A stretch of 32,476 bases of DNA from assembly GCF_001426435.1 (NCBI RefSeq), contig NZ_LMER01000001.1:74308-106783 (forward strand). The letters are read 5' to 3'. The DNA is from Angustibacter sp. Root456 (lineage in GTDB: Bacteria > Actinomycetota > Actinomycetes > Actinomycetales > Angustibacteraceae). Positions 1 through 32,476 of this stretch are shown here, one piece after another; position 1 is the stretch's first letter; each line of letters starts with the position of its first letter. Below the pieces are notes generated by a model. The model had not been told where the DNA came from, searched no databases, and was given only the letters and a program-made list of their open reading frames with translations. The position numbers and the translations under genes were made by a program.

Positions 1-1
1 G

Positions 2-751
2 CGCTCGGTGCTGCGCTTGGCCGCCGGCGACCTGTCGTGGTGGCGCGACTGCGGGGTGGCCTTCGGGTCGTGGCAGGCAGGAGCCGGGATGCTGCTGCTC
101 GATGCCGGCGACAGCTCGGTCGGCAGCTGCGCCCGCACCGGCGGCGCCGGCACCACGGCCTCCGGCTGGCTCGAGCGCACCACGCGGTACGAGCGCGACG
201 GCGACGGCTGGCGGCTACTCGACACGGGCGGCCGCCGGCAGGCCACGCTGCGGCCCGGCGCGACGGTGACGCCGCGCCCCGGGGTCGACGCCTCGCTGGC
301 CGCGCCGCCCACCCTCGACGCCGCGGCCCGCGCAGCGCTCGCCGAGCCGGCGCCGCTGCCCTCCGGCCTGCGACCGGCGTCCCGGGCGACGGCCGCCGGA
401 CGCTGGACGCTCGCCGAGCCGCCCTCACGCACCCCGGCCCGCCCGGCGGCGGGCAGCAGGCCGCCGTTCGTCTTCGCCGATCCGCAGGGCACCTGGACCG
501 GGTGGGACGGCTGCAACGCCGCGTCCGGGCGCTGGCTGGTCGGCGACGACGGCCGGCTGCTCACGACGTCGGGGCCCCGGACCCTCATCGGCTGCGAGGG
601 CATCGACCTGCCGGCGCTGTGGGCCTCGGCGGCGCGCGTCGGTCTGGCCGATCGCCAGCTCGTGCTCGTCGACCGCACCGGCCACGAGCTCGTGCGGCTG
701 AGCGGCCCGCGGGTGGTGGCGAGCGTGACCCACGGCCCCGTGCAGCGCTGA
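2..751 (+). CDS. META-domain (HslJ-like) protein, 5' end cut by window
   Basis: The frame is open to the left window edge, so the true start probably lies outside; the first start codon inside is GTG at 8. The last ~100 residues resemble the META (HslJ/DUF306) domain: a segment reading WTGWDGCNAASGRW, followed by a T..GCEG segment, which are the conserved G-CN and T..C positions of that fold. META domains are small beta-rich domains usually found in exported or lipid-anchored proteins. The middle is a low-complexity Ala/Pro/Arg linker. Any signal peptide would be upstream of the window. The role is unknown. The next gene on the same strand begins 79 nt after the stop. The family call rests on the C-terminal motif only; the rest is not recognised. 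Confidence 0.65.
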   Translation, partial: RSVLRLAAGDLSWWRDCGVAFGSWQAGAGMLLLDAGDSSVGSCARTGGAGTTASGWLERTTRYERDGDGWRLLDTGGRRQATLRPGATVTPRPGVDASLAAPPTLDAAARAALAEPAPLPSGLRPASRATAAGRWTLAEPPSRTPARPAAGSRPPFVFADPQGTWTGWDGCNAASGRWLVGDDGRLLTTSGPRTLIGCEGIDLPALWASAARVGLADRQLVLVDRTGHELVRLSGPRVVASVTHGPVQR

Positions 752-830
752 CGTGGCGCAGAGCGGCACGAACGGCGGAGGGGGTAAACCAGAGGCAACC
801 GGTGGTGCGCGCGCTCTAGGGTCACCGGCT

Positions 831-1763
831 ATGCGCGCACGCCCCGTCTCGCCTGACGACCTGCCCGCCGTCACGGCGTTGCAGGCCGCCTTCGACACCC
901 ACTGGTTCGGCGCTCAGGAGAGCGACGAGAGCGAGATCAAGCAGGTGCTCGAGCTCGCCGTCCCGCTCGACGAGCGCAGCCGCGCCCTGGTCGCCGACGA
1001 CGGCGGGTTGCTCGCCGCCACCTGGTGGTGGAGCCCGGACGACGTGTTCCTGAGCGTCCGCCACGACGCGCCCGAGGTCGTGCGCCGGGACGTCTTCGAC
1101 GACCTGCTCGCGTGGTACGCCGCCTGCGGCGTCCACTCGGTCGAGGCCCTCGCCGGCGACGACGCCTTCGCCGCGGCGCTGGACCGGCACGGCTGGGAGC
1201 ACTGGCTGTCGTCGTTCGAGCTGTTGCGCGAGGTCTCCCCCGACTGGCAGCTGCCCGAGCCGGTCTGGCCCGACGCCGTCACGGTCACCGACCTCGGGCC
1301 GGACGCCGAGCGCGCCACCCACGAGCTCATCTACGACCGGGCGCGCTGGGCGACGGTGCCCGGACACGGCAACCGGGGCTTCGAGGAGTGGCGGCACCTC
1401 TTCGTGGCCGGCGAGCCCGCCGACCAGCAGGTGCTGGCCTGGCGCGGCGAGGAGCTGGTGGGCGCCGCGCTCGGCAAGATCTTCTCCGACGGGTCGGGCT
1501 GGGTCGCTCAGCTCGCGGTGCCGCAGGAGCTGCAGAAGCAAGGCATCGGCCGGGCGTTGCTGCTCGAGGCGTTCCGTCGCCGGGTCGCGGGCGGCGCCAA
1601 GCGGCTCGGCCTCGGGGTGAGCGCCGAGAACTCCCACGCCCTCGGGCTCTACCTCGGGGTCGGCCTGCAGGTCGACCGCGAGTGGCGCAAGTACCGGCCC
1701 GCCAGCAGCGCGGGCGCTACCAGCGAGCGCGTCGCGGGCGGGGCTGGCAGCGCGGGCAGCTGA
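831..1763 (+). CDS. GNAT-family N-acetyltransferase (probably two GNAT domains)
   Basis: A 310-residue protein. The C-terminal half has the GNAT acetyl-CoA binding motif A ([10 protein letters not shown], the Q/R-x-x-G-x-G/A type) followed by a [11 protein letters not shown] segment and a Y.... G(L/F)... ending typical of GNATs. The N-terminal half looks like a degenerate second GNAT unit ([14 protein letters not shown] opening). The substrate cannot be told. I chose ATG at 831 rather than an in-frame GTG at 753: a -10 box TAGGGT lies at 817-822, 8 nt upstream, which fits a leaderless mRNA, and the extra N-terminal residues are Gly-rich and unlike the fold. The 3' end runs 47 bp into the 3' end of mutM on the other strand. 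Confidence 0.85.
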
Positions 1764-2601
1764 AGCTCGAGCGGTTCATGAACGCGTCGCGGCGGATCGG
1801 CGTGCCGCACCGGGGGCACGGCCGGCCGGCCTGCCCGTAGGCGGCCAGCGAGCGGTCGAAGTAGCCGCTCTGGCCGTTGACGTTGACGTACAACGCGTCG
1901 AACGACGTGCCGCCTTGCCCGAGCGCCTCGCGCATCACCTCGGCCGCGGCGTCCAGCACGCGCCGGGCGTCGGCGCGACGCAGCGTCTCGGTGGGCCGCG
2001 CGCCGTGCAGCTCGGCTCGCCACAGCGCCTCGTCGGCGTAGATGTTGCCGATACCCGACACCAGCGTCTGGTCGAGCAGCGCCCGCTTGAGGCCGGTGCG
2101 GCGACGGCGCAGGGCCGTCACCACCGCCTCGACGTCGTAGCGCGGGTCGAGCGGGTCGCGCGCGATGTGCGCCACGCTGGCCGGGACGGTGTCGCCCTCA
2201 CCGGCGCCCACGAGCGGCTCCAGCGCCATGCCCCCGAAGGTGCGCTGGTCGACGAAGCGCAGGTCGGGGCCGTCGTCGGCGAAGGCGAGCTCGACCCGTA
2301 GGTGGGTCTCGGGGGCTGCGGTAGGCGGCTGCACCAGCAGCTGCCCGCTCATGCCCAGGTGGACGACGAGCGCCTCGTCGGGCGGCGACGGCGGCTCGCC
2401 GAGGTCGAGCCAGAGGTACTTGCCCCGGCGGCGGGCGGCGAGCACGGTGCGGCCGGCGAGGCGGCCGACGAGGTCGTCAGCTCCCGGCACGTGCCGACGC
2501 ACCGCCCGCGGGTGGTGCACGGCGGCGGAGCGGATCACCCGGCCGACGGCGTGCTGCTCGACACCCCGGCGGACGACCTCGACCTCGGGCAGCTCGGGCA
2601 C
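1717..2601 (-). CDS. mutM: Formamidopyrimidine-DNA glycosylase (Fpg/MutM)
   Basis: A base-excision repair enzyme that removes 8-oxoguanine and formamidopyrimidines and nicks the abasic site. The protein (294 aa, normal for Fpg) starts PELPEVE after the initiator, giving the catalytic N-terminal Pro and Glu. The conserved Lys is in RRGKYLWL near residue 60, and the C-terminal zinc finger is CPRCGTPI ... FSCPRCQ. The GTG at 2601 is chosen because Pro2 must become the N-terminal nucleophile; the open frame extends further upstream but only into sequence antisense to or overlapping rnc. It lies 7 nt after rnc, in the rnc-mutM order usual in actinobacteria, and is probably co-transcribed. Its 3' end overlaps the convergent GNAT gene by 47 bp. 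Confidence 0.95.
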
Positions 2602-2608
2602 CCGGGGC

Positions 2609-3313
2609 TCAGGCCTCCTCGGACTGCCGCGCCCGCAGGGTGCGCCAGGCCGTGGCGGCCGCGTGCTGCTCGGCTTCCTTCTTGCTCTTGCCGGTGCCGC
2701 TGCCGAGGTCCTCGCCCGCGATGCGCGCCACGGCGGTGAACACCTTGTCGTGGTCGGGGCCGTCGTCGTCAAGGACGTACTCGGGCACGCCGAGACCGGC
2801 GGACGACGTCATCTCCTGCAGGCTGGTCTTCCAGTCCAGGCCCGCCCCGAGCTGGGCGGCCTGCTCCATCAGCGGGTCGACGAGCCGGTGCACGAGGTCG
2901 GCCGCGACCTCGATGCCGTGGTCGAGGTACACCGCACCGAGCAGCGCCTCGACCGTGTCGGCGAGGATGGAGTCCTTGTCGCGCCCGCCCGTGGCCTCCT
3001 CACCGCGGCCGAGGTAGACGTACCGGCCGAGCTCGAGGGTGCGCCCGACGCCGGCGAGCGCGCGCATGTTGACCACCGAGGCGCGCAGCTTGGCCAGCTG
3101 CCCCTCGGGCAGGTCGGGGTGCGTGCGGTAGAGCGTGTCGGTCACCACGAGGCCGAGCACCGAGTCACCGAGGAACTCCAGGCGCTCGTTGGTGGGTAGG
3201 CCACCGTTCTCGTAGGCGTAGCTGCGGTGCATCAGCGCGCGCTGCAGCAACGCAGCATCGACCTGCAGGCCGATGCTGGCCTGCAGGTCGGTGGCGTCAG
3301 CCGGCTGGCTCAT
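2609..3313 (-). CDS. rnc: Ribonuclease III
   Basis: A 234-residue double-strand-specific endoribonuclease for rRNA and mRNA processing. The N-terminal RNase III domain carries the signature [13 protein letters not shown] with the acidic metal ligands, and the second catalytic patch [13 protein letters not shown]. The C-terminal dsRNA-binding domain starts near residue 155 (DWKTSLQE) and ends with the KKEAEQHAA helix. ATG 3313 is used because the protein then begins shortly before the conserved helix. A longer in-frame extension would overlap rpmF. It lies in the rpmF-rnc-mutM cluster, 37 nt after rpmF. Confidence 0.95.
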
Positions 3314-3350
3314 CGCGCGTCGGACGTCGACACGAGAGGAGACAGCGCGA

Positions 3351-3545
3351 TCAGCCCTGGTGCTCGGTGCGCTCGGCCGCGGCGTAGTGCCGGCCGGCGT
3401 ACGTGCCGCAGCTCGGGCAGGCCATGTGCGGCTGCTTCGGCTCACGGCACTGCGGGCACGCGGACAGCGTCACGGCGGTCGTCTTCCAGTTCGCCCGGCG
3501 CGAGCGGGTGTTGGATCGCGACGTCTTCCGCTTCGGGACAGCCAC
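3351..3545 (-). CDS. rpmF: 50S ribosomal protein L32
   Basis: A 64-residue protein beginning [17 protein letters not shown] after the initiator, the standard L32 start. It has four zinc-type cysteines (CPQC ... CPSC), so this is the zinc-binding (C+) form. GTG start at 3545, one base after the TGA of the upstream DUF177 gene (3547-3549), so translation is probably coupled. DUF177/YceD next to rpmF is one of the most conserved gene pairs in bacteria. Confidence 0.97.
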
Positions 3546-3546
3546 G

Positions 3547-4089
3547 TCAGTTCTCTTCCTGGTCGTCGGTCGACTGGCCCGGGGCCCGGGTCAGTCCCTG
3601 CAACGCGGCCCACCGGGGGTCGACCACGTCGTGGTGGTGTTCGGGGTCGTCCGCCAGGCGCGCCCCGCACTCGGAGCACAGTCCCGGACAGTCGTCCCGG
3701 CACACCGGTTGGAACGGCAGCGCAGGCACCACCGCGTCCCGGAGCGCGCCCTCGAGGTCGATCAGGTCGCCCTCGAGCTCACGCACCTCGTCCTCGTCGA
3801 CGTCGGCTTCAGGCCGCTTGCCGGGGTAGGCGTACAGCTCCATGAGCTCGACCTCGACGTCCTGCTCGAGGTCGGTCAGGCACCGCCCGCACTCCCCGGT
3901 GGCGCGTCCTGCCACCGTGCCGGTCACGAGGACCCCCTCCATCACCGACTCCAACCGCAGGTCCAGCCGCAGCGGCGAACCCTCGGCGACGCCGATGACG
4001 TCGGTGCCCATCTCTGCCGGAGCCGGCACCTCTCGGGAGATCTTGACCATCGACCCCGGACGGCGGCCCAGCTCGTGCGTGTCGAGCAC
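3547..4089 (-). CDS. YceD/DUF177 family protein
   Basis: A 180-residue protein as drawn from GTG 4089. It has the DUF177 hallmarks: LESVMEGVLVTG, GECGRCL, and a Cys-rich segment CRDDCPGLCSECGARL. Members are encoded with rpmF and are linked to 23S rRNA or ribosome assembly (known of the family). The start is doubtful. Residues conserved in the family (LDPRAPLVLD then THELGRRPG) continue upstream of GTG 4089 to about 4110, but the only upstream candidates before a TGA at 4150-4152 are ATC at 4116 (with GGAG 6 nt before it) and CTG at 4128. The real protein may therefore begin at 4116 with a non-canonical ATC codon. Confidence 0.9.
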   Translation of the reverse strand: MLDTHELGRRPGSMVKISREVPAPAEMGTDVIGVAEGSPLRLDLRLESVMEGVLVTGTVAGRATGECGRCLTDLEQDVEVELMELYAYPGKRPEADVDEDEVRELEGDLIDLEGALRDAVVPALPFQPVCRDDCPGLCSECGARLADDPEHHHDVVDPRWAALQGLTRAPGQSTDDQEEN

Positions 4090-4168
4090 GAGCGGCGCGC
4101 GGGGGTCGAGAGTGATCGCAGGCTCCAGGAAAGTGGCGGCTTCGGCCGGTCAGGGCCGACGCACAAGG

Positions 4169-4768
4169 TTACCGGACGACCGCGTCGTCACCCAATCCGC
4201 TGCCGGACCCCCGCGCCTCGTGGCCCTCGTGGCCCTCGCCGGCCGTACCGCGGGCTCCGGGCTCCTCGTCGCCCTCACCTGAGGGGTCGGCGTCGGCCAC
4301 GATGCCCCGCGCGCGGTCGACCGCCGAGCGCTGCGAGAGGTGCTCGCGTCCGCGCTGCACCTGCTGGCTCAGCTTGTCGAGGGCCACCTCGAACTCCCCG
4401 AGCTTGCGGTCGACGTAGTCGTCGGCCTCCTCGAGCAGGCGGGTGGCTTCGGCCTGGGCGTGCTGCTGCACCTCGGCCGCGCGCTCGCGGGCGGCCCGCA
4501 CCACCTCGGTCTGCTCCACCAGGCGGTCGTGCTCGGTCTGCGCTTCAGCGAGCAGCTGCTCGGCCTGCGCTCGCCCCTGCTCGACGACGGCCTCGCGATC
4601 CGACAGCAGCAGGTCCGCGTGGTGCAGCTCCTCGGGCAGCAGCTCGCGCAGCTCGTCGAGCAGGCCGAGCAGCTCGACCCGGTTGACCAGCGCCGACGCC
4701 GACATCGGCATCGCCCGGGCGTCCTCGACGTACTGCGTGATCTCGTCGAGCTTGTCGTGCACGTCCAC
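4169..4768 (-). CDS. DivIVA-like coiled-coil protein of the coaD-rpmF cluster
   Basis: A 199-residue, strongly charged protein with a long predicted coiled coil (roughly residues 45-150, rich in Glu, Gln, Ala, Arg) and an acidic, disordered Gly/Glu-rich tail. The start GTG 4768 follows a GAGAGGA ribosome site. It lies 16 nt after coaD and just before the DUF177 gene. Actinobacterial genomes have a gene of this kind here, annotated as ATP-synthase-B-like or DivIVA/cell-division-initiation-like; those names reflect coiled-coil similarity. A role in polar growth or septum organisation is possible but unproven. Confidence 0.85.
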   Translation of the reverse strand: MDVHDKLDEITQYVEDARAMPMSASALVNRVELLGLLDELRELLPEELHHADLLLSDREAVVEQGRAQAEQLLAEAQTEHDRLVEQTEVVRAARERAAEVQQHAQAEATRLLEEADDYVDRKLGEFEVALDKLSQQVQRGREHLSQRSAVDRARGIVADADPSGEGDEEPGARGTAGEGHEGHEARGSGSGLGDDAVVR

Positions 4769-4784
4769 AGCCAGTCCTCTCGGG

Positions 4785-5276
4785 TCAGGCCCGCCGGTGC
4801 GCCACCAGCGCGTCGCGGACGACGTCGGGCACGAGCCCGCTCACGTCGCCACCGTAGGCGTTGACCTGCCGCACCAGCGAGCTGGACACGTGGGCCAACC
4901 GGGGGTCGGCGGCCACGAACACCGTCTCGACGCCGGTGAGGTGACGGTTCATCAGCGCCATCGGCAGCTCGTAGTCGAAGTCCGCACCACCGCGCAGACC
5001 CTTCACGACGTGCGCGGCACCCAGCTCGCGGCAGACGTCGACCAGCAGCCGGCCGCCGAACTCGACCACCCGCACGCGCTCGCGGCCCTCGAGCACGTGC
5101 CGCAGCAGCTCGACCCGCTCGGCCGCCGTGAACGTGCCCCGCTTGTCGGGGTTGTGCAGCACCGCGACGACCACGTCGTCGAACATCGCCGCCGCGCGCT
5201 CGATGACGTCGAGGTGCCCGAGGGTCACCGGGTCGTACGAGCCGGGGCAAACGCACACGCGCCGGGAGTCGCTCAC
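4785..5276 (-). CDS. coaD: Phosphopantetheine adenylyltransferase
   Basis: A 163-residue enzyme for the fourth step of coenzyme A synthesis: ATP + 4'-phosphopantetheine to dephospho-CoA. The nucleotidyltransferase motif is CPGSYDPVTLGHLDVI (T/HxGH type), the substrate-binding stretch KGLRGGADFDYELPMALMN is present, and the C-terminal SSSLVR motif closes the active site. GTG start at 5276. A -10 box TAGGTT at 5284-5289, 7 nt upstream, suggests its own leaderless promoter. Downstream genes are closely spaced and probably read through from here. Confidence 0.96.
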   Translation of the reverse strand: MSDSRRVCVCPGSYDPVTLGHLDVIERAAAMFDDVVVAVLHNPDKRGTFTAAERVELLRHVLEGRERVRVVEFGGRLLVDVCRELGAAHVVKGLRGGADFDYELPMALMNRHLTGVETVFVAADPRLAHVSSSLVRQVNAYGGDVSGLVPDVVRDALVAHRRA

Positions 5277-5312
5277 GGCCTCGAACCTAGCGGGCCACCG
5301 GCCACCTCGGGC

Positions 5313-5870
5313 TCAGGTGCGCTCGGCGAACCACAGGCGCGTCTCGCCGTACGCGCGGTCACCCGCCGCCTCCAGCGGGGCCGGCCAGTGCGGGGCGTGG
5401 CTGCGGCTGGCCCGCTCGACCACCACCAGCGCCTGGTCGGCGAGCCAGCCGTGCTCGACGAGCCGGTGCAGCACGGCGTCGACCGCGTCGTCGGTGACGG
5501 GGTACGGCGGGTCGGCGAGCACGACCTCGAACCGCGCCTCGGCCGGCCGGTCGAGCCACCGCTCGACCTTCGCCTCGGCCACCCGGACGCCGACCAGGCC
5601 CAGCGCCGCGACGTTGCGGCGGATCGTGGCCGCGGCGGGCCGGGCGCTCTCGACCAGCACCACCTCGGCGGCGCCCCGGCTGGCAGCTTCGAGGCCCAGC
5701 GCGCCGGAGCCGGCGTACAGGTCGAGCACGCGCGCGCCGTCCAGCCAGCCCTCGTGGTCGAGCCGGCTGAAGAGCGCCTCGCGCACGCGGTCGCTGGTCG
5801 GGCGCGTGTCGCGTCCGGCGGGCACCTGCAGCCGCCTGCCTCCCGCCGCGCCGGCGATGATCCGCGTCAC
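5313..5870 (-). CDS. rsmD: 16S rRNA (guanine966-N2)-methyltransferase RsmD
   Basis: A 185-residue SAM-dependent methyltransferase. The family start (TRIIAGAAGGRRL), the RPTSDRVREALF segment, SAM motif I (VLDLYAGSGALGLEA) and the catalytic DPPY (LADPPYPV) are all present. GTG start 5870 has -10 TAGGCT at 5879-5884, 8 nt upstream, so probably leaderless. It sits between recG and coaD, as is usual in actinobacteria. The gap to coaD is 36 nt. Confidence 0.96.
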   Translation of the reverse strand: MTRIIAGAAGGRRLQVPAGRDTRPTSDRVREALFSRLDHEGWLDGARVLDLYAGSGALGLEAASRGAAEVVLVESARPAAATIRRNVAALGLVGVRVAEAKVERWLDRPAEARFEVVLADPPYPVTDDAVDAVLHRLVEHGWLADQALVVVERASRSHAPHWPAPLEAAGDRAYGETRLWFAERT

Positions 5871-5899
5871 GACGGGCGAGCCTAGCCGTGAGCGCGTCC

Positions 5900-8140
5900 T
5901 CAGCCCCGCTCGAGGAACTCCTCGCGCCCCTCGCCGAGCAGCACGTCGATGGCCTCGGCCAGCGCCGGGTGACCCGACAGGTCGGGGTCGCCGGCGAGCA
6001 CCTCGGCCGCTGCCTCTCGGGCCTGCCCGATGAGGTCCTCGTCGCGCAGCACGCGCAGAAGCCGCAGCGACGACCGGTAGCCCGACTGCGCCGCGCCCAG
6101 CACGTCGCCCTCGCGCCGCTGCTCGAGGTCGACCCGCGACAGCTCGAAACCGTCGGTGGTGCTCGCGACGGCGGCGAGCCGCTCTCGCGCGGGGGTGCCG
6201 TCGAGCGTCTCGGTGACGAGCAGCGCCAGGCCGGGCGCGCTGCCCCGGCCGATGCGGCCGCGCAGCTGGTGCAGCTGCGAGATGCCGAAGCGGTCGGCGT
6301 CCATGACCACCATCACCGTGGCGTTGGGGACGTCGACGCCCACCTCGATCACCGTCGTGGCCACGAGGACGTCGACCTCGCCGCGCGCGAACGCAGCCAT
6401 CGTGGCCTCGCGCTCCTCGGCCGGCAGGCGCCCGTGCAGCACCTCGATGCGCAGGCCCGCGAGCGTGGGCTCCCCCCGCAGCGGCTCGAGCACGTCCAGG
6501 ACGGCGAGCGGCGGGCGGCGGCCGGTCTCGTCGTCGGGGACGTCGGCGCCGGGGGCGGTGTCGACGTCCGGTTCGGTGCCGTCACCGCCGATGCGCGGGC
6601 ACACCACGAAGGCCTGGTGCCCGGCGTCGACCTCCTCGCGCACGCGCTCCCAGGCCCGCGTGACCCAGCGGGGGTGGTCGCCGGGCACGACGTGGGTGGT
6701 GATCGGCGACCGGCCGCGCGGCAGCTCGGTGAGGGTCGAGGTCTCCAGGTCGCCGAACACCGTCATCGCCACGGTGCGCGGGATCGGCGTCGCGGTCATG
6801 ACGAGCACGTGCGGCGGCACCGAACCCTTGGCGCGCAACGCATCGCGCTGCTCGACGCCGAACCTGTGCTGCTCGTCGACGACCATGAGGCCGAGGTCGG
6901 CGAACTGCACGTGCTCCTGCAGCAGCGCGTGCGTGCCCACGACGATGCCGGCCTGGCCCGACGCCGCCTCGAGCAGCATCGCGCGGCGCACCCCCGCGGG
7001 CTGCGACCCGGTGAGCAGCGCCACCCGGGTGCCGATGTCGCTGCCGCCGAGCATGCCGCCCTCGGCGAGGTCGCCGAGCATCGCGGTGATCGAGCGGTGG
7101 TGCTGCACCGCCAGCACCTCGGTGGGCGCGAGCAGGGCCGCCTGACCGCCGGCGTCGACGACGCCGAGCATCGCCCGCAGGGCCACGAGCGTCTTGCCCG
7201 AGCCCACCTCGCCCTGCAGCAACCGGTGCATCGGGTGGGAAGCCGCGAGGTCGGCCGCGATCTGCTGCCCCACCTCGCGCTGGCCGTCGGTGAGCGCGAA
7301 CGGCAGCCTGGCGTCGAACGCCTCGAGCAGCCCACCGGACGCCGGAACGCGGGGCACCGCCGGCAGGTCAGCGAGCGCCGCTCGCCGCCGCAGCAGGGCG
7401 GCCTGCAGCACGAAGGCCTCCTCGAACCGCAGCCGCCGCTGGGCCTCGAGGGCCTGCTCCATCGTCGCCGGGTCGTGCACTCCTCGCAGCGCCTCGTCGA
7501 GCCCCATCAGGTCGCGGGCTCGCAGCACCGAGACGGGCAGCGGGTCGGGCAGCGGCGGCAGGGTCTGCACGAGCGGCGTGATGGCCCCTCGGATCTGCCA
7601 GGACTGGATGCCGGCGCCCGCGGGATAGATCGGGATCGGCTTGCGCGCCAAGGCCTGCGCGGCTTGCGGGTCGTAGTCGGGCAGCCGCTCGTAGAGCGGG
7701 TGGGCCAGCTGCCGGCGGCCCTCGTAGAGCCCGACCTTGCCGCTGAAGAGCGCCACCGTGCCCACCGCCAGCTCGCGCTCGTACTTGGCCGTGAGGAACG
7801 ACTTGGCCGCGAAGAAGACGAGCTCGAGGGTCCCCCGGCCGTCTCCGATCCGCACCTGCACCCGGCTGCCCCGGCGCTGCCGCATGGTGTGCGCGGTCAC
7901 CTGCTGCACCTGGGCGAGCACCGTGACGTGCTCTCCCACCGGCAGGCGCGAGAGGTCGGTGAGCTCGCCGAGCTGGGCGTACCGGCGCGGGTAGTGGCGC
8001 AGCAGCTCACCGACCGTGGTGATGCCGAAGAGCTTCTCGAGGGCCTTGGCCGCCTTGGGTCCGATCCGCCGGTCGGCGCGCACGGACAGCTCGGCCGACG
8101 ACGACCCGGCCTGCGCGCCGCCTGGCTCGCTCACCCTCAC
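5900..8140 (-). CDS. recG: ATP-dependent DNA helicase RecG
   Basis: A 746-residue helicase that reverses stalled replication forks and drives branch migration. The N-terminal wedge/OB domain covers roughly residues 20-165. Walker A GEVGSGKT is at about 310-317, the DEAH-like box is VVDEQHRFG, then TATPIPRT, and the helicase C domain has RGRIGRG. A Gly/Asp/Pro-rich insert between helicase lobes (DGTEPDVDTAPGADVPDD) is common in actinobacterial RecG. The GTG start 8140 overlaps the TGA of the preceding kinase gene (GTGA, 4 bp), so the two are translationally coupled. A second in-frame GTG lies two codons on. Confidence 0.96.
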   Translation of the reverse strand: MRVSEPGGAQAGSSSAELSVRADRRIGPKAAKALEKLFGITTVGELLRHYPRRYAQLGELTDLSRLPVGEHVTVLAQVQQVTAHTMRQRRGSRVQVRIGDGRGTLELVFFAAKSFLTAKYERELAVGTVALFSGKVGLYEGRRQLAHPLYERLPDYDPQAAQALARKPIPIYPAGAGIQSWQIRGAITPLVQTLPPLPDPLPVSVLRARDLMGLDEALRGVHDPATMEQALEAQRRLRFEEAFVLQAALLRRRAALADLPAVPRVPASGGLLEAFDARLPFALTDGQREVGQQIAADLAASHPMHRLLQGEVGSGKTLVALRAMLGVVDAGGQAALLAPTEVLAVQHHRSITAMLGDLAEGGMLGGSDIGTRVALLTGSQPAGVRRAMLLEAASGQAGIVVGTHALLQEHVQFADLGLMVVDEQHRFGVEQRDALRAKGSVPPHVLVMTATPIPRTVAMTVFGDLETSTLTELPRGRSPITTHVVPGDHPRWVTRAWERVREEVDAGHQAFVVCPRIGGDGTEPDVDTAPGADVPDDETGRRPPLAVLDVLEPLRGEPTLAGLRIEVLHGRLPAEEREATMAAFARGEVDVLVATTVIEVGVDVPNATVMVVMDADRFGISQLHQLRGRIGRGSAPGLALLVTETLDGTPARERLAAVASTTDGFELSRVDLEQRREGDVLGAAQSGYRSSLRLLRVLRDEDLIGQAREAAAEVLAGDPDLSGHPALAEAIDVLLGEGREEFLERG

Positions 8141-9777
8141 TCCACACCCAGCAGCAGGGGGTAGCCGGGCTGCCCTCCGGCCACGACGTTGACCTCGACG
8201 TCGAGCCGGTCAGCGCGCACGCGCGCGACGACCGCCTCAGCCAGCCGGGCGGCGTCCTCGCTGTCACCGGTCACCACGGTCAGGAGCTCGCCGCCGCCGG
8301 TGAGCATGCGGGTGACGACATCGGCCGCGACGTCAGGCAGCTGCGTGCCGATCACCGCGATGTCGCCGTCGATCAGACCCAGGGCGTCGCCGGGACGGCA
8401 CCAGCCCGCGGACGTGAGCGCCTCGCCCGCCGCCACCATGACCGCGCCGTGCCGGGTGGCCGCCGCAGCAGCCGACATCCGCACGAGGTTCTGCGACAGC
8501 GGACTGTGCGGGTCGTGCACCGCGAGCGCGGCCAGCCCCTGCACCGCAGCGCGGGTCGGCAGCACGGCCACGTGCACGCCCTCGTCCCGGGCGGCCGCCG
8601 CCGCGGCACCGGCCGCGGCGAGGGCGTCGCGGTCGTTGGGCAGCAGGATCACCGCCTGGGCGTGCGTGGCGCGGACGGCGTCCAGCAGCTCGGCCGTGGA
8701 CGGCCGGTGTCCCGGGACGCTCGGCACCACCACCGCACCGGCCTGCTCGAGCACCGCCGCCAGGCCCGACCCAGCGGCCGTGGCCACCACCGCCACCGCC
8801 TGCTCGCCGCCGTGGTTCGGCCCGTGGCCCGCTTCGTGACCGGAGGCGGCCCGGCGGCCGAGCTGGTCGGCGATGCGCGTGACGCGGATGCGGTGCGGGC
8901 GCCCGGCGGTGACTCCCGCCTCGATCGCCGCACCGACGTCGTCGGTGTGCACGTGCACGTTCCACAGGCCACCGCCCCCGACCACCACGGTCGACTCACC
9001 GATGCGGTCGAGGGTGTCGCGCAGGGTGGCCAGCCAGGCCCCGTCGTCCCCGGGGGCGTCGAGCAGGTACATCACCTCGTACTCGGGGCCGGCGTCGGCG
9101 CCGTCGACGGCCACGACGCGGGGGGCCCGGCTGCCCGGCGGCGGGCGGTGCGAGCGCACGGTGCGCTGCTCGGTGACGACGCCCAGCAGGCTCTCGAGCA
9201 GCACGATCAGGCCCTGGGCGCCGGCGTCCACCACCCCCGCCCGGTGCAGCGCCTCGAGCTGGTCGGTGGTGCGGGCCAGCGCGTCGTCGGCGGCCTCGAC
9301 CGCGGCCCGCACGACGGCGCCGAGGTCGTCGCCGGCCGCGTCGCGCGCTCCCTGGGCCGCCGCCCGCGCCACCGTGAGCATCGTGCCCTCCACCGGGCGG
9401 CTCACCGCGCGGTAGGCCTCGTCGGCAGCTCGTTGCAGCGCCTCACGCACGGCGCCGGCCCCGCCGTCCGGCTGCTCGGCGAGCACGTGGGCCCAGCCGC
9501 GCAGCAGCTGGCTGAGGATCACCCCGGAGTTGCCGCGCGCGCCGAGCAGCGCCCCCGTGGCGAACGCGTCGGCCACCTCGGGCAGCCCGCAACCCTCTCC
9601 CAGCGCCTCGACGGCAGCGGCGGCCGACTCGATGGTGAGGTAGAGGTTCGTGCCGGTGTCGCCGTCCGGCACGGGGAAGACGTTGAGGGCGTCGATCTCG
9701 GCGCGCTGCTCGCCGAGCTGGGCGAGCACCTCGCGTCCCCACTGACGGGCGGCGCGGGCGTCGAGGTGGTCGAGCAC
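8137..9777 (-). CDS. DAK2/DhaL-domain protein, FakA-type fatty acid kinase
   Basis: A 546-residue protein. The N-terminal DhaL (Dak2) nucleotide-binding domain has the Mg-ligand motif NVFPVPDGDTGTN, with GARGNSGVILSQ further on. The C-terminal part has the layout of FakA (YloV): a middle domain around VNVHTDDVGAAIEAG-like sequence (here NVHVHTDDVG) and a C-terminal domain with ILPND and AVIG.. segments. FakA phosphorylates fatty acids bound to FakB in other bacteria; that activity is inferred here by family. The GTG start 9777 has -10 TAGCCT at 9784-9789 (6 nt). It is followed by recG with a 4-bp overlap. Divergent from rpmB. Confidence 0.88.
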   Translation of the reverse strand: MLDHLDARAARQWGREVLAQLGEQRAEIDALNVFPVPDGDTGTNLYLTIESAAAAVEALGEGCGLPEVADAFATGALLGARGNSGVILSQLLRGWAHVLAEQPDGGAGAVREALQRAADEAYRAVSRPVEGTMLTVARAAAQGARDAAGDDLGAVVRAAVEAADDALARTTDQLEALHRAGVVDAGAQGLIVLLESLLGVVTEQRTVRSHRPPPGSRAPRVVAVDGADAGPEYEVMYLLDAPGDDGAWLATLRDTLDRIGESTVVVGGGGLWNVHVHTDDVGAAIEAGVTAGRPHRIRVTRIADQLGRRAASGHEAGHGPNHGGEQAVAVVATAAGSGLAAVLEQAGAVVVPSVPGHRPSTAELLDAVRATHAQAVILLPNDRDALAAAGAAAAAARDEGVHVAVLPTRAAVQGLAALAVHDPHSPLSQNLVRMSAAAAATRHGAVMVAAGEALTSAGWCRPGDALGLIDGDIAVIGTQLPDVAADVVTRMLTGGGELLTVVTGDSEDAARLAEAVVARVRADRLDVEVNVVAGGQPGYPLLLGVE

Positions 9778-9954
9778 GGTCGAAGGCTAACCGCATTTGG
9801 GCCGCTCGGCCGCCGTCGGCTACGCTGTACCGGTTGCCCGACCCGTTCGGGCTCTTTCGCACGTCCCCCGCCACCAGCACGGTGCCCGTCCCGGTGCCTG
9901 CGGTGCGCGCGTGCGAGACCTCACGACCACGTACCAGCGATCAGGAGAGCACCC

Positions 9955-10140
9955 GTGGCTGCCAACTGCGACGTCTGCGGCAAGGGGCCGGGTTTCGGTC
10001 ATTCCATCTCGCACTCGCACCGCCGTACCAAGCGGCGTTGGAACCCCAACATCCAGCGAGTGCGCGCCATGGTGGGCTCCACCCCCAAGCGCCTCAACGT
10101 GTGCACCTCCTGCCTGAAGGCCGGCAAGGTCACCCGCTGA
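9955..10140 (+). CDS. rpmB: 50S ribosomal protein L28
   Basis: A 61-residue ribosomal protein beginning AANCDVCGKGPGFG after the initiator, with HRRTKRRWNPNIQ and the end CTSCLKAGKVTR. The two CxxC pairs make this the zinc-binding (C+) L28, as opposed to the zinc-free paralogue many actinobacteria also carry. GTG start 9955 with an AGGAG ribosome site at 9943-9947. It is followed by a strong hairpin at 10157-10192. It is divergent from the FakA-type kinase gene, an arrangement seen in many actinobacteria. Confidence 0.97.
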   Translation: MAANCDVCGKGPGFGHSISHSHRRTKRRWNPNIQRVRAMVGSTPKRLNVCTSCLKAGKVTR

Positions 10141-10156
10141 GCCTCGCACCCCGTCG

Positions 10157-10192
10157 GTGAGGGCCGGTCCGCTGCTGCGGGCCGGCCCTCAC
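10157..10192 (+). terminator. Hairpin terminator after rpmB
   Basis: GTGAGGGCCGGTCCG pairs with CGGGCCGGCCCTCAC around a CTGCTG loop (15-bp stem with one T/C mismatch), starting 17 nt after the rpmB stop. There is no U tract, as is common for high-G+C terminators. Confidence 0.75.
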
Positions 10193-10211
10193 TGCATCCG
10201 CACCACCACTC

Positions 10212-10275
10212 ACCGCACCCAGCCCCCACCGCACCCAGCCCCCACCGCACCCAGCCCCCACCGCACCCAGCCCCC
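10212..10275. repeat. 16-bp tandem repeat, 4 exact copies
   Basis: The unit ACCGCACCCAGCCCCC occurs four times in a row at 10212, 10228, 10244 and 10260 with no mismatch; the next bases break the pattern. One strand is almost entirely C/A. It lies between the rpmB hairpin and the palindrome at 10302, in non-coding DNA. Confidence 0.95.
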
Positions 10276-10301
10276 ACCCCGCCCCGGCCCCCCACCTCGT
10301 T

Positions 10302-10352
10302 CGTGATCATGCACGCCAGCGCAGCTCGGGTGCGCTGACGTGCATGATCACG
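10302..10352. repeat. Long palindrome (22-bp arms) between rpmB and thiL
   Basis: Left arm 10302-10323 begins CGTGATCATGCACG; right arm 10331-10352 is its reverse complement with one mismatch; the spacer is GCTCGGG. It lies between convergent rpmB and thiL, 7 nt past the thiL stop. It could serve as the thiL terminator, as a bidirectional terminator or as a dispersed repeat element. Confidence 0.9.
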
Positions 10353-10359
10353 CCAGGGG

Positions 10360-11358
10360 TCAGGGGCGGAAGTGGTCCCAGCCCTGGACGGCGGGCTCCT
10401 CGCCGTCCAGCAGCACCGGGGGGCGCCCCTCGATCGGGGGCAGCACCTGACCCACCGCCGTGAAGCCGTCGGGCAGCACGACGCCCGCCGGGAAGGTCGC
10501 GGCGAGCGGATGGTCCTCTCCCCCGGCGAGCACCCAGGGCCCCCAACCGTTGTCGGGCCGACCCAGCGCCCGCAGCGCCGGAGCGAGCGGCGCCGCGAAC
10601 GCCGTGAGCTGGCTCCAGTCGAGGTCGATGGCGACGCCGCTGGCGCGGGCGAGCCGGCCGAGGTCGCGCACCAGGCCGTCGCTGACGTCGAGCATCGCCG
10701 TGGCGCCCGCCTGCGCCGCCGCCGGGCCGGCCTCGTACGGCGGCTGCGGACGGCGGTGGGCCTCCACCAGGTCGGGGGCGGCGTCGGGGCGCCCGGCCTG
10801 CAGCAGCGCGAGCCCCGCGGCCGACCCACCGAGCCGGCCGGCCACCGCGACCACGTCGCCGGGCCGCGCCCCTGACCGCAGCACGGCCGGGCGGCCCTGC
10901 AGGTCACCCAGCGCCGTCACCGACACCATCACCACCGGGCCGGACGACAGGTCACCCCCGACGACGCCCGCGCCCGTGCCGGCGCAGGCCGCCGCCAGGC
11001 CCTCAGCCAGGCCCACTGCCCATGTCACCGGGAGCTCAGCGGGCGCCACCAGCCCGACGACCAGCGCGGTCGGCACCGCACCCATGGCCGCGACGTCCGC
11101 GAGGTTCTGCGCGGCGGCCTTCCACCCGACGTCCTGCGGTGACGACCAGTCGCGGCGGAAGTCCCGGCCCTCGACCAGCACGTCGGTGGTCACCACGACG
11201 CGCCCGTCCGGAGCGCGCACCACGGCGGTGTCGTCCCCGGGGCCGATGAGCGTGCTCGGCGCGACCGGCAGCACGGGGAAGATCGCCGCGAGCAGGCCGT
11301 CCTCGCCCACGTCGGCCAACGTCGTCGTGGACGCAAGGTCATCTGCCACGTCCGGCAC
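10360..11358 (-). CDS. thiL: Thiamine-monophosphate kinase
   Basis: A 332-residue ATP-dependent kinase making thiamine diphosphate from thiamine monophosphate. The metal/nucleotide motif is IGPGDDTAVV near residue 38, TTDVLVEGRDF follows, then QNLADVAAMGA, the VGGDLSSG segment and MLDVSDGL. All are typical of the PurM/ThiL superfamily. GTG start 11358; I see no convincing ribosome site, so it may be leaderless. It is divergent from the RAM-domain gene, with about 60 bp between them. Confidence 0.95.
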   Translation of the reverse strand: MPDVADDLASTTTLADVGEDGLLAAIFPVLPVAPSTLIGPGDDTAVVRAPDGRVVVTTDVLVEGRDFRRDWSSPQDVGWKAAAQNLADVAAMGAVPTALVVGLVAPAELPVTWAVGLAEGLAAACAGTGAGVVGGDLSSGPVVMVSVTALGDLQGRPAVLRSGARPGDVVAVAGRLGGSAAGLALLQAGRPDAAPDLVEAHRRPQPPYEAGPAAAQAGATAMLDVSDGLVRDLGRLARASGVAIDLDWSQLTAFAAPLAPALRALGRPDNGWGPWVLAGGEDHPLAATFPAGVVLPDGFTAVGQVLPPIEGRPPVLLDGEEPAVQGWDHFRP

Positions 11359-11417
11359 GGTAGCGTTCGGGGCGAAGCGGGGCAGTCGGCACCGCCCGAG
11401 CAGTGGAGGACGCGGTG

Positions 11418-11651
11418 GTGGTGCAGGCCTACATCCTCATCCAGACCGAGGTCGGCAAGGCCGCCACGGTCGCCGAGACGATCGCCGGGATCACCGGGGT
11501 CACCCTCGCCGAGGACGTCACCGGCCCCTACGACGTCATCGCGCGCGTCGAGGCCCGCAACGTCGACGAGCTGGGCAAGCTGGTCATCGCCAAGATCCAG
11601 GACGTCGCAGGGATCACCCGCACGCTCACGTGCACCGTCGTCCACGTCTGA
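11418..11651 (+). CDS. Lrp/AsnC ligand-binding (RAM) domain protein without DNA-binding domain
   Basis: A 77-residue protein, VQAYILIQTEVGKA at its start and EDVTGPYDVIARVEA in the middle. This is a stand-alone RAM/AsnC_trans_reg domain: the amino-acid-binding half of Lrp regulators without the helix-turn-helix. Three consecutive GTG codons (11415, 11418, 11421) follow a GGAGG site at 11405-11409. The middle one gives an 8-nt spacing and the family start MVQAYILIQ. The next gene starts inside its 3' end. The function is not established; such proteins may modulate full-length Lrp proteins. Confidence 0.88.
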   Translation: MVQAYILIQTEVGKAATVAETIAGITGVTLAEDVTGPYDVIARVEARNVDELGKLVIAKIQDVAGITRTLTCTVVHV

Positions 11652-12100
11652 CCTGGCTGCTCGCCGCCGCGGTGGCGTTGGCCGCCGTCACGGCGGGAAC
11701 GGTGTGGTGGCTCACCCGGCCCCTCGAGGTCACGGCGCCGGTCGGTGCGGCTGACCCGGCGTGCGCCGAGCTGGCGGCGAAGCTGCCCGCGTCCGTCCAG
11801 GGGCAGCCTCGGGTGGCGACGTCGTCCGACTCCCCAGCCGTGGCCGCGTGGGGCGACCCCGCGGTCATCTGGCGCTGCGGCGTGCGGCCACCCGGGCCGA
11901 CCACCGACGAGTGCATCGAGGTCAACGGCGTCGACTGGGTGCGCCACCCGCTGAAGGACGGCCAGTCGTTTACCACCTTCGGCCGCGATCCCGCCGTCCA
12001 GGTGCTCGTGCCGAACGCCTACGCACCCGAGCCGCTCGTGCTGCCGCCGTTCTCCGACGTCGTCGCCGCGATCGCGCAGGGCGAGCACCGCTGCCGCTGA
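11630..12100 (+). CDS. DUF3515 family membrane-anchored protein
   Basis: A 156-residue protein. A basic N-terminus (HRRPR) is followed by one hydrophobic segment (LLAAAVALAAVTAGTVWWL, about residues 9-28), which is a signal anchor. The extracytoplasmic domain contains ADPACAEL and WRCGVRPPGPTTDECIEVNGVDW, with cysteines typical of DUF3515. GTG 11630 is chosen because it is the first start before the membrane segment; this makes the gene overlap the RAM-domain gene by 22 bp. DUF3515 genes sit between ddl and thiL in many actinobacteria. The function is unknown. Confidence 0.85.
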   Translation: MHRRPRLTWLLAAAVALAAVTAGTVWWLTRPLEVTAPVGAADPACAELAAKLPASVQGQPRVATSSDSPAVAAWGDPAVIWRCGVRPPGPTTDECIEVNGVDWVRHPLKDGQSFTTFGRDPAVQVLVPNAYAPEPLVLPPFSDVVAAIAQGEHRCR

Positions 12101-12128
12101 GCGGGCCCTGAGGTGGGCTCGGCTGGGC

Positions 12129-13262
12129 TCAGCGCAGGCCGGTGCGCCGCCGCAGGGCGAGCTGGATCAGCCGGTCGACCAGCGCCGGGTAGTCGACGCC
12201 GGACGCCGCCCACATGCGCGGGAACATCGAGATCGGCGTGAACCCCGGCATCGTGTTGATCTCGTTCACCACCACCTCGCCGTCGGGGGTGAGGAACACG
12301 TCGACCCGGGCCAGGCCCTCGCAACCCATGACCTCGAAGGTCTCCACCGCGAGCTCCTGCACGCGATCGCGCACGTCGGGTGGCACGTCGGCCGGCGTGG
12401 TGAGCCGGACGTCGTCCTCGTCGAGGTACTTGGCCTCGAAGTCGTAGAAGCTGTGACCCGAGACGACCTCGATCTCTCCGAGCTCGCTGGCTCGCGGCGT
12501 GCCGTCGAGGTCCTGCAGCACGCCGCACTCGAGCTCGCGTCCGGCGATGCCAGCCTCGACGACGACCTTGGGGTCGTGCTCGCGGGCGGCCTCGATGGCG
12601 GCGCGCAGGTCGGCGGGGTCCTCCACACGCGTGATGCCCATGCTCGACCCTGCGCGGGCGGGTTTGACGAACACCGGCAGTGCCAGGGCGGCGAGGCGCG
12701 CGAGGACGGCGTCGGGGTCGGTCTCCCACTGGCGCGGCGTGACGACCTCGTACGGCCCCACCGGCAGTCCGTGGCCGGCCAGCAGCACCTTCATGTAGTG
12801 CTTGTCCATGCTCGCCGCGGACGCGAGCACGCCCGACCCGACGTACGGCACGTCACCGAGCTCGAGGAGTCCCTGGAGCGTGCCGTCCTCACCGAACGGG
12901 CCGTGCAGCAGCGGGAAGACGACGTCGACGTTCCCGAGGGTGCTCGGCACCTCGCCCGGACGCAGCGCGCGCAGCGTGCGGTCGGAGGTGCTGGTGGGCA
13001 CGAGCACTCCGGGGCCCGAGGTGTCGACCGCGGGCAGCGTGCGGTCGCGCGCCTCCAGCACGTCGGGGTCGTCCTCGGCCAGCACCCACCGGCCGTCGGT
13101 GGCGATTCCCACGGGCACGACGTCGTAGCGGTCGCGGTCGAGAGCGCGCAGCACACCGGCCGCCGTCATGCAGCTCACGGCGTGCTCACTGGAACGTCCA
13201 CCGAAGACGACGGCGACGCGGGGCTTGTGCGGGGCGGGGGCCTGGCCAGGGGTGAGGTTCAT
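12129..13262 (-). CDS. ddl: D-alanine--D-alanine ligase
   Basis: A 377-residue ATP-grasp enzyme that makes the D-Ala-D-Ala dipeptide for peptidoglycan. The start VAVVFGGRSSEHAVSC, LLHGPFGEDGTLQG, VKPARAGSSMG and the metal-site stretch VVVNEINTMPGFTPISMFPRM are all family signatures. The omega-loop YDFEAKYL has the Tyr...Lys pattern of D-Ala-specific ligases, not of vancomycin-resistance D-Ala-D-Lac ligases. ATG 13262 has a -10 box TAGGGT at 13272-13277 (9 nt upstream), so probably leaderless. It is divergent from the transsulfuration enzyme gene. Confidence 0.96.
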   Translation of the reverse strand: MNLTPGQAPAPHKPRVAVVFGGRSSEHAVSCMTAAGVLRALDRDRYDVVPVGIATDGRWVLAEDDPDVLEARDRTLPAVDTSGPGVLVPTSTSDRTLRALRPGEVPSTLGNVDVVFPLLHGPFGEDGTLQGLLELGDVPYVGSGVLASAASMDKHYMKVLLAGHGLPVGPYEVVTPRQWETDPDAVLARLAALALPVFVKPARAGSSMGITRVEDPADLRAAIEAAREHDPKVVVEAGIAGRELECGVLQDLDGTPRASELGEIEVVSGHSFYDFEAKYLDEDDVRLTTPADVPPDVRDRVQELAVETFEVMGCEGLARVDVFLTPDGEVVVNEINTMPGFTPISMFPRMWAASGVDYPALVDRLIQLALRRRTGLR

Positions 13263-13271
13263 CGCCGCAGC

Positions 13272-13324
13272 ACCCTACCCGGGCGTGGACGCCGCCTTCG
13301 ACGACGCGCCCGCCCGGCTACCCT
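13272..13324. promoter_or_regulatory. Back-to-back leaderless promoters of ddl and the transsulfuration gene
   Basis: A minus-strand TAGGGT (13272-13277) lies 9 nt before the ddl ATG, and a plus-strand TACCCT (13319-13324) lies 7 nt before GTG 13332. The whole divergent gap is 69 bp, so the two promoters' -35 regions overlap. No clear -35 hexamers. Confidence 0.5.
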
Positions 13325-13331
13325 CCCAGCC

Positions 13332-14483
13332 GTGAGCGCACCCCAGGACGCCGGTCGCCCGGCCTCACCCGCCGGGCTGGCCCCGGCCACCGTCGCCGTC
13401 ACCGCCGGACGCCCGAGGACCCGGCCGGGTGCCGCCGTCAACGAGGCCGTGTGGCTGACCTCCACTTACGTGGCCGACGGCCCGTACGACTACGGCCGCA
13501 CCGGCAACCCGACGTGGGACGCCTTCGAGACCGTGCTCGGTGCGCTCGAGGGCGGCCGGGCCCTCGTGTACTCCGCGGGCCTCGCCGCGATGGCGGCGGC
13601 GACCGCGCTGGTGCCCGACGGCTCGGTCGTCGTGGCGCCGAGCAGCGCCTACTCGGGCACCACCACGCAGCTGCAGCTCGCCCAGAGGCAGGGCCGGCTG
13701 ACGCTGCGGCAGGTCGAGATCGCCGACACCGACGCCGTGGGCGAGGCGCTGCGGGGCGCCGACCTGCTCGTGGTGGAGTCGCCGACCAACCCGATGCTCG
13801 ACGTCGCCGACCTGCCGGCGCTCGTCGACCTGGCCCACGCCGAGGGCGCGCTCGTGGTCGCCGACAACACGTTCGCGACGCCGGTCGTGCAGCGCCCGCT
13901 CGACCACGGCGTCGACGTCGTCGTCCACTCGGTCACGAAGTACCTCGCGGGTCACTCCGACGTCGTCCTCGGGGCGACCGTGACGCGCGACGACTCCGCC
14001 GGCCGCGACCTGCACGAGCGGCTGCGGGCTCACCGGCATCTCACCGGAAGCATCGCCGGCCCCCAGGAGGTCTGGCTGGCGCTGCGCGGGCTGCGGACGC
14101 TCACGGTGCGCGTCGAGCGGGCGCAAGCCAACGCAGCCGAGCTGGCCCGGCGGCTGCAGGCGCACCCCGCGGTACGTGCGGTGCGGCACCCGTCGCTGCC
14201 CGACGACCCCGGGCACGCCCGGGCCGTCGCCCAGATGCGTGGCTTCGGGGCGATCGTCAGCATCGAGGTCGACGGTGACGCGGCGGCCGCCGAGCGGGTG
14301 GCCGCGGCCACCCGGCTGTGGGTGCACGCGACGAGCCTGGGCGGCGTCGAGTCGTCGCTGGAGCGCCGGCGACGGCACGCGGCCGAGTCACCCGTCGTCC
14401 CGGAGTCGCTGCTGCGCCTGTCGGTGGGCATCGAGGACGTCGACGACCTCTGGGCCGACCTCGACCAGGCCCTGCGCGCCTGA
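13332..14483 (+). CDS. PLP-dependent transsulfuration enzyme (cystathionine gamma-lyase/synthase family)
   Basis: A 383-residue Cys/Met-metabolism PLP enzyme. It shows YDYGRTGNPTWDAFE (substrate/phosphate-binding YxYxRxxNPT motif), SAGLAAMAA, VADNTFATP (PLP-pyridine Asp) and the Schiff-base Lys203 in HSVTKYLAGHSD. The family includes cystathionine gamma-synthase, gamma-lyase and related enzymes that interconvert Met and Cys precursors; the exact reaction cannot be told. GTG 13332 is picked for the -10 TACCCT 7 nt upstream. An in-frame extension far upstream is only antisense to ddl. It heads three plus-strand genes between ddl and gpsA. Confidence 0.9.
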   Translation: MSAPQDAGRPASPAGLAPATVAVTAGRPRTRPGAAVNEAVWLTSTYVADGPYDYGRTGNPTWDAFETVLGALEGGRALVYSAGLAAMAAATALVPDGSVVVAPSSAYSGTTTQLQLAQRQGRLTLRQVEIADTDAVGEALRGADLLVVESPTNPMLDVADLPALVDLAHAEGALVVADNTFATPVVQRPLDHGVDVVVHSVTKYLAGHSDVVLGATVTRDDSAGRDLHERLRAHRHLTGSIAGPQEVWLALRGLRTLTVRVERAQANAAELARRLQAHPAVRAVRHPSLPDDPGHARAVAQMRGFGAIVSIEVDGDAAAAERVAAATRLWVHATSLGGVESSLERRRRHAAESPVVPESLLRLSVGIEDVDDLWADLDQALRA

Positions 14484-14509
14484 CGGACCGCCCAGGTAGG
14501 TTGCGCGTC

Positions 14510-15406
14510 ATGGCCTCCTCCCCCGCGCGCACCCTCGACGTCCCGCTGCCCGACGGCCGCACGCTGCACGTCCGCGACGACGGCGAGCCCGGCGACGACC
14601 GCCTGTCGTTGGTGCTGCACCACGGCTCGCCCCAGTCGGGCCTGGTGCTGTCGCTGCAGCTCGACGACGCCCGCGCCCAGGGCCTGCGCGTCATCAGCTT
14701 CGACCGGCCGGGGTACGGCGGGTCGTCGCGGGCTGAGGGACGCCGCGTCGCCGACGTCGTCACCGACGTCACGCACCTGCTCGACGCGCTCGGCGTCGAT
14801 CGCTTCGTCACCTCCGGCTCATCGGGGGGCGGCCCGCACTCCCTCGCCTGCGCCGCGCTGCTGCCCGACCGGTGCCTCGCCGCGGCCACGGTTGCCGGTG
14901 TGGCGCCGTACGACGTCGCCGGCCTCGACTGGCTCGCGGGCATGGGCGACGACAACGTCGAGGAGTTCGGGGCCGCGGTGGCCGGCGAGGAGCAGCTGCG
15001 TCCGTTCCTCGTCGCGGGTCGGCAGGCGATCCTGGACGCCGGACCCGAGGGACTCGAGGCGAGCATGCGCACCCTGCTCCCGCCCGCGGACCTCGCGGTG
15101 CTGGGCGGCGAGCTCGGCACGTGGCTGCACGCCAGCATGGCCGACGGCCTGCGACCGGGGGTCGACGGATGGCTCGACGACGACCTCGCCTTCGTGCAGC
15201 CCTGGGGGTTCAGCCTCGACGACATCCGCGTGCCCGTGCTGGTGATGGCCGGCGGCCAGGACCTCATGGTGCCGCTCGACCACGGCAGCTGGCTCGCCCA
15301 GGCGGTGCCGGGCGCGAGCGCGTTGCTCGACGACGACGCAGGCCACCTCTCGCTGCTCGCGGGTATCGGCCGGGCCCACAGCTGGCTGCTCGAGCAGGCG
15401 GGCTGA
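14510..15406 (+). CDS. Alpha/beta-hydrolase
   Basis: A 298-residue hydrolase fold protein. The oxyanion strand is LHHGSPQSG, the nucleophile elbow is GSSGG (Ser105), the acid is in VMAGGQDLMVP and the histidine is in DDAGHLSLL. FDRPGYGGSS is typical of the esterase/epoxide-hydrolase-like branch. The substrate is unknown. ATG 14510 has -10 TAGGTT at 14497-14502, 7 nt upstream, so probably leaderless. The next gene starts 7 nt after its stop, suggesting co-transcription. Confidence 0.92.
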   Translation: MASSPARTLDVPLPDGRTLHVRDDGEPGDDRLSLVLHHGSPQSGLVLSLQLDDARAQGLRVISFDRPGYGGSSRAEGRRVADVVTDVTHLLDALGVDRFVTSGSSGGGPHSLACAALLPDRCLAAATVAGVAPYDVAGLDWLAGMGDDNVEEFGAAVAGEEQLRPFLVAGRQAILDAGPEGLEASMRTLLPPADLAVLGGELGTWLHASMADGLRPGVDGWLDDDLAFVQPWGFSLDDIRVPVLVMAGGQDLMVPLDHGSWLAQAVPGASALLDDDAGHLSLLAGIGRAHSWLLEQAG

Positions 15407-15413
15407 GACTGCC

Positions 15414-15977
15414 GTGGGCCGCCTCGTCTACAACGCGATCACGTCCCTCGACGGCTACACGGTCGACGCCGAGGGCAGCTTCGCCTGGGCCCGGCCCGAC
15501 GAGGAGGTGCACACCTTCGCCAACGAGCTCGTGCGCCCGCTCGGCACCCACCTGCTGGGACGGCGTATGTACGAGGTGATGCGCTACTGGGAGGCACCGC
15601 CGGACTCCGGCGACCCCGACTCCGCGATCACCGACGAGTTCGCGGCCCTGTGGCAGGACGCCGACAAGGTCGTCTTCTCCCGGACTCTCGAGCAGCCGAC
15701 CACCCGGCGCACGACGGTCGAGCGCACGTTCGACCCCGCCGCCGTCCAGCAGCTGGTGGCCGACTCGGCCCGCGACGTCGGCATCGGCGGAGCCACGTTG
15801 GCCACGCAGGCCGTGCGGTCCGGCCTGGTCGACGAGCTGCAGCAGCTGGTCATCCCGGTGGTGGTTGGTGGCGGCACGCGATGGCTGCCCGACGACGTCC
15901 GGCTCGACCTCGAGCTCACCGAGACCCGCCGCTTCGCCGCCGGGGTGGTGTTCCTGCGGTACGCCGTACGGCGCTGA
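15414..15977 (+). CDS. Dihydrofolate-reductase-like / RibD C-terminal domain protein
   Basis: A 187-residue protein of the RibD_C (bacterial bifunctional deaminase-reductase C-terminal) family. It has YNAITSLDGY at the start, LLGRRMYEVM in the middle, DVGIGGATLATQAV (NADPH-binding region) and VVGGGTRWLP near the end. Stand-alone members are NAD(P)H-dependent reductases of mostly unknown substrate. GTG start 15414 is 7 nt after the hydrolase stop. It converges on gpsA with a gap of only 4 nt. Confidence 0.9.
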   Translation: MGRLVYNAITSLDGYTVDAEGSFAWARPDEEVHTFANELVRPLGTHLLGRRMYEVMRYWEAPPDSGDPDSAITDEFAALWQDADKVVFSRTLEQPTTRRTTVERTFDPAAVQQLVADSARDVGIGGATLATQAVRSGLVDELQQLVIPVVVGGGTRWLPDDVRLDLELTETRRFAAGVVFLRYAVRR

Positions 15978-15981
15978 GCCG

Positions 15982-17013
15982 CTAGTCGGCCTCGGGCTTG
16001 CGCGCGCGCGACAGCAGCCGCCGGCCCATCTCCTGCGGCGACAGGCCGTGGTGGACGACGGCGACCACGCCCTCGGTGATGGGCATGTCGACCCCGTTGG
16101 CGTAGGCCAGGTCGAGGATCGACTGGCACGACTTCACGCCCTCGGCGGTCTGCCGGGTGGTGGCGATGACCTCGTCGACGCTCATGCCGCGACCGAGGTT
16201 CTCCCCGAAGGTCCGGTTGCGCGACAACGGCGACAGGCAGGTGGCGATCAGGTCGCCCACACCCGCGAGACCGGCGAACGTCGCCGGGTCCGCGCCCAGC
16301 GCCTCGCCGAGCCGGGCCGTCTCGGCCAGCCCGCGCGTGACGATCGTCGCCTTGGTGTTGTCGCCGAAGCCCATGCCCGCGGCCATGCCCACGGCCAGGG
16401 CGATGACGTTCTTGACCGCCCCGCCCAGCTCGGTGCCCACGACGTCGGTGCCGGTGTAGGGGCGGAAGTACGACGTCGCGCAGGCGTGGGCCACGCGGTC
16501 GGCGGTGTCGTGGTCGACGCAGGCGACGACGCTCGCCGCCGGCTGCCGCTCGGCGATCTCGGGCGCCAGGTTGGGGCCCGAGACGACGACGACCCGCTCG
16601 GGCGCGATGTGACCGGCCTCGTGGATCACCTGGCTCATCCGCTGGGTGGTCCCGAGCTCCACGCCCTTCATGAGCGAGACCACGGGCGCGCCCTGGGGGA
16701 CGTCGTGGCGCCAGGCGCTGAGGTTCTCGCGAAGGTGCTGCGAGGGCACGGCCAGGACGACGACGTCCGCGCCGTCGAGCGCCTCGCGCGCGTCAGCGGT
16801 GGCCGTCACCGCGGTCGGCAGCTCCAGCTGCGGCAGGTAGTCCGGGTTGCGGTGCTGGTCGCGGATCGCGGCAGCCTGCTCCGGCCGCCGGGCCCACATC
16901 GTCACCTCGTTGCCGGCGTCAGCCAGGATCATCGCGAACGCGGTGCCCCAGCTGCCGGCGCCCATCACGGCGCAGCGGCTCACGACACCGTGGCTCGCGA
17001 CACCGTGGCTCAC
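15982..17013 (-). CDS. gpsA: NAD(P)-dependent glycerol-3-phosphate dehydrogenase
   Basis: A 343-residue enzyme reducing dihydroxyacetone phosphate to sn-glycerol-3-phosphate for phospholipids. The Rossmann motif is [12 protein letters not shown], and the family motifs [22 protein letters not shown] and the substrate-binding [15 protein letters not shown] with the catalytic Lys are present. Two GTG starts are possible, 17013 and 16983. The first forms a GTGA overlap with the plsC stop and is preferred. The region between them is a 15-bp near-duplicate that repeats SHGV in the protein. The plsC-gpsA pair feeds the same pathway. Confidence 0.95.
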
Positions 17014-17762
17014 GAGGCGCGCCGCTTCGGCTTGTGCGGGTTGCCCGTGCGGGGCAGGCCGTGCTCGCGCGGGTCGAAGCGACGCGCGGGCGCCTGCTCC
17101 CCTCGCAGCTGCTCGAGCAAGCCGGTGATGTCGCGCATGATCCGGCCCGAGGCCTCGGTGAGCACCTCGGCGTCGAGCGGGCGCCCGCGCAGGTCGTCGA
17201 GGTCGACCGGGGGCCCGGCCAGCACGCGCATCGTCTTGCGCGGCAGCAGGCGCAGCCGCTTCGCGTAGGGCATGAGGATCTCCTGGGGGCCCCACTGCGC
17301 CACGGGGACCACCGAGCAGCCGGTCGTGAGCGCCAGGCGGGCCGCCCCGGTCTTGCCCACCATGGGCCACAGCTGAGGGTCACGGGTGAGCGTGGCCTCG
17401 GGGAAGATCGCGATGCACCTTCCCTGCTCCAGCCCCTCGACCGCGGACGAGAACGCCGCAACGGCGTCGCCCGTCTCACGGTGCACGGGGATCTGGTCGG
17501 CCTCGCGCAGGAGCCAACCCACCACCGGCACCCGGAACACCTCCTCCTTGCCGAGGAACACCGGCGGCCGGCCGTTGTCGATGAGGAAGTGCGCGAACGT
17601 CAGCGGGTCGACGTAGGTCATGTGGTTGGAGCAGGCGACGAAGCCACCCTCAGCGGGCAGGTGCTCGGCTCCCCGCCAGTCGCGGCGGGTCAGCGCCATG
17701 AACAGCGGCCGCAGCAGGTGGACGACGAACCGGTACGCCCAGCTCTGCTCCTTCAGCGACAC
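17010..17762 (-). CDS. plsC: 1-acyl-sn-glycerol-3-phosphate acyltransferase (PlsC family)
   Basis: A 250-residue membrane-associated acyltransferase. It shows the catalytic NHMTYVD (HX4D motif), the substrate-binding FPEATLTRD (motif III, a variant of FPEGT), and [11 protein letters not shown] (motif IV region). A hydrophobic N-terminal segment ([13 protein letters not shown]) would bind the membrane. GTG 17762 is chosen for the GGAG ribosome site just upstream and because it removes a long non-homologous Arg/Pro-rich extension. The stop overlaps the gpsA start. It is divergent from cofC. Confidence 0.93.
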
Positions 17763-17801
17763 GCACGCTCCTTCGTCGTGGGAGCGCTGTCGCGCCCGAC
17801 C

Positions 17802-17821
17802 TGCATCCTGCAGCGGATGCA
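17802..17821. promoter_or_regulatory. Palindrome in the plsC/cofC divergent gap
   Basis: TGCATCC and GGATGCA form a perfect 7-bp inverted repeat around TGCAGC. It lies between the divergent starts of plsC (17762) and cofC (17879). It could be an operator; no partner regulator is evident. Confidence 0.4.
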
Positions 17822-17878
17822 TCCTCGCCGCCGGGCGGGGGGCTTGTCGAGGCAGCACGCGGTGACTGCGACCATCGG

Positions 17879-18568
17879 GTGGTGAGCCAGTACGCAGCCC
17901 CGAGCCCGCGCCACGGGTGGACGCTCGTCCTGCCGGTGCAGAGCTCCACGCGTGCCAAGAGCCGGCTCGAGGTGCCCGCGGGTGTCGACCGCCCACGACT
18001 CGCTCGGGCCATCGCGCGCGACTCCCTCGCCGCGGTGCGCGCGACGTCGGCAGTGGCCCGGGTCGTCGTCGTCACCGCCGACGACGACCTGGCGGCCGAG
18101 TGCGCGGCCGCCGGTGACCACGTGGTCCGCGACAGCGGTCGCAGCCTCAGCGACGCCGTGCGGCGCGGTGTCGAGGTGGCCCAGCAGCTCGCCGCCGACC
18201 ACCCCGCCGCCGTGCTCCTCGCCGACGTCCCGGCGCTCACCCCCGACGAGCTCGCTGCGGCGCTCGAGCAGGCAGCGAGCCGGCAGCTCGCCGTCGTCCC
18301 TGACGCCGAGGGCTCCGGCAGCGTGCTGCTCAGCGCCGCGCGGCCGGGCTTGCTGCAACCGGCCTTCGGCGGCGACTCCGCCCTCCGGCACGAGCAGCGC
18401 GGCGCCGTCCGGCTCGACCTGGACCTGCCTCGGCTGCGGCGCGACGTCGACACCTGGGCCGCCCTCACCGCGGCCGTCGCGCTCGGCGTCGGGCCGGCCA
18501 CGGCCGCGGCCCTGGGCGGCGCGGTCGACCTGTGCCCGTGCGGGCCAGCCGCCGGCACCGCGCACTAG
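17879..18568 (+). CDS. cofC: 2-phospho-L-lactate guanylyltransferase (CofC)
   Basis: A nucleotidyltransferase of 229 residues in coenzyme F420 synthesis that activates phospholactate or phosphoenolpyruvate with GTP. The start LVLPVQSSTRAKSRL is the CofC signature (LP.K...AKSRL with Gln in place of Lys here). VVTADDDL, LLADVPAL (the LxGDxPxL position) and the C-terminal VDTWAAL stretch fit the family. Two adjacent GTG codons (17879, 17882) could start it. The TAG stop is part of the -10 box of the next gene. F420 is widespread in actinobacteria, supporting the call. Confidence 0.88.
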   Translation: MVSQYAAPSPRHGWTLVLPVQSSTRAKSRLEVPAGVDRPRLARAIARDSLAAVRATSAVARVVVVTADDDLAAECAAAGDHVVRDSGRSLSDAVRRGVEVAQQLAADHPAAVLLADVPALTPDELAAALEQAASRQLAVVPDAEGSGSVLLSAARPGLLQPAFGGDSALRHEQRGAVRLDLDLPRLRRDVDTWAALTAAVALGVGPATAAALGGAVDLCPCGPAAGTAH

Positions 18569-18578
18569 CCTGGCCGCC

Positions 18579-18770
18579 ATGCAGGCATCGGTGCACGAGT
18601 TCGACACCACGACCGGCGCGGGCAGCGTGCTGCTGGACGACGGCACGCGCCTGCCGTTCGCCGCCGAGGCCTTCGAGCGCAGTGGCCTGCGACTGCTGCG
18701 CGTCGGCCAGCGCCTCACCGTCGAGGTCGCCGACGACCGCGTGGTGGGCCTGCGGATCGTCGGCGTCTGA
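18579..18770 (+). CDS. Small cold-shock-like (OB-fold) protein, 63 aa
   Basis: A 63-residue protein. The pattern GAGSVLLDDGTRLPFAAEAF followed by LRLLRVGQRLTVEVADD resembles the first strands and the GQ-V-F/E end of cold-shock domains, without the RNP aromatic residues. It is therefore OB-fold-like rather than a classic Csp. ATG 18579 has -10 TAGCCT at 18566-18571, made of the cofC stop plus the next bases; the mRNA should be leaderless. The role is unknown. It converges on murA with a gap of 6 nt. Confidence 0.75.
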   Translation: MQASVHEFDTTTGAGSVLLDDGTRLPFAAEAFERSGLRLLRVGQRLTVEVADDRVVGLRIVGV

Positions 18771-18776
18771 GCGACG

Positions 18777-20093
18777 TCAGCTGCGCTCGTACTGCGCGCC
18801 GACCGCGTCGAGCTTGTCGAGGAACTGCTCGTAGCCGCGGTAGATCAGATCCACGCCGCGCACGGTGGAGGTGCCCTGTGCCGCCAGGGCCGCGATGAGG
18901 TAGCTGAACCCGCCGCGCAGGTCGGGCACCTCGATGTCACCGCCCTTGAGCGGCGTGGGCCCGGAGATCACGGCGGAGTGCTTGAAGTTGCGCTGACCGA
19001 AGCGGCACGGCAGCCCACCGAGGCACTCGCGGTAGAGCTGGATGGTCGCGCCCATGTCGACGAGCGCGCGGGTGAACCCGAGCCGGTTCTCGTACACCGT
19101 CTCGTGCAGGATCGACAGCCCGCTGGTCTGGGTGAGGGCCACGACGAGCGGCTGCTGCCAGTCGGTCATGAAGCCGGGGTGGACGTCGGTCTCGAGCACG
19201 AGCGAGCGCTGCGCCTCGCCCTCGCGCCAGAACCGGATGCCGCCGTCGTCGACCTCGAAGGCGCCGCCGATCTTCCGGAACACGTTGAGGAAGGTCATCA
19301 TGTCGGGCTGGCGGGCGCCCTCGACGTAGATCTCGCCGCGGGTGGCCAGGGCCGCGCACGCCCAGGACGCCGCCTCCATGCGGTCGGGGATCGCGCGGTG
19401 GGTGAAGCCCTGGAGCGAGTCGACCCCCTCGATGCGGATCACCCGGTCGGTGTCGACGCTGATGATCGCGCCCATCTTCTGCAGCACCGCGATGAGGTCG
19501 AGGATCTCGGGCTCCATGGCGGCGTTGCGCAGCTCGGTGAGGCCCTGGGCCCGCACGGCGGTGAGCAGCACCTGCTCGGTGCCGCCGACGCTGGGGTACG
19601 GCAGCTCCAGCCGCGTGCCCTGCAGCCGCTGGGGGGCGTGCAGGTGCAGCCCCTCAGGGCGCTTCTCGACGACGGCGCCGAACTGGCGCAGCACGTCGAG
19701 GTGGTAGTCGATGGGCCGCTCACCGATCCGGCAGCCGCCGAGGTCGGGGATGAACGCCTCGCCGAGCCGGTGCAGCAGCGGGCCGCAGAACAGGATCGGG
19801 ATGCGGCTGGACCCGGCGTGGGCGTCGATGTCGGCGACGTGGGCGCTCTCGACGTTCGTCGGGTCGAACAGCAGCTCACCCTGCTCGGCGCCGTCCGAGA
19901 CCTGCACGCCGTGCAGCTCCAGGAGCCCGGAGACGATCCGGACGTCGGCGATCTGCGGCACACCGCGCAGCCGGCTGGGGCTCTCGGCGAGCAGGGTCGC
20001 CACCATGGCCTTCGAGACCAGGTTCTTGGCGCCGCGGACGCGGATCTCGCCCTTGAGCGGGGTGCCGCCGTGCACGGTGAGGACGTCAGTCAT
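18777..20093 (-). CDS. murA: UDP-N-acetylglucosamine 1-carboxyvinyltransferase
   Basis: A 438-residue enzyme for the first committed step of peptidoglycan synthesis, transferring enolpyruvate from PEP to UDP-GlcNAc. Lys23 is in RGAKN and the catalytic loop GGCRIGERP keeps Cys121, so the enzyme should be sensitive to fosfomycin (some actinobacteria have Asp here). Conserved [14 protein letters not shown] and the C-terminal [13 protein letters not shown] are present. ATG 20093. It follows hup, with the terminator at 20112-20149 between them; its promoter must lie in or after that hairpin. Confidence 0.96.
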
Positions 20094-20111
20094 GCCCCCA
20101 TCATCGCAAGG

Positions 20112-20149
20112 AAAAGGGCCGACACCCTCATCGAGGGTGCCGGCCCCTT
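20112..20149 (-). terminator. Terminator between hup and murA
   Basis: On the minus strand, a stem of about 17 bp (with two G-T or mismatch positions) is followed by CCCTTTTCCTT, giving a U-rich end. It lies 28 nt past the hup stop and only 18 nt before the murA ATG. Confidence 0.75.
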
Positions 20150-20177
20150 CCGGCCGTGCTCGTCGTTCGGCGGTGGG

Positions 20178-20987
20178 TCAGCGGGCGCGGCCCGCGCGCT
20201 TGGCCGCCGCCTTCTTCGTGGTGGCCTTCTTGGCGGTCGCCTTCTTGGCGGTCGCCTTCGAAGCGGTGGCCTTCGAAGCAGTGGCCTTCGAAGCAGTGGC
20301 CTTCGAAGCGGTGGCCTTCTTGGCCGGTGCGGCCTTGGTCGTGGCCTTCTTCGTGGTGGCCTTCGAGGCGGTGGCCTTCTTCGCGGTCGCCTTCTTGGCC
20401 GGAGCCGCCTTGGTCGTGGCCTTCTTCGCCGTCGCCTTGGTGGCCGTCGACTTCTTGGCGGCCGTCTTCGTCGTCGCCTTGGTCGCGGCCTTCTTGGCGG
20501 TCGCCTTCTTGGCCGTCGAGGTGCTCGCCGCGGCCTTCTTCGCCGTCGTCTTCTTCGCCGTGGTCTTCTTCGCCGTCGTCTTCGACGCCGGAGCCGCAGC
20601 CCCGGCCGCCCGACGAGCGCCACCGGCCGCAGAGCCCGCAACCGACGCGGCGACCTTGGTGGCCGACGACGCCGCACGGCCGGCGGCGGCCGCGGTGAAC
20701 GCCCGCAGCGCCTTGGCGTCGGAGGTGACCTCCTTGAACGCCGTGCCAGCGCGGAAGCGAGGCACCGAGGTCTTCTTGATCTTCACGGCCTGACCGGTCC
20801 GCGGGTTGCGGCCGGTGCGGGCGGCGCGGGCGGCCTTCTCGAAGGTGCCGAAGCCGGTGATGGCGACCTTCTCGCCCTTGGCGACCGTGACGGTGATGAC
20901 GTCGACGACGGCCTCCAGGGCCTCGGCCGCGGCGCGCTTGCTGCCGAGACGTGACTCGAGTGCGTCGACCAGCTGTCCCTTGTTCAC
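20178..20987 (-). CDS. hup: HU-family nucleoid protein with long Lys/Ala-rich tail
   Basis: A 269-residue histone-like protein. Residues 1-90 form the HU fold ([42 protein letters not shown], the DNA-binding arm, then [15 protein letters not shown]). Residues from about 120 to the end are a eukaryotic-H1-like tail of KKAT, AKKA and ASKAT repeats, as in mycobacterial HupB; the tail here is longer than in M. tuberculosis HupB (214 aa total). GTG 20987 has a GGGAG ribosome site just upstream. The tail binds DNA non-specifically and in mycobacteria is acetylated on lysines. Confidence 0.95.
20254..20313 (-). repeat. 15-bp tandem repeat in the hup tail (4 copies)
   Basis: GCCTTCGAAGCNGTG (plus strand) occurs at 20254, 20269, 20284 and 20299, with N = g, a, a, g, and encodes ATASK units. 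Looser 15- and 30-bp repeats fill the rest of the tail (about 20200-20600). Confidence 0.92.
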
Positions 20988-21116
20988 TGCGTTTCTCCCT
21001 CTTGGAGATGTCCGCCAGGCCGCTGCCCGGCTGATGCCGTTGCCGTCGAGCGGCGCTCGACTCGTGGACGACGGTAGGACCACACGGGGTCCACGTCCAA
21101 CACATGCGAAGGTCTT

Positions 21117-21137
21117 AACGCTTGTGTCGCAAGCGTT
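21117..21137. promoter_or_regulatory. Palindrome AACGCTTG-N5-CAAGCGTT upstream of hup
   Basis: A perfect 8-bp inverted repeat with 5-nt spacer (TGTCG), about 130 bp upstream of the hup start, in the 338-bp non-coding gap between hup and leuD. The gap also holds the leuCD terminator (21265-21302) and presumably the hup promoter. No gene is seen in it. Confidence 0.5.
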
Positions 21138-21264
21138 TGGGGGCCAGGATCGGGCCTTCCGGTTACGGATCGACGGCGTCCTGACCGTGACGGTCGCGAT
21201 CTGCTGACCAAGCACCGCAGCGGGATCGAGCGCCGAAACCCGTTGCAGCGCAGGCGAAGACGCG

Positions 21265-21302
21265 AAGAGCCCGATCACCCCCGTGGGGATGATCGGGCTC
21301 TT
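21265..21302 (-). terminator. Terminator after leuCD
   Basis: AAGAGCCCGATC and GATCGGGCTCTT form a perfect 12-bp stem; the loop can add a CCCC/GGGG extension. It lies 24 nt after the leuD stop. Confidence 0.8.
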
Positions 21303-21325
21303 GCGAGGCCGCCAGGCTGGCCGGA

Positions 21326-21919
21326 TCAGGCCGGCGTCGTCAGCGGCAACCAGGCTGGACGACCTTGCTCGAAATTCGTGATCTCGTCGCCGTGTCCGAG
21401 GGTCAACGAGATGTCGTCGAGGCCCTCGAGCAGCCGCCAGCGGGTGTAGTCGTCGACCTCGAAGGGGCAGGTGATGTCTCCCGCGTGCACCGTCTTGGCC
21501 TCCAGGTCGACCGTGACCTCGGTGCCCGGCTCGTTCTCGAGGAGCTTCCAGAGCAGCTCGACGTCGTCCTGGCTCACCTGCGCGGTCAGCAGGCCTTGCT
21601 TACCGCTGTTGCCGCGGAAGATGTCGGCGAAGCGCGAGCTGACGACGACCCGGAAGCCGTAGTTCATCAGCGCCCACACGGCGTGCTCCCGCGACGAACC
21701 GGTGCCGAAGTCGGGGCCGGCCACCAGGACGCTGCCGTCCCGGAACGCCGGCTGGTTGAGGACGAACGTCTCGTCCGACCGCCAGGCCGCGAACAGGCCG
21801 TCCTCGAATCCGGTGCGCGTCACGCGCTTGAGGTAGACCGCCGGGATGATCTGGTCGGTGTCGACGTTGCTGCGGCGCAGCGGGACGCCGATACCAGTGT
21901 GTCGCGTGAAGGGCTGCAT
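21326..21919 (-). CDS. leuD: 3-isopropylmalate dehydratase small subunit
   Basis: A 197-residue subunit that with LeuC isomerises 2- to 3-isopropylmalate in leucine synthesis. It starts with [13 protein letters not shown], and has [17 protein letters not shown] and [15 protein letters not shown], all hallmarks of the swivelling small subunit. ATG 21919 with ribosome site GAGGAG; 9 nt after leuC. It ends before the 21265-21302 terminator. Confidence 0.97.
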
Positions 21920-21928
21920 GGTGGCTCC

Positions 21929-23323
21929 TCAGTCCAGGTCGGCGGGGGACGACAGGGTTCCGCGGACGGCCGTGGCCGCCGCGACGGGCGGTGAGACCAG
22001 GTGGGTGCGCCCGCCCTTGCCCTGCCGGCCCTCGAAGTTGCGGTTCGACGTCGATGCGCTGCGTTCCCCAGGCGCCAGCTGGTCGGGGTTCATGCCGAGG
22101 CACATCGAGCATCCGGCGAGCCGCCAGTCGGCACCGGCCTGCGTGAACACCTGGTCGAGCCCCTCGCTCTCAGCCTGCAGCCGCACGCGCGCGGAGCCCG
22201 GCACCACCATCATCCGCACGCCGTCCTTGACCTTGCGGCCCTTCAGCACCTGGGCGGCAGCGCGCAGGTCCTCGATGCGGCCGTTGGTGCACGACCCCAC
22301 GAACACGGTGTCGACGGCGATCTCGCGCAGCGGGGTGCCAGCGGTGAGGCCCATGTACTCCAGGGCTCGCTCGGCCGCCGTGCGGGCGTTGTCGTCGCCG
22401 AGGGTTGCCGGGTCGGGCACGCGCTCGCCGAGCGGCAGACCCTGCCCGGGGTTGGTGCCCCAGGTGACGAAGGGCGTGAGCTCGGCGGCGTCGATGACCA
22501 CCTCGCGGTCGAACTGCGCGTCGTCGTCCGTGCGCAGGGACCGCCAGGCGGCCACGGCGTCGTCCCAGTCGCTGCCCCGGGGCGCGTGCGGGCGGCCCTC
22601 GAGGTAGGCGAACGTCGTCTCGTCGGGCGCGATCATGCCCGCGCGGGCACCGGCCTCGATCGACATGTTGCACACGGTCATCCGCGACTCCATCGACAGC
22701 GCCTCGATGGCCTCACCGCGGTACTCGATGACGTGGCCCTGGCCGCCGGCCGTGCCGATGCGCGCGATCACGGCGAGCACGAGGTCCTTGGCGGTGACAC
22801 CGTCGGGCAGCACGCCGTTGACCGTCACCGCCATCGTGCGGAAGGGCTTGAGCGACAACGTCTGCGTGGCGAGCACGTGCTCGACCTCGCTCGTGCCGAT
22901 GCCGAACGCGAGGGCCCCGAAGGCTCCGTGCGTCGAGGTGTGCGAGTCACCGCAGACGATGGTCATGCCCGGCTGCGTCAGACCCAGCTGCGGCCCGATG
23001 ACGTGGACGATGCCCTGCTCGGCGTCGCCCATCGGATGCAGCCGCACCCCGAACTCCTCGCAGTTGCGGCGCAGCGTCTCGACCTGCGTGCGCGACACCG
23101 GGTCGGCGATGGGCCCGGGCACGGTGGGGACGTTGTGGTCCTCGGTCGCGATCGTGAGGTCCGGTCGCCGCACCGGGCGTCCCTCGAGGCGCAGCCCGTC
23201 GAACGCCTGGGGGCTGGTCACCTCGTGCAGCAGGTGCAGGTCGATGTAGATGAGGTCCGGCTCGCCCTCTGCCCTGCGGACGACGTGCGCGTCCCAGACC
23301 TTCTCCGCCAGCGTGCGGCCCAT
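21929..23323 (-). CDS. leuC: 3-isopropylmalate dehydratase large subunit
   Basis: A 464-residue 4Fe-4S aconitase-family protein. The cluster ligands are in [13 protein letters not shown] and in [29 protein letters not shown] and [17 protein letters not shown] are conserved. ATG 23323 is chosen because [14 protein letters not shown] is the family start and an AAGGAC ribosome site lies upstream; a longer frame runs into the promoter region. It forms an operon with leuD and is divergent from the ndgR regulator, which is known to control leuCD in actinobacteria. Confidence 0.97.
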
Positions 23324-23360
23324 GTCGACTGTCCTTTCGTGGTCTCGCCTCGGCAGCGAT

Positions 23361-23378
23361 GGTGACGTCGTTGTCACC
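23361..23378. promoter_or_regulatory. Palindrome GGTGAC-N6-GTCACC in the leuC/ndgR gap
   Basis: A perfect 6-bp inverted repeat (spacer GTCGTT), 38 bp upstream of the leuC start. Possible leuC operator. Confidence 0.4.
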
Positions 23379-23388
23379 GCGCCGGGAC

Positions 23389-23417
23389 TTGCTTCTCACG
23401 TGGTGAGACGGCAATAT
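23389..23417 (+). promoter_or_regulatory. ndgR promoter with operator in its spacer
   Basis: -35 TTGCTT (23389-23394), 17-nt spacer, -10 CAATAT (23412-23417), then 6 nt to the ATG (probable leaderless start). The perfect palindrome TCTCAC-GTG-GTGAGA (23394-23408) overlaps the -35 and fills the spacer. This is where an autorepressor would bind. Confidence 0.65.
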
Positions 23418-23423
23418 CGAGGC

Positions 23424-24140
23424 ATGGACAACTCTAGCGGAGTCGGCGTCCTCGACAAGGCCGCCGTCGTTCTGGGCGCCTTGGAGGCCGGGCCCTCGAC
23501 CCTCGCCCAGCTCGTGGCGGCCACCGGCCTGGCCCGGCCCACCGCCCACCGGCTCGCCGTGGCCCTCGAGCACCACCGGATCGTGGCGCGCGACATGCAG
23601 GGCCGCTTCGTGCTCGGCCCGCGCCTGGGTGAGCTCGCCTCGGCCGCCGGCGAGGACCGCCTGCTGGCCGCCGCCGGCCCGGTGCTCGCCGCCCTGCGCG
23701 ACCACACCGGCGAGAGCGCGCAGCTGTTCCGCCGCCAGGGCGACCACCGCATCTGCGTGGCAGCCGCCGAGCGCCCGGTCGGCTTGCGCGACTCCATCCC
23801 CGTCGGCTCGTCGCTGTCGATGCTCGCGGGTTCGGCGGCCCAGATCCTGCTGGCCTGGGAAGAGCCCGACCGGCTTCACCGCGGGCTGCAGGGCGCGGCG
23901 TTCACCGCGACCGCGCTGTCCGGCGTCCGCCGTCGGGGCTGGGCGCAGAGCGTGGGCGAGCGCGAGGCCGGCGTCGCCTCGGTGTCGGCGCCGGTGCGCG
24001 GCCCGTCGGGTCGCGTCGTGGCGGCCGTGTCGATCAGCGGCCCCATCGAGCGCCTGTCGCGCCAGCCGGGCCGGCTGCACGCGCCGTCCGTCGTGGCCGG
24101 CGCCAACAAGCTCAGCGAGGTGCTCCGCCGCGCGAGCTGA
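23424..24140 (+). CDS. ndgR: IclR-family regulator of leucine genes (NdgR/LtbR type)
   Basis: A 238-residue regulator. The N-terminal winged helix-turn-helix spans about residues 8-65 (STLAQLVAATGLARPTAHRLAVAL is the recognition region, cited in parts). The C-terminal IclR effector domain has ESAQLFRRQGDHRICVAAAE, IPVGSSLSMLAGSAAQILLAW and VASVSAPVRGPSGRVVAAVSISGP stretches. Position divergent to leuCD is diagnostic for NdgR (Streptomyces) / LtbR (Corynebacterium), which represses leuCD and other amino-acid genes. ATG 23424 chosen for the promoter just upstream. Confidence 0.92.
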   Translation: MDNSSGVGVLDKAAVVLGALEAGPSTLAQLVAATGLARPTAHRLAVALEHHRIVARDMQGRFVLGPRLGELASAAGEDRLLAAAGPVLAALRDHTGESAQLFRRQGDHRICVAAAERPVGLRDSIPVGSSLSMLAGSAAQILLAWEEPDRLHRGLQGAAFTATALSGVRRRGWAQSVGEREAGVASVSAPVRGPSGRVVAAVSISGPIERLSRQPGRLHAPSVVAGANKLSEVLRRAS

Positions 24141-24153
24141 CCCGGGCTCTCCC

Positions 24154-24228
24154 CGCAGATACCCGCCGTCTTCCGGTCAACGAGGCCTCTGAGGGGCCGA
24201 GATCACCGGACTTCGGCGGGTATCTGCG
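24154..24228. repeat. Long interrupted palindrome at the ndgR/MFS convergence
   Basis: Arms 24154-24177 and 24205-24228: 15 bp (CGCAGATACCCGCCG) plus 5 bp (CCGGT) pair perfectly around a 4-nt mismatch; the loop is 27 nt. The right arm codes for the last residues of the MFS protein. It could act as a two-way terminator. Confidence 0.8.
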
Positions 24229-25456
24229 TCGTGGGAGCCGGCGTCGGGGCGGCTGCGCGGCGGCGGTCGACGAGCACGCTCGCCGTGGCCATCGCGAGCC
24301 CGATGGCGGCCAGTCCCGCGCCGACCCAGGCGGGCGAGGTCCAGCCGTAGCCGGCGTCGATCACCAGGCCGCCCAGGAACGCGCCCGAGGCGTTGGCCAG
24401 GTTGAGCGCCGAGTGGTTGAGCGAGGCACCGAGCGCCGCCGCCCCCGGGCCCGCGGTGTCCATGAGCCGCAGCTGCAGGGCGTTGACCGTGATCGAGCCC
24501 ACGATGCCGAGCGAGACGACCGCGGCGGCGACGCCGACCCGCGAGTGGGCGGCGAAGGGGAACGACGCGAGCACGGCGAGCGTGAGCGTGAACCCGAGCA
24601 GCAGGGCGCGCGGCACCGACCAGTCGGCGAGGCGGCCGCCCAGCACGGTGCCGATGGTCATGCCGACGCCGAAGACGGCGAGCGCGATCGGGACGGCACG
24701 CGGCTGCCAGCCGGCGACCTCGGTGAGCAGCGGCGCGATGTAGCTGTAGACGGCGAACATGCCGCCGAAGCCGATCGCCCCGATGGCCATCGTCACCCAG
24801 ACCTGGCCCTTGGCGAGCGCGCGCACCTCCTGCCGGCGGCTCGCCCCCTCGTGGGCCCGCACGTGGGGCACCAGCCGCCACACGAGCGCCACGGTGAGCA
24901 GCCCCACGAAGGCCACGAACCAGTACGCCGCCCGCCAGCCGAGCTGCTGACCGAGCCACGACGACGCCGGCACGCCCACGACGTTGGCGGCGGTCAGGCC
25001 GAGCAACGGGAACGCGGCCGCGCGGCCCCGACGTCCGGGGTCGGCCATCGAGACCGCGACCAGCGAGGCGATGCCGAAGTAGGCGCCGTGCGGGACGCCG
25101 GACAGGAACCGGGCGAGCACCAGCCCGGTGTAGCTCGGTGCGAGCGCCGAGGCGACGTTACCGAGCGCGAACGCCACCATCAGCGCCATGAGCAGGCGCG
25201 TCCGGGGGATGCGGGCGGTGAGCACGGCGAGTAGCGGCGCCCCCACGACGACACCCAGCGCGTAGGCCGAGATGACCCGGCCGGCGGCGGGGATCGAGAC
25301 GTCCAGGCCGCGGGCGATGTCGGGCAGCAGGCCCATGGTGACGAACTCCGTCGTGCCGATCGCGAAACCACCGACCGCCAGCGAGGTCAGCGCTGGCGCG
25401 ATGGACGGCGAAGCGGTACGGGTCACGTCCGGCGCCAACGCTCGACATCCTGCCAC
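24203..25456 (-). CDS. MFS transporter, AraJ/sugar-efflux-like
   Basis: A protein of about 417 residues with 12 hydrophobic segments. TTEFVTMGLLPDIARGLDVS is the start signature of the AraJ/YdhP/SotB drug- or sugar-efflux branch, and RFLSGVPHGAYFG is the family's motif in helix 4. The substrate is unknown. Start uncertain: GTG 25456 (an AGGAG lies 14 nt upstream) or GTG 25426. The stop codon lies in the loop of the palindrome at 24154-24228, just before its right arm. Confidence 0.9.
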   Translation of the reverse strand: MAGCRALAPDVTRTASPSIAPALTSLAVGGFAIGTTEFVTMGLLPDIARGLDVSIPAAGRVISAYALGVVVGAPLLAVLTARIPRTRLLMALMVAFALGNVASALAPSYTGLVLARFLSGVPHGAYFGIASLVAVSMADPGRRGRAAAFPLLGLTAANVVGVPASSWLGQQLGWRAAYWFVAFVGLLTVALVWRLVPHVRAHEGASRRQEVRALAKGQVWVTMAIGAIGFGGMFAVYSYIAPLLTEVAGWQPRAVPIALAVFGVGMTIGTVLGGRLADWSVPRALLLGFTLTLAVLASFPFAAHSRVGVAAAVVSLGIVGSITVNALQLRLMDTAGPGAAALGASLNHSALNLANASGAFLGGLVIDAGYGWTSPAWVGAGLAAIGLAMATASVLVDRRRAAAPTPAPTTQIPAEVR

Positions 25457-25487
25457 TTCATCCCGGTGCTCTCCTGGGTGTCACATG

Positions 25488-25521
25488 ACGAAGGCCCCCG
25501 TCCGAGGACGGGGGCCTTCGT
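25488..25521 (-). terminator. Terminator after tRNA-Glu
   Basis: ACGAAGGCCCCCGTCC and its exact reverse complement form a 16-bp stem separated by two bases. It lies just 3' of the tRNA-Glu gene on the minus strand. Confidence 0.85.
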
Positions 25522-25526
25522 GCTCG

Positions 25527-25599
25527 TAGCCCCGACGGGATTCGAACCCGCGCTACCGCCTTGAGAGGGCGGCGTGCTAGGCCGCTACACAACGGGGCC
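25527..25599 (-). tRNA. tRNA-Glu(CTC)
   Basis: 73 nt. The anticodon stem-loop is CCGCC-CTCTCAA-GGCGG, giving CTC; the T arm GCGGGTTCGAATCCCGT is perfect. The acceptor GGCCCCG pairs with CGGGGCT (first pair is G-U), with A as discriminator. CCA is not encoded. Confidence 0.95.
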
Positions 25600-25650
25600 C
25601 TAGCTGGTGTTGCGTGAAGGATCTTACCTGCTCTCGCAGGAACATCCTCG

Positions 25651-25722
25651 CTGGGGTACCAGGACTCGAACCTAGACTAACTGAACCAGAATCAGTCGTG
25701 CTGCCAATTACACCATACCCCA
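25651..25722 (-). tRNA. tRNA-Gln(CTG)
   Basis: 72 nt. The acceptor is TGGGGTA/TACCCCA; the anticodon stem-loop is ACTGA-TTCTGGT-TCAGT, giving CTG; the T loop has GGTTCGAGTCC. CCA is not encoded. It lies 51 nt upstream of tRNA-Glu on the same strand, likely in the same transcript. Confidence 0.95.
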
Positions 25723-25832
25723 CCGGGGTATCACGTCCGACGCGGGGAACCGCTCCGGGGCCGTGACCCGACCGCCGATACTAGCGGGCCGACGGTCGCT
25801 CCCCCAAATCAGCCCAGCCGTCAGCCCAGCCT

Positions 25833-27305
25833 TCAGCCCAGCCGCGAGCGCAGGGCCATGAGCCGGGTGAGCGTCGAGGCGTGGCCGAGGATCTCCATCG
25901 ACTCGAACAGCGGCGGCGACACCCGGCGGCCGGTGACGGCGACGCGCAGCGGTCCGAAGGCGAACTTCGGCTTGATCCCCAGCCCGTCGACCAGTGCCGC
26001 ACGCAGCGACGCCTCGATCTGCGCCGTCGACCAGTCCGCCAGCGGCTGCAGCGCCGTGACGGCCGCGTCGAGCACCGCGGGGGCGTCGTCCTTGAGCGAG
26101 GCGAGGGCGTCGTCCTCGACCACCAGGTCGTGATCGTCGACGAGCAGGAAGCCGATCATGCCGGCGGCCTCGTTCAGCCGCACCATGCGCGTCTGCACCA
26201 GCGGGGTGGCCGCCCGCACGACCTCGTGGTCGCGCTCGCGCGGCTCGTCGCCGAGCAGTCCGTCGAACTGCAGGCGCGCGACCAGCCGGTCGGTGAGATC
26301 GTCCTCGCTGAGGCTGCGGATGTAGTGGCCGTTGAGCCAGTCGAGCTTGTCGAGGTCGAAGACCGGCCCGACGGTGTTCACGCGCTTCCAGTCGAAGTGC
26401 TCGACCATGTCGTCGAAGGAGAAGACCTCCTCGCCCCCCGGCATCGAGTAGCCGAGCAGGGCCAGGAAGTTGCGCAGCGCCTCGGGCAGGTAGCCCTGCT
26501 CCTGGAACCAGGTGAGGCGCGCGGCCGGGTTCTTGCGCTTGCTGATCTTCGACTTGTTCGCGTTGCGCAGCAACGGCATGTGCGCGAACTTCGGCAGCGG
26601 CAGACCGAGCCAGGTGTAGAGCAGCACGTGCTTCGGCGTCGAGCTGATCCACTCCTCGCCGCGCACGACGTGCGTGATGCCCATCTCGTAGTCGTCGACG
26701 ACGACGGCGAGGTGGTACGTCGGGAAGCCGTCGGCCTTGAGGATCACCTGGTCGTCCGGGCGCGGGGCGTTCACCTCACCGCGGATGACGTCGGTGAAGG
26801 TCAGCGGCGCGTCGTCCGGGATGAGCATGCGCACGACCGGCGTCTCGCTGAAGCCCGGCAGCTGCGCGCGCTCCTCGCGGGTCTTGCCGTAGCAGAGGCG
26901 GTCGTAGCCGGTGGGCTGCTTGGCCGCCTGCTGGGCCTCGCGCATCTCCTGCAGTCGCTCGGTGGAGCACCAGCAGTAGTAGGCGTGGCCGTCGGCCAGC
27001 AGTCGCTCGACGTACGGCTTGTACGTCTCGAGCCGCTCGGACTGCCGGTACGGCGCGAAGGGGCCACCCTTGTCGGGGCCCTCGTCCCAGTGCAGGCCGA
27101 GCCAGCTCAGGGTGTCGTAGAGCTGCTGCTCGCTGTCGTCGCGGTAGCGCGCGCGGTCGGTGTCCTCGACGCGCAGCACGAACTGCCCGCCCTGCTGGCG
27201 GACGAACGCGAGGTTGAACAGGGACATGTACGCCGTGCCGACGTGCGGGTCGCCCGTGGGGGACGGCGCCACACGCAGCCGGACGGGGCCGGTCGCTTCG
27301 CTCAT
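25833..27305 (-). CDS. gltX: Glutamyl-tRNA synthetase
   Basis: A 490-residue class I synthetase. The HIGH-type motif is PSPTGDPHVGTAY, the KMSKS-type motif is SKISKRK, and VEDTDRARY and WCSTERLQEM follow the GluRS pattern. Most actinobacteria lack GlnRS, so their GluRS is non-discriminating and also glutamylates tRNA-Gln before GatCAB amidation (known of the group). ATG 27305 with -10 TAGGCT at 27315-27320 (9 nt): leaderless. The two tRNAs it would charge lie directly downstream. Confidence 0.97.
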   Translation of the reverse strand: MSEATGPVRLRVAPSPTGDPHVGTAYMSLFNLAFVRQQGGQFVLRVEDTDRARYRDDSEQQLYDTLSWLGLHWDEGPDKGGPFAPYRQSERLETYKPYVERLLADGHAYYCWCSTERLQEMREAQQAAKQPTGYDRLCYGKTREERAQLPGFSETPVVRMLIPDDAPLTFTDVIRGEVNAPRPDDQVILKADGFPTYHLAVVVDDYEMGITHVVRGEEWISSTPKHVLLYTWLGLPLPKFAHMPLLRNANKSKISKRKNPAARLTWFQEQGYLPEALRNFLALLGYSMPGGEEVFSFDDMVEHFDWKRVNTVGPVFDLDKLDWLNGHYIRSLSEDDLTDRLVARLQFDGLLGDEPRERDHEVVRAATPLVQTRMVRLNEAAGMIGFLLVDDHDLVVEDDALASLKDDAPAVLDAAVTALQPLADWSTAQIEASLRAALVDGLGIKPKFAFGPLRVAVTGRRVSPPLFESMEILGHASTLTRLMALRSRLG

Positions 27306-27349
27306 GATGCGTCCAGCCTAGGGGGCGTCCGGCCGGCGCCCTCGCTCCC

Positions 27350-27979
27350 CTAGTCGACGAAGACGTCGGCCTGGCTGTACAACAGCTCACCCTCGGGCTC
27401 GAACACGTCGTCCGGCCAGTCGTCCGGATCTCCGCGGAGCAGCTCGTCCTGCTCGAACACGGCGACGGCACCCGCCGTCACGCGCAGGCCTTCGACCTGG
27501 TCGAGGCTGTGCCAGCCGTCAGCGTGCGCCAGCTGGTACAGCGCTCGGCCGAGGTCAGTGACGTCCGCTGCGGCGGCGGCCTCGTCGTCGTCCGGCCACA
27601 CGCGCAGGTAGGCCTGGCGCCCTGCGGCGATGACCGCGGCCTCGTCGACCACGCGGTAGTCGCGGCGCTGCAGCACGCTGACGCCGGTGACCGGCTCGTC
27701 GCTCTCGCTCTCGTCGTCGTCAGCCCCGTCGTCGTCCAGCTCGGCGAGGATGCCGAACGGGGATCCGGTGCCCGTGTGCTCGAAGTGGGCGTCGGCATAG
27801 GCGAGGGCCACGGGCAGGAGCCGGTCGCTGGCGGCGAAGATCCGCGGCACGTCGGCGTCCGAAGAGGCGGACGCCACGACCTCGGCGTGCGCGACGATCG
27901 CTGCGGAGAACTCGGCTGCCGCCGTCCGGACGCGCGCGGCGCCGTCGGAGGTCCAGGGGGTGAAGTCGTCGTCGCTCAC
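27350..27979 (-). CDS. Acidic hypothetical protein
   Basis: A 209-residue, highly acidic protein with an Asp/Glu run in the middle (DDDGADDDESESDE) and a conserved-looking second half (DEAAVIAAGRQAYLRVWPDDDE, ALYQLAHADGWHSLD). No catalytic motif, signal peptide or membrane segment is seen. GTG 27979 has -10 TAGGGT at 27986-27991, 6 nt upstream, and the codon use matches its neighbours, so it is a real gene. It lies between gltX and the FAH-family gene. The family is not recognised by name. Confidence 0.8.
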   Translation of the reverse strand: MSDDDFTPWTSDGAARVRTAAAEFSAAIVAHAEVVASASSDADVPRIFAASDRLLPVALAYADAHFEHTGTGSPFGILAELDDDGADDDESESDEPVTGVSVLQRRDYRVVDEAAVIAAGRQAYLRVWPDDDEAAAAADVTDLGRALYQLAHADGWHSLDQVEGLRVTAGAVAVFEQDELLRGDPDDWPDDVFEPEGELLYSQADVFVD

Positions 27980-28015
27980 GGCGTCACCCTAGGCGCCCTG
28001 ACGGGTCGAGCGGGT

Positions 28016-28795
28016 TCAGTCGCGGCTGACGACGGGGTTCGAGAGCGTGCCGATGCCCTCGATCTCGACCTCGACGCGCTGGCCGGCCACGATCGGCCCC
28101 ACCCCGGCCGGGGTACCGGTGAGGATCACGTCACCCGGCAGCAGCGTGAAGGCCGCCGAGGCGTGGGCGACCAGCTTGGCGACGTCGTGGATCATCTGGC
28201 TGGTGCGGCCGTCCTGCACGACCTCGCCGTCGCGGCGGGTGGTGAGCGCGAGGTCGGTCGCGTCGAGGTCCGTGACGATCCAGGGGCCGAGCGGGCAGAA
28301 GGAGTCGAAGCCCTTGGCGCGCGACCACTGGCCGTCGCCGCGCTGCAGGTCGCGCGCGGTGACGTCATTGGCGCAGGTGTAGCCGTAGATCACCTCGCCG
28401 ACGCGCTCGACCGGCACGTCCTTGCAGATGCGCCGGATGACGACGGCGAGCTCGCCCTCGTAGTGCACCTCTTGCGACTGGCGCGGCAGCACGATGGGGT
28501 CGTCGGGGCCGACCACCGAGGTGTTGGGCTTGAGGAACATCAGCGGCTCGGCCGGCGCCTCACCCCCCATCTCCGCGGCGTGGTCGGCGTAGTTCTTGCC
28601 GATGCCGATCACCTTGCTGCGCGGGATGACCGGCGCGAGCAGCCGGACGTCGTCCAGCGGCGTCCGGACGCCGGTGAACACCACCGGCTGGTAGAGCGGG
28701 TCGCCCTGCACCTCGGCCAGCACGAGCCGGCCACCTTCGTCCTCGACCACACCGAACGTGGGGTCCTCGCCTGTGGTGTACCTCGCGATGCGCAC
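28016..28795 (-). CDS. Fumarylacetoacetate hydrolase (FAH) family protein
   Basis: A 259-residue enzyme. The metal-binding Glu-x-Glu and Asp are in EVHYEGELAVVI and TCANDVTARD. GKNYADHAAEMG and GDVILTGTPAGVGP are standard FAH-family motifs. Members cleave or decarboxylate acylpyruvates or oxaloacetate; the substrate cannot be set. GTG 28795 has -10 TAGCCT at 28802-28807, 6 nt upstream. Next to gltX in many actinobacteria. Confidence 0.93.
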   Translation of the reverse strand: MRIARYTTGEDPTFGVVEDEGGRLVLAEVQGDPLYQPVVFTGVRTPLDDVRLLAPVIPRSKVIGIGKNYADHAAEMGGEAPAEPLMFLKPNTSVVGPDDPIVLPRQSQEVHYEGELAVVIRRICKDVPVERVGEVIYGYTCANDVTARDLQRGDGQWSRAKGFDSFCPLGPWIVTDLDATDLALTTRRDGEVVQDGRTSQMIHDVAKLVAHASAAFTLLPGDVILTGTPAGVGPIVAGQRVEVEIEGIGTLSNPVVSRD

Positions 28796-28801
28796 GCCCC
28801 G

Positions 28802-28846
28802 AGGCTACCGAGGGTGACGCCGTCCTTCGTGCCCGGCACCTAGCCT
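28802..28846. promoter_or_regulatory. Divergent leaderless promoters (FAH and glycosylase genes)
   Basis: A minus-strand TAGCCT (28802-28807) lies 6 nt before GTG 28795; a plus-strand TAGCCT (28841-28846) lies 6 nt before GTG 28853. The gap is only 57 bp. Confidence 0.5.
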
Positions 28847-28852
28847 GGTGGG

Positions 28853-29785
28853 GTGACCGCTCCGACCACCGCTCCCCCGCGCGTGCTGCGCGAGCGCGAG
28901 TGGCAGGCGCTCGAGGCGGCCCACCAGGCGCAGGTCGATGCCTGGACGACCGGGCACCTCGACCGGCGACGCCGTCGCGAGAAGCACCCGGTCGAGGACT
29001 TCCTGTTCACCTACTACTCGCACCGGCCGGCGCAGCTGCGGCGGTGGCACCCCGGCGCTGGCGTGGTCCTGCTGGGTGACGCGGCGCTCGAGCGGCTCGG
29101 CTGGCGCTTCTACACGGAGGTGGACGCCGGGGCCGCCGGCTCGGGCGTCGCGGTCGACGTCGCCGGGTTCCTGGCCGAGCGCGGCGCGACGGTCGACTTC
29201 GTCACCGGCCTGCTCGCCGCCACTGCGTCGCGCCCGGCGCAGCTCGGCTGCTTCGGCCTGCACGAGTGGGCGATGGTCTACCGGCTGCGCGAGGGCGAGC
29301 AGCGGCACGAGGACTGGCCGCTGCGCCTGGAGCCCGCGGGCACCGACGCGGTCGTGGAGGCGCACCCTGTGCGGTGCACGCACTTCGACGCGTTCCGCTT
29401 CTTCACCGAGCCAGCGCGTCCGCTCAACGCTCACCAGCCCACGCGTGAGGCGCAGGTGGCGCTCGAGCAGCCGGGCTGCCTGCACGCGACGATGGATCTT
29501 TACAAGTGGACGAGCAAACTCGTTCCCGCACTTCCCTCCTCGCTCATAGCCGCGTGTTTCCAACTGGCCCGAGACGCCAGAGAAGTGGACATGCGGGCCT
29601 CCCCCTACGACCTGCGCAGTCTTGGTGTCAGTCCCATCCATGTCGAGACTGCAGCTGGACGGGCTGAGTACGTACGACTACAACGTGATCTCGCAATCCG
29701 CGGGCAGCGTCTGCGATCAGCGATCGTCAGGTTGTGCCGACCGCTCACAGCGAGCCGCTCCCGGCGGAGGAGCGGGGGGCAATGA
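28853..29785 (+). CDS. 3-methyladenine DNA glycosylase-like protein with replaced 3' end
   Basis: A 310-residue protein of the actinobacterial family annotated as 3-methyladenine DNA glycosylase: REKHPVEDFLFTYYSHRPAQL, LGCFGLHEWAMVYR, THFDAFRFFTEPARPLN, then GCLHATMDLYKW, DMRASPYDLRSLG and VETAAGRAEYV. The family start and end are both present. At the ATGGATCTTTAC codons (about 29491) codon use switches from near-all G/C third positions to mixed, although the protein still follows the family. The last ~13 residues (LTASRSRRRSGGQ) look non-native. GTG 28853 with -10 TAGCCT 6 nt upstream. I infer that the 3' ~290 bp came with an integrated element. Confidence 0.85.
   Translation: MTAPTTAPPRVLREREWQALEAAHQAQVDAWTTGHLDRRRRREKHPVEDFLFTYYSHRPAQLRRWHPGAGVVLLGDAALERLGWRFYTEVDAGAAGSGVAVDVAGFLAERGATVDFVTGLLAATASRPAQLGCFGLHEWAMVYRLREGEQRHEDWPLRLEPAGTDAVVEAHPVRCTHFDAFRFFTEPARPLNAHQPTREAQVALEQPGCLHATMDLYKWTSKLVPALPSSLIAACFQLARDAREVDMRASPYDLRSLGVSPIHVETAAGRAEYVRLQRDLAIRGQRLRSAIVRLCRPLTASRSRRRSGGQ
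29480..29505 (+). mobile_element. Probable attL: left junction of an integrated island
   Basis: The compositional break lies within this stretch of the glycosylase gene (around CTGCACGCGACGATGGATC). As a simple measure, 29041-29060 onward to 29100 has 48 G/C of 60, while 30061-30120 has 32 of 60. All genes to the right share the lower G+C. The right end and integrase are outside the window, so the site is inferred, not proven. Confidence 0.5.
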
Positions 29786-29882
29786 AGCCGAAGATGAGGC
29801 AGTGCAGACTCTTCGCGCCGGTCTTGGACTAGGAGGGGCTGCAAGAACGCAGCGCGCCGCCGTCCCAGCGCTGACTCGCTCA

Positions 29883-29911
29883 TTGGGGACATGGTCGTGC
29901 TTGGATAGCAC
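29883..29911 (+). promoter_or_regulatory. Possible promoter of the ParA-SIR2 pair
   Basis: TTGGGG (29883-29888), 17 nt, TAGCAC (29906-29911), 27 nt before the GTG at 29939. The boxes are weak matches. The 153 bp between the glycosylase stop and this start hold no gene I can support. Confidence 0.3.
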
Positions 29912-29938
29912 CATGCTGATGGTTTCTCAGGCGACGCC

Positions 29939-30946
29939 GTGACGGCCTCGATCGCGTTCTTCAACAACAAGGGTGGGGTCGGCAAGACCACCTTGGCCTG
30001 CAACTTCGCGTCCTACATGGCGGTGGACCGAGGACTGCGAGTCGCAGTGGCCGACTGTGACCCCCAGGCCAACGCGACTCAATTGCTCCTACAAGAGAAC
30101 GCTTGGGAGCAAATATACGAGGATCGCGACGCAGCGGAGCAGCGGACAATCCTGCGCTCGCTTCGCGATATTCGCGCCGGCGATTCCACTGTGACGCCGG
30201 GCCTTGAGGTCCACGACTCCACGCGGTTCGGCGTGGGGGTTATCGCCGGGCACCCTTCGCTGTCCGTTGTCGAGGACCTACTGAGTGCTTCATGGGGCGA
30301 GTTCCTCGCAAGTCGGCTCGGCGGAGCGCGACGGTCCCTCTGGATCCGGCAATTGCTTGATCAGCTGGCCGAGAAGTTCGACTTGGTGATCTTTGACCTC
30401 GGGCCGAGCCTGGGGGCGCTCAATAGGAGCGTTCTCATGGGCTGCGACTTCTTCGTCACTCCCGTCGCCGCCGATCTATTTAGCCTCTACGCGCTGGAGA
30501 ACATCGGTGACTGGGCCTCCGCATGGCTCGGTGAATACTCGGAGGCGTTCAAGCGTCTCAAGACCCACCACAACATCGACGGTTACGACATCCCTAGTGA
30601 CCTGCCCATGAGGCACGGATGGGCCGGATACAGCGTTCAGCAGTATGTGGCAAAGAGTAGCGGCGGGAAGATTCGAGGGGTCCAGTCCTACGAGCGTTAT
30701 CGGCTGCAAATTCCCGTACGAGCTGAGCGCCTGCAGTCTTTGGGGGTGCCTGACCTACCCTTTCTTGAACTAGGCATTGTGCCCAACATGTTCTCGATGG
30801 TGCCTCTTGCCCAGGCGGCCCACGCCCCCATCTCGGATCTGAGCACTAGCGACGGCGTGCGCGGGGCCCAAGTCACGCAGCAGTCCCGGTACGTCGAGCA
30901 ACTCAATGAGATGTTCCGGCGACTGGCAGAGAACGTAGGCCTGTGA
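29939..30946 (+). CDS. ParA/MinD-like ATPase, partner of SIR2 gene
   Basis: A 335-residue P-loop ATPase. The deviant Walker A NKGGVGKTT (residues 10-18, both lysines present), DCDPQANAT (Walker A', about residues 39-47) and VIFDLGPSLGALNRS (Walker B) define the ParA/MinD class, which dimerises on ATP. The segment from about 180 on (FSLYALENIGDW, then GYSVQQYVAKSSGGK and QSYERYRLQIP) resembles ParA-like proteins seen away from parB in mobile DNA, not chromosome-partition ParA. No parB or parS-like site is visible. The GTG at 29939 begins directly at the first beta strand. The stop overlaps the SIR2 start (GTGA). Lower G+C than the left 29 kb. A sensor or switch role is inference. Confidence 0.88.
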   Translation: MTASIAFFNNKGGVGKTTLACNFASYMAVDRGLRVAVADCDPQANATQLLLQENAWEQIYEDRDAAEQRTILRSLRDIRAGDSTVTPGLEVHDSTRFGVGVIAGHPSLSVVEDLLSASWGEFLASRLGGARRSLWIRQLLDQLAEKFDLVIFDLGPSLGALNRSVLMGCDFFVTPVAADLFSLYALENIGDWASAWLGEYSEAFKRLKTHHNIDGYDIPSDLPMRHGWAGYSVQQYVAKSSGGKIRGVQSYERYRLQIPVRAERLQSLGVPDLPFLELGIVPNMFSMVPLAQAAHAPISDLSTSDGVRGAQVTQQSRYVEQLNEMFRRLAENVGL

Positions 30947-31815
30947 GCGGCGGCGAATCGTCCAGCCATGGCTGGCCGGACGATGTGGTGGAGCAAGCTC
31001 TCCGCCGAAACCTAGTCGTCTTGGTTGGTTCGGGACTGTCGGCCTCGTGCGAGCGCGACGGCGTACGCCCGCCAACCTGGAAGGCTCTCCTTGCAGGCCT
31101 GGTCGACCACCTCGGTATCACTGAGCGAAAAGATGAGATCAGCGAACTGCTTACGGCGAATCGCCTTCTAGATGCAGCCGAACTCGTCAAACTTGAGGCC
31201 AAACGGGTGTCGCGGGAGCAGGACTTCTTCAGCTACATCAGGACCGCCGTTGACGGACGAGCAGGAAGCAACTTCGACGGAAGCGAGTGGCATGACGCGC
31301 TCGTCAAACTCGAACCCGACCTGATTGTGACGACTAACTACGACAAGATCATTGAGCGCAGTACCGGACACGGCTACAGCACCCACACGTACGAATCTGA
31401 AAGAGTAGCTGGGGACGTCAGGAGAAGAATTCCCACCCTACTCAAGATCCACGGGTCAGTTGACGCCATCGAGGACACCATCCTGACGCGCACGGACTTC
31501 ACGCGACTGAGGCTCCATGGGGTGCACGCACTTTCGGTCCTCCAAGCCCTCTTTCTTACCCGGACGGTTCTGCTGCTCGGCTACTCGCTCGGTGATCCAG
31601 ACATTCAACTGCTTCTTGAGAACGTGTTGGGCGGGCGCAATGAGTCGCCAGCACACTACATGCTCACCCAAGATTCTTTGCCTGATTACGAGCGCGACGT
31701 CCTACGGTATAGCCACGGAGTCACAACTATCACATACCCGTCAGGGGAGCATGAGCGGGGCTTAGCCTCGCTTCGGGTGCTTGCAGACCTGGTTCAGAGC
31801 GCTAAGCCAGCCTAG
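30943..31815 (+). CDS. SIR2-family protein (putative NAD-consuming effector)
   Basis: A 290-residue stand-alone SIR2-like domain. The NAD-binding VVLVGSGLSASC (GSGLS at 29-33), PTWKALL, DLIVTTNYDKIIE (Asn132), LLKIHGSV (His170) and VLLLGYSLGDPDIQ are the SIR2_2 motifs found in defence proteins such as ThsA, DSR and SIR2-Argonaute partners, where the domain degrades NAD+ on infection (known of the family). No zinc-finger Cys set of sirtuin deacetylases is present. No second domain is fused, so control probably comes from the ParA-like partner. GTG 30943 overlaps the ParA stop by 4 bp. Confidence 0.9.
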   Translation: MSGGESSSHGWPDDVVEQALRRNLVVLVGSGLSASCERDGVRPPTWKALLAGLVDHLGITERKDEISELLTANRLLDAAELVKLEAKRVSREQDFFSYIRTAVDGRAGSNFDGSEWHDALVKLEPDLIVTTNYDKIIERSTGHGYSTHTYESERVAGDVRRRIPTLLKIHGSVDAIEDTILTRTDFTRLRLHGVHALSVLQALFLTRTVLLLGYSLGDPDIQLLLENVLGGRNESPAHYMLTQDSLPDYERDVLRYSHGVTTITYPSGEHERGLASLRVLADLVQSAKPA

Positions 31816-31943
31816 GCAGAAGCTTCGCTCGGGCCGGGTGGCACGTCGTCACCGTTTAAGACGGGGTCCGCATTCAATGCAATGCCGCGCTAGTTCTTGT
31901 GCGCTGCCGCGCCGGCACCCTCAGTGGGATCCATGGCTCAGTC

Positions 31944-32393
31944 CTACCAATACATCGCGATGAACTCGAGCTCCAATACCGGCGAATCCCGCACAGGCGC
32001 TCCCCCGCCCTCCTGGCTTGTCGACGAAGCCGCGGACGCTGCCGCACTGCACCATGCGCGTTGACGCAGCACGCCGACGGTGTCGTGATCTCGTTCCATA
32101 TCCGCGTGCGTCGCGTAGAACTCATCAGCGACTGCATTCAGGGCCGTCAGCCTGCGCTCAAGCGTGTCGCCCTCTACCAGCGAGGAAAGGAGACCGGGCG
32201 GCAGAGGTGTCGGCTCGACTCCGTGGTGCAGCGACAACTCCATGTGGAGATTCATGCCAGCGACCACAGCGGGTGACGTCCGCTCGACTTCCACCGGACC
32301 CTCGTCAGTTACCTTCTTGAGCTCATCCACGGCCGCAAGGAGACCGCTTGCTGCCGACGGGACGACTCGTCGAAACGTGTCGATCATCTTCAC
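31944..32393 (-). CDS. Hypothetical protein, island gene
   Basis: A 149-residue protein that I do not recognise. Codon use fits coding in the same mixed-G+C style as the ParA-SIR2 pair, and it is convergent with it. Helical, Leu/Val-rich (SGLLAAVDELKKV, LHMELSLHHGVE, RLTALNAVADEFYATHADMERDHD), no membrane segment or known motif. The GTG at 32393 has GGGACA upstream; an ATG two codons in is an alternative. Strand choice: an overlapping plus-strand frame gives an Arg-rich protein and is rejected. Confidence that it is a gene is moderate. Confidence 0.5.
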   Translation of the reverse strand: MKMIDTFRRVVPSAASGLLAAVDELKKVTDEGPVEVERTSPAVVAGMNLHMELSLHHGVEPTPLPPGLLSSLVEGDTLERRLTALNAVADEFYATHADMERDHDTVGVLRQRAWCSAAASAASSTSQEGGGAPVRDSPVLELEFIAMYW

Positions 32394-32476
32394 GGGCGTC
32401 CATTGTCCCTGCAGACCACTCCGACCGATGCGACCTAAGACGTCGAACTCTGAATCTGCATGTAGGATTCGGCGGG

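Follow-up and report, generated by a model that had tools for sequence, protein, structure and literature searches.

The islet described here resembles several known kinds of mobile element. Cis-mobilizable elements (CIMEs), as defined in PMC5704250, retain attL and attR, lack genes for integration and transfer after decay from a larger element, and occupy a gene end that serves as a target for other elements too. A dinucleotide core marks serine integrases in PMC10083194, a paper on large serine recombinases (LSRs), where elements in protein genes may share one target gene among distantly related LSRs and the targets are called disrupted. The Dehalococcoides ssrA islands and SCC, as presented in PMC3146451, combine serine recombinases and accessory cargo with insertion at a conserved single-copy gene whose end is repeated.

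We analysed a window, meaning the whole stretch of 32,476 nucleotides of Angustibacter sp. Root456 (G000:C1:74308-106783), together with the sequence that continues it. Positions to its right are given on locus L030, where a position equals the window position minus 25693, or as window-equivalents. Our main reading, which we hold with a probability of roughly 85%, is that a 5.27-kb element integrated site-specifically into a conserved actinobacterial gene, with the GA of a single Asp codon (ATG-GAy) as its insertion point, probably through the action of an LSR. The initial annotation had proposed an island integrated in the 3′ part of a DNA glycosylase gene, supplying its own copy of the gene's 3′ end. 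That model holds, save for the integrase that it expected, which was not found, and the 'DNA glycosylase' label, which is unsupported.

A conserved gene with a foreign 3′ end

The target gene (window 28853-29785) is a single open frame of 310 codons whose codon choice changes abruptly along its length. Through codon 214, the third position is G or C in 201 of 214 codons, and beyond it in 61 of 96, a count that starts at 29495 (Fisher p = 7e-11). A change-point scan of GC3 placed the best break between codons 214 and 215, at window 29495, and none of 2000 codon shuffles matched its likelihood ratio. The shift in codon choice that had been suspected near 29491 is therefore real and lies 4 bp from that position, and the reading frame and the family similarity do run on across it, as had also been noted. 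G+C drops from ~73% to ~61% at the break. The lower G+C to the right, which had been taken to mark everything on that side, is bounded: it spans 5.27 kb from window 29495, and values of 69-75% return behind L030:9075 (window-equivalent 34768). Genes for tRNA-Glu and tRNA-Gln are found at window 25526-25722, 3.8 kb left of the site; the islet junctions are not at them.

Whole-protein search detected relatives of the target gene in 299 of the 396 order genomes, 22 of which were re-examined. The predicted structure of the protein has a pLDDT of 94.2. Its sequence matched 0 Pfam and 0 NCBIfam families at E ≤ 0.001, and nothing among the PDB sequences below E 0.48 or by profile. The model likewise gave no match to PDB folds at E ≤ 0.001; the best fold comparison (Z 5.3) was to helical bundles, and VIA-align placed no glycosylase among the 50 matches listed, with which a glycosylase-like fold would still be compatible. 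The label '3-methyladenine DNA glycosylase' comes only from the name of one record of a relative. Assignment to DNA repair finds no support in family or PDB sequence comparison and no clear fold match. The suggestion that a repair gene had been used as an unusual integration target is likewise unsupported. We treat the product as a conserved protein without assigned function.

The detached native end and the rebuilt empty site

A search of the genome with the target protein returned a second, C-terminal-only match (aa 213-300, 55% identity, E 6.7e-27; Table 1). This is the partial copy of the native 3′ end that the initial annotation had predicted: it is 5′-truncated and stands 5.27 kb to the right, before aroQ. 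Its GC3 (81/87) is host-like (p = 0.80 against the 5′ part), and it is identical to the element-borne end at 48 of 87 aligned residues. What we take by eye to be aroQ starts 31 bp behind the fragment and is followed by a gene for a presumably dinB-like polymerase, and G+C behind the fragment is at host level. When the host flanks are joined, they form a stop-free frame of 301 aa. The islet itself extends from window 29495 to window-equivalent 34767 (5.27 kb). The second copy, the host-like GC3 of the fragment and the rebuilt frame all support an island that lies inside a protein gene and carries its own copy of the 3′ end. With a host gene that is rebuilt on joining the flanks and two junctions at one point, the islet has these hallmarks of a site-specific island.

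Table 1. Features of the target gene, the islet and a related prophage-like element (window positions unless a locus is named)
Feature	Position	Strand	Remarks
Native 5′ part of target gene	28853..29494	+	214 codons, the last ATG; host codon usage
Left junction attL: putative 2-bp crossover dinucleotide GA	29495..29496	+	14/14 elements, GC3 change point, dyad centre
Element-borne replacement 3′ end of target gene, including stop codon	29497..29785	+	
ParA-like ATPase, 335 aa	29939..30946	+	PF13614 8.3e-25
SIR2-like protein, 290 aa	30943..31815	+	PF13289 5.3e-25; PADLOC ThsA model 1.9e-19
DUF6414 protein, C-terminal part in window	31944..32476	-	PF19952 1e-31
DUF6414 gene, full	L030:6251-7525, to window-equivalent 33218	-	one undetermined base
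IetA-like AAA ATPase gene	L030:7522-8967	-	IetA model similarity 1.9e-24
Native 3′ fragment, 5′-truncated	G000:C1:109069-109332 = L030:9075-9338 = window-equivalent 34768-35031		5.27 kb downstream
G211 prophage-like element	L091:2368-17999 (G211:C1), also L089, L090		

A segment flanked by two copies of the same 3′ end could also have arisen by tandem duplication of that end, followed by insertion of unrelated DNA, and one other carrier, G347, has two rather similar copies (73/85). In the window's genome, however, the copies share 55% identity, with a sharp difference in GC3, and the breakpoint is common to five independent carriers in genus g37 (see below). We consider a duplication very improbable.

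Close relatives are few, some of the genomes are drafts, and the sole congener compared was G001. It has no second, detached match to the target protein. Its gene end agrees with the element-borne copy at 60 of 93 positions and with the native fragment at 49 of 87, and groups with the element-borne copy (100/98); C-terminal alignment comparisons use plus-strand rows and L028 only. Close relatives with the same low-GC 3′ end and no island had been named as evidence against integration, and G001 touches that point in part: it has a similar end and no detached copy, and its end too may be element-derived, as an older, worn insertion. With the congener's end nearer the element-borne copy and no fragment behind it, 'native' in the window's genus rests on composition and position. 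The distance between the target gene and aroQ in G001 is 1.46 kb (L032:9805-11262), which holds Arr-like, SnoaL-like and VOC-like genes (named by eye) where the window's species has islet and fragment.

Recurrent insertion at one dinucleotide

Beyond the evidence from this locus (both junctions, foreign end, native fragment and rebuilt empty site), 13 other genomes have insertions at the same point. Searches with a C-terminal profile covered the class (profile A1, 10 rows; 394 genomes, 204 with a match), the f8 family (221 genomes, 189 with a match, 7 with two copies), f17 (186 genomes, 171 with a match, 4 with more than one copy) and f13 (24 genomes, 23 with a match); these searches overlap with one another and with the whole-protein search of the order, and their counts are not additive. 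Both junctions were readable in 14 elements, that of the window and those of the 13 other genomes, which carry other cargo. Not counted are G1078 and G332, whose fragments are damaged, G071, with its fragment on a different contig, and G713, in which the gene is divided between contig ends. The C-terminal gene fragment of G071 (G071:C9, L092:5412-5876) lies in what by eye is an apparent metal ABC transporter cluster, on a contig that differs from that of the intact gene.

The identical run that contains the GA of the Asp codon measures 2-12 bp across the 14 elements and 2 bp in that of the window. The Asp is conserved, so homology alone would partly account for the common GA. Since this makes sharing of GA weak on its own, all dinucleotides from -6 to +22 were compared, and GA was the sole one common to both junctions in 14/14 elements. 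The junctions agree at 2-11 of 15 positions upstream of GA and at 8-14 of 15 downstream, as in homologous coding ends. Taken alone, the window's element also has a second common run, TACAAGTGG, starting 4 bp right of GA; the GC3 change point at 29495 favours GA over TACAAGTGG there. The open frame through the new end is kept in 12 of the 14 elements, and the gene is cut short in G211 and G349.

Such islets are uncommon, given that none of 80 named loci of the target gene had a second copy within a flank of ≤ 10 kb. The presence of aroQ behind the target gene, at 1 of 81 loci, is uninformative. IMG/VR gave 23 pattern matches with the C-terminal profile, none of them a relative, and phage records searched with the native fragment of G291 gave no match. 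We found no account of the integration site in the open-licence literature (without supplements), and the site may already be in print.

The origin of the two gene ends can be followed in genus g37, for which trees were built from 40 of 56 listed single-copy genomes and five islet carriers (G291, G823, G833, G781 and G347). The five carriers stand in five places on the tree of the 5′ part, with 5 changes forced by its starred branches. In the tree of 3′ ends (about 86 columns, weakly resolved), the right fragments G823_R and G833_R group with G777 (99/93) and G829 (99/86), respectively; G291_R falls in a clade with G786, G807 and G773 (98/87); and G781_R groups with G780 (98/92), where the 5′-part tree placed G781 with G772. 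In four of the five carriers, by these trees, the detached fragment is native and the replacement end looks foreign. G347 is ambiguous as to which end is native: neither end is resolved in the 3′-end tree, and the related G784 is matched more closely by the left end (71/85) than by the right fragment (65/86). The left ends of G833, G291 and G823 cluster (93/84) with that of G781 apart, and a wider tree clusters all four (96/87). GC3 is 0.77-0.89 in the left ends and 0.95-0.99 in the right fragments; single-copy genes of the genus range from 0.88 to 1.00 (mean 0.96, n=40), and three of the five left ends lie below that range.

Defence cargo often swaps via conserved flanks, and homologous exchange of chromosomal flanks between strains could have moved the islet. 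G+C is near that of the host in two islets, G347 and G1079 (0.70). Between G291 and G823, the DNA similarity of the left ends is 77.9%, no greater than that of the 5′ parts (78.7%; fragment 81.0%, apeA 86.9%), and in protein the figures are 81.6% for the left ends and 75.0% for the 5′ parts. Exchange of flanks would, however, give variable breakpoints, whereas both breakpoints here fall at a single point; GC3 is host-like in the 5′ part as well as in the fragment behind GA; and G823_R, G833_R, G291_R and G781_R group with relatives. These observations make movement by flank recombination improbable.

Recombinases and attachment sites

The integrase expected in the island was not found: profile searches of the genome gave no PF07508 or PF00589 match in the islet, and tblastn with five LSRs gave nothing there at E ≤ 1. 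In this respect the islet departs from a site-specific island that encodes its own integrase. Elsewhere in the genome PF07508 has two matches, on C14 and C16 and none on C1, and PF00589 has matches on C3, C14 and C18. The two PF07508 matches would be candidates for an LSR acting in trans, and no link between them and the islet site was found; the C14 LSR is 41-45% identical to the LSR of G470. An LSR is not seen in 11 of the 14 elements. PF07508 had no match at E ≤ 0.001 in G291, G823, G833, G347, G923 and G001, six of the 15 genomes searched, some of which are drafts. The PF07508 and PF00589 searches left out G349 and G550, and tblastn left out G349, so that the absence of an LSR in G349 is judged from its ORF list and three Pfam scans.

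The three remaining elements, in G211, G470 and G841, have an LSR gene (PF00239 + PF07508, phrog_95) directly inside the right junction, beside the native fragment, and their LSRs are 31-39% identical. G470 has 48 kb between its gene-end copies, with terminase, head and tail genes. A gene of this prophage ~4.5 kb inside the left end (L096:6765-8549) resembles GajA/OLD-type ATPases. The island behind the target gene in G841 measures 21 kb and contains a type I restriction system besides the LSR. The G841 gene L099:1034-2110 holds the attB region twice in frame (EQPGCLHANMDL twice), as if it bore the scar of an earlier insertion. The G211 element has phage-type replication genes, and its ends are joined head to tail at C1:11129-11141, as a tandem or a circle in the assembly, which exposes attP. 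This attP equals attR up to +4 and attL down to -3, and the agreement confines the exchange to ATGGACCT.

The exchange point of the window's islet is that of the LSR-bearing elements (GA in 14/14). With a tyrosine recombinase, one would expect the required identical overlap to be longer. That LSR-bearing elements insert here too leads us to infer an LSR as the catalyst, a step that stands apart from the junctions and gene ends observed directly. The attP arms of G211 form an imperfect palindrome (21/27 positions) centred on GA. Those of G470 form a 17/27 dyad with the same centre, its P′ arm within the replacement coding sequence, and each of the two dyads matches at 11/12 of positions 12-23. 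Arm pairs taken across elements (n=156) score 8.2 on average (SD 2.6, maximum 17; maximum 8 at positions 12-23), so that the G470 total ties with the best chance pair, and the focus on positions 12-23 came only once G470 had been seen. The dyad scores 6/27 in the P/P′ arms of the window's islet, 6 to 11 of 27 in most other LSR-less islets, 15 in G969, and 10/27 in the LSR island of G841.

The islets could instead be decayed CIME-like remnants, which entered as full LSR elements and later lost the recombinase gene while attL and attR were kept; the sole difference from our main reading is how the recombinase came to be missing. All three LSR elements have their recombinase gene at the attR end, a position from which it could be lost by deletion. 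The dyad is missing in most LSR-less islets, the G349 islet contains a transposase gene and that of G969 an IS3-like pair (by eye), and the definition of CIMEs given in PMC5704250 fits. Against decay, tblastn detected no LSR trace better than E 0.09 across 12 islet sequences; the right junctions are exact, though loss of the adjacent gene would often remove the junction too; and G291 and G823 have compact ApeA islets, both without an LSR. We regard decay as a real possibility, at somewhat less than even odds.

Under site-specific integration as we propose it, an LSR would join the attP of the element to the attB of the gene at GA, and the native 3′ end would be left detached in front of aroQ. 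The target gene stays whole because the element end supplies its last 96 codons in diverged form, and selection may retain those elements in which the P′ arm codes for a functional end of the gene. As no recombinase was found in the islet, either an LSR moved it in trans or the islet lost its own. The exact right junctions and the compact form favour action in trans; the lacking dyads, together with the absence of PF07508 matches in G291, G823, G833, G347 and G923, leave the choice between trans action and loss undecided.

Islet cargo

Four genes accompany the replacement gene end in the islet and form two pairs: the ParA-like and SIR2-like genes overlap by 4 bp, as do the IetA-like AAA ATPase and DUF6414 genes. 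A SIR2 relative (E ≤ 1e-15) occurs in 4 of the other 326 genomes of the order, and in three of these four it is adjoined by a ParA relative. The ParA-SIR2 pair is also present on Salmonella plasmid records, and the one inspected again showed the 4-bp overlap. DUF6414 relatives (E ≤ 1e-8) occur in 3 of the other 326 genomes, each time with an AAA relative directly upstream. Rare and scattered occurrence combined with conserved pairing is the pattern expected of mobile defence systems. From its families, pairing and company, the cargo is most likely anti-phage defence.

Thoeris consists of the SIR2 effector ThsA beside the TIR-domain protein ThsB, and IetAS of the AAA ATPase IetA beside the subtilisin-like IetS. 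The SIR2 protein of the islet resembles ThsA models, but its partner is a ParA-like ATPase rather than a TIR protein, and none of the four islet genes has a TIR match. Similarly, the AAA ATPase resembles IetA but is paired with DUF6414 and not with a subtilase. In the open-licence literature we found no account of DUF6414 or of an anti-phage SIR2-ParA pair.

Cargo at the same site in other genomes is varied. The islets of G291 and G823, which are compact and without an LSR, encode ApeA and HEPN domains; these domains liken them to ApeA defence proteins, from which they differ in that PADLOC gave no match for the ApeA-like proteins of either islet. The genes of G781 and G923 and a 256-codon ORF of G291 are without family. 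G969 has a Pfam match to a toxin-like domain at 0.0026, below that domain's cut-off. The G347 islet (L087:5020-7459) encodes a PnuC-like NMN transporter and an NrtR-like NUDIX regulator, and defence genes are not universal among the islets.

We tentatively propose that these islets belong to a family of non-autonomous, recombinase-free defence cassettes in Actinomycetota, which would spread via phage LSRs at the same GA. Each would combine one or two defence operons with a conserved gene's end of foreign origin, and the cargo would include two uncharacterised two-gene defence systems, ParA-SIR2 and AAA-DUF6414. Elements that borrow Xer recombinases are the counterpart of cassettes that would borrow LSRs. 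The integration hotspot is defined to about a dinucleotide and is common to prophages, a restriction island and tiny defence islets across Actinomycetota. The recombinase-less islets make it testable whether a phage serine recombinase can move a host's defence genes. The hotspot also offers a route to new defence systems: it yielded two conserved gene pairs here, and there are ApeA-like or uncharacterised genes in other islets. Its natural att sites could become serine-integrase tools in these genera.

Comparison with known systems

Pseudo-SCC can be named as a comparison beside SCC and the Dehalococcoides ssrA islands. Among the closest known systems are CIMEs as PMC5704250 describes them: attL and attR are kept and genes for integration and transfer were not found, at a gene end that serves other elements too. 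Unlike CIMEs so described, the islets are very small (~1.7-5.3 kb in the window, G291, G823, G781, G833, G923 and G347), gave no sign of decay from a larger element (no remnant, though decay may have occurred), keep company with serine and not tyrosine recombinases, and bring their own gene end. With the LSR elements in protein genes, as treated in PMC10083194, they share the core dinucleotide and the use of one target gene by distantly related LSRs, here 31-39% identical. The targets there are called disrupted, whereas an open frame is kept here in 12/14 elements, and 11/14 are without an LSR seen. The Dehalococcoides ssrA islands and SCC of PMC3146451 are alike in their serine recombinases, conserved single-copy gene, repeated end and accessory cargo; here, by contrast, the target gene is another one, the LSR is single if present, and the islets are much smaller.
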